The notes under the pieces: generated by a model | The model's input: only the letters and a program-made list of their open reading frames with translations | Told to the model about the DNA's origin: nothing | Databases searched by the model: none | Part shown: in pieces, positions 1-64,000 of the stretch | Layout of the letters: each line of letters starts with the position of its first letter | How positions within the stretch are numbered: position 1 is the stretch's first letter | From: Hyphomicrobiales bacterium | GTDB lineage: Bacteria > Pseudomonadota > Alphaproteobacteria > Rhizobiales > Beijerinckiaceae | Length of the DNA stretch: 64,000 nucleotides | NCBI GenBank assembly: GCA_017302635.1 | Contig: JAFLCX010000002.1 | Location: 930,975-994,974 of the forward strand | Reading direction: 5' to 3' | Translations under genes and position numbers: made by a program

Positions 1-2
1 TG

Positions 3-569
3 CTCGCGGCCGAATGGGCCGCGCAGGGCGAGATGATCGATCCCTCCACCATGCCGCTCACACGCATCGCACACGCGGCGCTCGATCACGTCTCGGGGGC
101 GATGGATGAGGTGCGGGCCGATATCCTGAAATACGCCGCCTCCGATCTCGTCTGCTATCGCGCGGCGGACCCGGCCGCGCTGGTCGAGAGGCAAGCGCGG
201 CTCTGGGACCCGGTTCTCGCGCATATCGAGACGCGATATGGCGCGCGATTGCTGCTGAGCGAAGGCATCCGGTTTGTCGAGCAACCGCCTCATGCGCTGG
301 CTGCCCTTCAACCCAGGTTGGAACCGATTGCCGAACCGTTGGCGCTGGCGGCGCTGCATGTGCTCACCACGATTTCCGGCTCGGCCTTGATCGCCATCGC
401 TGTTGCCGACGGGCTGCTGGAGGCTGTGGCCGGTTTCGATGCCGGCGAATGCGACGCCGATTACGAGGCGGGCATCTGGGGCCTCGACGCTGAAGCCGCC
501 GAGAGGCGCGCCTTGCGGCTCGCTGATTTCGAGGCCGCAACCTCCCTGCTTCGGGCTCTGGAGGGTTGA
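3..569 (+). CDS. ATP12-family F1-ATPase assembly chaperone (5' truncated)
   Basis: This is the C-terminal part of an ATP12 family protein. In mitochondria ATP12 is the chaperone that assists assembly of the F1-ATPase alpha subunit, and alphaproteobacteria carry homologues. The frame is open from the window edge and reads LAAEWAAQGEMIDP, the conserved ATP12 stretch, so the true start lies upstream and the M at position 33 is internal. The remaining residues are mostly helical and end in a family-typical Leu/Ala-rich helix. The stop is 3 bases before the next gene, so the two probably share a transcript. Family call is by recognition of this conserved segment. Confidence 0.8.
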   Translation, partial: LAAEWAAQGEMIDPSTMPLTRIAHAALDHVSGAMDEVRADILKYAASDLVCYRAADPAALVERQARLWDPVLAHIETRYGARLLLSEGIRFVEQPPHALAALQPRLEPIAEPLALAALHVLTTISGSALIAIAVADGLLEAVAGFDAGECDADYEAGIWGLDAEAAERRALRLADFEAATSLLRALEG

Positions 570-572
570 ACG

Positions 573-1091
573 ATGCGCGGAGGAGTGTTCGGCCCGGCTC
601 TCCTTGTGCTTCTCCTCGTCTTCCCCACACCGCTCCGCGCCCAGGATGTCCGGTCCGCCGATTGCAACGATCTCGGACGGCGGTTCGAGCGGCTCATCTC
701 CATCTATGTCGATGCGGGCACCGCAGCCATCGCCGAAACGGGCGATGTTGGCGAGGCTCTTGATAAGGCACGCCAGAAGGCGCTCGCGGGTGATCTGACT
801 GCCACGGTCACGATGACGGGGATCGCGCTCGCCAATCGCAGCCGTGCCGAGCGCTACACGGTTGCGAGCGTGCGCCAGATCTGCACTTTGGCCGAACGCA
901 CCCAACTCGCTTTGCACGTCGCGACCTGCACCTATTTCACGGCGCTCAACCCGCTGGGAGAGCGCGCCGAGAAACGGCGGCTGGTGGAGCGCGGCCTCAA
1001 GGCTTTCGAAGCCTTGCCCGAAAATGCGCGCGGAGCGCCGCATTTTTCTCAAGATATGACCTTCCTCGCCACCTGCCTGCCACCTGAATGA
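573..1091 (+). CDS. exported hypothetical protein with signal peptide
   Basis: A 172-residue protein of unrecognised family. Residues 1-23 form a signal peptide (hydrophobic LLVLLLVF core, cleavage expected after LRA), so the mature protein should be periplasmic. Four cysteines in the mature part (DCND, QICT, ATCT, ATCL) could form two disulfides. The start is supported by GGAGGG, lying in the last codons of the ATP12 gene. It follows that gene by 3 bases, which suggests cotranscription. No catalytic motif is visible and no function is proposed. Confidence 0.75.
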   Translation: MRGGVFGPALLVLLLVFPTPLRAQDVRSADCNDLGRRFERLISIYVDAGTAAIAETGDVGEALDKARQKALAGDLTATVTMTGIALANRSRAERYTVASVRQICTLAERTQLALHVATCTYFTALNPLGERAEKRRLVERGLKAFEALPENARGAPHFSQDMTFLATCLPPE

Positions 1092-1118
1092 GGTGGTGGG
1101 CATGCGCCTTTTGTCGGT

Positions 1119-1147
1119 TTGACGGCGGGGCCAAACTGATCCTATCG
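1119..1147 (+). promoter_or_regulatory. candidate sigma70-type promoter of pccB
   Basis: TTGACG at 1119-1124 and CTATCG at 1142-1147 are separated by 17 bases, a fair match to the alphaproteobacterial housekeeping promoter. Transcription would begin near 1154. That excludes the ATG at 1150 as pccB start and favours the ATG at 1180. Confidence 0.45.
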
Positions 1148-1179
1148 GTATGCCAAAGAATGCCGGGGAGGGGCCATCC

Positions 1180-2709
1180 ATGAAGGATATTCTCGACAAG
1201 CTCGAAGCGCGCCGCGCCGATGCCCGATTGGGTGGGGGCGAAAAGCGCATCGAGGCGCAGCACGCCAAGGGCAAGCTGACCGCGCGCGAACGCATCGAAT
1301 TGCTGCTCGATGAGCATTCTTTCGAAGAATTCGACATGTTTGTTCAGCATCGCTGCGTCGATTTCGGGATGGACAAAACTCCGAAAACGCCGGGCGATGG
1401 TGTGGTGACGGGCTGGGGCACCGTGAACGGTCGCACGGTTTTCGTGTTCGCGAAGGATTTCACCGTGCTCGGTGGCTCGCTTTCCGAGACGCATGCTCAG
1501 AAGGTGCAGAAAATTCAGGATATGGCGCTCAAAATGCGCGCGCCGATCATCGGGCTCTATGATTCAGGCGGCGCCCGCATTCAGGAAGGCGTCGCGTCGC
1601 TCGCGGGTTATGCTGAAATCTTCAAGCGCAACGTGGAGGCCTCCGGTGTCATCCCGCAGATTTCACTGATCATGGGGCCCTGTGCGGGCGGCGACGTCTA
1701 TTCGCCGGCCATGACCGACTTCATCTTCATGGTGCGCGAAACCTCCTACATGTATGTCACCGGCCCGGATGTTGTGAAAACGGTGACGAACGAGATCGTC
1801 AGCCACGAGGAACTGGGTGGCGCCTCGATCCACACCACGAAATCCTCGATTGCCGATGGCGCCTTCGACAATGATGTCGAGGCCATCCTCCAAATCCGCC
1901 GCCTCATCGATTTCCTTCCCGCCAATAACAAGGCGGGCGCGCCGGAATGGCCAAGCTTTGATGACCCCGCCCGCGTGGATCCGAGCCTCGATACCCTGAT
2001 CCCCGATCATCCGAACAAGCCCTATGATATCAAGGAACTGATCCGGAAAGTGGTGGATGAGGGCGATTTCTTCGAGATCGGCGAGAAGCATGCCGGCAAC
2101 ATGGTCACCGGGTTCGGGCGCATGGAGGGGCGCACGGTCGGCTTTGTTGCCAACCAGCCGATGGTGCTCGCGGGTGTGCTTGACTCGGATGCGAGCCGGA
2201 AGGCAGCGCGTTTCGTGCGCTTCTGTGATGCATTCGAAATCCCGATTGTCACATTTGTGGATGTTCCGGGCTTCCTTCCGGGCACGGCGCAGGAATATGG
2301 CGGGTTGATCAAGCACGGCGCGAAGCTGCTTTTCGCCTATTCGCAATGCACGGTTCCGCTGGTCACCTGCATCACGCGCAAGGCCTTTGGCGGCGCTTAT
2401 GACGTCATGGCCTCGAAGCATATCGGCGGCGACGTGAACTATGCCTGGCCCTCGGCGCAGATCGCGGTAATGGGTGCGAAAGGCGCGGTCGAGATCATTT
2501 TCCGCGGCGGCTCGCCGGATGAAATTGCTGAAAAGACAAAGGAATACGAAGATCGCTTCATGTCGCCCTTCGTCGCGGCCGAGCGCGGCTATATCGATGA
2601 GGTGATCATGCCACATTCCACTCGCCGCCGCATCGCGCGGGCGCTGGCGATGCTGTGCACGAAATCGGTCGAGCGCCCGTGGCGCAAGCACGACAACATT
2701 CCGTTGTAG
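1180..2709 (+). CDS. pccB: propionyl-CoA carboxylase beta subunit (carboxyltransferase)
   Basis: Carboxyltransferase subunit of propionyl-CoA carboxylase, which turns propionyl-CoA into methylmalonyl-CoA in catabolism of odd-chain fatty acids, Val, Ile, Met and Thr. The protein is 509 residues, close to the family's usual 510. It has the two crotonase-like halves, with the acyl-CoA site around [11 protein letters not shown] and the carboxybiotin site around the FGGAYDVM and [13 protein letters not shown] segments near the C-terminus. The start at 1180 is chosen because GGGGAGGGG precedes it by 6 bases and because [12 protein letters not shown] is the usual PccB beginning; an upstream ATG at 1150 is less likely. 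The biotin-carrying partner pccA is at 6832, so the two subunits are not in one operon. Confidence 0.95.
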
Positions 2710-2819
2710 CAACCGCTTCGCACCCTGCCGGAATTCTGGGCCGATCGCCTTGATCCACCGCACGGACGCCGCAATCGGGGCGTGAAATCCTCTGCCAACT
2801 TGCAGATTTGGAGGGTTTC

Positions 2820-3671
2820 ATGCCGCGCAAGATTTCTCAATTGTCGTCGCTGTCGTGCATCATCCGCATTGCCGAAGATGCACCTTCGGTCGCGATTGAT
2901 CAGGCGATCGCACTCGCCGCCAGTATGGATGCGCACCTTCTCGTCACGGTCATCGCGCCCAAGGCGAGCCTGCCCTATTCACCGCTGGGCTCGGCTTTCG
3001 TTGCGCCCATGGTGAGCGAGATCAACGAGAAGACCGAGCGCTCCGGGGCAGCGCTGGCCGAGGCCACGCGCGAGAAACTGCGCAAGGCCGGTGTGAGGGG
3101 CGAAGTGCGCGTCATCCTCAACCATGTGGATATCGTGGCGGCGGAAGCCGTGCGCCTTGCCCGCGCATCGGACATGATTGTGGTCGATCAGCCTTCGGCG
3201 ATGCTCGACACGAAGGGGCTGGTTCTGGAGGAGGCCCTGTTCCACTCGGGCCGGCCCATACTGGTAGCATCGCCGAAGGCCAGCATTCCGACCGCTCCGT
3301 CCCGTGTCATGGTGGCCTGGGATGGCTCTCACCATGCCGCCCGCGCGGTGGGCGATGCGCTTGCTGTTTTCCCGAGCATAGAGACAGTCGAGATCGTTTC
3401 GGTGAAGGGCGAGAAGGACCTTTCGAAATCGCTTCCGGGCGCCGATCTCGCGCAGCATCTGGCGCATAAGGGCATCACGACCACACTCACGGAATTGCCG
3501 CTGAAGGGGGCGACCGTCGGCGCCGTTCTCGATGGTCATGCTTCCCGCACGGGAGCCGATCTCATCGTGATGGGAGGCTTCGGGCATTCGCGCCTGCGCG
3601 AGTTCCTCTTCGGGGGTGTGACGGTGGAACTCACCGAAACGGCCTCCGTGCCGCTGCTGATGGCCTACTGA
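2820..3671 (+). CDS. universal stress protein, tandem UspA domains
   Basis: A 283-residue cytoplasmic protein with two UspA-like halves, the second ending in the classic nucleotide-binding pattern VMGGFGHSRLREFLFGGVT (G-x2-G-x9-G-S/T). USPs bind ATP or related ligands and act in stress survival; the specific role cannot be told. ATG at 2820 is preceded by GGAGGG five bases upstream, so it is preferred over the in-frame TTG at 2808. It stands about 110 bases downstream of pccB and is probably transcribed separately. Its stop faces the monooxygenase gene, convergent, 11 bases away. Confidence 0.88.
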   Translation: MPRKISQLSSLSCIIRIAEDAPSVAIDQAIALAASMDAHLLVTVIAPKASLPYSPLGSAFVAPMVSEINEKTERSGAALAEATREKLRKAGVRGEVRVILNHVDIVAAEAVRLARASDMIVVDQPSAMLDTKGLVLEEALFHSGRPILVASPKASIPTAPSRVMVAWDGSHHAARAVGDALAVFPSIETVEIVSVKGEKDLSKSLPGADLAQHLAHKGITTTLTELPLKGATVGAVLDGHASRTGADLIVMGGFGHSRLREFLFGGVTVELTETASVPLLMAY

Positions 3672-3682
3672 ACCACGACTGA

Positions 3683-4861
3683 TCAGGGCTGGCGTGCATC
3701 CGCAAGGAGCGCCAGCACCTCGCGCTTCACACTCGGCAGAAGGTTGATCAGGCGAAGGGCCCACGGCATCACCAGCAGCTTCATGGCGGATTGCGTCGCC
3801 GCGATCGCCTGAAGCCGGTCCGAAATCGCCAGGGTGGCGCGGGCGCGGGCGAGTCGCTCGCGCTCCCATTGGCGGAAGCGCGTGCGCATGGCTTCCTCCA
3901 TCTCCTTGTTCATCAGGGCCGGGTCGATGACTGTGGTTTCGCGAATGAGGTTCGCGAGCGTCACGCCATCCTCGATGCCAAGGTTCATGCCGCGCCCGCC
4001 GGCCGGCGAATGGATATGCGCGGCATCGCCGATCAGGGCCGCTCGGCCCACGAGGCGGCGGTCGGTCATCCGGTGGCTGACCTTGAACGCGCTGCGCCAG
4101 AAAACCTGCCCGGCCTCCCATTCATCGGGAATGAGTTCTTCGACAGCGGGATCATTGGCGATGATCCGGTGCTTGCCGTTGCCGAGCGGAAGACGTGCCA
4201 GGAAAGGCGCACCTCTCGCGAGGCAAAGCTCCATGCAATCCTGCTCGATGTCGGGTCCGAGTTTGATATCGACGAGGCTCCAGTCGTATTCATAGGCGGC
4301 GCCGGGAAATTCGATGCCGAGCGCTTTCCGCACGGCGGAATGCGCGCCGTCAGCGCCCACCAGCCAGGAAACACGCGTGGTTTCCATCGCGCCGCCGGTG
4401 CGAAGATCAATTTCGGCCCCCAAGCCCTTCGGATCCATGCGTGCGGCCACGAATTCCGTGCGCCTCTCCACGACGATACCGAGTTCGCGCAGGGAATCGG
4501 CCAGCAAGGCTTCGGTGACGTTCTGTGGCACAAGCAGCAGGAAGCGGTTGGGGTGCGAGATGAAATCGAAGCCCAGCCGCGCGCGCTCGTGCCCGCCGAT
4601 CGTCAGCTTCATGCTGCGCACCTTGTTGCCCGCGGCGAGAAGTTTCTCGCTGACACCGGTATCGCGCAGCAGATCGAGCGTGTGATGGTTCACGAGCAAG
4701 GCGCGACTCTCGGCGGCCGGGGCGGCATTCCTGTCGATGATCCGGACCGCGGCCTTTTCCCGCGAAAGCATCAGCGCCGTTGTCAGCCCCGCCGGACCAG
4801 CGCCGACGATCAGGGGCAGCCCGGCCTTGGGTTTTTCACGAGGCGGAAGTGGGAGAGCCAA
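3683..4861 (-). CDS. FAD-dependent monooxygenase, aromatic-hydroxylase type
   Basis: Class A flavoprotein monooxygenase of the PheA/TfdB/UbiH superfamily (392 aa). Visible landmarks are the N-terminal dinucleotide fold GAGPAGL (residues 20-26), GADG near 169-172, and the FAD/ribityl GDAAH at 278-282 followed by PAGGRGMN. Such enzymes use NAD(P)H and O2 to hydroxylate aromatic or related substrates; the substrate here is unknown. No ATG exists before the Rossmann motif, so the start is read as TTG (CAA on the plus strand at 4859-4861). It begins three codons after, and in the same frame as, the dipeptidase stop TAA, so it is translationally coupled to that gene. Confidence 0.85.
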   Translation of the reverse strand: MALPLPPREKPKAGLPLIVGAGPAGLTTALMLSREKAAVRIIDRNAAPAAESRALLVNHHTLDLLRDTGVSEKLLAAGNKVRSMKLTIGGHERARLGFDFISHPNRFLLLVPQNVTEALLADSLRELGIVVERRTEFVAARMDPKGLGAEIDLRTGGAMETTRVSWLVGADGAHSAVRKALGIEFPGAAYEYDWSLVDIKLGPDIEQDCMELCLARGAPFLARLPLGNGKHRIIANDPAVEELIPDEWEAGQVFWRSAFKVSHRMTDRRLVGRAALIGDAAHIHSPAGGRGMNLGIEDGVTLANLIRETTVIDPALMNKEMEEAMRTRFRQWERERLARARATLAISDRLQAIAATQSAMKLLVMPWALRLINLLPSVKREVLALLADARQP

Positions 4862-4867
4862 TGCCGG

Positions 4868-5998
4868 TTACCCCGGAAGCTTCGGTTGGGCGCGGTAGAC
4901 GTCGCGCCAGAGCCGTTCGAAGTTGCCACAGGCCAGTTTCTCGAGTTGGCGGGTCTTCCAGCGGCGGCGGATGAGTTCGGCGAAAATCTTCGGGAAGGTG
5001 GAGGCATCCTCGAGGCCGGGAGGGTTGGGACCGCCATAAAAATCCGAACCGATGCCGACGCCATCTTCACCCATCACGTTCTTCATGTGGTCGAGATGAT
5101 CACACAGCCATTGTACGCCGTCGCGCTCGGCAAATTGCGAGAAGGCCTTGCGCTTGGCGGTTCGGTAGGCGGTGCGATCCATATCCGGCAGCGCCTTGCC
5201 GAAACTGTCCATTGCCGGTGTCATGGCAGTGAACACGCGGGGCGCCAGAAAAACCGGCACGAAGGTTGCCATGCATACCCCGCCCTTGTCAGCGAGGCGC
5301 CTCAGAATGTCATCCGGCGCGTTGCGCAGATGCGGGCAGAGTGCGCGCGCATTCGCATGACTGATCAGGACGGGGCCTTTCGCGACATCCATGACGGCGT
5401 GCTGTGCCGCGACCGAGACATGTGCAAGGTCGATGATGAGACCGAGGCGCTCCATCTCGGCGATGACCTCGACCCCGAAGGATGAAAGAGGCTGCTTGCC
5501 CGGCGTGTCGGTGGCCGAGTCGACAAAGGGCAGGGTCTCATTATGGCAGAGCGTGACGAGCCTCACACCCATGGCGTGAAACAGTCGCAGGTGACCGACA
5601 TGATCGATCCCGACAAGGCCTTCAACGGCTTTCATCATGCCGATCTGACCGGACTTTCGAGCCCGCAGGATATCGCGTGGCTCCAGCACGGGGAGGAACA
5701 CATCCGGCCAAGCCTGCTCCATCTGGAGCATCACATCAATGACCTCGAGGCGCGCGCGCAGCGGATCGTTCTCGAAAGTGGGGATGAAGGCGGTGAAGAC
5801 CTGCGTCGCAACCTGCCCGGCGCGCAGCTTCGGCAGATCGGTATCGTGCTCGGGGTGCTCTTTCGTCACATCCCAGAGACGCGCGTTGCCGCCCGCATCC
5901 TTGTTGCGCCAGATGACGTAGGGCAGATCATTATGCCCGTCGATGAGCCGGGTTCGGGCGAGCAGTTTCCGGGCCTTTTCTTCGGCTGGGATCGCCAT
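4868..5998 (-). CDS. membrane dipeptidase family (peptidase M19)
   Basis: Zinc-dependent dipeptidase of the renal dipeptidase family, 376 aa, which hydrolyses dipeptides (often with a D-residue at the C side). Metal-site motifs are visible in order: DGHND (His22, Asp24), the bridging Glu in AVEG, the His of IDLAHVS, the His of LISHANAR and the Asp of GIGSDF. There is no signal peptide, so a cytoplasmic location is expected despite the family name. The gene is the first of a two-gene minus-strand unit with the FAD monooxygenase. The leader is within the 340-base gap before the hypothetical gene at 6340. Confidence 0.9.
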   Translation of the reverse strand: MAIPAEEKARKLLARTRLIDGHNDLPYVIWRNKDAGGNARLWDVTKEHPEHDTDLPKLRAGQVATQVFTAFIPTFENDPLRARLEVIDVMLQMEQAWPDVFLPVLEPRDILRARKSGQIGMMKAVEGLVGIDHVGHLRLFHAMGVRLVTLCHNETLPFVDSATDTPGKQPLSSFGVEVIAEMERLGLIIDLAHVSVAAQHAVMDVAKGPVLISHANARALCPHLRNAPDDILRRLADKGGVCMATFVPVFLAPRVFTAMTPAMDSFGKALPDMDRTAYRTAKRKAFSQFAERDGVQWLCDHLDHMKNVMGEDGVGIGSDFYGGPNPPGLEDASTFPKIFAELIRRRWKTRQLEKLACGNFERLWRDVYRAQPKLPG

Positions 5999-6164
5999 TG
6001 TGATCGAATCCTGATTGTTGCCCCAAGCGTTCCTTCTGCCATGCGAGAGACCGACTGGAAACGCCTCTGCGGCGGTATTCGTATGCCTGTTTCAGATCGA
6101 TTCACCGCATTTTTGGCATAAAGGATTCACCGAGCCCCGAAACCGCCCGAATTCGGCAAGGTTT

Positions 6165-6179
6165 GCGCAACAATTGCGC
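6165..6179. repeat. inverted repeat in the divergent intergenic region
   Basis: GCGCAA-CAA-TTGCGC is a perfect inverted repeat with 6-base arms. It lies in the 341-base gap between the divergent dipeptidase (start 5998) and the gene at 6340, so it could be an operator for either. No clear promoter or other structure stands out in the rest of this gap. Confidence 0.4.
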
Positions 6180-6339
6180 GGTCAAACTCCCTTCAGACGA
6201 GGAGCGAAAAGTTCCCGGCAGGCTCAACAGGGGCCAAATCAAACAGGGCGGCGCGAACCCGGCAACGGGCAGCGCAGCTCCATCGGGATCCGGGCTTTCC
6301 TCTTCGAGAGGGTAGCCCTTCTGGCAAAGGAAGCCGGAC

Positions 6340-6732
6340 ATGGTTCAGGCTGCGACGATCGAAAACTGGCCCGCGTTCGGGCTCGACCATCTGCCTCAGC
6401 CGCAATCGGTCCCGCTCGATCCAAACGCTTTTGCCCCCGTCGCGACCCGCGAGGAGGCCGAATATCTGCTGACCCTCGATCATTCGGGCGAGAGACATGG
6501 GCCGGAATGGCGTGCCTTCCTCGTTGAAAGCCTCGTCGGCTTTCTCGTTTGGCAGAACCGGCCGTTTGGCGACATCACGGAAAGCGATCTCGACTGGTTC
6601 CTCGGGCTCGTGGCCGATGCGCCGTCTCCAAGCCTTCCAGCCATCCTGTTCGCGCTCGCTCGCGAACTGAATGATGTGCCGGAGCGCCTGATGGCCCTGG
6701 CCTTGCGCCACGGGCACAACCGCTGCGCATGA
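6340..6732 (+). CDS. hypothetical protein upstream of pccA
   Basis: A 130-residue acidic, soluble protein with no signal peptide or membrane segment and no family that I recognise. The Trp/Phe-rich centre (GFLVWQ, DLDWFLGLV) suggests a compact helical fold. The start follows AAGGAAG with reasonable spacing. The gene ends 99 bases before pccA, in the same direction, so it may be cotranscribed or at least syntenic with it. Function in propionate metabolism is conceivable only by association. Confidence 0.7.
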   Translation: MVQAATIENWPAFGLDHLPQPQSVPLDPNAFAPVATREEAEYLLTLDHSGERHGPEWRAFLVESLVGFLVWQNRPFGDITESDLDWFLGLVADAPSPSLPAILFALARELNDVPERLMALALRHGHNRCA

Positions 6733-6831
6733 CGCATGTGCTCGACAAAGGTCGAGCACCGCACCCGATTTACCGCCGACAAACATTGGCCTAAGACCTC
6801 TCCACCAAGGGTTCGGGAGGCCTGAAGCGCG

Positions 6832-8850
6832 ATGTTCAAGAAAATCCTCATCGCCAATAGAGGCGAGATCGCCTGCCGCGTCATCAAGACCGCGCGCAAG
6901 ATGAGCATCGCGACCGTCGCGGTCTATTCGGAAGCCGACGCTGATGCGATGCATGTGGCGATGGCGGATGAGGCGGTTCTGATCGGCCCGCCGCCTGCGG
7001 CCGAGAGCTATCTGGTCATCGAGAAGATCATCGCCGCCTGCAAGCAAACGGGCGCCGAAGCGGTGCATCCCGGCTATGGGTTTCTCTCGGAACGCGAGGC
7101 CTTTGCAATTGCGCTGAAAGAAGCTGGCATCACCTTTATCGGCCCTAATCGCCACGCGATTGCGGCGATGGGTGACAAAATCGAATCAAAAAAAGCCGCC
7201 GCTGCCGCCGGCGTATCGACCGTGCCGGGCTTCCTCGGCACGATCGAGAATGCCGATCACGCGATCAAGATCGCCGATGATATTGGCTACCCCGTGATGC
7301 TGAAGGCGAGTGCCGGCGGTGGTGGCAAGGGCATGCGCATCGCGTGGAGCGCCGACGAGGTGAAGGAAGGTTTCGAGCGCTCGCGCTCCGAGGCTTTGTC
7401 CTCTTTCGGTGATGACCGGATGTTCGTCGAGAAATTCATCGTCAATCCGCGCCATATCGAAATTCAGGTTCTGGGTGACAAGCACGGGAATGTCATCCAC
7501 CTCGGCGAGCGCGAATGCTCGGTGCAGCGCCGCAACCAGAAGGTTGTCGAGGAGGCGCCTTCGCCGCTCCTTGATGCCGAGACCCGCGCGAAAATGGGTG
7601 CTCAGGCTGTGGCGCTCGCAAAAGCCGTGAACTACGACACGGCAGGCACGGTGGAGTTTGTCGCGGGGCAGGACAAGAGCTTCTACTTCCTGGAAATGAA
7701 TACCCGGCTTCAGGTCGAGCATCCGGTGACCGAGCTGATCACCGGCATTGACCTTGTGGAGGAGATGATCCGCGTTGCCTGGGGCGAGAAGCTGCGCCAC
7801 CGGCAGGAGGATATCAAACTCTCGGGTTGGGCGGTCGAAAGCCGCATCTATGCCGAAGACCCCACGCGCAATTTCCTCCCCTCCATCGGTCGCCTCACGC
7901 TCTATCGCCCGCCGGCCGAGGGCGTTGCCGGCGGCATCACGCTGCGCAACGATACCGGCGTGGAGGAGGGCGGGCAGATCTCCATGTTCTACGATCCGAT
8001 GATCGCCAAGCTCGTGACCCACGCGCCGACCCGGCTTGAAGCCATCGAGGCGCAGGCGCGCGCGCTCGACGCCTTCGCGATTGACGGCATTCGCCACAAC
8101 ATTCCGTTCCTCTCGACCCTGATGGCGCATCCGCGCTGGCGGGCTGGCAATCTCTCGACCGGCTTCATCGCCGAGGAGTTTCCGGCCGGGTTCGAAATCC
8201 CGATGCCGCAGGGCGAGATTGCCCGCAAGATCGCGGCCGTTGCGGCGGTGATCGACCACCGGATGAACGCCCGCAAGCGCCAGATTTCCGGCCAGATGGC
8301 GACCCTGCGCCCCGTGCAATTCTCGGAAGCGCGCATCGTGCAACTCGGGACAGGTGCGGCCAAGCAGCTTTTCGAACTTTCCGTTGATGACGGTCTGGGC
8401 GACGTCAACGTGCATTTCGTTGATGGCGAGAGCGACCTTGTCGTCTCGCATTGGAAGCCGGGTGATCCGGTCTGGATTGGTGCGATTTCAGGCGTCGAGA
8501 TCGCGATGCGCGTGGAGAACATTGCCAATGGCGTGCGCCTTGCAACGGCAGGCACGGCCGCTGAAGCGCGCGTTTTCACGCCGCGTGAAGCCACACTGGC
8601 TGCGCTCATGCCCGAGAAGAAGGCCGCTGACACGTCGAAATCCCTGCTTTGCCCAATGCCGGGGCTTGTGAAATCGATCGCGGTTTCCGAGGGGCAGGAA
8701 GTGAAAGCGGGCGAGACGCTCGCGGTGGTCGAGGCCATGAAGATGGAGAACGTGCTGCGCGCCGAGCGGGATGTCACCATCTCGAAAATCCGCGCCAAAG
8801 CGGGCGAGAGCCTCGCGGTGGATGCCGTGATCATGGAGTTTGGCGGGTAG
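6832..8850 (+). CDS. pccA: propionyl-CoA carboxylase alpha subunit (biotin carboxylase + BCCP)
   Basis: Biotin-containing subunit that carboxylates biotin with ATP and bicarbonate and passes the carboxyl group to PccB. Domains run in order: biotin carboxylase N-domain from IANRGEIACRVI, ATP-grasp with the glycine loop GGGGKGMR near residue 160-168 and EMNTRLQVEHPVTE near 285-300, biotin carboxylase C-domain, a BT linker, and a C-terminal biotinyl domain with AMKMEN whose Lys637 is the biotinylation site. Length 672 aa fits PccA. It differs from the second paralogue at 26504, assigned as MccA, by its neighbours and sequence. Assignment to propionyl-CoA is supported by the nearby pccB. Confidence 0.93.
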   Translation: MFKKILIANRGEIACRVIKTARKMSIATVAVYSEADADAMHVAMADEAVLIGPPPAAESYLVIEKIIAACKQTGAEAVHPGYGFLSEREAFAIALKEAGITFIGPNRHAIAAMGDKIESKKAAAAAGVSTVPGFLGTIENADHAIKIADDIGYPVMLKASAGGGGKGMRIAWSADEVKEGFERSRSEALSSFGDDRMFVEKFIVNPRHIEIQVLGDKHGNVIHLGERECSVQRRNQKVVEEAPSPLLDAETRAKMGAQAVALAKAVNYDTAGTVEFVAGQDKSFYFLEMNTRLQVEHPVTELITGIDLVEEMIRVAWGEKLRHRQEDIKLSGWAVESRIYAEDPTRNFLPSIGRLTLYRPPAEGVAGGITLRNDTGVEEGGQISMFYDPMIAKLVTHAPTRLEAIEAQARALDAFAIDGIRHNIPFLSTLMAHPRWRAGNLSTGFIAEEFPAGFEIPMPQGEIARKIAAVAAVIDHRMNARKRQISGQMATLRPVQFSEARIVQLGTGAAKQLFELSVDDGLGDVNVHFVDGESDLVVSHWKPGDPVWIGAISGVEIAMRVENIANGVRLATAGTAAEARVFTPREATLAALMPEKKAADTSKSLLCPMPGLVKSIAVSEGQEVKAGETLAVVEAMKMENVLRAERDVTISKIRAKAGESLAVDAVIMEFGG

Positions 8851-8855
8851 GGTGT

Positions 8856-8929
8856 TGTCATTGCCGGGCTTGACCCGCTGCTCCGGCTCCGCGATGTCGA
8901 AGGGCCGGGTCCGGAGCCCGGCCATGACA
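8856..8929. repeat. REP-like imperfect palindrome after pccA
   Basis: GTCATTGCCGGGC and GCCCGGCCATGAC form near-perfect inverted arms around a GC-rich centre that itself contains CTTGACCCG / CGGGTCCGG. Sequences of this GTCATGGCCGGGCTTG type are widespread intergenic repeats in Hyphomicrobiales. The element fills the whole gap between pccA and the next gene and could serve as a transcript-end or mRNA-stabilising structure. No second copy was noticed in the window. Confidence 0.6.
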
Positions 8930-8939
8930 AAGGTTTCCC

Positions 8940-9272
8940 ATGTCCTTCGCCTCTCTTCCTGTGCCGCCCTATTATGTCGTCGCTTTCTCCTCGGTCCGCA
9001 CCGAGGGAGACCATGGCTATGCCGCGATGGCCGATGCGATGGTCGAACTCGCGAGTCGGCAACCGGGATATCTGGGTGTCGAATCGGCGCGCGGCGCGGA
9101 TGGGTTCGGGATCACCAATTCCTACTGGGCCGATGAGGCTTCGTTGATCGCCTGGAAGGAGGTTGCCAAGCACCTTCTGGCTCAGAAGCTCGGCAAGGAG
9201 CGCTGGTATCAACATTATGAATTGCGCGTCGCGAAGGTCGAACGCGCCTATTCCGGCCCTGGAGGACGATAG
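8940..9272 (+). CDS. antibiotic biosynthesis monooxygenase (ABM) domain protein
   Basis: A 110-residue ferredoxin-like alpha+beta protein of the ABM superfamily. The pattern YYVVAFSSVR, then QPGYLGVESAR, then TNSYWADEASLIAWK and HYELRVAKVER is typical of this fold, which includes small cofactorless monooxygenases and haem-degrading enzymes as well as proteins of unknown role. No specific substrate can be inferred. It ends 5 bases before the gamma-glutamylcyclotransferase-like gene, so the two probably form an operon. Confidence 0.78.
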   Translation: MSFASLPVPPYYVVAFSSVRTEGDHGYAAMADAMVELASRQPGYLGVESARGADGFGITNSYWADEASLIAWKEVAKHLLAQKLGKERWYQHYELRVAKVERAYSGPGGR

Positions 9273-9277
9273 GGACC

Positions 9278-9769
9278 ATGCCGCTCTATTTCGCATATGG
9301 TTCCAACATGGACATCGCAGCGATGAGCGCCCGCGCACCGGGCGCGAAGCCGCTTGGTCTTGCGAGGCTGGTGCGCCATCGGTTTGTCATCACGGAGCAT
9401 GGCTATGCGAGCGTGGCGCGCGACCCCAGACAGGCGGTGCATGGCCTTCTGTGGAACGTGTCGCTGGCCGATATCCGCGCGCTCGACCGCTTCGAGGAGC
9501 TCGATCGCGGGCTCTACACGAAAATCGAGCAGCCGGTGATCACCGCCAACGGGCCACGCCGGGCCTTGGTTTATGTCGGCACCGGAAAACCGGGCGGCAA
9601 GCCGCGTGCGGGTTACCTCGAAGACGTCATCGGAGCCGGAGCCGAAATTGGCCTGCCGGCAGCCTATCTCAAGGAGATGGCCGCTCTGGGGCAGGGCGCG
9701 GCTGCACCATCCGGGCGCAAAAGCAAAAGTGGTCCCCGCGCGAGCGAGACATGGAGTTGGGGAGACTAA
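9278..9769 (+). CDS. gamma-glutamylcyclotransferase-like (AIG2 family) protein
   Basis: A 163-residue protein of the GGCT/AIG2 fold. YGSNM (residues 6-10) is the phosphate/substrate-binding loop and the Glu in [10 protein letters not shown] is the expected catalytic acid. Family members cyclise gamma-glutamyl amines or gamma-glutamyl amino acids to 5-oxoproline. The C-terminal 20 residues are low-complexity ([16 protein letters not shown]). Its last 4 bases overlap the end of the convergent lipB gene. Confidence 0.8.
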
Positions 9770-10455
9770 TCCCCGAACACGCGCGCGAAGGCCGCCCTCA
9801 GCGCGATATCCGCATCATCCATCCCGACCGGAAGGCCGAGATCGACAAGGCTGGTGACGCCGAAGCGTTGCTCCTTGATGCCGCATGGCACGATGCCGGC
9901 GAAATGACTCAGATCCGGCTCGACATTGAACGCAATACCGTGGAACGAGACCCATTTGCGCAGGCGAATGCCGATGGCGGCGATCTTGTCCTCAAAGCCT
10001 TCGCCCCTGTCGGGGCGCTTCACCCACACGCCCACCCGGTCCGGATCGGTGAAGCCGCGCAGGTTGAAAGCCTGAAGCGCCTCGATCACCCAGGCTTCGA
10101 GTGCGTTCACGAAAGCGCGCACATCCTGCTTTCGGGCCTTGAGGTCGAGCATCACATAAGCGACCCGCTGGCCGGGGCCATGGTAGGTATACTGGCCACC
10201 ACGCCCGGTTTCGAACACGGGAAAGCGCCGGTCCAGCAGGTCGCCTGGCGCAGCGCTCGTGCCGCCTGTATAGAGCGGCGGGTGCTCGACGAGCAGCACG
10301 CATTCGCGGGCTTCGCCTTTGGCGATAGCCTCGGCCCGCGCTTCCATGAAGGCGAGGCTTTTCTCGTAGGGCGTGAGCCCTTCCCAGAGCAGCCATTCAA
10401 CCGGAGCGTGATCGGGGCGGGCAAATACGGGCGATGTTAACGGGCTGTTGACCAT
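9766..10455 (-). CDS. lipB: octanoyltransferase LipB
   Basis: Transfers the octanoyl group from octanoyl-ACP to lipoyl domains, the first step of endogenous lipoate synthesis. The acyl-binding [13 protein letters not shown] motif is present at about 84-96. The catalytic pair Lys157 (EDKIAAIG) and Cys191 (GIVPCGI) is intact. The frame stays open further upstream, to about 10602, but that extension would overlap fliN and lacks homology. MVNSPLTS at 10455 is therefore taken as the start, giving 229 aa, a normal LipB length. The gene is divergent from fliN and convergent with the AIG2-like gene. Confidence 0.92.
10437..10451. promoter_or_regulatory. possible CtrA half-palindrome upstream of fliN
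   Basis: TTAA-N7-TTGA matches the CtrA recognition pattern TTAA-N7-TTAA with one mismatch. It sits in the first codons of lipB, 80 bases before fliN. CtrA controls flagellar genes in alphaproteobacteria, so a role in fliN transcription is plausible but unproven. Confidence 0.3.
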
Positions 10456-10530
10456 GTTGGTGCGAGATAGTGGGCAGAAATTGCCTATGTCAATCGCGCG
10501 CCGATTCCCGGCCAGCAAGGAGCCCAGCGC

Positions 10531-10815
10531 ATGCAGACGGTCGAGAACGTAGAACTCGATATCGCCGTTGTTATCGGCCGATCGGTCATGCCGATCCATC
10601 ACCTGCTGCGCATGGGGCGCGGTGCGGTGATCGAACTGAATTCTAACGAGAATGACGAGATCGAGATTCTCGCGAACAATTTTCCCGTCGCGCGCGGGCA
10701 GGTGATCGTGCAGGGCAAGCGCATTCAGGTCGAGGTGACCTCTCTGCTGCGCAAGCCGGAAACGATCCGCGCCCGTTTCGGTTCTGATCGCGATCAGGAG
10801 ACCGAGCCGGCATAA
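10531..10815 (+). CDS. fliN: FliN-type flagellar motor switch protein
   Basis: A 94-residue protein that is essentially one SpoA (FliM/FliN C-terminal) domain. The hallmarks are [28 protein letters not shown], containing the conserved V-x-G-x-S/x-M-P-I start of the fold, and [11 protein letters not shown]. FliN forms the lower C-ring of the flagellar switch with FliM. The start is well supported by AAGGAG. No other flagellar gene is present in the window, so it is detached from any main cluster. A non-flagellar SpoA protein (type III secretion) is a less likely alternative. Confidence 0.82.
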
Positions 10816-10903
10816 ATTCGTGTTTTCGCGGCTTGCATCCCCAAGGGGGCTTTGTTAGGAAGCGCCCTCGGTTCGGCAGCGGTAACGCTTGACGGGCTGA
10901 AGT

Positions 10904-10988
10904 GCGGTCGTGGCGGAATTGGTAGACGCGCTAGCTTGAGGTGCTAGTGGGTAACACCGTGGAGGTTCGAGTCCTCTCGTCCGCACCA
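10904..10988 (+). tRNA. tRNA-Leu (GAG)
   Basis: An 85-base tRNA with an encoded CCA end. The anticodon stem CTAGC/GCTAG encloses loop TTGAGGT, giving anticodon GAG (reads CUC/CUU). A variable arm typical of class II tRNAs (GTGGGTAACACC) and the T-loop TTCGAGT are clear. The acceptor stem GCGGTCG/CGTCCGC has a single U-U mismatch at the fifth pair. Confidence 0.96.
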
Positions 10989-11003
10989 AATTTCCTGCTC
11001 CAG

Positions 11004-11033
11004 GCCGCGCCGCAAGCGCGGCTTTGTTGTTTT
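11004..11033 (+). terminator. rho-independent terminator of tRNA-Leu
   Basis: GCCGCGC (11004-11010) pairs with GCGCGGC (11016-11022) across a CGCAA loop, followed by TTTGTTGTTTT. It lies 15 bases after the tRNA and just before the stop codon of the converging polysaccharide deacetylase gene. Confidence 0.75.
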
Positions 11034-11800
11034 CAGGCCGGAACGGTGTGAACCACGCGGAAATTCTCGCGTTTCAGGCTGGCGAGAAAGTCCGGCAGCA
11101 TCGCGACAGTTTGCGGTCGCGTATCATGAAACAGCAGGATGCCACGGCGTTGGCGCCGCAACCGGCTCATCACCAGCTGAAGCTGCGCGCCTGGCGCCAT
11201 CGTGTTCCAGTCACTCGCCCAGAGATCGGCGCCGAACACAGCCCGGTTGGTGTTGGCGAGGTGCTCGAGCAGGCAGGGCGTATCGGCAAAGCCGGGAAAA
11301 CGGAAGAACGGCGCGATGCCTTGCCCGGCCGCCTGAACGATGGCGCGTTCTCCCGCCTCGATATCAGCCAGAGCGCGCTCATGACTGATATTCCGCATGG
11401 TCCAGGGGTGAGTCATCGTGTGGTTCGCGACCGTATGGCCGTTCGAGATCATCCGCCGCACGAGATGCGGGTGCGCGGCCGCATTGCGACCGATGAGGAA
11501 GAAAGTCGCGCGCGTGTTTTCGGCTTCGAGCAGGCTCAGAACCCGGTCTGTGAGGCCGGGCACGGGGCCATCATCAAAGGTTAGAATGACTTCCCCTTCT
11601 GCCAACGGCAGGGTTTCCGCATAGCTCTTCTGGCCGAATTGCTGCCGCCCGTGATGCGGAACACGGAGCACCCGCGATGTGCCAAGCCGGGCCTGTGCCA
11701 TGCTCGGCACGAGCAAGGCCGCTCCGGCCAGCGCAATGGCCCTGCGCCGTGTCGGTGAGCGTGGCGTGCCGGTCTTGAATTCATCCGTCATCCGCGACAT
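11033..11800 (-). CDS. exported polysaccharide deacetylase family protein
   Basis: NodB-homology deacetylase, about 255 aa, expected to remove acetyl groups from a GlcNAc-type polymer in the periplasm. TFDDGP is the first catalytic motif and NHTMTHP supplies the metal-binding His pair. An N-terminal RRRAIALAG segment followed by a hydrophobic stretch and AQA looks like a Tat-type or lipid-free signal peptide. The open frame continues upstream as antisense of mgtE, so a start near MSRMTDEF (11800) or MTDEF (11791) is chosen. It is divergent from mgtE. Confidence 0.85.
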   Translation of the reverse strand: MSRMTDEFKTGTPRSPTRRRAIALAGAALLVPSMAQARLGTSRVLRVPHHGRQQFGQKSYAETLPLAEGEVILTFDDGPVPGLTDRVLSLLEAENTRATFFLIGRNAAAHPHLVRRMISNGHTVANHTMTHPWTMRNISHERALADIEAGERAIVQAAGQGIAPFFRFPGFADTPCLLEHLANTNRAVFGADLWASDWNTMAPGAQLQLVMSRLRRQRRGILLFHDTRPQTVAMLPDFLASLKRENFRVVHTVPA

Positions 11801-11915
11801 TTCGCTCGCGATCCGTGTTGCTTCATCATGCGGTGCAGCGTAGATCGACTGGGGCGCGTTTCCAATGGGGCACCGCGCCTTTCCCGTGTTCCGGCTCGCT
11901 TTTTGGGAGGCATCG

Positions 11916-13325
11916 ATGATCGATTCCATCGTCGCTGCGCCCGTCGAACTCTGGGGCGAGGAAATCCGTCTTGAGGATGGCAGTCTCGATGCCCGTTTTG
12001 TCACCGCGATTCGCGATGCTGTCGAGGCCGGGAACCGTGAGCGGCTGGTTGCTCTCGCCGGTGATCTGCACGAGGCGGATCTCGGCGATCTGATTGAGGC
12101 GCTGGAGCCCGACGAGCGCCCGCGTCTCGTCGCGCTGATGGGGCGTGATTTCGACTTCGCCGCGCTCACCGAAATCGACGATATCGTTCGTGAAGAGCTT
12201 CTCGACGAACTCCCCAACACGCAAATTGCCGAAGGTGTGCGCGACCTCGATTCCGATGACGCGGTCTATATTCTCGAAGACCTTGCCGAGGAGGATCAGG
12301 AAGAGGTTCTCGCGGCTCTGCCGACCCTCGATCGCGCCGCCCTGGAGCGCAGCCTCGACTATCCCGAGGATTCGGCCGGGCGGCGGATGCAATCGGATGT
12401 CATCGCGATCCCGCCTTTCTGGACCGTGGGCCAGACTATCGATTTCCTGCGTGAAAGCGACGATTTGCCGGAGGAATTCTACGAGCTTTATGCGGTGGAT
12501 GGCGAGCAGCGCATTCTGGGCCGTGTGCCGCTCAACCGCATGCTGCGCACCAAGCGCCCGGTGAAACTCGAGAAAATCATGCTCGAAGCCGAGCACCGGG
12601 TTTCGGTGACGGACGACCAGCACGACGTGGCGGACCTCTTCAAGCGCTACAATCTGGTGGCGATCCCGGTCACCGATGCCGAGGAGCGGCTGGTGGGGGT
12701 GCTCACCTTCGATGATATCGTCGACGTGATCGACGAAGAGGCCGATGCCGAAATCCGTGCGCTTGGCGGTGTGCGGGCTGACGAGGAACTTGCGGACAGT
12801 ACACTCGATACCGCTCGGCGGCGTTTCTCGTGGCTGTTCGTCAACCTCATCACCGCCATTCTCGCTTCTGCCGTCATCGGGCTCTTTCAGGGCGCATTGC
12901 AGAAGATGGTGGCGCTTGCCGTGCTGATGCCGATCGTCGCGAGCCAGGGCGGCAATGCCGCGACGCAGACGATGACGGTCGCCGTCCGTGCGCTCGCAAC
13001 CCGCGCGCTGGGGGGTTCAGGTGCCCGAAAATTCGTCGCGCGTGAAATCCGGGTCGGCGTGTTGAATGGCCTCGCTTTCGCGCTCGTGATGGGTGTTGTG
13101 GCGGCGATCTGGTTCAGGTCGCCGGAACTCGGGGCGGTGATGGGCATCGCCATCATCGTCAATCTCATCGCGGCCGCGATGGCAGGCGTGCTGATCCCGC
13201 TCGCACTCGACAAGGCGGGCGTCGATCCGGCGGTCTCCTCCGGGACATTCGTGACCACGGTGACCGATATTGTCGGATTTTTCGCGTTCCTCGGCGTTGC
13301 GACGCTCTGGTTCGGACTCGGGTGA
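11916..13325 (+). CDS. mgtE: magnesium transporter MgtE
   Basis: Mg2+ channel/transporter of 469 aa. An acidic N-domain (residues ~20-130) is followed by two CBS domains (~130-255) that sense cytoplasmic Mg2+, a connecting helix, and five transmembrane helices from about residue 300 onward. MPIVASQGGNAATQT is the conserved pore-proximal signature. The ATG at 11916 has GGGAGG eight bases upstream, better than an in-frame start at 11865. A weak inverted repeat follows the stop. Confidence 0.93.
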   Translation: MIDSIVAAPVELWGEEIRLEDGSLDARFVTAIRDAVEAGNRERLVALAGDLHEADLGDLIEALEPDERPRLVALMGRDFDFAALTEIDDIVREELLDELPNTQIAEGVRDLDSDDAVYILEDLAEEDQEEVLAALPTLDRAALERSLDYPEDSAGRRMQSDVIAIPPFWTVGQTIDFLRESDDLPEEFYELYAVDGEQRILGRVPLNRMLRTKRPVKLEKIMLEAEHRVSVTDDQHDVADLFKRYNLVAIPVTDAEERLVGVLTFDDIVDVIDEEADAEIRALGGVRADEELADSTLDTARRRFSWLFVNLITAILASAVIGLFQGALQKMVALAVLMPIVASQGGNAATQTMTVAVRALATRALGGSGARKFVAREIRVGVLNGLAFALVMGVVAAIWFRSPELGAVMGIAIIVNLIAAAMAGVLIPLALDKAGVDPAVSSGTFVTTVTDIVGFFAFLGVATLWFGLG

Positions 13326-13331
13326 GCGTTA

Positions 13332-13353
13332 GGAATTGGGTAACTTCAATTCC
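13332..13353. repeat. inverted repeat after mgtE
   Basis: GGAATTG (13332-13338) and CAATTCC (13347-13353) form a 7-base stem 6 bases after the mgtE stop. The trailing bases are only moderately T-rich, so it is a weak terminator candidate. Confidence 0.35.
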
Positions 13354-13466
13354 GTTTGGCCTTATTCGCGGGCCAATTCTGAAGAAGGGATTAAGTCTTT
13401 CCCGCGCATTGAATGATGCCTCTAAAGGTTTTGTTTCTGGTCCGATCCGTGACAAGGGTTCTCCTC

Positions 13467-14264
13467 GTGTCTCGCTTCTCATCCCTCGATTTTCCGCATC
13501 TGCGCGCCGCCATTGCCGGTGCCGTCGCCCTGTTGCTCACAGCCTGTTCGGCGGATGGCACAATGGAGCGCGCGCACTATCCGCTGAAAAGCGATGCGAA
13601 GCCGCACGAGGGCGTGAAACGGGCGCATTCCTTTCCCGTCCATGGCATCGATATCTCGAAATGGCAGGGCGAGATCGAGTGGTCGGAAGTGAAGCGCGCC
13701 GGCACGGCCTTTGTCTTCATCAAGGCGACCGAAGGTGGCGACCATCTCGATGAGCGCTTCCACGAGAATTGGCGGCAGGCCAAGGCGCATGGCATTCCGC
13801 GCGCGGCCTACCACTTCGTCTATTGGTGTCGTCCGGCGCATGAGCAGGCCGAATGGTTCCGCCGCAACGTGCCCGCCGACAAGGATGCGCTGCCGCCGGT
13901 GCTCGATGTCGAATGGAACGGCCATTCGCGCACCTGCCCGAAGAAGATCGACCCGGAACTCGCGCGGCAGAAAATCGCTGTGATGCTCAAGGCGATGGAG
14001 CAGCATACCGGCAAGCGGCCGATCATCTACACCGATATTCCCTTCCATGCCGACGTGATGGAGGGGCGCTTCAAGGATCACACCTATTGGCTGCGTTCGG
14101 TCGCGGCCGAGCCGCATGAGCGGTACGAGAATCGCGACTGGCTGTTCTGGCAATACACCACCACCGGCCGCGTGCCGGGCATCAAGGGTCCGGTCGATCG
14201 CAATGCCTTCGCCGGCAGCCGCGCTGATTGGCAGGCGTACCTCAAGCGGCAGGGTGTGCGGTAA
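13467..14264 (+). CDS. GH25 (lysozyme-like) lipoprotein
   Basis: Muramidase-type glycoside hydrolase family 25, predicted to cleave the MurNAc-GlcNAc bond of peptidoglycan. The GH25 landmarks GIDISKWQG, FVFIKATEGG, DVEWNG (catalytic Asp and Glu) and YTDIPF are present. An N-terminal hydrophobic segment ends in LLLTAC, a lipobox, so it is likely a lipid-anchored envelope protein. GTG at 13467 has AAGGG eight bases upstream and gives a normal-length signal peptide; the in-frame ATG at 13413 would lengthen it with no ribosome site. It converges with the acyltransferase gene, one base apart. Confidence 0.85.
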   Translation: MSRFSSLDFPHLRAAIAGAVALLLTACSADGTMERAHYPLKSDAKPHEGVKRAHSFPVHGIDISKWQGEIEWSEVKRAGTAFVFIKATEGGDHLDERFHENWRQAKAHGIPRAAYHFVYWCRPAHEQAEWFRRNVPADKDALPPVLDVEWNGHSRTCPKKIDPELARQKIAVMLKAMEQHTGKRPIIYTDIPFHADVMEGRFKDHTYWLRSVAAEPHERYENRDWLFWQYTTTGRVPGIKGPVDRNAFAGSRADWQAYLKRQGVR

Positions 14265-14265
14265 T

Positions 14266-15393
14266 TTATACCGCCCGCTTCGTCCGGCGTGTGGTGTAAG
14301 TCTCGCGATAGCGCCAGCGGCGCACGGAATCCGAGAGCTTTTTCCCGTATCCCATCGCGGCGATGTTCAATCTGCCCATCGGGCGCAAGGCGAGGGCGAG
14401 GCTGGTGATGTCTTCGCGATCCGGCCAGAGGCTCGCCAGCGGATGCCCCGGCCCGGCGCAGGAATCGACATGGCGGAACGCGCTGTCATCCTCGACGAGA
14501 TGAAACGCGAGGGCATCCAGCAGCCGGCCCGGTGAATGGCTCGCGAAATCCGGGTGATAGGTGCTCTTGACGGTGTAAACAGTGGCATCCGCCACGATGT
14601 TGAGATTGATCGCGCAAGGGCGCTCGCCCACCATCAAGGCTTCGATCAGCAGGGTGGGCGCGGGCGCAAGCTCTGCGGCGAGCGCGCGGAACACGGATTC
14701 GAGCACCGGCACATTGCGGATCGCCGTGCCGCCCTGGCCCTTCCAGCTCGCGGCCTCGATGTCGAGAAAATCGGCCAGCAGGCCCGGCAATCCCGGATTG
14801 CCGCTCATCATGCGCAAGAGCGAGACCGGGCCAACCTTCTCAAGCTTGCGCCGTTTTTTCTCGATGGAGCTTCGGGACCTTTCGTCCATCACGCTGCCGC
14901 GCGCGATCGCCGGCCGTTCCCAACTTTGAAGCGTGCGCATCAGGCTCAGTCTGTGTGTGGCGAGGCGGGTCAGCAGGGCAGCGAAGGGCTTGTTTTCGGG
15001 CAGGAGCGGGAAGACGAGAGCCGGCGGCCCGTTTGAGGTCGCGAGGCGGTCGAGGGCGGCGGCAAGGGTCGCTTCCGCCCCATCCCGCGTCAGCAAAGGC
15101 ACCGTGAGGCAGGTGAGGGGATCGCGATAGAGCATCCAGCCCAGGCTCATCGCGCCATCCTTGAAGAATGGGCGCTGGAGCGGAAAAAGCCCGCGCAAAC
15201 TGCCATTCTGCTCGACAATCAGCAGGCGCGTCGGCGTGCCGGCGATCCCGGCCTCAAGGGCAGGGATCATCAGGTCAGGCCCGTAGAACGGGTTGGCTTC
15301 CAGTGCATCGTTGGCAAGCCTGCGCCATTCATCTCGACGCGGGCGGAGTTCCTCAAGATCAGCAAATCGCGCAACAGGGTCAGGCCGGGTCAT
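14266..15393 (-). CDS. CelD/BcsL-like GNAT acyltransferase
   Basis: A 375-residue protein of the BcsL/CelD-like GNAT family (Acetyltransf_6). These are usually linked to exopolysaccharide or envelope assembly. The C-terminal half has the family pattern: LIEALMVGERPCAINLN, then YTVKSTYHPDFASHSPG, then HVDSCAGPGHPLASLWPDR. A basic stretch (RSSIEKKRRKLEKVG) lies in the middle. The gene starts inside the flippase stop codon (ATGA overlap), so the two are coupled and probably act on the same glycan. Confidence 0.8.
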   Translation of the reverse strand: MTRPDPVARFADLEELRPRRDEWRRLANDALEANPFYGPDLMIPALEAGIAGTPTRLLIVEQNGSLRGLFPLQRPFFKDGAMSLGWMLYRDPLTCLTVPLLTRDGAEATLAAALDRLATSNGPPALVFPLLPENKPFAALLTRLATHRLSLMRTLQSWERPAIARGSVMDERSRSSIEKKRRKLEKVGPVSLLRMMSGNPGLPGLLADFLDIEAASWKGQGGTAIRNVPVLESVFRALAAELAPAPTLLIEALMVGERPCAINLNIVADATVYTVKSTYHPDFASHSPGRLLDALAFHLVEDDSAFRHVDSCAGPGHPLASLWPDREDITSLALALRPMGRLNIAAMGYGKKLSDSVRRWRYRETYTTRRTKRAV

Positions 15394-16751
15394 GCGTCAC
15401 CGGAGGGTGCTGAAAGACCGGGTGCCGAGGCATGTCGCCGAAAGGCAAGGGCAAGCATCATGGTCGCGGCCAGCCCGCCGATGCTCGCGCCGACGGCGGC
15501 ACCCACAGCCTGATAGGGGCCGGCGAGCAGGAAACAGAGAATGGCGGTCACCAAGGCGCCGATGAGGTTCGCGCGCCAGACATCGGCCGGAAATCCTGCC
15601 ATCTGGAGCATGTCCTCCATCGGTCCGAACGCCATGCGAATGCCGGCTCCGGCCAGCAGGATCAGAGCCGGGGAGAGCGCTGTGCCAAAGCCCGTGCCGA
15701 ACAGCATCAGGATCAGCGGCGCGAGCAGGGCGAGGACGGCGGCGCCACCCAGGCCGAGAAGGCGCATCAACCGGCGGGCTTCGAGATAGGCGGTGTGCCC
15801 TTCGGCTCCGCCCCCGACCTTGGCGCGGGCGAAGCGGTGGCCATAAGCTGCGCCGATCGCAAACTCGACCAGCCCGATCAGCGAGGCGATTCTCGTCGCG
15901 GCGAAATAGATGCCGACCGTCGCAGCAGGAGCCACAAGGCCGAGGACGATCAGGTCGATATTCTGTCGCGCGAGTAGGGCAAGATCCGAGAGAAGTGTCG
16001 GGAACGCCGCACGGTGCCATTCGGGCGCGTCCGATTGCGCCTTCCGGTCCGGGAAGAGCCTCAGGATGGTCGGAATCGTCCATCCCAATTGAAGCGCAGC
16101 AGCACCGATTGTCGCGAGAAGTGCGATGAGGATTGCGATTTCCGCGCTGATCCGCCATCCCGCGAGAAGGGCGATTGCCAACCCGGCAATCATCAGCCCT
16201 GTTCGCACGATATAGGCCGGTGTGAGAGCGCGGAAGGTCCAGCCCTGTGACCGGGCCATGCCTTCGCCCAGATCGGTGATGGCGAAAAAGGGGAGCGCCA
16301 TCAGCCCGATGGCGAGAACTGTGCAGCACAACGAGCCGTAACCGGCCTCGACCAGCGGAAACAGGGCGTAAAGCAGCCCGATGATCGCGACACTCCCGGC
16401 CAGAGTGAGCGTGAAGGCATGGCGGAGGAAGCCGCGTGCCCGCGCCGCGTCCCCCCGCTGATGGTATTCTGCCAAGTATCGCACGGCAATCTGGCCAAAA
16501 CCGAGGGTTGCAAGAAAGCCGCCAATGGTCACCAGGCTCCAGGCAAAGCTGAAGGTTCCGTAATCGGCCGCGCCAAGGCTGCGCGCGAGGATGATCTGGA
16601 GGATGTAAGCTAGCGCCGCCGCCCCGATTCGCACGCCGAATGCGCCCAGAGTGCTCAGCGGCAGTTGAACCAGGCGTGCGTGCAATTTTCCGGCAAGAAA
16701 GCCGGAATTTGCTGCATTTTTGCATGTTTTGTGAGCGGATTGGCTCGCCAT
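15390..16751 (-). CDS. polysaccharide/lipid-linked oligosaccharide flippase (Wzx/MATE-like)
   Basis: A 453-residue integral membrane protein with about 12-14 hydrophobic helices, of the MOP superfamily polysaccharide biosynthesis branch. Helpful signatures are ILARSLGAADYGTFSFAWS near the N-terminus and FGTGFGTALSPALILLAGAG late in the protein. It likely flips a lipid-linked sugar across the inner membrane. The start ATG at 16751 has no strong ribosome site, so the N-terminus is uncertain by some 20 residues. It forms a two-gene unit with the CelD-like acyltransferase. Confidence 0.85.
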   Translation of the reverse strand: MASQSAHKTCKNAANSGFLAGKLHARLVQLPLSTLGAFGVRIGAAALAYILQIILARSLGAADYGTFSFAWSLVTIGGFLATLGFGQIAVRYLAEYHQRGDAARARGFLRHAFTLTLAGSVAIIGLLYALFPLVEAGYGSLCCTVLAIGLMALPFFAITDLGEGMARSQGWTFRALTPAYIVRTGLMIAGLAIALLAGWRISAEIAILIALLATIGAAALQLGWTIPTILRLFPDRKAQSDAPEWHRAAFPTLLSDLALLARQNIDLIVLGLVAPAATVGIYFAATRIASLIGLVEFAIGAAYGHRFARAKVGGGAEGHTAYLEARRLMRLLGLGGAAVLALLAPLILMLFGTGFGTALSPALILLAGAGIRMAFGPMEDMLQMAGFPADVWRANLIGALVTAILCFLLAGPYQAVGAAVGASIGGLAATMMLALAFRRHASAPGLSAPSGDA

Positions 16752-16945
16752 GACCCGGAATTTCTGCGCCTTTTCGCGCCTCTGACTGCGCGCGAGACCT
16801 TAGAAGGCATTGATATCCGTGGATTTAACCGCAGGACGTAAAAATCAGGTGCGGTTATCACAGTATGAAGCGGCATCCTTTACGGAGTCTTCACGCACAA
16901 GTGGCAAGTTGACGCGATAAGCCAGTTCGAGTGGCAGGAGGAACC

Positions 16946-18280
16946 ATGTCAATTCGCGATCAGGATGCCGCGCGGGCGAAACTCCTAGGAGTGACTGACG
17001 GGGACTGGAAGGACCTCCAGCAGCTTCATCGCAAACGGGGTGGAACCGTTGCACCGGATATCCGCCGCTTTCTTGATGGGTTGGCGGCTCTGGAGCAGTA
17101 CCGGCATGTGATCGGCGAAAAACTGGATCGGGCGACTGATCAGGCTACCCGTCAGATGGACGAGTATCTCGCGCACGGTCCGACAGACACCTACTACGGC
17201 ATGGCCGACGAGACGATCGCCCTTGAGTCCAGTTCAGGCCTTGGTGTGCGTTGTCATGTTTCGATTATTCTCTACGTTCTTCAGGGTATTTTCGAGACGA
17301 TCGGCCGCGATTATCCTATTATTGGTTCGCGTGTCACCGAACGGTGCACTCGCGCTATGAATACCATATTCCTTGATATGTATTCGGTTTTCGGGACTTA
17401 TCAGGCGCAGATGGCCGCCGAGGTCTCAAAGCGCTCACTCGCTGTCGATGAGGCCGTTTCTGACTTCCGTCGGGACGTCGATGCGCTCACACAGGTGATT
17501 TCCGAGGCCAATGCGCAGGTTGAAACCGCGTCGAACGATACCGCAATGGCGGTGCGCACGGCCGCCGATGGCGCGGAAAGAACATCGTCCGAACTCGGCG
17601 TCGCGGCGCGCGACTTCGTGGCGACTGCCGCGGCTTCGGATGAGTTGGCCGCCTCGATCCAGGAAATCGACCGCGCTGTCGCCGCGAGCCTCGATGCAGT
17701 GCGTTCGGCGGTCGAGCAATCCGGCTCGGCCAGAAATGAAGTGACCGCGCTCGTGCAGGCCGTTGCCGGCATCGGCACGGTCGCGGGGCTTATCAAGGCG
17801 ATCGCCGAACAGACCAACCTTCTCGCGCTCAACGCCACGATCGAGGCGGCGCGCGCCGGTGAGGCGGGCCGTGGCTTCGCCGTGGTCGCCTCGGAAGTGA
17901 AAACGCTCGCGAACCAGACAGCTCAGGCCACGCAAGATATCGGCGATCGCATCGCCGCCATCCAGGAAGGTGTCGCGCGCTCGTCGGATGCCATCGCTTC
18001 GGTGTCAAACCAGCTTGAAACCAGCGCCAAGATGGCGGAAACCATCGGCGTTGCCGTGCGCCAGCAGCGCAATGCCACAACCGAGATCGCCGAGATGATG
18101 CAGACGGCTGTCAACCGCGCGAATGTCATAACCGAGACTTCGGAAGAAACCCGCAAGGTCATTCTCGGCACGGCGGGTGCCACAGACGAGTTGCGTCAGC
18201 TTTCGCAGGAACTCGGCGCGCAGACCGGCACGCTCACGCAGGCCGTGGAGCAATTCTCCCAGCGCCTGCGCGCGATTTGA
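16946..18280 (+). CDS. soluble methyl-accepting chemoreceptor, possibly globin-coupled
   Basis: A 444-residue chemoreceptor without transmembrane segments. Residues ~1-160 form an all-helical sensor region in which His104 (VRCHVSIIL) is a candidate proximal haem ligand of a protoglobin-type fold. Residues ~180-444 are the coiled-coil signalling domain, with the canonical hairpin tip [20 protein letters not shown] and [10 protein letters not shown]. It should relay a cytoplasmic cue, perhaps O2, to CheA. The ATG at 16946 follows GGAGGAACC; an in-frame GTG at 16931 is less likely. No che genes are nearby. Confidence 0.85.
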
Positions 18281-18345
18281 CGGATTGTTGTCGGGCTTTC
18301 ATTCTCTTCCGAGCACCCACTGGCGCGGCGTTTCGCTTGGGTGTA

Positions 18346-18370
18346 ATTAGGTCAGCATAACTGACCAATT
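18346..18370. promoter_or_regulatory. candidate operator before ivd
   Basis: GGTCAG-CATAA-CTGACC is a perfect 6-base inverted repeat with AATT on both outer flanks (one bulged base on the left). It ends 14 bases before the ivd start, a position suited to repression by a dimeric regulator. Confidence 0.5.
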
Positions 18371-18383
18371 CAGGGAGAGAACC

Positions 18384-19556
18384 ATGCTTGCGAACAGCCC
18401 CCGTGGCTTCAATTTCGATCTGGGCGAGATGGCGGATGCCATCCGCGAGACGGTGGGCTCTTTCGCGCAGGACAAGATCGCTCCGCTCGCCGAGAAAGTC
18501 GATCGCGAGGATTGGTTCCCCCGCCATCTCTGGCCCGAAATGGGCGCGCTTGGGCTGCATGGCATCACCGTGCCGGAGGAGGATGGCGGCACGGGGCTCG
18601 GCTATCTCGAACATGTTGTGGCGATGGAGGAAATCTCCCGCGCCTCGGCTTCGGTCGGCCTTTCCTACGGCGCGCACTCGAACCTGTGCGTGAACCAGCT
18701 TCGCCGCTGGGGTTCGAAAGAGCAGAAGGCGCGCTACCTGCCGAAACTCATTTCCGGTGAGCATCTCGGCGCGCTCGCAATGAGCGAGCCCGGTGCGGGT
18801 TCGGATGTCGTCTCGATGAAGCTCCGCGCCGACAAGAAGGGCGACAAATATATCCTCAACGGCTCGAAGATGTGGATCACCAACGGACCTTCCGCCGACA
18901 CGCTGATCGTCTACGCCAAGACCGACATCGATGCCGGGCCGCGCGGCATCACCGCCTTCATCATCGAGAAGGGTTTCAAGGGTTTTTCGATCGCGCAGAA
19001 GCTTGACAAGCTCGGCATGCGCGGCTCGGAGACCGGTGAACTGGTGTTCCAGGATTGCGAAGTGCCGGAAGAGAACCGCCTCGATCAGGAAGGCAAAGGC
19101 GTCAACATCCTGATGTCCGGCCTTGATTACGAGCGCGCGGTGCTCGCGGCAGGCCCACTCGGCATCATGCAGGCGGCGATGGATATCGTGATGCCCTACA
19201 TCCACGAGCGCAAGCAGTTCGGCAAATCCATCGGCGAGTTTCAGCTCGTGCAGGGCAAGGTCGCCGACATGTATGTGATGATGAATGCCTGCAAGGCCTA
19301 CGTCTATGCCGTGGCCAAGGCCTGCGATCGCGGCGAGACCACGCGCGAGGATGCCGCCGGCGCGATCCTGATTGCGGCCGAGAAAGCGACGCAGCTCTCG
19401 CTCGATGCGATCCAGTTGCTGGGCGGCAACGGCTATATCAACGACTATCCAACTGGGCGCCTGCTTCGCGACGCGAAACTCTACGAGATTGGTGCCGGCA
19501 CAAGTGAAATCCGGCGCATGCTGATCGGGCGGGAGCTGTTCGCGAAGGGGGGGTGA
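18384..19556 (+). CDS. ivd: isovaleryl-CoA dehydrogenase
   Basis: FAD acyl-CoA dehydrogenase of leucine catabolism that oxidises isovaleryl-CoA to 3-methylcrotonyl-CoA. Length 390 aa. [11 protein letters not shown] and WITNG are the FAD/CoA signature, and [21 protein letters not shown] plus [14 protein letters not shown] are the C-terminal family signatures. The catalytic base sits in [14 protein letters not shown] (Glu250), the helix-G position specific to isovaleryl-CoA dehydrogenases rather than to short- or medium-chain enzymes. GGGAGAG precedes the ATG. mccB and mccA, which act next, are 2.5 and 7 kb downstream. Confidence 0.93.
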
Positions 19557-19560
19557 GCCG

Positions 19561-20442
19561 TCACGGCCGCCGCATCGGCTCGAAGTCCTTCGCGATCGTG
19601 TCACGCAGGCGCAAAGTTTCCTCCTGAGAGAAACCGTTTGTCGCGGTAATGACGGTAATCCTGTCGCCATCGCGTATGCAAAGGGTCGTCACGCGTGAGC
19701 TGGCGATGAAGGAGAAAATCGCCGGCCCGTCTCCACGACGCCAGACAGGTTTGAGCTTGTCATGGGCCTGAATGGCATGAGCCCGGCAGGCGTCGAGACT
19801 CGGGAAAACAGTTTGCTGCCAATTGTAGAATTCATATTGTTTGTCAGTGGTTCCACCGATGCGATCCATCGCGAAAGCGCCAAACTTTGCGGTGAATTCA
19901 GAGCTGATCCGGTTGGTTACCTCCATGTTGAAGCTCTGGTTTCCCGAAATCACATTGATAAACGACACGGAAAATCCGTTCAGTGACAGACAACGGGCGA
20001 AGACATCGACCTTTGACAGATCGGGGCGTGCGACAGTGCCGATGAAACCCACGCCCTCACGTCGGAAATTGGTGAGTTGCGAGCGGCTCAGCACATCGTT
20101 TGTGGCCTGCATACAGGTTTCGAAATCACCGGGGATCGGCACCCAATGAGACGCATTGCCGACAGAAAACGGCAAAGCTCCGACGGGCGGGGCGGGGGCC
20201 GCCATCTCTTTTGGTGAGGCCGGAGTGGGCAGTCGTTCAGGAACCTCAGGCTTTTCCGGATTGGCAACGCGAATGCCAAACAGTTCCACTTCGGCGCCGG
20301 TAAACATGCGCCAGGTCACACCGGCCAGAAACAGGACCAGCCCAAGAACCAAAACGTAGCCGGCAACCTGGGTAACGCGGAAGATATGACGGCGCAACGA
20401 GCCGTCCTTGTCATTCGCAAGCAGTTCCGAAATCACGCCCAT
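19561..20442 (-). CDS. single-pass membrane protein of unknown function
   Basis: A 293-residue protein with an N-terminal cytoplasmic segment, one transmembrane helix (residues ~26-45, VAGYVLVLGLVLFLAGVTW) and a Pro-rich linker (~62-87). A large periplasmic domain follows, with Cys in CMQ, ARCLS, DACRA and LCIRD, which may form disulfides. I do not recognise the family. Codon use looks less strongly GC-biased than that of its neighbours. It is convergent with ivd (4-base gap) and shares direction with the DUF3253 gene. Confidence 0.7.
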   Translation of the reverse strand: MGVISELLANDKDGSLRRHIFRVTQVAGYVLVLGLVLFLAGVTWRMFTGAEVELFGIRVANPEKPEVPERLPTPASPKEMAAPAPPVGALPFSVGNASHWVPIPGDFETCMQATNDVLSRSQLTNFRREGVGFIGTVARPDLSKVDVFARCLSLNGFSVSFINVISGNQSFNMEVTNRISSEFTAKFGAFAMDRIGGTTDKQYEFYNWQQTVFPSLDACRAHAIQAHDKLKPVWRRGDGPAIFSFIASSRVTTLCIRDGDRITVITATNGFSQEETLRLRDTIAKDFEPMRRP

Positions 20443-20511
20443 GCCGCGCCCGCCTCAATCAGCAGCCGTGGCAAGTCAGCCACATTCGCGCTTGTGGGTC
20501 AAATCCCGACT

Positions 20512-20772
20512 CTATTCGCTCCTCGGGCTTGCCAGCCGATAAACGCCCCTGAAATCCATAGGATCGACCGGCTTTCCCTTGCGCAGGATGGTGATGCGGC
20601 CCTCGAGCGCGAGGCGCACGGCCACGCGCCGCACGGGCTGCATCAGGGGTCCCCAGCCATCGGGGTGAGCGCCCCCAATGGCGCGTGCGACTTCGGAAGG
20701 GCAGAAGCTCTTCTCAGCGCCGCGCTCGCCCGCGAGGCGGAGCATGGTCTCTTCAATCGCGTCACCGGACAT
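20512..20772 (-). CDS. DUF3253 family protein
   Basis: An 86-residue protein of the DUF3253 family, recognisable from SFCPSEVARAIG, followed by WGPLMQPVRRVAVRLALEGRITILRKGKPVDPMDFRGVYRL. The fold suggested is a winged-helix-like domain; no biochemical role is established. MSGDAIEE at 20772 is taken as start, with GAGGAG upstream. The frame stays open to 20805. It is divergent from the rhodanese gene. Confidence 0.75.
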   Translation of the reverse strand: MSGDAIEETMLRLAGERGAEKSFCPSEVARAIGGAHPDGWGPLMQPVRRVAVRLALEGRITILRKGKPVDPMDFRGVYRLASPRSE

Positions 20773-20899
20773 CGCGCTTCTGCACTCCTCGCTCGGCACT
20801 ATCACTCTGGTTGCAAGTGGTCACATTGCCAAATTGCACGGGCGAACGCAGAGTTTGCCGCAACAAACCGGTCGATTCGCTCGCTCGGGGAGGGAGTTC

Positions 20900-21319
20900 A
20901 TGCCGCAGACCATCACAAAAGGCTACCGCGCATTGCTGGATGAAGCGAATGCGGCGGTGCGCACGCTTTCGGTTGATGAAGCCAAAGCGATGCACGATCG
21001 CCCGGATGTGGTTTTCGTCGATCTGCGCGATCCGCGCGAACTCGAGCGCGAGGGCCGGATGCCCGGCGCGTTTCATTGCCCGCGCGGCATGCTCGAATTC
21101 TGGATTGATCCGGAAAGCCCCTATGCGAAACCGGTTTTTCAGGAAGATAAGACATTTGTGTTTTTCTGTGCCGGGGGCTGGCGTTCCGCGCTCGCGGCGC
21201 AAACGGCGCAACAGATGGGCCTGAAGCCCGTCGCGCACCTGGATGGCGGGTTCGGAGCCTGGAAAAAGGCGGAAGGGCCCGTGAATTTGCCGGAGAAACC
21301 GGCTGGGGAGACCACATGA
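20900..21319 (+). CDS. rhodanese-like sulfurtransferase
   Basis: A single-domain rhodanese of 139 aa. VVFVDLRDPRELEREGRMPGAFHCPRG is the CH2A region, and the active-site loop is FCAGGWRS, with the persulfide-forming Cys. It could transfer sulfane sulfur or act as a redox/arsenate-type enzyme. GGGGAGGGAG lies just before the ATG at 20900; the open frame upstream is not used. The stop overlaps the GST start by 4 bases (ATGA), so the two are translationally coupled. Confidence 0.88.
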   Translation: MPQTITKGYRALLDEANAAVRTLSVDEAKAMHDRPDVVFVDLRDPRELEREGRMPGAFHCPRGMLEFWIDPESPYAKPVFQEDKTFVFFCAGGWRSALAAQTAQQMGLKPVAHLDGGFGAWKKAEGPVNLPEKPAGETT

Positions 21320-22026
21320 AGACGAACGCGACCGTTCCGCCGCGATTTCCGCCGAAGCTGACGCTGATCATCGGCAACAAGAACTACTCGTCGTGGTCGT
21401 TGCGCCCTTGGCTGGCCATGGCCGGGCGTGGCGTTCCGTTTGCGGAAGTGCTGGTGCCGCTCGGCCACGCCAACACCAAGCAGCAGCTGCTGCAGTATTC
21501 GCCGACGGGTCTTGTGCCGGCTCTGAAGTACGGCAACCTCGTCGTCTGGGAGTCGATGTCGATCATCGAATATGTCAACGAAAAGCATCCGGAAGCGAAA
21601 CTCTGGCCTGAGGACGAGGAGGTGCGTTCCATCGCGCGCTCGCTCGCGAATGAGGTTCACGCTGGCTATCAGGCGTTGCGGATGCATCTGCCGATGAACC
21701 TCAAGCGGCAGGCCCCGCGTCGCCTCACGGCGGCTTCGGAAGCCGAGGTGATGCGCTTCTCGAACTATGTCCGCCAGATGCGCATGGAGCATGGCGGGGG
21801 CGGGCAGTTCCTGTTCGGGGAGTTCGGCGCAGTGGATGCGATGTTCGCTCCGATCTGCACGCGGCTGCGTTCGTATGAAATCTCGGTCGACCGCACCACG
21901 CACGAATATATCGACGCGATCTACCGCATGCCGGCATTCCAGAAATGGTTCCAAGCTGCCGTGGCCGAGCCCTGGAAAATGGACGACGTCGACAATATCG
22001 ACAAGGCTCGCAGTTCAGGCCGTTGA
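21316..22026 (+). CDS. glutathione S-transferase
   Basis: A 236-residue GST with an N-terminal thioredoxin-fold domain. NKNYSSWSLRPWLAM holds the catalytic Ser/Tyr region; the cis-Pro is in GLVPAL and the glutathione-binding WESMSIIEYV follows. An all-helical C-domain completes it. Exact substrate is unknown, and zeta/theta-like subclasses are possible. It is coupled to the rhodanese gene upstream and followed 77 bases later by mccB. Confidence 0.85.
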   Translation: MKTNATVPPRFPPKLTLIIGNKNYSSWSLRPWLAMAGRGVPFAEVLVPLGHANTKQQLLQYSPTGLVPALKYGNLVVWESMSIIEYVNEKHPEAKLWPEDEEVRSIARSLANEVHAGYQALRMHLPMNLKRQAPRRLTAASEAEVMRFSNYVRQMRMEHGGGGQFLFGEFGAVDAMFAPICTRLRSYEISVDRTTHEYIDAIYRMPAFQKWFQAAVAEPWKMDDVDNIDKARSSGR

Positions 22027-22063
22027 AATCTGCCGCAGAACGGTGAATAAGGGGCGAAGAGGG

Positions 22064-22073
22064 TGGTATACCA
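22064..22073. promoter_or_regulatory. TGGTATACCA palindrome upstream of mccB
   Basis: A perfect 10-base palindrome, extended by GG/CC pairs one base out on each side (GGGTGGTATACCATCC). It lies 31 bases before the mccB start. The same 10-mer recurs before mccA at 26425. Confidence 0.5.
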
Positions 22074-22103
22074 TCCCAGCCCCTGACTCGCCGCGAGGAT
22101 TTT

Positions 22104-23711
22104 ATGGCCGTTCTGCGCTCGGAATTTGATCGTCACGCCCCGGAATCGGCTGCGAATGCTGCGGAATGGGCGCAACTTCGGTCCGAGCTTCTCGAAAGGC
22201 GCCGTATCGCCGCTTTGGGCGGCCCGGAAAAGGCTCGCGAGCGGCATGTCTCGCGCGGAAAGCTGCTCCCGCGTGACCGCGTGATGGGGCTGCTCGATCC
22301 CGGTTCTCCATTCCTTGAAATCGGCGCGCTTGCCGCCAACGGCATGTATGAGGGCGATATCCACGGTGCGGGCATGATTGCTGGCATCGGCCGCGTCGAG
22401 GGGCGCGAGGTGATGGTCGTGTGCAACGATGCCACGATCAAGGGCGGCACCTACTATCCGATGACCGTGAAAAAGCACCTGCGCGCGCAGGAGATTGCCC
22501 GCGAGAACCGGCTGCCGTGCGTCTATCTTGTCGATAGCGGTGGCGCGAACCTGCCGCACCAGACCGATGTTTTCCCCGATCGCGAGCATTTCGGGCGTAT
22601 CTTCTACAATCAGGCGACAATGTCGGGTCTTTCGATCCCGCAGATCGCGGTGGTGATGGGCTCCTGCACGGCGGGTGGCGCTTATGTGCCGGCGATGTCG
22701 GATGAAACGATCATCGTGAAAAAGCAGGGAACGATCTTTCTCGGCGGCCCTCCGCTCGTCAAAGCCGCGACGGGTGAGGTGGTTTCGGCCGAAGATCTCG
22801 GTGGCGCCGATGTGCATGCCCGCCGCTCGGGCGTGGCGGATCATTATGCTGCCGATGACCGGCATGCCCTGGCCCTCGCGCGCCGAGCCGTTGCGAACCT
22901 CAACAGCCGCAAACCCGCCGATATCGCGCTGGGTGAGCCCGAGGAGCCGGTTCTCGATATCACGGAACTCGAAGCCCTCGTGCCGACCGACCTCAAACGG
23001 CAATACGATATCCGCGAGGTGATTGGCCGCATCATCGATGGCTCGCGCTTCGATGAGTTCAAGGCGCTCTACGGCACCACGCTCATCACCGGTTTTGCCT
23101 CGATCTATGGCATTCCGGTCGGGGTCATCGCCAATAACGGCATCCTGTTCTCGGAAAGTGCGCAGAAGGGCGCGCATTTCGTGGAATTGTGCTGCCAGCG
23201 GCGCATTCCGCTGCTGTTCTTGCAGAACATCTCGGGCTTCATGGTCGGCAGCCAATACGAGGCGGGCGGCATCGCGAAAGATGGCGCGAAGCTCGTCACC
23301 GCCGTCGCCTGCGCGGCCGTGCCGAAAATCACGGTGCTGGTCGGCGGTTCGTTCGGTGCCGGCAATTACGGCATGTGCGGGCGCGCCTATTCACCCCGTT
23401 TCCTTTTCACCTGGCCGAACAGCCGCATCTCGGTGATGGGCGGCGAGCAGGCGGCGAGCGTGCTCGCGACCGTGCGGCGCGACAACCTCAACGCCGAGGG
23501 CAAGGCGTGGTCCGCCGAGGAGGAAGAGGCCTTCAAGGCCCCGATCCGCCAGAAATACGAGGATGAGGGCTCGCCCTACCACGCCACCGCGCGCCTCTGG
23601 GATGACGGCATCATCCTGCCGAGCGAAACAAGGCGGGTGCTGGGATTGGCGTTCTCCGCGTGCTTGAATGCCCCCGTGCCGGAGACACGGTTTGGCGTGT
23701 TCAGGATGTGA
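22104..23711 (+). CDS. mccB: 3-methylcrotonyl-CoA carboxylase, carboxyltransferase subunit
   Basis: Non-biotin subunit of methylcrotonyl-CoA carboxylase, the third step of leucine degradation beyond the keto acid. Length 535 aa is typical. The pattern [16 protein letters not shown], then [23 protein letters not shown], is characteristic of Mcc[16 protein letters not shown] and [21 protein letters not shown] mark the acyl-CoA region, and [10 protein letters not shown] is near the C-terminal half. GAGGATTTT precedes the ATG. Its biotin partner is 26504-28468. Confidence 0.93.
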
Positions 23712-23713
23712 CA

Positions 23714-23953
23714 ATGCCGTTCTCGCCCGCCGAGCGTGCGGTTCTTCTGGCCGTGAAGGGCGTTGGGCCCACCGTTGTTCGGCGCCTTGAGGAATATGGG
23801 ATTTCGGACCTCAGGACGCTCTCTGGACATCAGGCCGATGCCCTCTGCGCCGAGATTTCGCAGCGTCTCGGCTCGACCTGCTGGCGCAACTCGCCTCTGG
23901 CGCGCAAGGCGCTGGAGGGGGCGATCGAAGTGGCGAGGATGACAATCGGGTAG
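23714..23953 (+). CDS. small helix-hairpin-helix protein
   Basis: A 79-residue protein whose N-terminal half (VKGVGPTVVRRLEEYGIS, then LRTLS) is a helix-hairpin-helix motif of the kind used for non-sequence-specific DNA contact. It resembles small pathogenicity-locus (Cdd1-like) proteins. It starts 2 bases after the mccB stop and is probably carried on the same transcript. Its own stop codon overlaps the toxin-antitoxin operator. Biochemical role unknown. Confidence 0.65.
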   Translation: MPFSPAERAVLLAVKGVGPTVVRRLEEYGISDLRTLSGHQADALCAEISQRLGSTCWRNSPLARKALEGAIEVARMTIG

Positions 23954-23976
23954 TGATGCACTACAATGCACCTGTC
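23950..23976. promoter_or_regulatory. candidate operator of the toxin-antitoxin pair
   Basis: GTAGTG-ATG-CACTAC is a perfect inverted repeat, and ATGCAC recurs within the same stretch. Dense short repeats upstream of ribbon-helix-helix antitoxin genes typically serve autorepression. It ends 33 bases before the antitoxin start. Confidence 0.5.
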
Positions 23977-23996
23977 CGCACCTGAGAGCACCCGAG

Positions 23997-24251
23997 ATGT
24001 CCGCATCCATCACCATCCGCCTCGATCAAGAGGACAAGCTGGAAGCTTTGGACCGCCTTGCGAGCGCGATGGACCGCTCGCGCAACTGGATCATCAACCG
24101 TGCGCTCGATCGCTACATTGCCGAGCAGGCATGGCAGGTTGAGGAAATCCAGAAGGCCATTGCCGAGGCTGATCGCGGCGAATTCGCGACGGAAGAGCAA
24201 GTTGAGGCGGCATTCGCTCGCTTTGGAGTGAAGGCGCAAGCCGCTGAATGA
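23997..24251 (+). CDS. ribbon-helix-helix antitoxin (ParD/CopG type)
   Basis: An 84-residue protein. Its N-terminus SASITIRLDQEDKLEALDRLA, then SRNWIINRALDRYI, is an RHH DNA-binding domain; the acidic C-terminal tail is the part expected to wrap and neutralise the toxin. It should dimerise and repress its own operon. The stop overlaps the toxin start by 4 bases (ATGA), the usual coupled arrangement. Confidence 0.88.
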   Translation: MSASITIRLDQEDKLEALDRLASAMDRSRNWIINRALDRYIAEQAWQVEEIQKAIAEADRGEFATEEQVEAAFARFGVKAQAAE

Positions 24252-24532
24252 AAATTGTCTGGACGTCTCGCGCCGTTGGCGAGTTGATCGCGATCGCGGA
24301 TTACATCACCATCCACAATCCGGCAGCGGCCATAGCGACGCGTGATCGGATCAAGGGAGCCGTTCAGCGGCTCTCGGATTTTGCGCAGTCCGGCCGTCCG
24401 GGCCGGGTGGCAGAAACGCGCGAACTGATTGTTCCCGGCACACGCTTCGTCGTGGTCTATCGCGTGAGAGGCGAGCACGTTCAGATCCTCGCGATCTTTC
24501 ATGCGGCGCGCGACTGGCCGGAGGGCTTCTAA
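24248..24532 (+). CDS. RelE/ParE-superfamily toxin
   Basis: A 94-residue ParE-like protein: WTSRAVGELIAIADYI, then GRPGRVAETRELIVPGTRFVVVYRV, then VQILAIFHAARDWP, the typical core. ParE members poison DNA gyrase whereas RelE members cleave mRNA. Here the sequence looks closer to ParE, but the target is not proved. It is translationally coupled to the antitoxin. Confidence 0.88.
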   Translation: MKIVWTSRAVGELIAIADYITIHNPAAAIATRDRIKGAVQRLSDFAQSGRPGRVAETRELIVPGTRFVVVYRVRGEHVQILAIFHAARDWPEGF

Positions 24533-24595
24533 CCCATTCCCCTCCGCCGCTATCCGCCCTAAACCCTTGCCAAGAACAACAAGCGGAGAAGCATC

Positions 24596-25348
24596 ATGAG
24601 CGGGCAGGGCGCGGGCAAGACCATTCTCATCACCGGTGCTGGCTCAGGGATCGGCCGTGCCGTGGCGGAGCTGTTTCTCGCCGAGGGCTGGCGCGTGGGT
24701 CTTGTGGGCCGCAAGCGCGAAACGCTCGAGGAAACCGCCGCGGGCGCTTCCCATGCGCTCGTTCTCCCCGCTGATGTGACCGACCATCAGCAGGTCGATG
24801 CGGCGTTTGATGCGCTGGTCGCGCAATGGGGGCGGCTCGATGTGGTGTTCAACAATGCCGGTGTCGGCACGCCGCTCGTCGATTGGGATGAGATGCCCAT
24901 CGAGGCGTGGAAGGCGGTGGTCGATACCAACCTTTCCGGCGTTTATTACGGCATGCGCGCGGCGTTCCGCATCATGAAGCGGCAGAACCCGAAGGGCGGG
25001 CGGATCATCAACAACGGCTCGATTTCGGCTTACACGCCGCGCCCGCTTTCAGCGCCCTATACCGCGACGAAGCACGCCGTGCTGGGCCTGACGAAAACCG
25101 GTGCGCTCGATGGCCGCAAGCACGATATCGCGGTCGGGCAGATCGATGTCGGCAACGCGCTGACCGAGATCGCGCGGCGCATCTCGCTGGGCGTGATGCA
25201 GCCCGATGGCTCGATCGCGCCCGAGCCGACGATCGACCCCGCGCATGTCGCGAAGGCGGTTCTGCACATGGCGAACCTGCCGCCGGAAGTGAATGTTCTC
25301 ACCATGAATGTGATGGCGACCAAGATGCCGTTTGTCGGGCGCGGGTAA
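24596..25348 (+). CDS. short-chain dehydrogenase/reductase
   Basis: A 250-residue classical SDR. The cofactor motif TGAGSGIG (residues ~14-21), NNAG near 90, the catalytic Ser of NNGSISAYTPRP and the YTATK dyad (Tyr, Lys) are intact. Position VGRKRE after the second strand suggests NADP(H) preference. The substrate is unknown. Its location between mccB and mccA is compatible with, but does not prove, a role in branched-chain metabolism. GGAG lies upstream of the ATG. Confidence 0.88.
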   Translation: MSGQGAGKTILITGAGSGIGRAVAELFLAEGWRVGLVGRKRETLEETAAGASHALVLPADVTDHQQVDAAFDALVAQWGRLDVVFNNAGVGTPLVDWDEMPIEAWKAVVDTNLSGVYYGMRAAFRIMKRQNPKGGRIINNGSISAYTPRPLSAPYTATKHAVLGLTKTGALDGRKHDIAVGQIDVGNALTEIARRISLGVMQPDGSIAPEPTIDPAHVAKAVLHMANLPPEVNVLTMNVMATKMPFVGRG

Positions 25349-25466
25349 GCTCAGCGAAATTCACCGTCGCTCGCCGGATTTTCCGCTCGAAACGCCGGTC
25401 CGCGTGGGCTATGCGGGTGGGGTTGATCCCATTTTCAAGTCCAGTCTGCCTTTTGAGGAGTTTCCG

Positions 25467-25817
25467 ATGGCCAATATCACCCGTATCGAAGCCGGTCCGC
25501 GTATGTCGAAAGCCGTTGTGCATGGCGATACGGTCTATCTCGCGGGCATCGTCGCCGATGACAACACGCAGGATGTCACTGGCCAGACGAAGCAGGTTCT
25601 CGCCGAGATCGACCGCCTGCTGGCGCTTGCCGGTACGGATAAGTCGAAGCTGCTGCGCGCGAATATCTGGATCACCGACATGGCGCAGTTCGGCGCGATG
25701 AACGCGGTGTGGGATGCCTGGGTCAGCCCCGGCAACACGCCGGCCCGTGCCACGGTGCAGGCGGCCCTCGCCACCCCGGCCTACAAGGTCGAGATCATGG
25801 TTGTCGCGGCCAAATAA
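25467..25817 (+). CDS. RidA/YjgF family protein
   Basis: A 116-residue protein of the RidA (YjgF/YER057c) family, which hydrolyses reactive 2-aminoacrylate/enamine intermediates or similar imines. DTVYLAGIVADD and ANIWITDMAQFGAMNAVWDAW are typical, as is the C-terminal TPARATVQAALATPAYKVEI with the substrate-contacting Arg. GAGGAG seven bases before ATG 25467 decides the start, 45 codons inside a longer open frame. A second RidA homologue is at 41337. Confidence 0.88.
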   Translation: MANITRIEAGPRMSKAVVHGDTVYLAGIVADDNTQDVTGQTKQVLAEIDRLLALAGTDKSKLLRANIWITDMAQFGAMNAVWDAWVSPGNTPARATVQAALATPAYKVEIMVVAAK

Positions 25818-25839
25818 GCCGGGTGACGGAGTAACGCGG

Positions 25840-26466
25840 ATGACGAGCGCGGCGACCGGTTTCGACCCCGAACGCCGCGCCTATTCCCGTGCGGTGATGA
25901 TCATCATGGCAGCGATCCTGTTGATCGCCATCCCGCAAATTCTCTATGCCTTGTCCATCGGCAACCGATTCCTGATGAAGGACGGGTTCGATTGGTCTTA
26001 CGATGTCGTGCTCTGGGGGCTGGCGCTCGCCTGCCTCGGGCGCGGCATGAGGGCCGAGAACTTCGCCGCACTGGCCGTGGCGGCCGTGATGTTCGTCGCC
26101 GGTTGCCACACGGCCTATGACCTCTGGGACAAGATCGCGACAGGCCGCCGCCCGGAATTCTGGGTTGCGGGCTGGTCGAGTTTCACCATGGTTTTCATCG
26201 CGTTGTTGCTGCTCGCGACCATGTTGCGCTTCCGGAAATCCGGTAACGTGCTGATCGCGGCGACATGGCTTTCAAGCCGCAATTCCATCATCATCACCTT
26301 GTGTTTTGCCGCGATGAGCCTCTTCGCCCGCACGCGCTCGACACAGGGGTTCGAGATCGCGCTGGATTGTCTGGCGATCTTTCTTTCGTTTCAGGCGGTT
26401 TATGCCATCTTGACGAAATTGCGTTGGTATACCACACCGGACATCGCCGACGAGAGCCGCGGGTAA
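25840..26466 (+). CDS. CDF-like integral membrane protein (no C-terminal domain)
   Basis: A 208-residue membrane protein with about six hydrophobic helices. NVLIAATWLSSRNSIIITLCF resembles the TM5 region of cation diffusion facilitators, but the usual His/Asp metal ligands are not clearly preserved and the cytoplasmic C-terminal domain is absent. So it may be a degenerate or divergent family member rather than a metal exporter. The start at 25840 is inferred; a ribosome site is weak. The 3' end of this gene contains the TGGTATACCA palindrome that lies before mccA. Confidence 0.55.
   Translation: MTSAATGFDPERRAYSRAVMIIMAAILLIAIPQILYALSIGNRFLMKDGFDWSYDVVLWGLALACLGRGMRAENFAALAVAAVMFVAGCHTAYDLWDKIATGRRPEFWVAGWSSFTMVFIALLLLATMLRFRKSGNVLIAATWLSSRNSIIITLCFAAMSLFARTRSTQGFEIALDCLAIFLSFQAVYAILTKLRWYTTPDIADESRG
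26425..26434. promoter_or_regulatory. TGGTATACCA palindrome upstream of mccA
   Basis: A second exact copy of the 10-base palindrome seen before mccB. It lies 70 bases before the mccA start, within the last codons of the preceding membrane-protein gene. Confidence 0.45.
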
Positions 26467-26503
26467 GGCCCGCGCAACAGGCCGGGCGGCGAGGAGAATT
26501 GCC

Positions 26504-28468
26504 ATGTTCCGTTCGGTGCTGATTGCCAATCGCGGTGAAATCGCCCTGCGCGTGGCGCGCACTGCGCGGCGTATGGGTTTGCGTGTCATCGCCGTGCATT
26601 CCGAGGCCGATGCGAAAGCGCCTTTCGTGACCTTTGCTGATGAGGCGCATCTGATCGGTCCGGCCCCGGCGCGCGAGAGTTATCTCGTGGCCGAACGCAT
26701 TCTCGAGGTCGCCAAGAGAGCAGGGGCCGAGTGCATCCATCCCGGCTACGGTTTTCTCTCCGAGAACGCCGAATTCGCCGAGGCTTGCGAGAAGGCAGGC
26801 ATCGCTTTTGTCGGCCCGCCCGCATCTGCCATTCGGGCGATGGGTCTGAAGGATGCCGCGAAAAGCCTCGTCGAGAAGGCGAGCGTGCCGGTGGTGCCGG
26901 GCTATCACGGCGAAAAGCAGGATGCGGCTTTCCTCAAAGAGAAGGCCTACCAGATCGGCTATCCGGTGCTCATCAAGGCCGTGGCGGGCGGCGGCGGCAA
27001 GGGCATGCGTAAGGTCGAGAAACACCTCGATTTCGAGGAGGCTCTCTCCTCCTGCCAGCGCGAGGCGACCAATGCTTTCGGCGATCCGCGCGTGCTGGTC
27101 GAGAAATACATCACCGCGCCACGCCATGTGGAAGTGCAGGTCTTCGGCGACAAGCACGGCAACGTGGTCCATTTCTTCGAGCGCGACTGTTCGATGCAGC
27201 GCCGCCACCAGAAGGTGATCGAGGAAGCACCTGCGCCGGGCATGAGTCCGGAGGTGCGCGCTGCTTTCGGCAAGGCAGCGACCGATGCCGCCAGGGCCGT
27301 GGGCTATTACGGCGCAGGCACGATCGAGTTCATCGCCGACGGTTCGAAAGGCCTGCGCGCCGATGGCTTCTACTTCATGGAAATGAACACCCGGCTTCAG
27401 GTCGAGCATCCTGTGAGCGAGATGATCACCGGGTTCGACCTCGTGGAACTGCAATTGCGTGTCGCGGCGGGCGAAAAGCTGCCGGTGACGCAGGACCAGC
27501 TTTCCATCCGCGGTCATGCGGTGGAGGCCCGGCTCTATGCCGAGGAGCCCGAACGCGGCTTCCTGCCCTCGACCGGCAAGCTGCATGCGCTGCGCCTGCC
27601 ATCGGGCGAAGGCATCCGGATCGACTCCGGCGTCATCGAGGGCGGGGAGGTCACGCCGTTCTACGATCCCATGATCGCGAAGATCATCGCGCACGGCCCG
27701 ACGCGCGAGGTGGCACTCGACCGCCTCCGCGCGGCACTGGACGAGACGATCGTGGCCGGCCCCAAGACCAATACGCGCTTTCTGGGAGCGTTGATCGACC
27801 ACCCGGACTTCCGGGCCGCGAAGCTCGATACCGGGCTGATCGAGCGCAACCTCGATACCCTTGGGGTTTTGGCTCCGGTAACGGACGAAGAAGCCGTGAC
27901 GGTAGGGGCCTTGGCCCTCGCTGATGCCGAGAAGGAACGCCTTTTCGATGCCGGCACGATGCGCTCTGGCTGGGCAGCCGACCCGTGGTCGCAGGCTGAT
28001 GGCTTCGCGATGCATCCCGGAAGAGAGAGCATCATCCGTGTCAGCGTCGAGGGCGAGGTGCGCGACATCCGGCTCGATGCCTCGGCTTCTGGCCGACTGG
28101 CGGGGCTCACGCAGGGTAGCCGCGATTTCCGGCTCGTGCGGGCCGATGGCGCGATGTTCGTGCTCGCGAACGGCATGCAGACCGAGGTTCGCACGGTCGA
28201 TCCGCTCGATGTCGATCTCGGAGAGCATGGCGGTGACGGTGGCGGCACAGTGAAATCGCCCATGCATGGCAAGCTCGTGGCCCTGTTTGTGAGCGAGGGT
28301 GAGATCGTCGAAAAGGGCCAGCGCGTTGCGATCGTCGAAGCCATGAAGATGGAACACCCGGTGCTCGCGCCGCGCGGAGGCACGGTCGAGGCGATTGCCT
28401 TCGAGCCGGGTGCTCAGATGGGGCAGGGTGCGCGCATCCTGACCATTGCCGAAGAAGGCGCAAAGTGA
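26504..28468 (+). CDS. mccA: 3-methylcrotonyl-CoA carboxylase, biotin-containing subunit
   Basis: Biotin carboxylase plus BCCP fusion, 654 aa. It has the biotin carboxylase start LIANRGEIALRVARTAR, the ATP-grasp loop GGGGKGMRK (near 164-172), EMNTRLQVEHPVSEMITG near 300, and a C-terminal biotinyl domain with AMKMEH (Lys615). The middle BT segment is short, as in MccA. Proximity to mccB and ivd makes methylcrotonyl-CoA the likely substrate. Its stop overlaps the DUF1489 start (GTGA). Confidence 0.9.
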   Translation: MFRSVLIANRGEIALRVARTARRMGLRVIAVHSEADAKAPFVTFADEAHLIGPAPARESYLVAERILEVAKRAGAECIHPGYGFLSENAEFAEACEKAGIAFVGPPASAIRAMGLKDAAKSLVEKASVPVVPGYHGEKQDAAFLKEKAYQIGYPVLIKAVAGGGGKGMRKVEKHLDFEEALSSCQREATNAFGDPRVLVEKYITAPRHVEVQVFGDKHGNVVHFFERDCSMQRRHQKVIEEAPAPGMSPEVRAAFGKAATDAARAVGYYGAGTIEFIADGSKGLRADGFYFMEMNTRLQVEHPVSEMITGFDLVELQLRVAAGEKLPVTQDQLSIRGHAVEARLYAEEPERGFLPSTGKLHALRLPSGEGIRIDSGVIEGGEVTPFYDPMIAKIIAHGPTREVALDRLRAALDETIVAGPKTNTRFLGALIDHPDFRAAKLDTGLIERNLDTLGVLAPVTDEEAVTVGALALADAEKERLFDAGTMRSGWAADPWSQADGFAMHPGRESIIRVSVEGEVRDIRLDASASGRLAGLTQGSRDFRLVRADGAMFVLANGMQTEVRTVDPLDVDLGEHGGDGGGTVKSPMHGKLVALFVSEGEIVEKGQRVAIVEAMKMEHPVLAPRGGTVEAIAFEPGAQMGQGARILTIAEEGAK

Positions 28469-28902
28469 CGCTCCATCTCCTCAAGCTCTGCGTGGGTTGC
28501 GAATCCATCGCCGATCTCGAAAGCTGGATCGAGGAAACGCGGCTGCAATATCAGCGGCTCGGGCTGCCCTACCGCCAGTTTCACACCACGCGGATGATTC
28601 CGAAGAAAATGGACGAGATCGTGGGGCAGGGTTCGCTCTACTGGGTGATCAAGGGTTGGCTCTCGGCACGCCAGCGCATCGAGGCGATCGAGCCCTTCAC
28701 GGATACGAACGGCATTTCGCGCTGCCACCTCGTGCTGGAACCAGTTGTTGTGCCGGTCCGTTCGCGGCCTTGCCGGCCCTTTCAGGGCTGGCGCTACCTC
28801 GCGGCTGCCGACGCGCCTCCTGATCTTCCGCGTGGCGCTGAAGCCATCGCCGAAATGCCCGACGAGATGCAGCGCGAATTGAGGCAACTGGGCCTGCTGT
28901 AA
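28465..28902 (+). CDS. DUF1489 family protein
   Basis: A 145-residue protein of the alphaproteobacterial DUF1489 family: LKLCVGCESIADLESW, then HTTRMIPKKMDEIVGQGSLYWVIKG and PRPCRPFQGWRYL-like (SRPCRPFQGWRYL). The GTG start overlaps the mccA stop TGA, so it is translationally coupled. No function is established; conserved Cys-x2-C (residues 9-12, CVGC) is notable but single. Confidence 0.8.
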   Translation: MTLHLLKLCVGCESIADLESWIEETRLQYQRLGLPYRQFHTTRMIPKKMDEIVGQGSLYWVIKGWLSARQRIEAIEPFTDTNGISRCHLVLEPVVVPVRSRPCRPFQGWRYLAAADAPPDLPRGAEAIAEMPDEMQRELRQLGLL

Positions 28903-28952
28903 TCTCCGGCTTCTCCCTTCCGCGGGTCGTTTTTCTCCCCTAAACAGGGAGG

Positions 28953-29654
28953 ATGAATTACATCATCTCCACGCTGGTATTCGGCGCGATTGTCTGGTGG
29001 TTTGCGGTCGGGCCGGGGCGCAAGGCGGGAGACTCTCTCTCACCCTTCATGCGCAAGGTCGCTGGGCTGGGTGCGGGCGCGCTCGGCATCCTTCTTGGCA
29101 TGAAGGGGCGATGGGATTTCGCGATCGTGCTGGTTTCGCTCTCGGCCTGGCTTCTGGGCTTTCGCTTGCCATCGATGTTCGATCCGATCGGCAATGCGCG
29201 ACGCTCGCAAATCCGCACCGCCGCGATGCAGGTCACGATCGATCTCGGCTCGGGCGCGATGGAGGCACAGGTTCTGGCCGGTCGGTTTACCGGGAAAACG
29301 CTCTCGAAAATCGCGGATTCCGACCTCATCCCGCTGGCGCAGGAATTGGCCCGGATCGATCCTTCAGGCCTGAACCTGATCTTGCAGGATCTGGACCGCC
29401 GCGCGCCCGGATGGCGTCAGCACGTGAATGTCGATCCGCAAGCGGGGGCTCGTGACCCGCGCGCTGCTTCCTCCGAAATGCGTGAAGAGGAGGCTTATCA
29501 GGTCCTTGGGCTTGAACCGGGGGCGAGCGAAGAGGCCATCCGGAGCGCGCATCGGGCGCTGATCGCGCGGCTGCACCCCGACAAGGGAGGCTCCACCGCG
29601 CTCGCGGCCCTGGTGAACCGGGCGAAGGATGTGGCCCTCGCGTCCCGGCGCTGA
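28953..29654 (+). CDS. membrane-anchored J-domain protein
   Basis: A 233-residue protein with two N-terminal hydrophobic helices (residues ~1-20 and ~32-72) and a C-terminal J-domain (residues ~175-233) carrying HPDKGG, the DnaK-activating motif. The architecture recalls Tim14/Pam18-like or TerB/DjlA-like co-chaperones at the inner membrane. It should recruit DnaK to the cytoplasmic face. GGGAGG touches the ATG directly, which is unusually close, so the true start may be slightly different. Confidence 0.82.
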   Translation: MNYIISTLVFGAIVWWFAVGPGRKAGDSLSPFMRKVAGLGAGALGILLGMKGRWDFAIVLVSLSAWLLGFRLPSMFDPIGNARRSQIRTAAMQVTIDLGSGAMEAQVLAGRFTGKTLSKIADSDLIPLAQELARIDPSGLNLILQDLDRRAPGWRQHVNVDPQAGARDPRAASSEMREEEAYQVLGLEPGASEEAIRSAHRALIARLHPDKGGSTALAALVNRAKDVALASRR

Positions 29655-29743
29655 GCGCGGGGCTTGCCCCAAAGGATGTTCGAGGCTGGGCCAGGAGAGA
29701 GAGCCGTGCGTGTCGGCAACATCCATCGAGGTTTCTCCCGCGA

Positions 29744-31507
29744 TCAGATTCGTTGAGCGAAACAATTGAAGCCGCTGCGCTTGAGGGCCTTGCAGGCCTC
29801 CTGCGCGCCGTCGGCATCAAATCCGGCGAACCGCGCCCGATAGAGGGTCGAGCCACCCTTGGTCACCGGCTCGGTGAAGGCTTCGGCGGATTTCAGTCGT
29901 GCGGTCTTGCCACGCGCATTGTCGAGCACGACCTTGGCCTTTGCCTCGCTCTCGGCCGCTGCAAGCTGGATGATCCAGCCCGAGCGCTGCGTCGGGGTGG
30001 CCGCAGCCACGGCCTTTGACTGGGAGGCTGGCGCTGCTGCAACCGCGAGCGGCGCAGGAATCGGCGCGCTGGCGGGGGCAGGGGCAGCGGTGCGCGGGGC
30101 GGGGAGACGGTCCTCGGCTTTGGCGGGCAAAGTCGGTTCAGCCGTTTTCGGGAGCGGCTGGTTGCTTTCGGCCTGCGGGGTCGTCGAGGGCAGGGCGTTG
30201 GTGTAGCGCACATTACCCGGTGGCACGAAACGCTGGTCGCGTTGCGGGGGCAGAGAGTCAACGCCGCTGTTGATGGCGCGCAGCGCCTGCGAACGCGGCG
30301 TGGTGCCGACGAGCGCGAGCGGTGTGGTGGCGCTGGCTACAGTCGAACTCGGGCCGGAACTCGCGATGGCGAAGGAGCGCGAGCGTGTCAGTCCCTGATC
30401 CGCCGGGCTTTCAGCGATGACGGCGGTCCGGACCCGGATGGGCGGGGTCGGCAGGGCGGTAACTTTCGGCTCGGCAGACGGCGCAGCGGCTGCGACAGGA
30501 GCCGCCGGTGCAGCCGGAGCGGCTTGCGGCGCCGGCGTCGCCGCCACAACGCGCTGGGCCGGCTTCTCGTCGTCATCCTCGTCGATCTGGGCCGCAGCCA
30601 CCTCGACGGAGCGGGTCGTGCGTCGGCCGGCCACAGCGCGGGGCAGGTGTTCTTCCACCAAAGCGGCGACCTGCGCATCGCGCGCACGGCCCGAACGGCC
30701 GCCGAGCACCACCGTGATCAGGTGCCGTCCATCAGCGCGGGCGGAGGTGAGCAGGTTGAAACCCGAAGCGCGCGTAAAGCCCGTCTTGATACCGTCGACA
30801 CCCTCGACGCGCCCGAGCAGTTTGTTGTGGTTGCGATAGGCGTAGCCGTCGAACTCGAAGCTGCGCGTGTTGAAGTAGTGGTAGAAGCGCGGGAATCGAT
30901 CATGCACCGCGCGCCCCAGGGTCACGAGATCGCGCGCCGTGGTCACCTGTGCCGGGTTCGGCAGGCCCGAAGCATTGCGGAACACCGATCGCGACATGCC
31001 GATCGAGCGGGCCTTGGCGGTCATCATCTGGCCGAATCGCTCTTCCGAGCCGCCGATCGCTTCCGCGACGACAACCGCGACGTCATTCGCGGATTTCGTC
31101 ACCAGCGCCTTGATCGCGTCTTCGACCGCGATGGTTGAGCCGGCGGGGAGGCCGAGCTTCGAAGGCTTCTGGCTCGCGGCAAAACGCGAGACCGGCAGTT
31201 CCGAATTGAGCTTGAAGCGGCCGCGCTCGATCTGCTCGAACAGCATGTAGAGCGTCATGACCTTGGTGATCGATGCCGGGTGACGCAAGGCATCCGCATG
31301 CGTCGCCTGCAAAGTGCGGCCGGAATTGATGTCGACGACGATCGAGGCATAGGGAGGATTGTAGGGCGCGAATTTCTTGCGCTTCTTGCGCGCCGCTTCC
31401 GCCTGCGGCACAGCGGTCGCCAGCACGAAAATCAAGGCCGCCAGCACGGTCAACACGAGGCGCATGGCCAGATGGCCCGTGCCGCTTTCAACGCCTACCA
31501 AACGCAT
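29744..31507 (-). CDS. D-alanyl-D-alanine carboxypeptidase with SPOR domain
   Basis: Penicillin-binding protein 5/6-like D,D-carboxypeptidase (587 aa) that trims the terminal D-Ala of peptidoglycan peptides. The order is N-terminal signal sequence, S-x-x-K (ASITKVM), SAND (SxN), KTG (GIKTGFTRASG), then a Pro/Ala-rich linker of ~200 residues, and a C-terminal SPOR domain (GWIIQLAAAESEAKAKVVL) that binds denuded glycan at the septum. GGAG seven bases before ATG 31507 supports this start; the frame offers ATG at 31513 and 31465 too. It is convergent with the J-domain gene. Confidence 0.9.
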   Translation of the reverse strand: MRLVGVESGTGHLAMRLVLTVLAALIFVLATAVPQAEAARKKRKKFAPYNPPYASIVVDINSGRTLQATHADALRHPASITKVMTLYMLFEQIERGRFKLNSELPVSRFAASQKPSKLGLPAGSTIAVEDAIKALVTKSANDVAVVVAEAIGGSEERFGQMMTAKARSIGMSRSVFRNASGLPNPAQVTTARDLVTLGRAVHDRFPRFYHYFNTRSFEFDGYAYRNHNKLLGRVEGVDGIKTGFTRASGFNLLTSARADGRHLITVVLGGRSGRARDAQVAALVEEHLPRAVAGRRTTRSVEVAAAQIDEDDDEKPAQRVVAATPAPQAAPAAPAAPVAAAAPSAEPKVTALPTPPIRVRTAVIAESPADQGLTRSRSFAIASSGPSSTVASATTPLALVGTTPRSQALRAINSGVDSLPPQRDQRFVPPGNVRYTNALPSTTPQAESNQPLPKTAEPTLPAKAEDRLPAPRTAAPAPASAPIPAPLAVAAAPASQSKAVAAATPTQRSGWIIQLAAAESEAKAKVVLDNARGKTARLKSAEAFTEPVTKGGSTLYRARFAGFDADGAQEACKALKRSGFNCFAQRI

Positions 31508-31603
31508 ACCCATACTCCAGCGCCTGCGCAGTGCCGGATGGAAGGCACAGCCGCCAGGCGAACAGGCAACAAAGCAACAGCGGCTAAAATGCGCGCGATG
31601 CGG

Positions 31604-31618
31604 TTACCTGCTGGTTAA
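31604..31618. promoter_or_regulatory. possible CtrA site upstream of the carboxypeptidase gene
   Basis: TTAC-N7-TTAA is a one-mismatch match to the CtrA consensus and lies about 100 bases before the carboxypeptidase start, in the divergent gap with the phasin. A cell-division enzyme is a plausible CtrA target. Confidence 0.25.
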
Positions 31619-31712
31619 GCCTGCACAGATTTTCAGCTCCGGCACCCGCTATGGTGCGACACCGAGCCGCACCGTTTGTGGGCGTGCTTCCGATGAATCC
31701 GCCGAAAGTCTA

Positions 31713-31763
31713 TTGTGCGCTGCAAAATGGTTGCTTGACATTTTGTGCGGTGCAACATAGATG
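31713..31763 (+). promoter_or_regulatory. phasin promoter with two TGC-rich direct repeats
   Basis: A consensus -35 TTGACA is at 31735-31740, with a weak -10 (TAGATG) 17 bases later. TTGTGCGCTGCAAAAT (31713) and TTGTGCGGTGCAACAT (31743) are direct repeats, 14 of 16 matching, spaced 30 bases apart. They bracket the -35 and fill the spacer. TGC/GCA-rich sites are bound by PhaR-type repressors of phasin genes. Confidence 0.55.
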
Positions 31764-31830
31764 GAATGCAACTGGCGCTGGTTGGTGCCGGAGACGAGTT
31801 CACAGGTTCCATTCAGCAAAGGAGATCGCC

Positions 31831-32163
31831 ATGATCCAGGCTTTCGAAGACATCCAGAAGTACGGCAAAGACAACCTCGACCTCGCCATGAAGGCGATCG
31901 GCGTGCAGCAGAAGGGCGTTCAGGCGATCGCCACCGAAGTTGCCGATTATTCCAAGAAGGCCGTTGAGGCCGGTTCGGCCCAGTTCGAGAAGCTTCTCGG
32001 CGTGAAGACGCTCGACAAGGCGATCGAACTCCAGGCTGAGTTCGCCAAGGGCGCCTACGAGGGCTACGTTGCGCATGCGACCAAGGTTGGCGAACTCGTC
32101 ACCGAACTCGCGAAGGAAGCGACCAAGCCGCTCGAGACCATCTTCGCCAAGGCTGGCAAGTAA
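31831..32163 (+). CDS. phasin family protein
   Basis: A 110-residue, all-helical, amphipathic protein of the phasin family. Phasins coat polyhydroxyalkanoate granules and control their size, and some act as stress chaperones. The pattern AFEDIQKYGKDNLDLAMKAI, then ATEVADYSKKAVEAGSAQFEKLLGVKTLDKAIELQAEFAKGAYEGYV, is clear. AAAGGAG lies upstream of ATG 31831. It has its own promoter and a strong downstream terminator, so it is monocistronic. No PHA synthase is in the window. Confidence 0.9.
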   Translation: MIQAFEDIQKYGKDNLDLAMKAIGVQQKGVQAIATEVADYSKKAVEAGSAQFEKLLGVKTLDKAIELQAEFAKGAYEGYVAHATKVGELVTELAKEATKPLETIFAKAGK

Positions 32164-32215
32164 ATCTCGCATACCTTTGATCTGAAAAGATCATTGTAGC
32201 GTCTGACATGCGTTC

Positions 32216-32250
32216 AGGCCCGACCTTTTTGGTCGGGCCTTTTTCGTTTT
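32216..32250 (+). terminator. rho-independent terminator of the phasin gene
   Basis: AGGCCCGACC (32216-32225) and GGTCGGGCCT (32231-32240) form a perfect 10-base stem with a TTTTT loop, followed by TTTTCGTTTTT. It is one of the strongest terminators in the window. Confidence 0.93.
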
Positions 32251-32410
32251 TCCTGGCCTGTTTGGGGCATGCGCACACCAAAGATGCACCCCTCTGGCGA
32301 AAATCGATTTCACTCCCCACATCAGCCTGCGGCAGGATAACCCGGCCTTCGGGCTTGATTGTCGCGTTTGCCTGCGTCACGCTTCACTTCTGTCGGGGTG
32401 ATTTGCTGGC

Positions 32411-32806
32411 GTGTTCTCGACGAGGGTCGCCGTGCCTCTAGCCTGTTCCACATCTGCCGCTTCATGGCCCACCCGCCTCGGCCCGCCCGGGGAAGACGGC
32501 GCGGGGCCGGGCAATGGCACGGCAGTTGCCACGCGAACGCGAACCAAGGCGAAGCGGCCGGATCTGTTCCGGGTGCTTCTGCTCAACGATGATTACACGC
32601 CGATGGAGTTTGTCGTTCACGTGATCATGCATTTCTTCAACCGCACGGAAGAGGACGCGACCCTGATCATGCTGCACGTCCACCATCACGGTGTCGGAGA
32701 ATGCGGCGTTTACACGCACGAAATCGCCGAAACCAAAGTGACACAAGTGATGGCGTTTGCGCGGGATCATCAACATCCGCTGCAATGTGTGATGGAAAAG
32801 AAATAG
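32411..32806 (+). CDS. clpS: ATP-dependent Clp protease adaptor ClpS
   Basis: N-end rule adaptor that delivers substrates with bulky hydrophobic N-terminal residues to ClpAP. The core from [21 protein letters not shown] through [23 protein letters not shown] to [10 protein letters not shown] is fully conserved. The N-terminal ~48 residues are non-conserved, with start read as GTG at 32411; a shorter start inside this tail is possible. clpA follows 109 bases later, the standard arrangement. Confidence 0.93.
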
Positions 32807-32915
32807 GGCGGTTTCTTGCGTTGGGGGCGCAAGAAACATTCCGGCTCCAGGGCCGGATTGATCAGACTCTGAGCCTCCGGGTGAAGGGTGAAAACAGGAA
32901 AGCGAGACGGTCCAC

Positions 32916-35378
32916 GTGCCCAGTTTTTCAAAGAGCCTCGAAAACGCCCTGCATCAGGCCCTGAGCCTCGCCTCGAACCGGCGGCATGAATATGCCACGC
33001 TCGAGCACCTGCTGCTGGCCCTCCTCGATGACGAGGATGCGACGGCCGTCATGGAGGCTTGTAACGTCAAGCTCGACGACCTGCGCCGCACCGTCACGAA
33101 CTACATCGACAACGAACTCGATGCGCTCATCTCGCGCGAGCGGGTCGAGACCAAGCCCACGGCCGGCTTCCAGCGCGTCATCCAGCGCGCGGTGATCCAC
33201 GTGCAATCATCCGGGCGGGACGAGGTGACCGGGGCCAATGTGCTCGTGGCGATTTTCGCTGAGCGCGAGAGTCATGCGGCCTATTTCCTGCAGGAGCAGG
33301 AGATGACGCGCTACGATGCTGTCAATTTCATCTCGCACGGCATCGCGAAAAGGCCGGGGGCCTCCGTGTCGCGCTCGCCGCGCGGGGCCGATGAAGATGC
33401 TGATGAAGGCGCATCGGAAACCCGCAAGGGCGAGGGCGGCGGCAAGGGCGAGAAGGGCAAGGAAAGTGCTCTTGAGGCCTATTGCGTCAACCTCAACGAG
33501 AAGGCCCGCAAGGGCCGGATTGACCCGCTGATCGGCCGCCACTCGGAGGTGAGCCGGACGATTCAGGTCCTGTGCCGCCGGCAGAAGAACAATCCGCTCT
33601 ATGTGGGCGATCCCGGCGTCGGCAAGACCGCGATCGCCGAAGGCCTCGCCAAGATGATTGTTGACGGCAAGGTGCCGGATGTCCTGGCCGATGCGACCGT
33701 GTTCGCGCTCGATATGGGCACTTTGCTCGCCGGCACGCGCTATCGTGGTGATTTCGAGGAGCGGCTCAAGCAGGTGATGAAAGAGATCGAGGCCCATCCC
33801 AAGGCCATTCTCTTCATCGATGAAATCCATACCGTGATCGGCGCGGGCGCGACGTCCGGTGGTTCGATGGATGCGTCGAACCTGCTCAAGCCCGCTTTGG
33901 CCGCCGGCACTCTGCGCTGCATCGGCTCAACGACCTACAAGGAATACCGCCAGTATTTCGAGAAAGACCGCGCGCTCGTACGCCGCTTCCAGAAGATTGA
34001 CGTAAATGAACCGACGGTGCCGGACGCGATCGACATCCTCAAGGGGCTCAAGCCCTATTTCGAGGAGTTCCACCGGCTCAAATACACCAATGACGCGGTG
34101 AAAGCCGCTGTCGAGCTTTCGGCGCGCTATATCCATGACCGCAAGTTGCCGGACAAGGCGATCGACGTGATCGATGAGACCGGCGCGTCGCAGATGCTGC
34201 TGCCCGAATCGAAGCGCAAGAAAACCATCGGCATCAAGGAGATTGAAGCCACCATCGCCACGATGGCGCGTATCCCGCCGAAAACGGTCTCGAAAGACGA
34301 TGCCGAGGTGCTTCAGAACCTGCAAACGACCTTGCGTCGTGTCGTTTACGGGCAGGAAAAGGCCATCGAGCAGCTCACCGCCGCGATCAAGCTCGCACGG
34401 GCCGGTTTGCGCGATGGCGAGAAGCCCATCGGCTCCTACCTGTTCTCCGGCCCGACCGGCGTTGGCAAGACCGAGGTCGCGAAGCAACTCGCTTCGTCGC
34501 TCGGCGTGAAGCTGCTGCGCTTCGATATGTCGGAATATATGGAGCGCCACACGGTGAGCCGTCTCATCGGCGCGCCGCCGGGCTATGTCGGCTTTGATCA
34601 GGGAGGGTTGCTCACCGACGGGATCGACCAGAACCCGCATTCCGTGCTGCTGCTCGACGAAATCGAGAAGGCGCATCCCGATCTCTTCAACATTCTGTTG
34701 CAGGTGATGGATCACGGCAAATTGACCGACCATAACGGCAAGGAAGTCTCCTTCCGCAATGTCATCCTGATCATGACAACCAATGCCGGCGCCTCGGATA
34801 TGGCGAAATCGGCCTTCGGCTTCACCCGCGCCAAGCGGGAGGGCGAGGATGTGGAAGCGATCAACAAGCTCTTCACGCCAGAGTTCAGAAACCGGCTGGA
34901 TGCCATTGTTCCGTTTGGTCATCTGCCGAAGGAAGTCGTGGCGCAGGTCGTCGATAAGTTCATCGCCCAGCTCGAAGCGCAACTTGCCGACCGGCATGTC
35001 ACCATCGCGCTCACCGATCCGGCGCGCAGCTGGCTCGTCGAGAACGGCTATGACGAGCAGATGGGTGCACGGCCGATGGCCCGACTCATCCAGACTGCGA
35101 TCAAGACGCCACTCGCCGACGAGGTTCTGTTCGGCCGACTCAAGGGTGGCGGGCATGTGCGTGTCATCACCCGGGAGGAGGATGGCAAGCCGGTATTGGG
35201 CTTCGAATTTCCCGAAGGCCCCTTGAAGCCCAAGCCCGAGGCTTTGCCGCAGCCGAAAAAGCCGAAGGCCCTGCCGAAAGCCGCGAAACGCAAGGCCTTG
35301 CCAGCGCCCAAAGAACCGGATGATGACGCGCCAAAACCGCGTCGCTCGCCGGTTCCCAAATTGCCGCTGAAGGGCTGA
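32916..35378 (+). CDS. clpA: ATP-dependent Clp protease ATP-binding subunit ClpA
   Basis: AAA+ unfoldase that feeds ClpP. It has an N-domain (residues ~1-150), two AAA modules with Walker A GDPGVGKT and GPTGVGKT, and Walker B/sensor segments LFIDEIHT and LLLDEIEK. The IGL loop for ClpP binding is expected in the second module. Length is 820 aa against ~760 in E. coli; the excess is a Lys/Pro/Ala-rich C-terminal tail from about residue 768. The start is GTG at 32916. Confidence 0.93.
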
Positions 35379-35388
35379 TCCCGCTCAA

Positions 35389-35406
35389 CGCGGCGTTGAC
35401 GCCGCG
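35389..35406. repeat. inverted repeat after clpA
   Basis: CGCGGCGT-TG-ACGCCGCG is a perfect 8-base hairpin 10 bases past the clpA stop. It has no T-run, so it may protect or weakly terminate the clpA transcript. Confidence 0.4.
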
Positions 35407-35472
35407 CCTCTCCCGGGCCTTAATCCTCCCCGTCGTGCCGCGGAAAATCACGGCGCATCGGGGAGGACAATC

Positions 35473-36648
35473 ATGAAAAAAATCTGGGCGGCCGCATGCC
35501 TTGCGGCAACGTTGGCGTTTTCGCCCGCACAGGGGCAGACGCTCCTGACAGAGAAGAAAACCTTCGAAATTCCGAGCTTCACCACACAATCCGGGCGCGC
35601 GCTGAAGAACGTGAAGGTCGGCTGGGAGAGTTACGGCACGCTCAATGCCGATAAATCCAATGCCATTCTCATCGCGCATTTCTTCTCGGCGAACAGCCAC
35701 GCTGCTGGCAAATACAAGGAAAGCGACGCAGCGCCCGGCTATTGGGATTCGATCATCGGCCCCGGCAAGGTGATTGATACCAATCGCTATTTCGTGATGT
35801 CGGTCGATAGCCTCGTGAACCTCAACACGGGTGACCCGAACACGATCACCACCGGTCCGGCCTCGATCAACCCCGATACCGGCAAGCCCTACGGGATGGA
35901 TTTCCCGATCGTCACCATCCGTGATTTCATCGAGGTGCAGCGCCTGCTGGCGGATCAGCTTGGCATCCAGCGCTTTCAGCTCGTCGCCGGGGCTTCAATG
36001 GGCGCATTGCAGACCTTCGAATGGGCCGCGAGTTATCCCGACAGGGTGGCGCGAGCCATGCCGGTGATCGCGTTCGGCGAGGCGGATGCCAATCTCATCG
36101 CCTGGCTTGATATCTGGGCCTCGCCCATCCGCCTCGATCCGAACTGGAACAAGGGCGATTATTACGGCAAGACGCCGCCGAATGAGGGGCTGGCGACTGC
36201 GCTGAAAATCGTCACCCTGCACGCCCAGCATTGGGATTGGGCGAACAAGACCTTTGGTCGGAAATGGGCGAAAGAGGGTGAAAACCCCGCCGCCGGTTTC
36301 GACAAGCGCTTCCAGATCGAGACCGTGCTCGACAATGCCGGTGCGGCACGAGCGAAGGTTTCGGATGCGAATCACTTCCTTTATCTCGTGAAGGCGAACC
36401 AGCTCTTCGTCGCGGGGGGTGGAACGCTTGATGAGGGCGCAAAGAAGATCAAGGCGCCGGTGCTCCTCATCCATTCGCCGAAAGACCTCGTCTTTCCGCC
36501 CGGCGGGGTGGATAGCACGGCGGCCAAACTCAAGGCGGCGGGCGTATCCGTGCAGCAGGTGCAGTTGCAGGGCGATCGCGGCCATCTCGATGGCGTGCTC
36601 AACATCAAGCAGGCTGAGGGCGCGATCCGCGATTTTCTCGCGAAGTGA
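35473..36648 (+). CDS. secreted MetX-like alpha/beta hydrolase
   Basis: A 391-residue alpha/beta hydrolase of the homoserine O-acetyltransferase (MetX) family. It has an N-terminal signal peptide (residues ~1-21, ending in AQGQ). The nucleophile elbow GASMGAL, the Asp of HSPKDLV and the His of GDRGHLDG form a complete triad. True MetX is cytoplasmic, so this exported homologue probably acts on another ester or acyl substrate. GGGGAGGAC precedes the ATG. No methionine genes are adjacent. Confidence 0.8.
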   Translation: MKKIWAAACLAATLAFSPAQGQTLLTEKKTFEIPSFTTQSGRALKNVKVGWESYGTLNADKSNAILIAHFFSANSHAAGKYKESDAAPGYWDSIIGPGKVIDTNRYFVMSVDSLVNLNTGDPNTITTGPASINPDTGKPYGMDFPIVTIRDFIEVQRLLADQLGIQRFQLVAGASMGALQTFEWAASYPDRVARAMPVIAFGEADANLIAWLDIWASPIRLDPNWNKGDYYGKTPPNEGLATALKIVTLHAQHWDWANKTFGRKWAKEGENPAAGFDKRFQIETVLDNAGAARAKVSDANHFLYLVKANQLFVAGGGTLDEGAKKIKAPVLLIHSPKDLVFPPGGVDSTAAKLKAAGVSVQQVQLQGDRGHLDGVLNIKQAEGAIRDFLAK

Positions 36649-36702
36649 CGCGGTCGCTCTCGACGCGGTGATCCGGCGGGGGTAACGAGAAAGGGCTTCG
36701 CG

Positions 36703-37449
36703 ATGACGCCCGATCCTGCCCCCGATTCCGAATCTCCTTGGCCTGCCGCGCGCCGTGGCATCCGTGATGCCGCGGGTCTTCCTGCCCTCATGCTGATGGC
36801 TTCCCTGATCGGGGTCGGCGGCCTTGCGCGCGACGTCGGCTACCCAATGGGGGCGGGGGTTCTCTCCACCATCCTCATCTGGGCGGCGCCAGGGCAGATG
36901 GTGATGTTCGGCGCGATTGCGGCCGGCGCGGCCTTGCCCGCTGTGGCGATCGCCGTCTCGCTTTCCTCGATCCGGTTCCTGCCGATGTGCGTCGCTTTGC
37001 TGCCGATGCTGCGCCGGCCCGGCACGCCCACCTGGCTGCTGCTGCTGATCGCGCATTACGTCGCGATCACGGCCTGGGTGCATTCGATGCGCGTACTGCC
37101 CGATATGCCGATCGAGGCGCGTATTCCTTATTTTCTCGGATTCGCGAACACCGTGCTCATCGCCGCGACCCTCGCGACAGGCGCAGGCTATTATCTGATC
37201 GGGCAACTGCCGACAGCCTTTGCCGCGGGGTTGCTGCTCACCTCGCCGCTGTTTTTTCTGGTGAATATGGTTGCTTCCGCTCGTCAGACGATCGACTGGC
37301 TGGCTTTGGGACTTGGCTTCGGCCTCGCCCCATTCGCGATTGCCGTCGTGCCTGCCGGACTTGATCTGCTGGTCGAGGGGCTCGTGGGCGGAACGCTGGC
37401 CTATCTGGTGCATCGGATCTTGCGTGCCCGCCGCGAGGCGAGACGATGA
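36703..37449 (+). CDS. azlC: AzlC family branched-chain amino acid exporter, large subunit
   Basis: A 248-residue membrane protein with about 7 helices, of the AzlC/YgaZ family. AzlC with AzlD exports branched-chain amino acids or similar compounds. GIRDAAGLPALMLMASLIGVGG and APGQMVMFGAIAAGAALPAVAIAVSLSSIRFLPMC are diagnostic. Its stop overlaps azlD by 4 bases. In a neighbourhood with leucine catabolism genes its substrate may be a branched-chain amino acid, but that is inference. Confidence 0.88.
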   Translation: MTPDPAPDSESPWPAARRGIRDAAGLPALMLMASLIGVGGLARDVGYPMGAGVLSTILIWAAPGQMVMFGAIAAGAALPAVAIAVSLSSIRFLPMCVALLPMLRRPGTPTWLLLLIAHYVAITAWVHSMRVLPDMPIEARIPYFLGFANTVLIAATLATGAGYYLIGQLPTAFAAGLLLTSPLFFLVNMVASARQTIDWLALGLGFGLAPFAIAVVPAGLDLLVEGLVGGTLAYLVHRILRARREARR

Positions 37450-37805
37450 TTGCAGCGCTGGAATTCTACACCGGAGGACTCTGGCCCTATCTTGTGGTGA
37501 TCCTGTTCGGGTTTCTGCCGAGTGAAATCTGGCGCTGGATGGCGGTTTTTCTCTCTCAAGGCATCCGGGAGGATGCTGAAATCCTCGTCTGGGTACGGGC
37601 GGTTGCCAGTGCCTTGCTCGCGGGCGTGGTCGCGAAACTCGTGCTGACTCCCACGGGGGCGCTGGCGACCATTCCGCTGTTCTGGCGTATCGCATCCCTT
37701 GTCGCTGGCGTGGCCGGGTTTTACCTCGCGCGACGCTCGATTCTCGCGGGCGTGATTGCGGGCGAGATCGTATTGATCAGCGCAGGCCTTTATTTCAGCG
37801 GTTGA
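37446..37805 (+). CDS. azlD: AzlD family small membrane subunit
   Basis: A 119-residue protein with four hydrophobic helices, the small partner of AzlC (YgaH-like). FLPSEIWRWMAVFLSQGI is the typical N-terminal signature. It starts in the azlC stop codon, so translation is coupled. Its 3' end overlaps the tail of the convergent exported-protein gene by 11 bases. Confidence 0.85.
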   Translation: MIAALEFYTGGLWPYLVVILFGFLPSEIWRWMAVFLSQGIREDAEILVWVRAVASALLAGVVAKLVLTPTGALATIPLFWRIASLVAGVAGFYLARRSILAGVIAGEIVLISAGLYFSG

Positions 37806-38268
37806 TGCGCAACAGTTGGCGCAGGCCGGGGCCTGAGCGCGGGCGGATGTCCGTGATCAGCCAATCGCCGCTGGTGACGTCGAAATCGAACGTGATCAGC
37901 CGCTCATCCTTTCCGTGGCTGAACCGCGCGGTGACGCTGGCGCGCTTCTCGCTCATGAATTCAGGAATATCCACGATGATGCGTGTCACGGGCCGGTCTG
38001 GCTCGGCAATCGGATCGGAGGCGATATCGGTGCGGCGGAGTGCATCCTGAAGGCGCGGCACAAGAGGCATCGACTCAAGCGCGATCGGCCTGCCGTCGCG
38101 GTGGCTCACGAGAATGCGCAGCACAATCGCCTCCGGTGATTCGACCGGCGGTCTCTGGACCAGCGCGGGATGAGCGCGCCTTTGTGCGATAACCGGAGTG
38201 CAGGCCAGAGCGAGGAGCACGCCCCCGATCATCATCCGCCGACCGGGCAATGTGGTCATGAGCTTCAC
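37795..38268 (-). CDS. exported hypothetical protein
   Basis: A 157-residue protein with a signal peptide (MMIGGVLLALACTPVIA, cleavage near AQRR). The mature part is beta-rich with an ending LITDIRPRSGPGLRQLL, similar to small periplasmic DUF3828-type proteins, but I do not assign a family. Its start overlaps the HIT gene stop (ATGA), so it is translated from the HIT transcript. A lone Cys near LALACTP could be a lipobox, but the following residue pattern is weak. Confidence 0.65.
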   Translation of the reverse strand: MKLMTTLPGRRMMIGGVLLALACTPVIAQRRAHPALVQRPPVESPEAIVLRILVSHRDGRPIALESMPLVPRLQDALRRTDIASDPIAEPDRPVTRIIVDIPEFMSEKRASVTARFSHGKDERLITFDFDVTSGDWLITDIRPRSGPGLRQLLRINR

Positions 38269-38708
38269 ATGCCCACAAGGGCCGCGCGGATTTTCTCGGC
38301 TTGTGCCGCAAGCACGCTCATGTCGCCGCGCGGGGCAGGGTGGCGTTGCAGCCCTTCGCCCTCATGGCGAGGCAGGATGTGGAAATGCAGGTGGAACACT
38401 TCCTGCCCGCCGGCACTTTCCGAAAATTGCTGGAGCGTGATGCCATCAGCCTCCAGCGCGGCTTTGGCGGCGAGGGCGATTTTCTGGACATTGACGATCA
38501 GGCGCGAGAGCGCCTCGGGCGGGCAATCGAGCAGGTTGCGCGCTTCCGCCTTGGGGATCACGAGGCAATGGCCGGGCGAACGGGGCATGATGTCCATGAA
38601 GGCGAGCGTGTGCTCGTCCTCGAAAATCTTGAAACAGGGGATTTCGCCCCGCAGGATCTTCGCGAAGATGTTCTGGTTGTCATACGGAGGCATGGTGATC
38701 AAACTCAT
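38265..38708 (-). CDS. HIT family nucleotide hydrolase
   Basis: Histidine triad protein (147 aa) with the active site HLHFHI near the C-terminal half. HIT proteins hydrolyse or transfer nucleotidyl groups from AMP-lysine, Ap4A and similar. Start near MSLITMPPYD (38708); neither this nor MPELSF upstream has a clear ribosome site. The stop overlaps the following exported-protein gene. Confidence 0.85.
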   Translation of the reverse strand: MSLITMPPYDNQNIFAKILRGEIPCFKIFEDEHTLAFMDIMPRSPGHCLVIPKAEARNLLDCPPEALSRLIVNVQKIALAAKAALEADGITLQQFSESAGGQEVFHLHFHILPRHEGEGLQRHPAPRGDMSVLAAQAEKIRAALVGM

Positions 38709-38774
38709 GTTTTGAAACGACAATTCCGGCAACTATGCCGGAATTGCGAGCTTCTGTCCGTGGATAGGCTGAAC

Positions 38775-39122
38775 TCAGTAATAGCGCACGTAACGCCGAC
38801 GGACATAGACCCTGCGGCGCGGCCGGACATAAACCCTGCGGCGCGGCGCGACATAAACCCGGCGACGCACATAGACCGGACGGCGATAGACCCGCCGGCG
38901 GTAATAATACTGCGTCTCGAGCGCCTCGGGCTTCTCGCTATCCGGGGCCAGGTCCTGAACGGGCTCAGGCGTGGTCTCCGGTATCGAGGGCGTGGCGGGC
39001 TCAAAAGGCGCGGCCTCGGCCTGCCCCGGCATCAGAAGCGTACCTCCTGCAATCGCAGCGGCTCCGACACCAAGCATCATCCGCAGGATCGAGCGGCGTT
39101 CATAGACGGGTTTTTCTGTCAT
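38775..39122 (-). CDS. exported Arg/Tyr/Val-rich small protein
   Basis: A 115-residue protein with a signal sequence containing RRSILRMMLGVGAAAIAGG (Tat-like RR) and cleavage after AEA. An acidic Pro-rich middle is followed by a C-terminal tail of repeated R-R-R-V-Y-V units (RRRVYV, RPRRRVYV, RRRYVRYY). GGGGGAAGTC lies directly before the ATG at 39122. The tail would be strongly cationic and beta-prone. Function unknown; a related Arg/Tyr/Pro-rich exported protein is at 60510. Confidence 0.7.
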   Translation of the reverse strand: MTEKPVYERRSILRMMLGVGAAAIAGGTLLMPGQAEAAPFEPATPSIPETTPEPVQDLAPDSEKPEALETQYYYRRRVYRRPVYVRRRVYVAPRRRVYVRPRRRVYVRRRYVRYY

Positions 39123-39212
39123 GACTTCCCCCTTTTTCGCTGGTTGGAAGCGTCGCCTCGCGACTCTCCGCGCCGGACATCCTGCGCCCATTGGCGCGGG
39201 CTGGCAACTGCT

Positions 39213-40520
39213 TCAGGGGGCGCGACGGAACGGTGTGAGGGCCTCGAGTTCCGCCTGTGCTTCATGCACGGCCTCGCGCTCCCGCACGAGGTAGTCGGCC
39301 ACGGCCCGCTGGAAGCGCGGATCGGTGAAACGATGCATCGAGATGGTTTTCACCGGGCGATAGCCGCGCGCGAGCTTGTGCTCTCCTTGCGCTCCGGCCT
39401 CGACGCGGGAGAGCCCGTGAGCGAGCGCGAAGTCGATGGCCTGATAATAACAAAGCTCGAAATGCAGGAATGGATGATGCTCGATGGCGCCCCAGTTGCG
39501 CCCGTAAAGCGTGTTTGCTCCGATGAAATTCAGTGCACCGGCAACGTATCGCCCGTCGCGTTTCGCCATGATCAGCAGGATTTTCTCGGCCATACGCTCG
39601 CCGACAAGGCTGAAAAACCGGCGCGTGAGATAGGGCGAGCCCCATTTGCGGCTGCCCGTATCCATATAGAAAGCGAAGAATGCGTCCCAATGCTCCTCGC
39701 GCAGATCGCTCCCCGTCAGCCATTCCACGCTGATGCCGTTGGCGAGGGCATCGCGCCTTTCGCGTTTCAGGCCTTTGCGCTTGCGCGAGGCGAGGGTGCC
39801 GAGGAAATCGGCAAAGTCCCGCGCACCACGGGCTTCGAAATGGAATTGCTGGTCGTTGCGCTCGATGTATCCGGCTTCGAGAAAAGACCGGCGATCCCGT
39901 GGTGTCACGAAGGTTGCGTGCACGCTCGATGCACTGAGCCGCGTACGCAAGGCCTCCAGCCCCGCGATCAGGCCTTCCCGCGTACCCTCGTCACCATCCG
40001 GTACGAGGATTCTCCGGCCCGTGGCAGGCGTGAACGGCACGCTGACCTGTAGTTTGGGGTAGTAGGCCTCGCCGGCGCGGTGATAGGCCTCGGCGAAAGC
40101 GTGATCGAACACATACTCGCCGCGCGAATGGCTCTTGGCATAGGCCGGAATGGCGCCGATGGCGTGGCCTCTCTCATCGCGCGCGAGAAGATGCAGCGGA
40201 GTCCAGCCGGTGCGACCACCGACTGACCCCGACTCCTCCAATGAGGAGAGAAAAGCGTGTGTGAGGAAAGGGTTGGCCCCGTCTTCCTCAGTGGGAGATT
40301 CCTCGACTTCGATTGATGATTCATCTTCCTCAGATCGAGAGTCCGGCGCTTGAAGCTCCGATTCCGGCGCGGAGCCAGTCGACTGAGACGCACGCGGCAT
40401 CCCGTTCAAAAACTGCGGATTTTCTTCCTCAGACGATCCTCGACTGAGCCGATCCCATTCCGCAGCTTCGAGGCCCGAAAGCGAGGGGAGAATTTCGATC
40501 GACAGCGGCTTCCGGCTCAT
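39213..40520 (-). CDS. DUF482/GNAT-like peptidoglycan acyltransferase with acidic insertion
   Basis: A 435-residue protein of the DUF482 (FemX-like GNAT) family. After ~27 residues (SIEILPSLSGLEAAEWDRLS) there is a low-complexity acidic block (residues ~28-83, runs of SEEE, SEEDE and TEED), then the family core resumes at NPFLTHAFLSSLEESGS. RKRKGLKRERR and GRNWGAIEHHPFLHFELCYY are the core's conserved sites. The enzyme probably modifies a cell-wall or peptide substrate. It is a single gene on the minus strand, 18 bases past which the Arg/Tyr-rich gene region begins. Confidence 0.75.
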   Translation of the reverse strand: MSRKPLSIEILPSLSGLEAAEWDRLSRGSSEEENPQFLNGMPRASQSTGSAPESELQAPDSRSEEDESSIEVEESPTEEDGANPFLTHAFLSSLEESGSVGGRTGWTPLHLLARDERGHAIGAIPAYAKSHSRGEYVFDHAFAEAYHRAGEAYYPKLQVSVPFTPATGRRILVPDGDEGTREGLIAGLEALRTRLSASSVHATFVTPRDRRSFLEAGYIERNDQQFHFEARGARDFADFLGTLASRKRKGLKRERRDALANGISVEWLTGSDLREEHWDAFFAFYMDTGSRKWGSPYLTRRFFSLVGERMAEKILLIMAKRDGRYVAGALNFIGANTLYGRNWGAIEHHPFLHFELCYYQAIDFALAHGLSRVEAGAQGEHKLARGYRPVKTISMHRFTDPRFQRAVADYLVREREAVHEAQAELEALTPFRRAP

Positions 40521-40575
40521 GATCGCAAGTTAGGCCCGGCGCGCGTTGCCCGCCAGAGGCGCATCGTCACATTCA

Positions 40576-41340
40576 TCAAGCCGGGCGAAAACCTTCGAAG
40601 ACGATCTGGTCGATATGTGGTTTTGCGCGCGCCGCTTCCTCAGTTGAGCGGATGGTCCAGCTCATCACAGGCAGGCCGAGTTGGCTGCGACACAGATAGG
40701 GGGCGGCGGAGGGGAGATCCTTGTGGTTCCACGAGAGGAAGTCGGGGCGCGTTTCGGCAAAATGCAGCAGGTTCGCGAGCGCATGCTTTTCCTGCGCCGA
40801 GAGCCCGGCATAATCGGAGTATTCGTACTGTGCCATCGCGACGATCCCGAGCTTTTGCTTCACACCGGCCGTCCGCAAGGCGCAGACCATGGCCGGGTCG
40901 AAACTTTTCAGCACCAACGGACCGGCATAATCGTGCACCAAGGCTGCGATGCGCTCGCAGATGGCCGTGTTGCCGTCGAAACCACTTTTCACCTCCACAA
41001 CAAGCGGTTGACGTCCCTCGACCTGCATCAGCAACTCGCCGAGGCTCTGGATACGATCAGCGCAGCTTCTGAACTCGACCTGCCGCAGGCGATCTGCGCT
41101 CATCGCATCGACGCGGCCGACGGAATGCGTCAGACGGTCGAGCGTGTAATCGTGGAAGACCATCGCTTCGCCATCAGCCGAGGCCTGAATGTCGCATTCC
41201 ATGCCGAAGCGGTGATGCAGAGCCGCAGCGAAGGCGGATCGCGTGTTCTCGATCACGCCATGCGCGGCGTCATGCAGGCCGCGATGTGCGACCGGCACGG
41301 CGAAAACGGCAGCGAGGGCCGGATCGGTGATCACGCTCAC
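40576..41340 (-). CDS. glycerophosphodiester phosphodiesterase
   Basis: A 254-residue GDPD, hydrolysing glycerophosphodiesters to glycerol-3-phosphate and an alcohol. The TIM-barrel metal site is visible: AHRG (His19, Arg20), the E-x-D of MECDIQ (Glu48, Asp50) and the His63-Asp64 of FHDYTLDR, with VEVK further on. No signal peptide, so it is cytoplasmic. Its start overlaps the RidA gene stop by 4 bases. Confidence 0.9.
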   Translation of the reverse strand: MSVITDPALAAVFAVPVAHRGLHDAAHGVIENTRSAFAAALHHRFGMECDIQASADGEAMVFHDYTLDRLTHSVGRVDAMSADRLRQVEFRSCADRIQSLGELLMQVEGRQPLVVEVKSGFDGNTAICERIAALVHDYAGPLVLKSFDPAMVCALRTAGVKQKLGIVAMAQYEYSDYAGLSAQEKHALANLLHFAETRPDFLSWNHKDLPSAAPYLCRSQLGLPVMSWTIRSTEEAARAKPHIDQIVFEGFRPA

Positions 41341-41807
41341 GAAACCTCGAACATGGCATCGACCTCAACGACCACATCACCGGGCAGGACCGGCACGCCG
41401 ATGGTGGTGCGCGCGTGCTTGCCGGCCTCACCGAGCGCGCCGACCATCAGATCGGAAGCGCCGTTCATCACCTGCGCATGGCCGGTGAAATCCGGTGTCG
41501 AGGCGATGAACCCGCCAAGCCGCAGGCAGGCACCGATCCGGTCGAGATCGCCCAACGCGGCCTTGGCTTGTGCCAGCAGGTTCACGGCGCAGAATTTCGC
41601 GGCCTCGCGCGCATCCTCCACCGAGACATTGGCACCCAGCTTGCCCTTGTGCTTCTCGGCGATCGTGCCATCCGGCCCGATGCAGAGCTGCCCCGCGATG
41701 ATGAGCAGATTGCCGGAACGCCGAAACGGCACGTAATTCGCGACAGGAACGGCGGGGGTCGGCAAGGTGATGCCGAGTTCGCGCAGGCGGCTTTCGATGG
41801 CGGACAT
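41337..41807 (-). CDS. RidA/YjgF-type protein (longer subclass)
   Basis: A 156-residue member of the YjgF/YER057c/UK114 family with a longer N-terminus. VPFRRSGNLLIIAGQLC, then GPDGTIAEKHKGKLGANVSVEDAREAAKFCAVNLLAQAKAALGDLDRI, are characteristic of this subclass, whose activity is unproved. The start MSAIESRL (41807) has GGAG nine bases upstream. It is translationally coupled to the GDPD gene. Confidence 0.82.
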   Translation of the reverse strand: MSAIESRLRELGITLPTPAVPVANYVPFRRSGNLLIIAGQLCIGPDGTIAEKHKGKLGANVSVEDAREAAKFCAVNLLAQAKAALGDLDRIGACLRLGGFIASTPDFTGHAQVMNGASDLMVGALGEAGKHARTTIGVPVLPGDVVVEVDAMFEVS

Positions 41808-41946
41808 GGTGACAAACTCCGAAGTCAAAACACGGATCACGTTATTGTCATGGTCATGAGGCGATTCTCAAGGCGAGAATGCCGTTATTTCGCCACGCGA
41901 CGCGGCTTTGTGACGTCGGACACGGACAAGGAAAGGTTTGCGGCAC

Positions 41947-42795
41947 ATGCGGATCGGGCGGCGCGAAATTCTGGGGGGTATGGCAGCGAGCCTCGCCATG
42001 GGGGCGGGGCTTGCACAGGCCCAGATTGTCAATCCGGCCACCGTGCTCCAGCCGCATCGGATCGCTTACGAGGTCTCGCTCGGGCCTAGAGGTGCGTCGC
42101 AAAGCATTTCCGGAGCGCGGGGGCTGATGGTGCTCGAATTCACCGGCTCGGCCTGCGACGGCTACGCCACGAGTTTCAGGCAGGTTGTCGAATTGCTGGA
42201 TGCCGATGGCTCGGCGCGGAACATGGATTTCCGGGTCACCCTGTTCGAGGATGCCGATGCGAAGCGCTTCCGCTTCGCCATGCTCAACCGCATGCAGGGT
42301 GAAGTTCTGCGCGATGCCGACGGCGAGGCTCGCCGCCGCGCCGATGGTTCGCTCTCCGTGATCATGAAGAAGCCCGCCGGCAAGAAGAGCGATTTTGATG
42401 GCGACGTGCTGTTTCCCTCTGCGATGACCATCGCCATGATCGGAGCGGCGCAGAAGGGCGAGCGCAGCTATCAGGGCAAGGTCTTTGACGGCTCGGAAAG
42501 CGGCGAGAAGGTCTTCGATGTCAACGCGACGATCGGCAATAAGCTCGAAGGTGAGCGAAATCAACGGGTTGAGGAGCCTCTGCGCACGGCACAGCTGGCA
42601 GAGCTTCCGCGTTGGCCGATGACCATGACCTATTTTAACGACGAGACCGGCGACCGGGTGCCGGTCTACACCCTGCGCGCCGTGGTGTTTTCGAACGGCG
42701 TGATGGGCGACATGAACTTCCAGTTTCCGGATTTCTCGCTTCTGGCACGCGCCGTGAAATACGAGCCGCTCAAGGCCGATCCCTGTCCGCGCTGA
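41947..42795 (+). CDS. eipB: cell envelope integrity protein EipB (DUF1849)
   Basis: A 282-residue periplasmic protein with a signal peptide (RREILGGMAASLAMGAGLAQA). The DUF1849 landmarks are PHRIAYEVSL, EFTGSACDGYATSFRQVVEL and LFPSAMTIAMI. EipB in Brucella is a beta-spiral protein needed for envelope integrity under stress. The ATG at 41947 is preferred over an in-frame TTG at 41938; GGAAAGG lies upstream. It is divergent from the RidA gene. Confidence 0.85.
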   Translation: MRIGRREILGGMAASLAMGAGLAQAQIVNPATVLQPHRIAYEVSLGPRGASQSISGARGLMVLEFTGSACDGYATSFRQVVELLDADGSARNMDFRVTLFEDADAKRFRFAMLNRMQGEVLRDADGEARRRADGSLSVIMKKPAGKKSDFDGDVLFPSAMTIAMIGAAQKGERSYQGKVFDGSESGEKVFDVNATIGNKLEGERNQRVEEPLRTAQLAELPRWPMTMTYFNDETGDRVPVYTLRAVVFSNGVMGDMNFQFPDFSLLARAVKYEPLKADPCPR

Positions 42796-42802
42796 GCGGT
42801 TT

Positions 42803-43072
42803 TCACATCCGCGCCAGGGCGGCACTCGCCGCCGCGATCGTCTCCGGCTGGGCACCATGATGAGCGGCGAAGGCGAGCATGAGGCTCTCATCATTCATCA
42901 GGTAGTCGAGAACCGAGGCGAGGAAGCGCGGTTCACTGGCAGCCTGCCGCAGGGTTGCCGGGCTGAGCCCGGTCATATCCAGAAAGCGCGACAGCCGGGC
43001 AGGGTCCTCGGCCAGAAAGCCCAGCGCGCCGATGGCGATGATTTCGGGGTCGGCAGAAGTGGGTTTGGCCAT
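42803..43072 (-). CDS. DUF3572 family protein
   Basis: An 89-residue alphaproteobacterial DUF3572 protein: ADPEIIAIGALGFLAEDPARLSRFLDMTGLSPATLRQAASEPRFLASVLDYLMNDESLMLAF is typical in pattern. Helical and soluble; function unknown. The start at 43072 (MAKPTSAD) is chosen over MVSQPL at 43111. It is divergent from divK, the usual DUF3572 position. Confidence 0.82.
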   Translation of the reverse strand: MAKPTSADPEIIAIGALGFLAEDPARLSRFLDMTGLSPATLRQAASEPRFLASVLDYLMNDESLMLAFAAHHGAQPETIAAASAALARM

Positions 43073-43245
43073 CGCGATTCGCGCCTTTCCGGGTAAGGGT
43101 TGTGAAACCATGCTCGTAACGAGAGGCTTCGCCTGCGTCGAGGGGCCGAGCGCTTACCGTTTGGTTCATCCCTTCCACTTACAACCTGAAGGAGGGACCA
43201 GGGAGCTTGCAGGACGCGGGCGCCCGAAACCGGGATGGGTAAGCG

Positions 43246-43626
43246 ATGCCGAAGACCGTTCTCATCGTTGAGGACAACGACCTCAACATGAAGCTCTTCA
43301 ATGACCTGCTCGAGGCGCATGGCTATGCGACCTTGAAGACACGGCTGGGTCTCGAAGGTTTCGAACTGGCGCGGACACATCGCCCGGACCTTATCCTGAT
43401 GGACATCCAGCTGCCGGAAGTCTCCGGCATGGATGTCATCCGGCTTCTCAAGGAAGACGACGAACTCCGCTCCATTCCGGTGATTGCGATCACGGCCTTC
43501 GCAATGAAGGGCGACGAGGAGAAAATCCGGCAATCGGGCTGTGAGGGCTACCTCTCGAAACCGATTTCGGTCGTCAAGTTCATCGAAACCATTCGCAGCT
43601 TCATCGACCAGGACCGCCAGAAATGA
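43246..43626 (+). CDS. divK: single-domain response regulator DivK
   Basis: A 126-residue receiver domain that in alphaproteobacteria relays cell-cycle and polarity signals between PleC, DivJ and DivL/CckA. It keeps the acidic pocket (Glu9, Asp10), phospho-acceptor Asp53 ([11 protein letters not shown]), Thr in AITAFAMKG and Lys in SKPISV. It is followed by pleD with a 4-base overlap (ATGA), the conserved operon. Confidence 0.95.
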
Positions 43627-44993
43627 CCGCTCGCATCCTCATCGTCGACGATATTTTCGCCAATATCCGTCTTCTCGAAGCCCGGCTGACAGCGGAGTAT
43701 TTCACGGTCGTGACCGCGATGAACGGCCCGCAGGCGCTCGATATCTGCGATCGCGGGGAATGCGACGTGGTTCTCCTCGATGTCATGATGCCGGGCATGG
43801 ATGGCTTCGAGGTCTGCCAGCGGCTGAAGAATGCGCCTGCCACCGCGCATCTGCCGGTGGTGATGGTCACTGCCCTCGATTCCCCGGCCGACCGCCTGCG
43901 CGGGCTACAGGCCGGCGCGGATGATTTTCTCACCAAGCCGATCAACGAGGTGGCGCTGCTCACCCGTGTGCGCAGTCTGGTGCGCCTCAAACACCTCACC
44001 GATGAGTTGCGTGCTCGCGCCGCTACCTCGCAGGAACTCGGACTTCCCGATCCTCTCGCAGTGGCTGCAGCGGAGGATGGCCGCAATGGTCGCGTGCTCG
44101 TGATTGAGGATCGCGCGAACGCGGCCGACCGCATGCAAGTCGCGCTGGCGCAGCATCATGTCGTCGATTGCGACAATGAGGCCGGCGATCTGCCCGCCCG
44201 TCTGGCCGACAACGCCTATGATTGCCTTGTCCTGAGCCTGGGCTTGCAGGGTACCGACCCGCTGCGCCTCGTCTCGCAGGTCCGTTCGAAGGACAAGCTG
44301 CGCAACCTGCCCATCGTCGTGCTCGCCGAGACGACCGACGATGCCCGCGTGCTCCGCGCGCTTGATATGGGCGTGCATGATTATCTCATCCGTCCCATCG
44401 ACCGGAACGAGCTTGTCGCCCGCATTTCGACGCAGGTGCGCAAGAAGCGCTATCAGGAGCGTCTGCGCGAGAACCTTCAGGCCTCGATGGAACTCGCCAT
44501 CGTTGATCCGCTGACGAAACTGCACAACCGGCGCTACTTCCACAGCCATCTTGCGAGCCTGCTGAATGACGGTGTGGCTCGCGGTGCGGCGGTTTCTCTC
44601 CTTGTGATCGACATGGATCACTTCAAGAAGGTCAACGACACGCACGGCCATGATGCCGGAGACGAAGTCCTGCGCGAATGCGCGGAGCGCCTGCGCAAGG
44701 TCGTGCGTGGTATCGATATTGTTGCGCGGTTCGGCGGCGAGGAATTCGTCATCGTGATGCCGGATACCGAAAGTTTTGCCGCCAGTCGTGTCGCCGAACG
44801 CATCCGCGCGGGCATCGAGAAGTCGCCGTTTCCGATCCACAAGGGTCAGAAAAGCATCGATGTCACGGTCTCCATCGGCGTCGCGACGGCCGGAGAAGGG
44901 TTCGACAGCCCCGATCGCCTGTTCAAACTCGCGGATGAGGCGCTCTATGACGCCAAGAAATCCGGCCGCAATCAGGTCAAGCTCGCCGCCTGA
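43623..44993 (+). CDS. pleD: response regulator/diguanylate cyclase PleD
   Basis: A 456-residue REC-REC-GGDEF protein. The first receiver has Asp53 (VLLDVMMPG). The second (residues ~155-275) has a Ser in that position (LVLSLGL), so it is an adaptor, as usual in PleD. The GGDEF domain has GGEEF at 371-375 and the inhibitory I-site RGID five residues upstream. It makes c-di-GMP to control the motile-to-sessile switch and polar development. It is coupled to divK. Confidence 0.95.
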
Positions 44994-45026
44994 CGACCGG
45001 ACCGGCTTGCCTTCCCGGCGGCTGGG

Positions 45027-45208
45027 TATAGTCTCCTCAGCAACATATTCGGGTCGCGCGATTCGATGCTTGCATTGCGCGCGCCCGGACCCCGCGAGGG
45101 TTGCTCAGGTCCGCCGCATCTCCTGGGTCCTCATGGGTTGGGCCGGTCGCGCGTTCGGGGAAGGTTGCCTCCTCGACCGGATGCGCACCGGCCCGTTTCG
45201 TTTTTGAA
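45027..45208 (+). ncRNA. possible structured non-coding RNA or long 3' UTR after pleD
   Basis: The 307-base gap between pleD and rpmG has no supported gene. TATAGT (45027) is a -10-like element without a good -35. Downstream, GGG-T-CGCGCG/CGCGCGCCC, GGACC/GGTCC and GGGCCGGT (45140)/ACCGGCCC (45187) can form hairpins, the last followed by GTTTCGTTTTT, a terminator-like end. CCGGTCG (45143) can alternatively pair with CGACCGG (45174). About 170 nt would be produced. It matches no RNA family that I can name. Confidence 0.35.
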
Positions 45209-45250
45209 TCGAAATCTCAAGAACCAGGTAAAACGAGTTGATTGCGCAAC

Positions 45251-45278
45251 AAAAAAGGCGCCTCGCGGCGCCTTGTTC
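45251..45278 (-). terminator. rho-independent terminator of rpmG
   Basis: AAGGCGCC (45255-45262) and GGCGCCTT (45267-45274) form a perfect stem with TCGC as loop. Read on the minus strand it is followed by a run of six T residues. It lies 26 bases beyond the rpmG stop. Confidence 0.85.
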
Positions 45279-45300
45279 ATGTCACAGGTTCAACCGAAAA

Positions 45301-45468
45301 TCACTTGATCTTGGTTTCCTTGAATTCCACGTGCTTCTTCGCAACCGGATCATATTTCTTGAACGAGAGCTTCTCGGTCGCGGTGCGCGCGTTCTTCTTC
45401 GTCACGTAGAAATAGCCGGTATCAGCCGTCGAGAGCAGCTTGATCTTGATGGTGGCGGCCTTGGCCAT
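45301..45468 (-). CDS. rpmG: 50S ribosomal protein L33
   Basis: A 55-residue L33. It starts [18 protein letters not shown], continues [22 protein letters not shown] and ends [10 protein letters not shown], the complete protein. It is a rRNA-binding component of the large subunit. The zinc-binding Cys pairs of the C+ type are absent, so it is the zinc-free C- form. AGGTGAGATC stands before the ATG. It is convergent with pleD and ends in its own terminator. Confidence 0.95.
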
Positions 45469-45614
45469 GATCTCACCTGTAGGAAACGGAGCGGCGATAG
45501 CGCCATCAACCGGGATATGAAAACAAAACGACCGGGCAAGGCGTGCCCGGCGCGACAGGGGCGTCCTATCGCGAAAAGCGCGGCAGAAGTCAAGGCGGAT
45601 CGCGCGTCAAATTC

Positions 45615-46781
45615 TCAGCGGGTGCCGATCCGTCCCAGAACGAGCCCGGCATAGGCGCTCGCCACCAGCACCACCACGATGGGAAGGCCGCTCCCGCCTG
45701 CGATGTCGATCCCGGCCCCGATCAGCGGCGGGCCGGCCATCTGCCCCACCGAATAGAGCATCACGAAGGCCGCGTTGGCGGAAACGAGATCGGCATCGGT
45801 GAACCGATGCGCGAGATGTGCGAGCCCGACAGTGTAAAGCGCGCCGACAAGCCCGCCGAGCCCCATCAGGACCAACGCATTGGGCCAAAATCCATTGCCG
45901 GTGATCAGCAGGCTCGCTGCCAGCATGATCGCGCTGAGCGCGATCCCGAGCAGCACCTTGCGGCGGTCAAACCGATCCGCAAGCCAGCCCACGGGAATTT
46001 GCAGCAGCACATTGCCGATCGCAAAGGCGGAGACCAGCTTCGCGGAGTCGGTCTCGAGAAGCCCCAGCCGCAACCCGTGGATGGGAAGCTGGGTGAAAGC
46101 CCCGATCTCCAGCGCACCGACCGTGAGAGCCGCGAAAGTTGCGGCTGGCGCGATGCGGATGAAGGAGATCACTGGCGCTTTCGCATGGCCATCGACCCGG
46201 GGCGCCTCGCGGCCGATCAGCAGCAGCGGGACCGCGCCCGTCAGGATCACAACCGCCGTCGCGACATAGGGCAGGGCGCCGGTGGTACCCGTGAGCGAGA
46301 GCAGCATCGGGCCGATGGCGAAGCCCATGCCGAGCGCGGTCGAGTAGGCACCCATCACGATGCCGCGCCGTGCAGGGTCCGCCCCGGACGCGATCCAGTA
46401 TTCCGAGAGCACGAAAAGAGTGCCGATCGAGCCGCCAAGCACAAAACGGAAGGCCGACCACACGAAGAAACCGGGCACGAACCAGAAGGCGACGTGCAAG
46501 CCGGCCGAAAGCGCGAGCATGATGGCGATCAGCGTCTTCACGCCTATCCAGCGCGCGAGCCTCGGCACGAACGGCACCGTGAGCAGATTGCCGAGGCCCG
46601 CCAGAGCGGCCGACAGTCCCACCATGGTCGAGGGCGTGCCCCAGCGCTCCATTTCAAGGGACAGCAGCGGCCCCGAAACACTGAGCGAGACGCCCACCAG
46701 CGTGACGATTGCCGCTGCCGAGATGATGACGCGCAGATTGTGCGCTGAAGGCGGGGCGGGCTGATCCATGATGTCTGGCAT
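45615..46781 (-). CDS. MFS transporter (YcaD-like)
   Basis: An approximately 388-residue, 12-helix major facilitator family protein. VGLSAALAGLGNLLTVPFVPRLARWIG has the MFS cytoplasmic loop pattern, and GTLFVLSEYWIASG with GIVMGAYSTALGMGFAIGP is typical of the YcaD-like branch. Substrate unknown. The start at MPDIMDQ (46781) is uncertain, with MGNATMPD (46796) as alternative and no clear ribosome site. It is divergent from the exported gene at 46821. Confidence 0.82.
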   Translation of the reverse strand: MPDIMDQPAPPSAHNLRVIISAAAIVTLVGVSLSVSGPLLSLEMERWGTPSTMVGLSAALAGLGNLLTVPFVPRLARWIGVKTLIAIMLALSAGLHVAFWFVPGFFVWSAFRFVLGGSIGTLFVLSEYWIASGADPARRGIVMGAYSTALGMGFAIGPMLLSLTGTTGALPYVATAVVILTGAVPLLLIGREAPRVDGHAKAPVISFIRIAPAATFAALTVGALEIGAFTQLPIHGLRLGLLETDSAKLVSAFAIGNVLLQIPVGWLADRFDRRKVLLGIALSAIMLAASLLITGNGFWPNALVLMGLGGLVGALYTVGLAHLAHRFTDADLVSANAAFVMLYSVGQMAGPPLIGAGIDIAGGSGLPIVVVLVASAYAGLVLGRIGTR

Positions 46782-46820
46782 GGTAGCGTTGCCCATGATT
46801 CGCAAGCAAGCGGGGAGCGA

Positions 46821-47384
46821 ATGCGACAACCATTCCTGTTCACTCTCGCGGCCCTTCTCTTTGGGCTTTTCTCGAATGCGCCGACTTCGCTCGCGCAACC
46901 TGCCGGGTTCCAGCTTTTCGGGCATCGCGATTTCGAGATGGATGGCATCCAGCAGCAGGATGGAAAGGCGATGCGCCTGCGCTACCTCGCGGCGCGGCGC
47001 ATCCTGCGCATGGAAATGCTCGATGGTTCAGGCCAGGCCTTGCTGATCAATTTCGCGCAGGGTGACATGCTTCTGCTGATTGCGGACGGCCAGCGTGGTG
47101 TGTTCGGGCGACGCGACGCGGCGATCTCCAGCCAGCGCGTTGTTCCTGCCGACGCAACACGGGATATCGCCGGTGAAAAATGCCGTGAAGCCAGCATCAA
47201 CGGCAGCCCGGCCTGTATCGCGGATGACGGGGTGCCGCTCATGCTGGCTGGTCCGCAAGGCGAGTTTGTCGCGCAGCGCGTGCTCCGCCAGCCGCAAAGT
47301 CCGGCGCTTTTTACCTTCGCGAAAGAGATCAAGGTCCAGCCGTTGCCGGGCTATAACGGGCCGCTGCCGGCGGCACCGTTCTGA
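46821..47384 (+). CDS. exported hypothetical protein
   Basis: A 187-residue protein with a signal peptide (MRQPFLFTLAALLFGLFSNAPTSLAQ). The mature part begins PAGFQLFGHRDFEM and is beta-rich, with a Cys pair KCRE/ACIA that could form a disulfide. No family recognised. It is flanked by the divergent MFS gene, and its 3' end overlaps the NUDIX gene by 34 bases (convergent). Confidence 0.7.
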   Translation: MRQPFLFTLAALLFGLFSNAPTSLAQPAGFQLFGHRDFEMDGIQQQDGKAMRLRYLAARRILRMEMLDGSGQALLINFAQGDMLLLIADGQRGVFGRRDAAISSQRVVPADATRDIAGEKCREASINGSPACIADDGVPLMLAGPQGEFVAQRVLRQPQSPALFTFAKEIKVQPLPGYNGPLPAAPF

Positions 47385-48133
47385 TCGATCAGCACGCGCT
47401 GCATGCGCCCGAACCGTTCGAAATAAAACGGGATCGGAACTGTCGCCTGCTGAGCCTTGGCATCAAGCCAGCTTCTCAATTCGCCCAGCATCACGCGCGT
47501 GATGACCGGCAGTGGCAGCTTTTCGGTCTCGCCGAAGGTGAGCCAGGCGAGTTCTGTGAGTTCGCTTTCGGGTGTCACGATCCCCGCGACCTCAAAGGCA
47601 ACGGCCGCCGCATCGGCCACGAAAAACCGCGTATCGAAGCGTTTCGGGCGTCGCGGCGGCGTGATGGCGCGGGCGATATAGGTGAGTTGCGAGAGATCAG
47701 GCAGGTGGCCGGTTTGGGCGAACTCGGCCCATGGCCCCTTCAATCCAACGGGCGGAGGGCCTTTCTGGCCAATGACCAGCCCGGTTTCCTCGAAGGTTTC
47801 ACGGATCGCCGCCAGCGCCAGCCGCCGCATGCGGGTCGGGTTGGCGCGTGGGCTCGCGAGCATCAGGGCGGCGAGCGTCTCCGGGGCGAGGGGGTTGGCT
47901 TCCGGCATGCGGCTGTCTCCCGCCTCCGAGCGCCCGCCCGGAAACACGAAGACATCCGGCATGAAACGGTGGTTCGCATGTCGCCGCCCCATCAGCATCC
48001 GGGGCTCGCGCCCCTTGCGATCAATGAGGATCAGCGTCGCCGCATCGACCGGCGGGCGGGTCTTTCCGGCATGCTTGCGGGCCTCCTCGGAGAGAAGGGC
48101 GAGCCGCTCGGCGGGCGCAGGCAGACCGGGCAT
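47351..48133 (-). CDS. NUDIX hydrolase (NUDT19-like)
   Basis: A 260-residue NUDIX protein in which the Nudix box is split: GG at 66-67 (VFVFPGGRSEAG) and the metal-binding RETFEETGL at 111-119 are separated by ~40 residues rather than the usual ~14. That long insert is seen in NUDT19-like enzymes. A CoA- or nucleoside-diphosphate-linked substrate is possible. The start overlaps the DUF983 stop by one base (TGATG), so the two are coupled. Its C-terminal 34 bases overlap the convergent exported gene. Confidence 0.82.
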   Translation of the reverse strand: MPGLPAPAERLALLSEEARKHAGKTRPPVDAATLILIDRKGREPRMLMGRRHANHRFMPDVFVFPGGRSEAGDSRMPEANPLAPETLAALMLASPRANPTRMRRLALAAIRETFEETGLVIGQKGPPPVGLKGPWAEFAQTGHLPDLSQLTYIARAITPPRRPKRFDTRFFVADAAAVAFEVAGIVTPESELTELAWLTFGETEKLPLPVITRVMLGELRSWLDAKAQQATVPIPFYFERFGRMQRVLIDQNGAAGSGPL

Positions 48134-48564
48134 CAGGAGCTCACAGGCTTCTCGTGCGGGTCGCCCGCTGGATCAAAGCCGTGGAGCCGCAAGGCCCATT
48201 GATAGCCGATCGTCGCACCTTTCACGGGTTGCAGCAGCAGCAAGGTGAGCAGGATCGTGAGGCTCGGCCAGAGCGTCATGTGCCACCAGAGCGGCCATTC
48301 GGCGCTGCGCTCGAAGATCAGATTCAGCGGCACCACGATGTGCCCCACAATCATGATGGTGATGTAGGGCGGCAGATCATCGGCGCGATGGCCCGAAAAA
48401 GGGGTTCCACATGAATCGCAAGCGGGCTTCACCTTCAGAAACTTGCCGAAAATTCGCCCCTCGCCACAAGAGGGGCAGCGGCAGCGGAAGCCACGCCCGA
48501 GAGCCTGTTTCAAGCTGCGATCGGCTACGGCCGGCGCCGGACGTTGGGTCCATTCACTCATCAT
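48133..48564 (-). CDS. DUF983 membrane protein with zinc ribbon
   Basis: A 143-residue protein with a zinc-ribbon-like N-terminus (CRCPSCGEG, then CDSCGTPF) and two transmembrane helices (residues ~66-86 and ~93-110). DUF983 proteins are widely conserved in alphaproteobacteria beside rnr and NUDIX genes, and the family is of unknown function. Its start overlaps the rnr stop (ATGA). Confidence 0.85.
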   Translation of the reverse strand: MMSEWTQRPAPAVADRSLKQALGRGFRCRCPSCGEGRIFGKFLKVKPACDSCGTPFSGHRADDLPPYITIMIVGHIVVPLNLIFERSAEWPLWWHMTLWPSLTILLTLLLLQPVKGATIGYQWALRLHGFDPAGDPHEKPVSS

Positions 48565-50906
48565 TCGTCCTCGAAGCGAAAATCGCCGCCGCGTGGTTCC
48601 TCGCGCCGGGGGCGTTCATCGCGCTGGTAGTTGCCTTTGGCGCGGCGCAGATCCTGCCGCCGGCCACGATCATCATCGCGCGGGCGGAGCCGCGAACGAC
48701 CGCGACTGACCTTTACATAGCGACCCTCGCTCAGCATTTCAAAGCGAAGCGCCCCCGCAAATGGTAGGGCTTCCACCAGCCGCACCTTCACCTGATCCCC
48801 GAGCCGGAAGCTCTCGCCCGTGCGCTGCCCGACCAAGGCATGCGCGGCTTCATCGTGCACGAAGCGCTCGTCGCCCAAGGTCGAGATTGGCACAAGCCCG
48901 TCCGCCCCCGTGCGATCGAGCCGGATGAACAGCCCCGCGCGCGTGACGCCGGTGATACGGCCGGCAAAGCTCGCACCCACCTGTTCGGCGAGAAACTGCG
49001 CGATCAGGCGGTCGGCGGTCTCGCGCTCGGCCGCCATCGCGCGGCGCTCGCAGGCCGAGATATCCTCGCCGAGCTTTTTCATGCCGTCGGGCGAGGTTTC
49101 GCCCAACCCGCCTTCACCGAGAGCGCAGGCGCGCACCAGCCCGCGGTGCACGATGAGATCGGCATAGCGGCGGATCGGCGAGGTGAAATGGGCGTAACGC
49201 CGCAGGTTCAGCCCGAAATGGCCGATGTTTTCCGGCGCATATTCAGCCTGCGATTGCGAGCGCAGGATGATCTCGTTCACCAGCACCATGTTGGGCGTAT
49301 CCTTCACCCGCGCAAGGATGCGGTTGAAAAGATTGGGGCGCACGGCACCCTGTTTGGAAAGTGTGATCCCGACTGTGTCGAGGAAATCGCGCAGGCCCTG
49401 CATCTTCTCCATGCTGGGCTGGTCATGCACACGATAGAGCAGCGGCACCTGCGCCTTTTCGAGCGTTTCCGCCGCGCAGACATTGGCGAGGATCATGAAT
49501 TCCTCGATCAGCCTGTGCGCATCGAGCCGCTCCGGGATGATCACATCCGTCACAAGCCCCTGGGCATCGAGCACGAGTTTGCGCTCGGGCAGATCGAGAT
49601 CGAGCGGCTCACGTGCCTCGCGGGCCGCCTTGAGCAGGCCATAGGCACCGTAAAGCGGCTTCAGCACGGGCTCGACGAGCGGACCGGTGAGATCATCCGG
49701 CGTGCCGTCGACCGCCGCCTGCGCCTGCGGATAGGCGATTTTCGCCGCCGACCGCATCAGCACGCGGTGAAACGAATGCGCGCGGCGCATGCCGTGCTGA
49801 TCGATCACGACGCGCAGGCCCATCGCGGCGCGATTGACGTTCGGCTTCAAGGAACAGAGGTCGTTCGAAATCCGTTCGGGCAGCATGGGCACGACCCGAT
49901 CTGGGAAATAGACCGAATTCCCGCGCAACCGCGCCTCGCGATCGAGCGCCGAGCCCGCGCGCACATAAGCCGAGACATCGGCAATCGCGATATGCAGGAT
50001 GAACCCGCCCGGATTGGCAGGGTCCGGGTCGGCCTCGGCATGCACGGCGTCGTCGTGGTCTTTCGCATCCGCCGGGTCGATGGTGATGAGCGGGATGGCG
50101 CGCCAGTCTTCGCGGCCCTCGAGCGTGGGCTCTTTTGCCGCCGCGGCTTCGCCGAGCACAGCCTCGGAAAAAACATACGGAATTTCATGGTTGTGGATCG
50201 CGATCAGGCTCACGGCCCGCTCGGATTTCAGCGATCCCAGCCGCTCGCGGATTTTCCCGCCCGAGAGCCCGAGGCCGGGCCGGTCGTGCATATCGACACT
50301 GACGAGATCGCCATCTCTGGCATCATGATCGGCGGCCGCGATTTTCACCTCGCGGCCCTGACCCTTGCGATCGACCGGCACCACCCGGCCTGAGCCATCC
50401 GGCATCGAACGAAACACGCCGAGCATGCGTTTTGCGGGCCGCGACACCATCTTGAGGATGCGGCCCTCATAGGCCGGGCCTTCCTCCTCGTGTGTGGGCT
50501 CGATTTTCAGGAGCGCGCGGTCGCCGGGTCCGGGCGCGGGCGGGGCATCGCGCCCGCCGCGTTTCGGCAGCATCACGAGTATGACCGGCGGTTCGCCGCG
50601 CGCCTCGTTCCAGTCGACCGGGATGGCGAGGATTTCGCCATCGGCATCACGGCCGGTGATTTCAGCCATCACGACAGGGCCGAGATGCCCTTTGGCCGTC
50701 AGCCGACGCTGGCGTTTTTCGAGCAGGCCCGCATCCTGCATCTCCTTCAGCATGCGCTTCAGGCTGACGCGCTCCGAAGCGTTGAGCCGGAAATGCCGCG
50801 CGATTTCGTTCTTGCCGGCGCGATCGGGCGCTTTCGCGAGGAAGGCCAGCACGTCGTCGCGCGAGGGCAGGGCATGGGCTTGGGCGGTTTTGGGGCGGCG
50901 AGACAT
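48561..50906 (-). CDS. rnr: ribonuclease R
   Basis: A 781-residue 3'-to-5' exoribonuclease of the RNB family. Order: an N-terminal helix-turn-helix-like region, cold-shock/OB domains, the RNB core with the metal-binding DPADAKDHDDAVHAE, an S1 domain near the C-terminus (SFAGRITGVTRAGLFIRL), and a basic tail (SRGRSRLRPRDD, RRDQR-like). It degrades structured RNA and acts in quality control. It is coupled to DUF983 and NUDIX downstream. Confidence 0.94.
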   Translation of the reverse strand: MSRRPKTAQAHALPSRDDVLAFLAKAPDRAGKNEIARHFRLNASERVSLKRMLKEMQDAGLLEKRQRRLTAKGHLGPVVMAEITGRDADGEILAIPVDWNEARGEPPVILVMLPKRGGRDAPPAPGPGDRALLKIEPTHEEEGPAYEGRILKMVSRPAKRMLGVFRSMPDGSGRVVPVDRKGQGREVKIAAADHDARDGDLVSVDMHDRPGLGLSGGKIRERLGSLKSERAVSLIAIHNHEIPYVFSEAVLGEAAAAKEPTLEGREDWRAIPLITIDPADAKDHDDAVHAEADPDPANPGGFILHIAIADVSAYVRAGSALDREARLRGNSVYFPDRVVPMLPERISNDLCSLKPNVNRAAMGLRVVIDQHGMRRAHSFHRVLMRSAAKIAYPQAQAAVDGTPDDLTGPLVEPVLKPLYGAYGLLKAAREAREPLDLDLPERKLVLDAQGLVTDVIIPERLDAHRLIEEFMILANVCAAETLEKAQVPLLYRVHDQPSMEKMQGLRDFLDTVGITLSKQGAVRPNLFNRILARVKDTPNMVLVNEIILRSQSQAEYAPENIGHFGLNLRRYAHFTSPIRRYADLIVHRGLVRACALGEGGLGETSPDGMKKLGEDISACERRAMAAERETADRLIAQFLAEQVGASFAGRITGVTRAGLFIRLDRTGADGLVPISTLGDERFVHDEAAHALVGQRTGESFRLGDQVKVRLVEALPFAGALRFEMLSEGRYVKVSRGRSRLRPRDDDRGRRQDLRRAKGNYQRDERPRREEPRGGDFRFEDE

Positions 50907-50947
50907 TCATGTCCTTTCGCACGGCAATCGGACGAGGCAAAGGCTGT

Positions 50948-51679
50948 TCATCGTAACAGCAAGGCGAGCAGCAGCGGCGCCATCAGCGCGGTGACGAGCC
51001 CGTTGAGGCCCATGGCGAGCGCAGCATGCGCGCCCGCCTTCTCGTTGACCTGCAAGGCTCGCGCCGTGCCGATGCCATGCGCCGCAAGTCCGGCGGCAAA
51101 GCCCCGCGCGGCATAATCCGTCACGCCGATCAGGTTCATCAGTGGTGTGATGAGAACGGCACCGAGAATGCCGGTCGAGATCACCAGCACGGCCGTGAGC
51201 GGCGGCGTGCCGCCCACCTGTTCGGAGATTCCCATTGCGATCGCCGCCGTAACACTTTTGGGCGCAAGCGATGCGATCGTTTCCGGAGAAAGCCCTGTCA
51301 GGATAGCGAGCCCGGAAGCCGTTGCGATACCAACTCCGGCGCCGATCACGATCGCGCCGAGAATAGCCCGCCATTGCCGCCGGATCAGCGCCCGATGCCG
51401 GATGATCGGCAAGGCGAGCGCCACCGTCGCGGGTCCGAGCAGCACATGCACGAAGCGCGCGCCTTCGAAATAGCGCGCATGCGGGGTTTTCGTCGCGATC
51501 AGCACCGCGCCGATGATCAGGATCGCGATCAGCACTGGGTTCGCGAGCGGGTTTCGTCCGGTCGCCTTCGAAATCCGATCGCCGATGATGTAGGCGAGCA
51601 CGGTCAGCACGAGGAAAAACAGCGGCTGTTCGGCGAGGTAAATCCAGAACTGGGAAGGATCGGAGATCTTGCGCATCAC
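50948..51679 (-). CDS. lrgB: LrgB/CidB family membrane protein
   Basis: A 243-residue membrane protein of the LrgB family with ~7 helices. The signature FVHVLLGPATVALALPI and APKSVTAAIAMGISEQVGG are clear. LrgAB/CidAB are holin-like systems linked to autolysis and to pyruvate/organic acid transport. The start overlaps the lrgA stop (ATGA). The genes run from lrgA into lrgB. Confidence 0.9.
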   Translation of the reverse strand: MMRKISDPSQFWIYLAEQPLFFLVLTVLAYIIGDRISKATGRNPLANPVLIAILIIGAVLIATKTPHARYFEGARFVHVLLGPATVALALPIIRHRALIRRQWRAILGAIVIGAGVGIATASGLAILTGLSPETIASLAPKSVTAAIAMGISEQVGGTPPLTAVLVISTGILGAVLITPLMNLIGVTDYAARGFAAGLAAHGIGTARALQVNEKAGAHAALAMGLNGLVTALMAPLLLALLLR

Positions 51680-52020
51680 TCGCCTTCCTTGCGGGCCAGC
51701 GCGCGGAACACGAAGGCGGTGACGATCATGGTCAGCGCGGTCGAGAGCACCAGAACCACGATCAGCCGTGGTCCTTCCGCGAGCAATTTGTCGCCAAAAG
51801 CGATGAGGCCAACACCGGCCGGCACAAACAGCAAGGAGAGGTGCTTCAGCAACGCCTCGCCCGCTTGTTCGATTGCGGGTGGCACGCCGCCGCGCCAGAG
51901 CGCATAGGCCACCAGCAGCGCGAGGCCAATGACCGGGCCCGGAACGGGAATCCGTGTCAACCCGGCAATTACCTCGCCGATCAGCTGCAGGACGATGAGT
52001 GCGGCAAAGCCTTCGAGCAT
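51676..52020 (-). CDS. lrgA: CidA/LrgA family holin-like protein
   Basis: A 114-residue protein with four hydrophobic helices. LQLIGEVIAGLTRIPVPGPVIGLALL is the CidA/LrgA signature. It is the first gene of the lrgAB pair and probably forms oligomeric membrane complexes. The start MLEGF (52020) has CTTGGGGGAG-like sequence beyond it only on the other strand, so its ribosome site is unclear. Confidence 0.88.
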   Translation of the reverse strand: MLEGFAALIVLQLIGEVIAGLTRIPVPGPVIGLALLVAYALWRGGVPPAIEQAGEALLKHLSLLFVPAGVGLIAFGDKLLAEGPRLIVVLVLSTALTMIVTAFVFRALARKEGE

Positions 52021-52108
52021 GGGCGAATCTCCCTTGGGGGAGAGGCTACGCCGTCTTGGTCGAGGAACTCAACGTTATGGCTGGCCTGAACCGGCCTATG
52101 ACGAAGCC

Positions 52109-54748
52109 TCAGCCCTTCTTTGCCGCAGACTTCTTCGGGGCTGCCTTTTTCGCCGGTGCCTTGCCGGATGACGCCTTCTTCGCGAACCGGCCTTTGGCGG
52201 GTTTCACGCCGCCGGTTGCCTCGATGCGTGCGGCGATAATGCCGAGCGCGGCTTCGAGCGTGAGGGTCGTCTTGTCGGCGGTCTTCGGGATTGTGGCGTT
52301 CACTGTGCCCCACTTGACGTAAGCGCCATAGCGGCCATCCAGCAGCGTGACATCGCCGCCGTCGGGATGAGCGCCGAGCACTTTCCCCGCAGGCGCGCCG
52401 CCGCTCGCGGCGCGGCCGAAGCGCTTTCCGCCACCCGCTTCCTTGGTGGCGATCAGATCAATTGCGCGGTTCATGCCCACGGTGAACACATCATCCGCCG
52501 CATCGAGATTGGCGTAGGTCTTCCCGCGCTGAACGTAAGGCCCGTATTTGCCGATTCCCGCGAGAATGGGGTCGCCGGTCGTCGGGTCTTTCCCCACTTC
52601 GCGCGGCAAAGAAAGGAGCGCAAGCGCTTGCTCGAACGTGAGTGTTTTCAGCGTCATGCCCTTGGCGAGCGAGGCGCGCTTCGGCTTTTCTCCCTGTCCG
52701 AGCTGGATGAAGGGGCCAAAGCGCCCTTCGCGCGCCGTTACCTCGAGCCCGGAGGCCGGATCGGTGCCAAGCAGGCGATTGCCGTTGTCATCCGTGCCCT
52801 CGGCTGAACCCTCATCACCGCCCGCGACCGCGAAGGGGCGGGTGTAGCGGCATTCGGGATAGTTCGAACAGCCGATAAAGGGCCCCAGTTTGCCGAGCTT
52901 GAGCGAGAGCGTCCCTGAGCCGCATTTCGGGCAGGCGCGCGGGTTCGAGCCATCGCCCTTGTCCTTGAAGATGGCAGGGCCAAGATGCTCGTTGAGTCCC
53001 TCCAGCACTTCCGAGGTGCGGCGTTCCTTTGCACCTTCGATCGCGGCCTTGAAGTCTTTCCAGAAGTCGCGGAGCACCTGCCGCCAGTCGACCTCGGCAT
53101 TCGAGATGCGATCAAGGTCGTTTTCGAGGTCGGCGGTGAAGCCGAATTCCACATAACGCGCGAAGAAACTTTCGAGGAAGGCCGTCACGATGCGGCCCTT
53201 GTCTTCCGGAACCAGCCTTTTCTTGTCGATCGCGACATATTCGCGATCGCGCAATGTGGCGAGCGTCGCGGCATAGGTGGAGGGGCGCCCGATGCCGAGT
53301 TCCTCCATGCGCTTGATCAGCGTCGCCTCGGTGAAGCGCGGCGTTGGCTCGGTGAAATGCTGGGTCGCGGCGATCGACTTCTTCGAAACGCTCTCGCCCG
53401 CCTTCATGGCCGGGAGGCGTTTGGAATCCTCGTCCTCGGCGTCCTCATCGGTTTCCTGATAGAGCGCGAGGAAGCCATCGAACAGCACAACCTGGCCGGT
53501 GGCACGCAAATCCAGCTTACGCCCGCCTGCTTCAGCCAGAATGTCGACCGTCGTGCGTTCGAGCCGTGCGCTTTCCATCTGGCTTGCGAGCGTGCGTTTC
53601 CAGATCAACTCATAGAGCCGGTAATCATCGCCCGAGAGATAGGATTTCATCGCAGCCGGAACACGGAAGATGTCGGTCGGGCGGATGGCCTCATGCGCTT
53701 CCTGCGCGTTTTTCGCCTTGGTCGAGTAGGCGCGCGGCACTCCGGGCAGGTATTCGGGCGCGAATTCCCGGCCGATGAAGCGGCGCACGGCACCCACGGC
53801 TTCCGGCGCCATGTCGACGCCATCGGTGCGCATGTAGGTGATGAGGCCGGTCGTCTCGCCGCCGATCTCGACGCCTTCATAGAGCTTCTGTGCAATCCGC
53901 ATGGTGATGGCCGGCGCCAGCCCGAGCTTGCGCGAGGCCTCCATCTGGAGTGTCGAGGTGGTGAAAGGCGGGTAGGGGTGGCGCTTGGCGGGTTTCGCCT
54001 CGACGGATTGCACCGAGAAGCGCGCCGCTTCGAGTGCTGCCTTGAACGCCTCAGCCTCGGCCTTGTTGCCGATATCGAGTTTGGTGACCTTCTTGCCGTC
54101 CGCACCGATCAGGCGAGCCTCGAAGGCATCACCTTTCGCCGTCAGAAGCTGTGCGACCAGCGACCAGTATTCCTTCGTGACAAAGCGCTCAATCTCTTCC
54201 TCGCGATCGCAGACAAGCCGCAAAGCGACCGATTGCACGCGACCCGCCGAGCGGGCCCCCGGCAATTTGCGCCACAGAACCGGCGAAAGCTGGAAGCCCA
54301 CGAGGTAGTCGAGCGCCCGGCGCGCGAGGTAGGCATCAACAAGCGCCTGATCGATCTCGCGCGGGGCAGCCATCGCGGCGGCAACGGCATCCTTGGTGAT
54401 CGCGTTGAATGTGACGCGCTCAACCGGCTTGCCCTTGAGCACGCGGCGGGCCTTCAACGCCTCGAGAATATGCCAGGAAATCGCCTCGCCCTCGCGATCC
54501 GGGTCGGTCGCGAGAATAAGGCCATCGGCGTCTTTCACGGCGCTGGCGATGGCGGAAATCTGCTTCGAGCCGCGCCCGTCGAGTTCCCAGAGCATCGCGA
54601 AATCGGCATCGGGATCCACCGAGCCGTCTTTCGCCGGCAGGTCGCGCACATGGCCATACGAGGCGATCACCTCGTAACCACGGCCCAGATATTTGTTGAT
54701 CGTCTTGGCCTTTGCAGGCGACTCAACGACGACGACTTTATGTTCCAT
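52109..54748 (-). CDS. topA: DNA topoisomerase I
   Basis: An 879-residue type IA topoisomerase. It has the Toprim start VVVESPAKAKTINKYLG with the DPDREGEAISWH acidic motif, the active-site ITYMRTDGVDM (catalytic Tyr), a single zinc-ribbon (CPKCGSGTL, then CSNYPECRYT), several glycine-rich repeat domains (GRFGPFIQLG, GKYGPYVQ, GRYGAYVKWG) and a Lys/Ala-rich tail. It relaxes negative supercoils. It is preceded by the divergent pyrB, 141 bases away. Confidence 0.95.
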   Translation of the reverse strand: MEHKVVVVESPAKAKTINKYLGRGYEVIASYGHVRDLPAKDGSVDPDADFAMLWELDGRGSKQISAIASAVKDADGLILATDPDREGEAISWHILEALKARRVLKGKPVERVTFNAITKDAVAAAMAAPREIDQALVDAYLARRALDYLVGFQLSPVLWRKLPGARSAGRVQSVALRLVCDREEEIERFVTKEYWSLVAQLLTAKGDAFEARLIGADGKKVTKLDIGNKAEAEAFKAALEAARFSVQSVEAKPAKRHPYPPFTTSTLQMEASRKLGLAPAITMRIAQKLYEGVEIGGETTGLITYMRTDGVDMAPEAVGAVRRFIGREFAPEYLPGVPRAYSTKAKNAQEAHEAIRPTDIFRVPAAMKSYLSGDDYRLYELIWKRTLASQMESARLERTTVDILAEAGGRKLDLRATGQVVLFDGFLALYQETDEDAEDEDSKRLPAMKAGESVSKKSIAATQHFTEPTPRFTEATLIKRMEELGIGRPSTYAATLATLRDREYVAIDKKRLVPEDKGRIVTAFLESFFARYVEFGFTADLENDLDRISNAEVDWRQVLRDFWKDFKAAIEGAKERRTSEVLEGLNEHLGPAIFKDKGDGSNPRACPKCGSGTLSLKLGKLGPFIGCSNYPECRYTRPFAVAGGDEGSAEGTDDNGNRLLGTDPASGLEVTAREGRFGPFIQLGQGEKPKRASLAKGMTLKTLTFEQALALLSLPREVGKDPTTGDPILAGIGKYGPYVQRGKTYANLDAADDVFTVGMNRAIDLIATKEAGGGKRFGRAASGGAPAGKVLGAHPDGGDVTLLDGRYGAYVKWGTVNATIPKTADKTTLTLEAALGIIAARIEATGGVKPAKGRFAKKASSGKAPAKKAAPKKSAAKKG

Positions 54749-54889
54749 GAGGCCCCTGACCCGATAAGGGCGCGAGACATGGAGAGGGACGGCGCGTTTG
54801 TCAAATGGCGCCGGCTTCCACCGGCTGTTGAGGAACGCGCTTTCGCCCTAGGCAAAGCGTGGGAACGCGGTTAGGAACTCGTCTTCAGC

Positions 54890-55834
54890 ATGAGCAACGC
54901 CAGTTTCATTTTTCCCCATCCCCACCTTCTCGGGATCGAGGGGCTGTCGCGCCCGGATATCGAGGGTCTTCTCGCTCTGGCCGAGGAGGAGATTGTCCTC
55001 AACCGGCAGATCGAGAAGAAGAAGTCCTCCCTGCGCGGGCGGACGATGATCAACCTCTTTTTCGAGAATTCCACACGCACGCAGGCGAGTTTCGAGCTCG
55101 CCGGCAAGCGCCTCGGCGCCGATGTGATGAACATGTCGGTCTCGAATTCGAGCGTGAAGAAGGGCGAGACGCTGATCGATACCGCGATCACGCTCAACGC
55201 GATGCGGCCGGACCTCATCATCGTGCGTCACCACGCGGCCGGGGCGGTGCATCTTCTGGCGCGCAAGGTCGATTGCTCGGTGATCAATGCTGGCGACGGC
55301 GCCCATGAGCACCCGACCCAAGCGCTGCTCGATGCGCTCACAATCCGCCGCAACAAGGGCACCATCGAGGGGCTCACGGTCGCGATCTGTGGCGACATCG
55401 CCCATAGCCGCGTCGCGCGCTCGAACATCATCTGCCTTCAGGCGCTCGGCGCGCGGGTGCGCATCTGCGGGCCGATCACATTGCTGCCGAAAGGTGTGGA
55501 GCGATACGGGGTCGAGGTCTTTACCGACATGCGCAAGGCGCTGAAAGGCGCGGATATCGTGATGATGCTGCGCCTGCAGCGCGAGCGGATGAACGGCGCT
55601 TTCGTGCCTTCGATGCAGGAATACTTCCACTATTACGGGCTCGACCGCGAGAAGTTGGCGCTGGCGAAGCCGGATGCGCTCGTGATGCATCCGGGGCCGA
55701 TGAACCGGGGCGTCGAAATCGCTTCGGATGTCGCGGATGGCGCGCAGAGCCTGATCCGCGAGCAGGTGGAAATGGGCGTCGCCGTGCGCATGGCCGTGCT
55801 CGAGGCGCTGGCGCGGAGATTGCCCAATGGGTGA
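54890..55834 (+). CDS. pyrB: aspartate carbamoyltransferase catalytic subunit
   Basis: A 314-residue ATCase condensing carbamoyl phosphate and aspartate in pyrimidine synthesis. [15 protein letters not shown] binds carbamoyl phosphate, [10 protein letters not shown] and [12 protein letters not shown] are active-site loops, and LRLQRERM with HPGPMNRG complete it. There is no separate regulatory subunit (pyrI). The last 8 bases overlap the following small membrane gene, continuing a chain of overlaps into the dihydroorotase homologue. Confidence 0.95.
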
Positions 55835-56030
55835 TCTCTTCGGCCTGATCATCGAGCAGTTGATGACCAATCGCTGGTGGCGATACGGCATCTGCGGGCT
55901 TGTGATCGCCGGAACGGTCTATGGCGGCGATTTTTCGACAGCACTCCCGTGGGCCGTGCTGGCCATCATCGGCGGCTGGCTGATCATCCATGCCGCGATT
56001 GATCGCATCCGTGGGCGCAGCAATGGCTGA
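55827..56030 (+). CDS. small membrane protein (67 aa)
   Basis: A 67-residue protein with two hydrophobic segments (residues ~16-33 and ~37-57) and a basic C-terminus (RIRGRSNG). Start ATG 55827 lies inside pyrB, 8 bases before its stop. The next gene starts 8 bases before its stop. Tight overlap on both sides supports that it is real and translated with the pyr genes. No family recognised. Confidence 0.65.
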
Positions 56031-56334
56031 AGAAAAACCCTCCGCGCCCGAAATACGGGGCAACGCGGCTTCCGACGCCGCAAGGGATTTTTTCAAGGAA
56101 CAGGGCAACACGCCCGTTCTACGGGAGATGAGACAGTTCCGGGCGGTTCGCTGGATGATCCCGTTTTCGTTGGTTGCTTTTCTCTGGATTGTTGACGCTC
56201 GCATATTCGGTAAAGCTGTGATCGTGCTGGTCGTTGTATTCGGAATTGCGATCTATTTCGAAATTCAGGCTTTAAGGTCAAAACGTGAATCTGGGCCGGG
56301 TCACTCCGCTCAGAACGAGCAGGACAAAACATGA
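56023..56334 (+). CDS. small membrane protein (103 aa)
   Basis: A 103-residue protein with a hydrophilic N-terminal half and two transmembrane helices (residues ~42-57 and ~61-78), beginning [10 protein letters not shown] at 56023. An upstream in-frame ATG at 55990 would overlap more of the previous gene and is less likely. The stop overlaps the dihydroorotase-like gene by 4 bases. No family recognised; coupling to pyrB/pyrC is the main clue. Confidence 0.65.
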   Translation: MAEEKPSAPEIRGNAASDAARDFFKEQGNTPVLREMRQFRAVRWMIPFSLVAFLWIVDARIFGKAVIVLVVVFGIAIYFEIQALRSKRESGPGHSAQNEQDKT

Positions 56335-57638
56335 TGCCCGGCTCCGAACTCCCTCCTACTCTTTTTGCCAATGCCCAGTTGGTTGATCCCGTCGCGGGAA
56401 CGATAACGCAAGGCGGCGTGCTGGTTGAAAACGGCCTGATCGCCGATCTCGGCCCACATCTTTCAGCCTCGGCGGTGAGGGGCGGGACGAAAATCGAGGA
56501 TTGCCGGGGGCTCGTCATCATTCCCGGCCTAGTCGATCTGCGCGCTTTCATCGGCGAGCCGGGGGAGGAGCACCGCGAGACCTTCCGCTCGGCTTCCGAA
56601 GCGGCGGCGGCGGGCGGCGTCACCACCATCGTCATGCAGCCCAACACCTCACCGGTAATCGATGATCCGGCTGTGGTTGATTTCGTGCTGCGCCGTGCGC
56701 GCGATACGGGCCTTGTGAACATCCACCCGGCGGCGGCGCTCACCAAGGGCACGGCGGGCAAGGAGATGACCGAATTCGGCCTGCTGAAAGCGGCGGGCGC
56801 GGTGGCTGTCACCGATGGCGACAAACCCGTGCGCAATGCGCAGGTGATGCGCCGCGCGCTGAGCTACGCCGGGATGATCGGCATTCCGGTGATCCACCAT
56901 GTCGAGGACCTTGATCTTGCCGGCGAAGGCGTGATGAACGAGGGCGAGTTCGCGACGCGCCTCGGGCTGCCCGGCGTGCCGCATGCCGCTGAAACCATCA
57001 TGCTCGAACGCGATATCCGCCTCGTGAAACTCACGGGTGGGCGTTACCATGCGGGGCTCATCTCGTGCCGCGAGAGCCTCGATGTGCTGCGCCGCGCGAA
57101 GGAGGAGGGCCTGCCGGTGACGGCGGGGGTTTCCATCAACCACCTCACGCTCAACGAAACCGATATCGGCGGCTACCGCACCTTCCTCAAACTCTCGCCG
57201 CCCCTGCGTTCGGAGGAGGAGCGGCTCGCACTCGTCGAGGCGGTGGCGAGCGGGCTGATCGATGTGATTGTGTCCGATCACAACCCGCAGGATGTCGAGC
57301 AGAAGCGTCTGCCCTTCGCCGAAGCTGCGCCGGGTGCGATCGGGTTGGAGACCATGCTTTCAGCCGGCCTGCGTCTCGTGAATGCCGGGCTCATCAGCCT
57401 GCCAAGGCTCATCCGCGCGATGTCGAGCGGCCCGGCTTCCGTGCTGGGCCTCAAGGCCGGAACGCTGGCGAAGGGTGCGCCGGCCGATCTCGCCATCCTT
57501 GATCTTGACGAACCCTGGTTCGTGGATGCGCCGCAATTGCGCTCGCTCTCGAAGAACACGCCGTTCGACGAAGCGAAACTCACCGGCCGCGTGAAAATGA
57601 CGATGGTTGCAGGAAAGATCGTCCACTCCTATCGTTGA
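56331..57638 (+). CDS. dihydroorotase homologue lacking metal ligands (PyrC', ATCase partner)
   Basis: A 435-residue amidohydrolase of the dihydroorotase class I family. The metal-binding DxHxHLREPG motif is replaced: at 69-78 it reads [10 protein letters not shown], so both His (Arg71, Phe73) and the substrate Arg (Gly75) are missing. Later ligand-like residues (HHVEDL, NHLTLNE, SDHNPQ) persist. In Pseudomonas, an equivalent non-catalytic PyrC' is needed to assemble ATCase. Its position after pyrB supports that reading; the catalytic dihydroorotase should then be elsewhere. Confidence 0.85.
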
Positions 57639-57673
57639 AATGCGGCCAGAAGGGCCGGGCGGGGGAATTCGGT

Positions 57674-58279
57674 ATGATCACGGGTGCGGCTCTAATGGCC
57701 CTTCTCTTTGGCTATCTGTGCGGCTCGATCCCGTTCGGGCTGATCCTGACGCGTCTGGGCGGAACGCAGGATATCCGCACCATTGGCTCGGGTAATATCG
57801 GTGCCACGAATGTGCTGCGCACGGGCCGGAAAGACCTTGCGATCGCCACCTTGCTCCTCGATGCCTTGAAGGGCTCGGTCGCGGTCTGGATCGCCAGCCG
57901 ATGGGGCGTGCAGGCGGCCGTTCTCGCCGGGTTTGCCGCTTTTCTGGGGCATCTCTATCCGGTCTGGCTGAAATTTCAGGGCGGGAAGGGTGTTGCCACC
58001 TATCTCGGCGTGCTGCTGGCGCTCTGGTGGCCGGGCCTGCTGATTTTTGCCGTGATCTGGCTCTGCGTGGCGGCACTCACGCGCTATTCGTCGCTGGCTG
58101 CTCTTGTTGCGGCGGCGCTCACGCCAGTGATCCGGCTGGGAATGGATTTGCAGGCGAGCGGGTTCACCACTCTCGGTGTGGCCTTCGCCGCGATGTCGGT
58201 GCTGCTCATCTGGCGACACAAGCTCAACATCGAACGGCTGATGGCTGGCACCGAAGGAAAAATCGGCCAGAAGGGCTGA
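57674..58279 (+). CDS. plsY: glycerol-3-phosphate acyltransferase PlsY
   Basis: A 201-residue membrane acyltransferase that uses acyl-phosphate to make lysophosphatidic acid. [33 protein letters not shown] is the first PlsY motif and [18 protein letters not shown] the second. Five hydrophobic segments are expected. The ATG at 57674 has GGGGGAATTCGGT before it, better than an in-frame ATG at 57635. It is 3 bases before dprA. Confidence 0.94.
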
Positions 58280-58282
58280 GCG

Positions 58283-59464
58283 ATGACCATCCGCCTTGAT
58301 GATCGCCAGCGTTTCGACTGGCTGAGGCTGGCGCGCACCGAAGGCGTCGGCCCCATGACCTTTCGCGGGCTGATCAACCGTTTTGGCGGCGCGAGGGCGG
58401 CCCTTGAGGCACTGCCAGCCCTTGCAGCCCGACGCGGTCGGCCGCTTGTTCTGCCGCAGGAAAGCGAGATCGAGGCTGAATTTCGTATGGCGGAGCACCT
58501 TGGCGCGCGCCTCGTCGGTTATGGAGAGGCGGATTACCCGCGCCTGCTGCGCGAGATCGATGCTCCGCCGCCGGTTCTGGCGATCAAGGGCAATCTCGCC
58601 TGCCTCGCCAAGCCGATGATCGGCATTGTCGGTTCACGCAATGCCTCGGCGCTCGGGCGCAAGATCGCGGGAGCGCTGGCGGCTGATCTCGCTGCGGCGG
58701 GCTATGTGATTGTCTCAGGGCTCGCGCGCGGCATCGATGCCGAGGCGCATCGGGCGAGCCTCGGCACGGGAACGATCGGGGTTCTCGCGGGCGGGCTCGA
58801 TCGCCCCTATCCGCCGGAACATGCCGACCTTGCCGATGCGATCTCAGAGCAGGGGCTGATCGTCTCCGAGCGACCGTTCGGGCTCGCGCCGCGCGGGCGC
58901 GATTTTCCGCGCCGCAACAGGGTGATTTCCGGCCTCTCGCTGGGGGTGATCGTGGTCGAGGCAGCGCGCCGTTCGGGTTCGCTGATCACGGCCCGCATGG
59001 CCAACGAACAGGGCCGAGAAGTGTTCGCCGTGCCGGGATCGCCGCTCGATCCGCGCGCGGAAGGCACCAACGATCTCATCCGCGAGGGGGCGATGCTGAT
59101 CGCCAATGCGCGCGATGTCATCACGGCCTTGCAACCGCGCGAGGGCTTGCCGCCGCGCTTGCCGGGGCTGTTCGCCGAGGCAGGGTCGGGAGAGAGCGAC
59201 CTGTTTGATGAATGGGACGAGATGACGGACGGCACAGATGCCGAGCTTTTACCCTCCGGCCTGATGCTCAGTGATGCTCCGCCCGACAATCCGCCCGATC
59301 TGCGCTCGCGTGTGCTGGCGGCCCTTTCATTCAGCCCGATCGAGTTCGATGCGCTGCTGCGACTGGCGGATGCGCCGCAGGCCGAGCTGCGCGCCACGCT
59401 CTTCGAACTCGAAATGGAAAACCTGATCGAGCGGCATCCGGGAAATCGCCTTTCGCGGCTCTAG
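58283..59464 (+). CDS. dprA: DNA processing protein DprA
   Basis: A 393-residue DprA/Smf protein. A SAM-like N-domain is followed by a Rossmann-like core with GIVGSRNASALGRKIA, IVSGLARGIDAEAH and RFPRRNRVISG-type (DFPRRNRVISGLS), and a C-terminal winged-helix domain (residues ~335-393). It loads RecA onto incoming single-stranded DNA in natural transformation. No other competence gene is in the window. Confidence 0.93.
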   Translation: MTIRLDDRQRFDWLRLARTEGVGPMTFRGLINRFGGARAALEALPALAARRGRPLVLPQESEIEAEFRMAEHLGARLVGYGEADYPRLLREIDAPPPVLAIKGNLACLAKPMIGIVGSRNASALGRKIAGALAADLAAAGYVIVSGLARGIDAEAHRASLGTGTIGVLAGGLDRPYPPEHADLADAISEQGLIVSERPFGLAPRGRDFPRRNRVISGLSLGVIVVEAARRSGSLITARMANEQGREVFAVPGSPLDPRAEGTNDLIREGAMLIANARDVITALQPREGLPPRLPGLFAEAGSGESDLFDEWDEMTDGTDAELLPSGLMLSDAPPDNPPDLRSRVLAALSFSPIEFDALLRLADAPQAELRATLFELEMENLIERHPGNRLSRL

Positions 59465-59469
59465 GCGCC

Positions 59470-60381
59470 TCACAGCCCGAAGACGAGGAACAGCAGCGGC
59501 ATGGTCGCGAAGGAGAGCACGGTCTGTGCTGTGAGAATCGCAGCCATCAGCGGTGCATCGCCGCCCATTTGCCGGGCGAGAATATAGGAAGCGCTGGCTG
59601 AAGGGACAGCAAGGCAGATGACCACCGCGCCAAGCGCCGCGCCGCCGAGTCCGAAAGCGAGTGCCGCCAATCCGCCGACCACCGGGATGAACAGCAATCG
59701 TGCCGCAACGCCGATCGCCAGAGCTGGGCTTGGGCGGGCAATATCACCGAGTTTAAGCCCCGCGCCCACGAGGAGCAGGCTCACGCCCAGGGCGCAGCGC
59801 CCGATCATGTCGAGCGCCGAGGCGACCGGACCCGGCAATGTGATGCCAGAGAAATTCAGCGCCAGCCCGATCGCCGTTCCGACAATGAACGGGTTCGTCG
59901 CAAGCCCTCGCCACATCGAGCCGCCCGAACCATGGCCATATCGCCGCAAGATCCAGATGGATTGCACATTCAGCACCGGGATCAGCACCGCGAAGGCAAT
60001 CGAGACGAGCGTCACCCCAAGATTGCCGTAAAGATTGCCGACCATCGCGAGGCCTACGAAAGCGTTCCAGCGCATGATGCCCTGAAAAATCGATGTGAAG
60101 GCCGGGCCATCCACAGCGAAGACTCTTGCCATCGGTGCGCGCAGCGCAAGCAGAATGCCGCCAGTGATCAGGTTGGCAACGAGCAAGGCGGAAGCCACCT
60201 TGAGAACGGGCACTTCGCCAAGCTTGGCTTTCGCGAGCGTCTCGATCAGCAAAGCCGGAAAAAGCAGGTAATAGGTGATGCGCTCTGTGCCCTGCCAGGC
60301 GGCATCCTCGCGGATAAGGAAATGCCGGGCCAGTTGGCCAACGGCGATCACAAGAAAGACGGCGACGAGCGAAGCGATCAA
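59470..60381 (-). CDS. AEC family transporter
   Basis: A 303-residue, ten-helix membrane protein of the auxin efflux carrier family, probably an organic-acid or related permease. ERITYYLLFPALLIETLAKA, the broken-helix NLYGNLGVTLVSIAFA region and VICLAVPSASASYILARQMGGDAPLMAAILTAQTVLSF are characteristic. The substrate is unknown. It is convergent with dprA (5-base gap). Confidence 0.85.
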   Translation of the reverse strand: MIASLVAVFLVIAVGQLARHFLIREDAAWQGTERITYYLLFPALLIETLAKAKLGEVPVLKVASALLVANLITGGILLALRAPMARVFAVDGPAFTSIFQGIMRWNAFVGLAMVGNLYGNLGVTLVSIAFAVLIPVLNVQSIWILRRYGHGSGGSMWRGLATNPFIVGTAIGLALNFSGITLPGPVASALDMIGRCALGVSLLLVGAGLKLGDIARPSPALAIGVAARLLFIPVVGGLAALAFGLGGAALGAVVICLAVPSASASYILARQMGGDAPLMAAILTAQTVLSFATMPLLFLVFGL

Positions 60382-60509
60382 GGCGGAGGCTTTCAGGGCA
60401 TCAAGGTTAAAAATCTGTTCAGCATTGATTTAACCGCCAAGTCCTAGATGATGCAGCGTCGGGTCGCACAGGATTTTTTCAGGCGATCCCGCAAGGGAGG
60501 GATGCAGGG

Positions 60510-61067
60510 ATGTCCAGATTGCATGTCGGGTTCAAAGGCGTTGGTCTCGGGCTGGCTTTGTCCTTCGCAGGCTTGATGGCTGCGCCGGCGGGTGCTGCGC
60601 CGATTTCTTCCATGCTGCTGCTGAGAGATGCGGCTGCCGTGCCGATCGTCGAGGCACAGGCGCGCCGCCCGGCGCGTCGTCGTGTGGTCCGGCGCAACAA
60701 TGGCGCCGCTGTCGCGGGTGCGCTGCTGGGTGCGGCAATCATTGGCGGTGCGATCATCGCCAATTCCGAGGCGCAAAGGCGCGAGGAAAGACGGGCTCGC
60801 TACTATTACGGTGGTCCGCAATATCACGGCGGCTACCAGCCCTATTACGAGCCGCGCCCGCGCCGCGTTTATCGGCAACCGGCTTATGAGCCGCAATATC
60901 AGCCGCAGCGCCGGGTATACCGGCAGCCGCAATACGATTCCGGCTATTATCACCAGCCTCAGCCGCGCGTGAAATACGGCTCTCAACAGAGCGGGGGCGG
61001 AATTATCTACACGCCGGATAGGGAGACCCCTTATACCTACGCGCCGGATCCGCGTTATCGTCGGTGA
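60510..61067 (+). CDS. exported glycine-zipper and Tyr/Arg/Pro-rich protein
   Basis: A 185-residue protein with a signal peptide (LGLALSFAGLMAAPAGA, cleavage at AGA-AP). It contains a short glycine-zipper-like stretch (AAVAGALLGAAIIGGAIIA) and a C-terminal half of repeated Y/R/Q/P units (RRVYRQPAYEPQYQPQ, RRVYRQPQYDSGYY). Probably an envelope or surface protein. It is similar in style to the Arg/Tyr-rich protein at 38775, but not clearly homologous. Confidence 0.7.
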   Translation: MSRLHVGFKGVGLGLALSFAGLMAAPAGAAPISSMLLLRDAAAVPIVEAQARRPARRRVVRRNNGAAVAGALLGAAIIGGAIIANSEAQRREERRARYYYGGPQYHGGYQPYYEPRPRRVYRQPAYEPQYQPQRRVYRQPQYDSGYYHQPQPRVKYGSQQSGGGIIYTPDRETPYTYAPDPRYRR

Positions 61068-61080
61068 GCGGCTTGAACCG

Positions 61081-61545
61081 TCATCGAGCGAGGCGGTCGA
61101 GAGCCTGCTGAAGAATGACCTGCGCCGCCGCCGTATCAATGATGGCGGCGCGCTTTTTGCCCGATATGTGGGCCGCGGCAAGCAGATCGTCGGCCGCGAC
61201 GGTCGTGAGGCGTTCATCTTCGAAAACAATCGCGATATCGGTGAGCGATCCGAGATTTTTCGCGAAAGCACGCGTGGCCTGAACGCGCGGGCCGGATGAT
61301 CCGTCCATGTTGAGCGGCAGGCCAAGCACAATGACCGCAACCTGATAATGCGCCGCGATTTTCAGGATTTCGTCCGCATTGACCGAGAATTTTCCCTTCA
61401 CGAGCGTCCGGAGCCCGCTCGCCCAGCGGCGCTCGGCATCGGAGATCGCGATGCCGATGGTTTTCGTGCCCAAATCCAGCGCCATCACTCGGTCATTGCG
61501 CTGCAACAGATGGGCGATATCGGAGAGGACGGGCAGGGGCGTCAT
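61081..61545 (-). CDS. ruvX: Holliday junction resolvase-like RuvX (YqgF)
   Basis: A 154-residue YqgF/RuvX protein with an RNase H-like fold. ALDLGTKTIGIAISD carries the catalytic Asp24, VIVLGLPLNMDGSSGPR is the second motif, FEDERLTT the third, and KRAAIIDTAAAQVIL the fourth. It acts in 16S rRNA 5' processing in E. coli. The open frame extends far upstream as antisense of UPF0173 and gatC; homology begins at MTPLPVL, so 61545 is taken as start. Confidence 0.9.
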   Translation of the reverse strand: MTPLPVLSDIAHLLQRNDRVMALDLGTKTIGIAISDAERRWASGLRTLVKGKFSVNADEILKIAAHYQVAVIVLGLPLNMDGSSGPRVQATRAFAKNLGSLTDIAIVFEDERLTTVAADDLLAAAHISGKKRAAIIDTAAAQVILQQALDRLAR

Positions 61546-61644
61546 GGTCTTTCTCTGGCGCGGATTGCGACAGAGGTCCAGCTTGGCGTTTCCATTCCCC
61601 GGCGATAAGAGGGCGCACAACTTGCAACGTGGGAGAGCAATGCA

Positions 61645-62397
61645 ATGGAAATCACGTGGTTCGGCCATTCCGCTTTTGCGCTCGCCAGCAAGGGGCGCAA
61701 GGTTCTCGTCGACCCGTTCCTGACCGGTAACCCGGTTTTCGAGAGCGAGGGTACGGGTACGTTTGCCGAGAAACAGGCAGCCGCCCTTGAGGGTGTGACG
61801 GACGTTGTCATCACGCACGGGCACATGGATCACATTGGTGATACGCTTGATATTGCGGAGAAAACCGGTGCGACCGTGTTCTGCAACTGGGATCTCGGCC
61901 AGTGGCTCTCCGCGAAATGGGACTCGCGCAAATCGGGCAAGGTGCTCAATCTCGAATTGATGAATGCAGGCGGGCGCGTGGAGCATAACGGCGTCTCGAT
62001 CCGCCTTGTCCGCGCCGATCATTCCTCTGGTGTGTTCGAGGACGGCGTGTTTCAAACCCTTGGCTCGGCCAACGGCGTGATCATCTCGATTCCCGGCGCG
62101 CCGGTCATCTATCACATGGGCGATACGGATATTTTCGCTGGCATGGGGCTGATTGAAGAACTTCATCAGCCCGATATCGTGATTGCGCCGATTGGCGACC
62201 GCTTCACGATGGGCCCTTCGACGGCCGCTCTGGCGGTGCGGCGCTATTTCCCGCGCTCGAAGGCGGTGATCGGCTGCCATTTCCGCACATTCGGGCTGCT
62301 CACGGGCACGCTGGAGGAGTTCAAGCGTGAGCTTGGGCCGATCGGGGCGCGCCTGCTCGATCTCACCCCCCACGAGCCGATCCGTTTCTCGATCTGA
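61645..62397 (+). CDS. UPF0173 metal-dependent hydrolase
   Basis: A 250-residue metallo-beta-lactamase-fold hydrolase of the UPF0173 family. MEITWFGHSAFAL opens the family, THGHMDHIGD (His58, His60, Asp62, His63) binds the metals, and ADHSSG, GDTDIF and GCHFRTF supply the rest. The substrate is not established. It is divergent from ruvX with a 99-base gap, and the next gene downstream is gatC. Confidence 0.9.
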   Translation: MEITWFGHSAFALASKGRKVLVDPFLTGNPVFESEGTGTFAEKQAAALEGVTDVVITHGHMDHIGDTLDIAEKTGATVFCNWDLGQWLSAKWDSRKSGKVLNLELMNAGGRVEHNGVSIRLVRADHSSGVFEDGVFQTLGSANGVIISIPGAPVIYHMGDTDIFAGMGLIEELHQPDIVIAPIGDRFTMGPSTAALAVRRYFPRSKAVIGCHFRTFGLLTGTLEEFKRELGPIGARLLDLTPHEPIRFSI

Positions 62398-62424
62398 GAA
62401 TTCCGGCTCCGGAGTCCGTTTGAA

Positions 62425-62450
62425 CCGGGCGAGACGGTTGTTTCGCCCGG
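62425..62450. repeat. inverted repeat before gatC
   Basis: CCGGGCGA (62425-62432) and TCGCCCGG (62443-62450) form an 8-base stem without a T-run. It stands between the UPF0173 gene and gatC, and might end the first transcript or modulate the second. Confidence 0.4.
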
Positions 62451-62502
62451 CTCCTCGCTCTATGAGCGGATAATACTCGTCCACAATGCCTTGGGAATCC
62501 GC

Positions 62503-62790
62503 ATGTCCGTTGATGCCGCCACTGTTCGCCGGATCGCACGCCTGTCGCGCATCGCCCTGCCTGAAGCCGATGTGCCGGTGATGCAGGCCGAAATCAACGC
62601 CATTCTCGGCTTTGTCGAGCAGCTCGAGCAGGTCGATGTCGAGGGTGTCGAACCCATGACATCGGTGACGCCGATGGCGCTGAAAATGCGCGAGGATGTC
62701 GTGACCGACGGCAACGATGCCGCGCGTGTCACGAAAAACGCGCCCCAAAGCGAGGATCATTATTTCCTCGTGCCGAAAGTGGTCGAGTGA
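62503..62790 (+). CDS. gatC: aspartyl/glutamyl-tRNA amidotransferase subunit C
   Basis: A 95-residue Gat[24 protein letters not shown] and a middle [19 protein letters not shown]. GatC stabilises the GatAB complex that converts Glu-tRNA(Gln) and Asp-tRNA(Asn). ATG 62503 is taken in preference to the in-frame TTG at 62491. gatA follows 57 bases later. Confidence 0.94.
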
Positions 62791-62847
62791 TCGCCAGATT
62801 GCTGGCCTTTCGCTTTTGATTGAATTTCCTTTTTTCCAGAGTCTGCC

Positions 62848-64000
62848 ATGACCGACCTCACCGCCCTCACGCTGGATGAAGCCCGCAACGGCCTCGCTGC
62901 CAAAACCTTCACCGCTGTCGAACTGGCGCAAGCTCATATCAAGGCGATCGAGGCGGCGCGGGCGCTCAATGCCTATGTGCTGGAAACGCCGGAAAAGGCG
63001 CTCGACAGGGCCAAGGCCTCCGATGCGCGCCGCGCGAAGGGCGAGGCCGGGCGGCTCGAGGGTATTCCGCTCGGTATCAAGGACCTGTTCGCGACCGAAG
63101 GCGTGCTTACGACCGCCTCCTCAAAAATTCTGGGCAATTTCGTCCCGCCCTATGAATCGACCGTCACCAGCCAACTCTGGCGCGATGGTGCCGTGATGCT
63201 CGGCAAACTCAACAACGATGAATTCGCGATGGGTTCATCGAATGAAACCAGCGCGTTCGGGCCGGTTGTGAACCCGGTTCTGCCCGCCAACTGGTCGCAA
63301 GAGCAGGCGCGCGAAAAACTCAAATCGGCCTGCGATCGACGGGAAACGGAAGGCTGGGAAGCCCCCGCAGAAACTGCCGATTTGTACATGAAGTTCGCAA
63401 AGCGGGGATATGGTTATGGTCCTGAGGCAGCGAAAGAACTTCAGGGCCTGCTTGTGCCCGGCGGTTCCTCTGGCGGCTCCTCGGCGGCGGTGGCCGCCAA
63501 TCTCTGCCTCGGCGCGACCGCGACCGATACGGGCGGCTCGATCCGCCAGCCAGCGGCTTTCACCGGCACGGTCGGCATCAAGCCGACCTATGGCCGCTGC
63601 TCGCGCTGGGGCATCGTCGCTTTCGCATCTTCACTCGATCAGGCCGGGCCGATCGCGAAGACGGTGAAAGATTGCGCGGCTCTGATGACTTCGATGGCGG
63701 GGCACGACCCGAGGGACTCCACCTCGGTCGATATCCCTGTGCCGGATTACGAAGCGGCTGTCGGCAAATCGGTGAAGGGTCTCACGATCGGAATTCCCAA
63801 GGAATATCGTGTCGAGGGCATGCCGCCCGAGATCGAGGCCCTGTGGATGAAGGGCGCCGATATGCTGCGTGCCGCAGGCGCGAACATTGTTGATGTCAGC
63901 CTGCCACACACGAAATATGCGCTGCCCGCCTATTACATCGTGGCGCCGGCGGAAGCCTCGTCGAACCTCGCGCGCTATGATGGCGTGCGTTACGGCTTGC
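62848..64000 (+). CDS. gatA: aspartyl/glutamyl-tRNA amidotransferase subunit A (3' truncated, with insertion)
   Basis: The amidase subunit of GatCAB; the frame is open to the window edge. The catalytic Lys78 (GIKDLF), the Ser-rich loop GGSSGGSS and [12 protein letters not shown] with the nucleophile Ser231 are intact. About 57 residues (145-201, near 63280-63450) separate NPV from [10 protein letters not shown], where usual GatA proteins have only a few residues. The insertion is in frame and its codons look less GC-biased. The enzyme is essential in organisms lacking GlnRS or AsnRS. Confidence 0.92.

Follow-up and report, generated by a model that had tools for sequence, protein, structure and literature searches.

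The two TGC-rich words that overlap the promoter of a phasin gene in the window (the whole 64 kb stretch of DNA that was analysed) are, with a probability of roughly 0.93, operators of the polymer-sensing repressor PhaR, which would keep the phasin gene shut off until polymer sequesters the repressor. This reading, built on sequence and on analogy with better known relatives, draws upon the words themselves, their conservation, the PhaR gene and the positions of other boxes in the same genome.

Paired boxes at the phasin promoter

The words TTGTGCGCTGCAAAAT and TTGTGCGGTGCAACAT are identical at 14 of 16 positions and start 30 nt apart, with an exact TTGACA between them, one word lying upstream of this hexamer and the other in the spacer, just as described in the initial annotation (Table 1). 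The same annotation called them direct repeats, which is correct in that the words are repeated but incomplete, since each 16-mer contains an inverted repeat, TGC-RNY-GCA, and both conform to the box definition TGCRNYGCA. The feature is thus a tandem pair of palindromic boxes around a -35 element, the distal core starting 19 nt before the start of TTGACA and the proximal core 11 nt after it. Compared with the Ralstonia palindrome YTKNTGCRNYGCANMAR (PMC12849132), the distal box matches at 15 and the proximal box at 16 of 17 positions. Both boxes overlap or adjoin the predicted core promoter of the phasin gene. Genomes of the same genus carry a similar sequence containing ATA at the place of the candidate -10, and AGGAGA and the ATG are found further downstream, at 31820-31833.

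Table 1. Predicted elements of the phasin promoter and the gene that it presumably serves (positions in the window).
Feature	Position	Strand	Remarks
Distal PhaR box (predicted)	31713..31728	+	core dyad TGCGCTGCA at 31716-31724
-35 element TTGACA	31735..31740	+	exact match, between the boxes
Proximal PhaR box (predicted)	31743..31758	+	core dyad TGCGGTGCA at 31746-31754; fills the -35/-10 spacer
Candidate -10 TAGATG	31758..31763	+	4/6 to TATAAT, 17 nt after TTGACA
Phasin gene (Phasin_2, 110 aa), presumed regulated gene	31831..32163	+	PF09361, E 1.8e-25

The phasin scores 47.8 bits against TIGR01985, under the cut-off of 99.7. Its nearest named relatives include metagenome-assembled genomes labelled Methylobacterium and Beijerinckiaceae (94-95%) and Rhabdaerophilum calidifontis (79%). 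The gene is flanked by one for a D-Ala-D-Ala carboxypeptidase with S11 and SPOR domains (29744-31513, minus strand) and by clpS-clpA (32411-35378, plus strand); among 76 loci around relatives of this phasin, which were inspected with short flanks, the carboxypeptidase was found in 74 and ClpS in 56. On the 3' side of the gene, at 32215-32245, a GC-rich inverted repeat with a run of T after it, recognised by eye, resembles an intrinsic terminator.

Conservation and spacing of the boxes

The upstream regions of 136 phasin genes, reduced to 128 after dropping 8 identical ones, were assembled from 46 named loci and from 100 genomes, the present one included, that contributed 90 regions (30 listed loci and 60 fetched stretches, taken mostly, yet not strictly, in order of the strongest phasin matches). 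At least twelve further matches that were weak or fragmentary (e.g. in G055 and G058) were left out. Some named loci may also be among the genomes, since merging was confined to identical upstream regions; counts per genus refer to the 100 genomes alone. At least two strict boxes occurred between -220 and -25 in 106 of the 128 regions, whereas first-order Markov shuffles predict 0.155. A pair spaced 15-52 nt in which one or both boxes are strict could be chosen in 120 regions, and the spacings of these pairs fell at 28-34 (106 pairs), 19-23 (9) and 44-49 (5). Between the boxes of the 28-34 pairs, a hexamer agreeing with TTGACA in at least five positions was present in 103 of 106, versus 11.4 when the intervening stretch was shuffled. 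With one region per genus, a pair was found in 63 of 68 genera and the 28-34 spacing in 53. All 16 promoters examined from the same genus retain both dyads and the -35 element while most flanking bases have changed, and the inner three bases of their boxes vary within RNY.

A second arrangement emerged when 40 phasin matches of lower strength were examined over 1.5 kb of upstream sequence (1 kb for one of them). These were chosen as weak matches rather than by orthology, so that some may be other phasins. Strict pairs 18-22 nt apart precede 29 of these genes (19 genera, with 11 of the pairs from the window's own genus) and are lacking in the other 11. A T precedes the proximal box in all 29 pairs, giving TTGC, and the distal box in 6 of them; the mean match to TATAAT peaks 17 nt after the proximal-box hexamer, with an equal peak in the AT-rich arm just after the box. 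The preceding T and the downstream TATAAT peak suggest that in this class the proximal box probably lies over the -35 element itself, in which case, at spacings of 18-20, the distal box would probably start 17-19 nt before the -35, as it does in the first class. A common grammar for the order can be proposed tentatively, with odds somewhat short of even: the distal box would start 17-20 nt before the -35, and the proximal box either 11-14 nt after the -35 start (window type) or at +1 from it (second phasin), yielding spacings of 28-34 and 18-22, respectively. The two proximal places lie about one helical turn apart, suggesting that paralogous phasins may switch at different levels of free PhaR. 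Such an order-wide geometry with two slots is the only element that is mildly new, the operator type being already known and the organism new. Neither PMC12542648 nor PMC6201568 uses the terms 'spacing', 'helical' or 'cooperativ' in its main text, and no comparative study of PhaR box spacing was recognised in the literature searched, from which subscription papers were mostly absent.

In a rival reading the 30 bp spacing would itself be under selection, with two PhaR dimers placed on one DNA face and interacting cooperatively or as a tetramer. The clustering of spacings, including the 18-22 nt of the second phasins, speaks for such a constraint, as does the observation that phaP3 DNA of Ralstonia is shifted by less PhaR when it has more than one site (PMC12849132). 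In Sinorhizobium, however, a single box, either one of the two, sufficed for a gel shift (PMC12542648). The distances from distal box to -35 and from -35 to proximal box were moreover correlated in the pooled set (r = -0.37), probably on account of relatedness, a correlation that disappeared when each genus was represented by a single promoter (50 promoters, r = -0.06; variance of the sum 1.46 versus 1.55 permuted, p = 0.34). The apparent compensation having vanished, helical phasing was dropped as an independent constraint, and the initial argument from three helical turns receives no independent backing. Selection on the spacing as such is a reading of about one chance in three; as the distances are uncompensated across genera, 30 bp may simply reflect where each box must sit in order to block the polymerase. 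Nor does the single dimer initially envisaged on one face fit well with two dyads, which point to two PhaR dimers, probably, rather than one. Binding of the boxes by dimers has been proposed for Ralstonia (PMC12849132).

PhaR and the other boxes of the genome

The search for a PhaR homologue, suggested in the initial annotation, retrieved a single gene in the genome (3.1 Mb, 4 contigs), the only match to PF07879 (PHB_acc_N; 2.9e-31), which also passes the NCBIfam equivalog TIGR01848 (151.5 bits, cut-off 109.45). This gene is divergent from an adjoining thiolase gene, taken as phaA; phaA and phaR are frequently adjacent. In addition to this thiolase, the genome holds two PhaC_N matches and PhaZ, and hence genes for polyhydroxyalkanoate synthesis. 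The PhaR protein (L031 1471-2010) has no relative recognisable by sequence among solved structures (best E 0.49). The operator set could accordingly also guide structural work on the way in which PhaR reads TGC-RNY-GCA.

Strict boxes starting 4-10 nt downstream of TTGAC occur at three places in the genome, versus none for the reversed pattern: at the window phasin, at the phaA promoter and upstream of a gene for a TAXI-family TRAP transporter solute-binding protein. The box between phaR and phaA, ACGTGCAGTGCAACA, has its core 11 nt after the start of a -35-like TTGACG in the direction of phaA, the same position as that of the proximal box in the window. The PhaR-like box just upstream of the solute-binding gene (L234 1501-1509; G000:C1:993374-993396), which begins 14 nt downstream of the first base of TTGAC, makes this gene a possible further target of PhaR.

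Tandem strict pairs spaced 18-48 nt occur four times in the 3.1 Mb, versus none for the reversed pattern, namely in the window, before the second phasin (19 apart) and at two additional loci, L237 (1501-1554) and L238 (1501-1545), where the boxes are 45 and 36 apart. The expectation that phaZ, phaC and other phasin genes would carry the same box was borne out for the second phasin only. Close upstream of the two PhaC genes, PhaZ (L065, L066 and L232 for phaC/phaZ) and the third phasin no strict box was found, and these genes were rejected as targets. Near phaC there is a single strict box (L065:885), at a distance of about 240 bp and seemingly within an adjacent ORF on the other strand. The predicted regulon is consequently smaller than was initially hoped.

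A different regulator sharing the TGC/GCA dyad could in principle bind the words, as boxes are also located near genes that are not evidently connected with polymer storage (L001, L006, L237, L238). The footprinted PhaR sites of Bradyrhizobium (PMC6201568), however, share the core, the position and the kind of gene with those of the window, and tandem pairs are commoner in genomes that possess PhaR, so that this alternative appears very improbable. Among the 100 genomes, 89 had a PhaR match, 86 a match to the window phasin, 84 both and 9 neither. The tandem pattern was counted 430 times in total versus 47 for its reverse, with 413 versus 41 in the 89 genomes with PhaR and 17 versus 6 in the 11 with no PhaR match (Mann-Whitney p = 6e-5, uncorrected for kinship of the genomes). 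Two exceptions, G023 (93% complete; a tandem box before its phasin) and G075 (88% complete; 6 tandem pairs), have no PhaR match, which could be explained by incomplete assembly.

The possibility that two TGC-rich words resemble each other by chance where GC content is high, raised by how common single boxes are (the 64 kb contain 12 strict 9-mers), is refuted by the conservation described above, both among the 128 regions and in the 16 same-genus promoters, and can be set aside with near certainty. Within the window, TTGTGCGSTGCAAMAT with up to three mismatches matches only the two words, against 1.9 occurrences expected; as the pattern was written from these very words the test is weak by itself, and it was discarded as uninformative. 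Single near-matches with up to two mismatches number 134 in the genome versus 28 for the reversed pattern. They were partly inspected; several fall within coding sequences and were left out of the targets.

Predicted mechanism and comparison with known systems

The preferred reading, that the paired boxes are PhaR operators as the initial annotation proposed, draws support from the PhaR gene, from the consensus of the boxes, from the boxes at phaA and the second phasin, from the 106 of 128 regions and from footprinting and gel-shift results published for two relatives. That PhaR binds here, represses the gene and is released by polymer is inferred from those relatives. In the absence of stored polyhydroxyalkanoate, free PhaR would fill both boxes, probably as one dimer per dyad, and their location just upstream of TTGACA and within the spacer would exclude RNA polymerase, keeping the phasin off. 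Nascent polymer would then sequester PhaR, emptying the operators and allowing phasin to be made and to coat the granules, whereupon phasin would displace PhaR from the granule and repression would return. This corresponds to the published model, in which free PhaR represses, polymer sequesters it and the phasin then made displaces it (PMC6201568, PMC9049629), and the present sequence shows no departure from it. PhaR is also able to activate, as reported for Ralstonia phaP3 (PMC12849132), but the location of the boxes on the core promoter favours repression in the present case. Judging from the DNA, the granule-sensing switch described in a handful of model organisms would also govern this phasin in a little-studied lineage. 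With roughly 100 natural versions of one tandem operator collected here, the way in which two operator positions determine the threshold and the order of phasin expression becomes directly testable.

In Ralstonia eutropha phaP1 (YTKNTGCRNYGCANMAR) the likeness consists of a palindrome centred on one nucleotide, a site immediately upstream of the -35 and repression, whereas its second site lies around the transcription start and a third is predicted inside the gene (PMC12849132). At Bradyrhizobium diazoefficiens phaP1, where footprint and start site were measured while the window promoter is known from sequence, the PhaR footprints lie 6 bp on either side of the -35; the box is TGCRNYGCASMA (PMC6201568). 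Its boxes are 29 apart (positions in PMC10888616) compared with 30 here, and the arm following the core is CAA instead of AAA and ACA. In Sinorhizobium meliloti, a depolymerase gene carries a box, in contrast to the PhaZ gene here, close upstream of which there is none. The AniA/PhaR consensus of that species is WNWD2NYGCRNYGCRNH2WNW, and the palindromes of phaP1 and phaP2, whose gel shifts are lost on mutation, flank the -35 in pairs as they do in the window. By their listed coordinates these palindromes are spaced 18 (phaP1) and 28 (phaP2), matching both of the spacing classes recognised here (PMC12542648).
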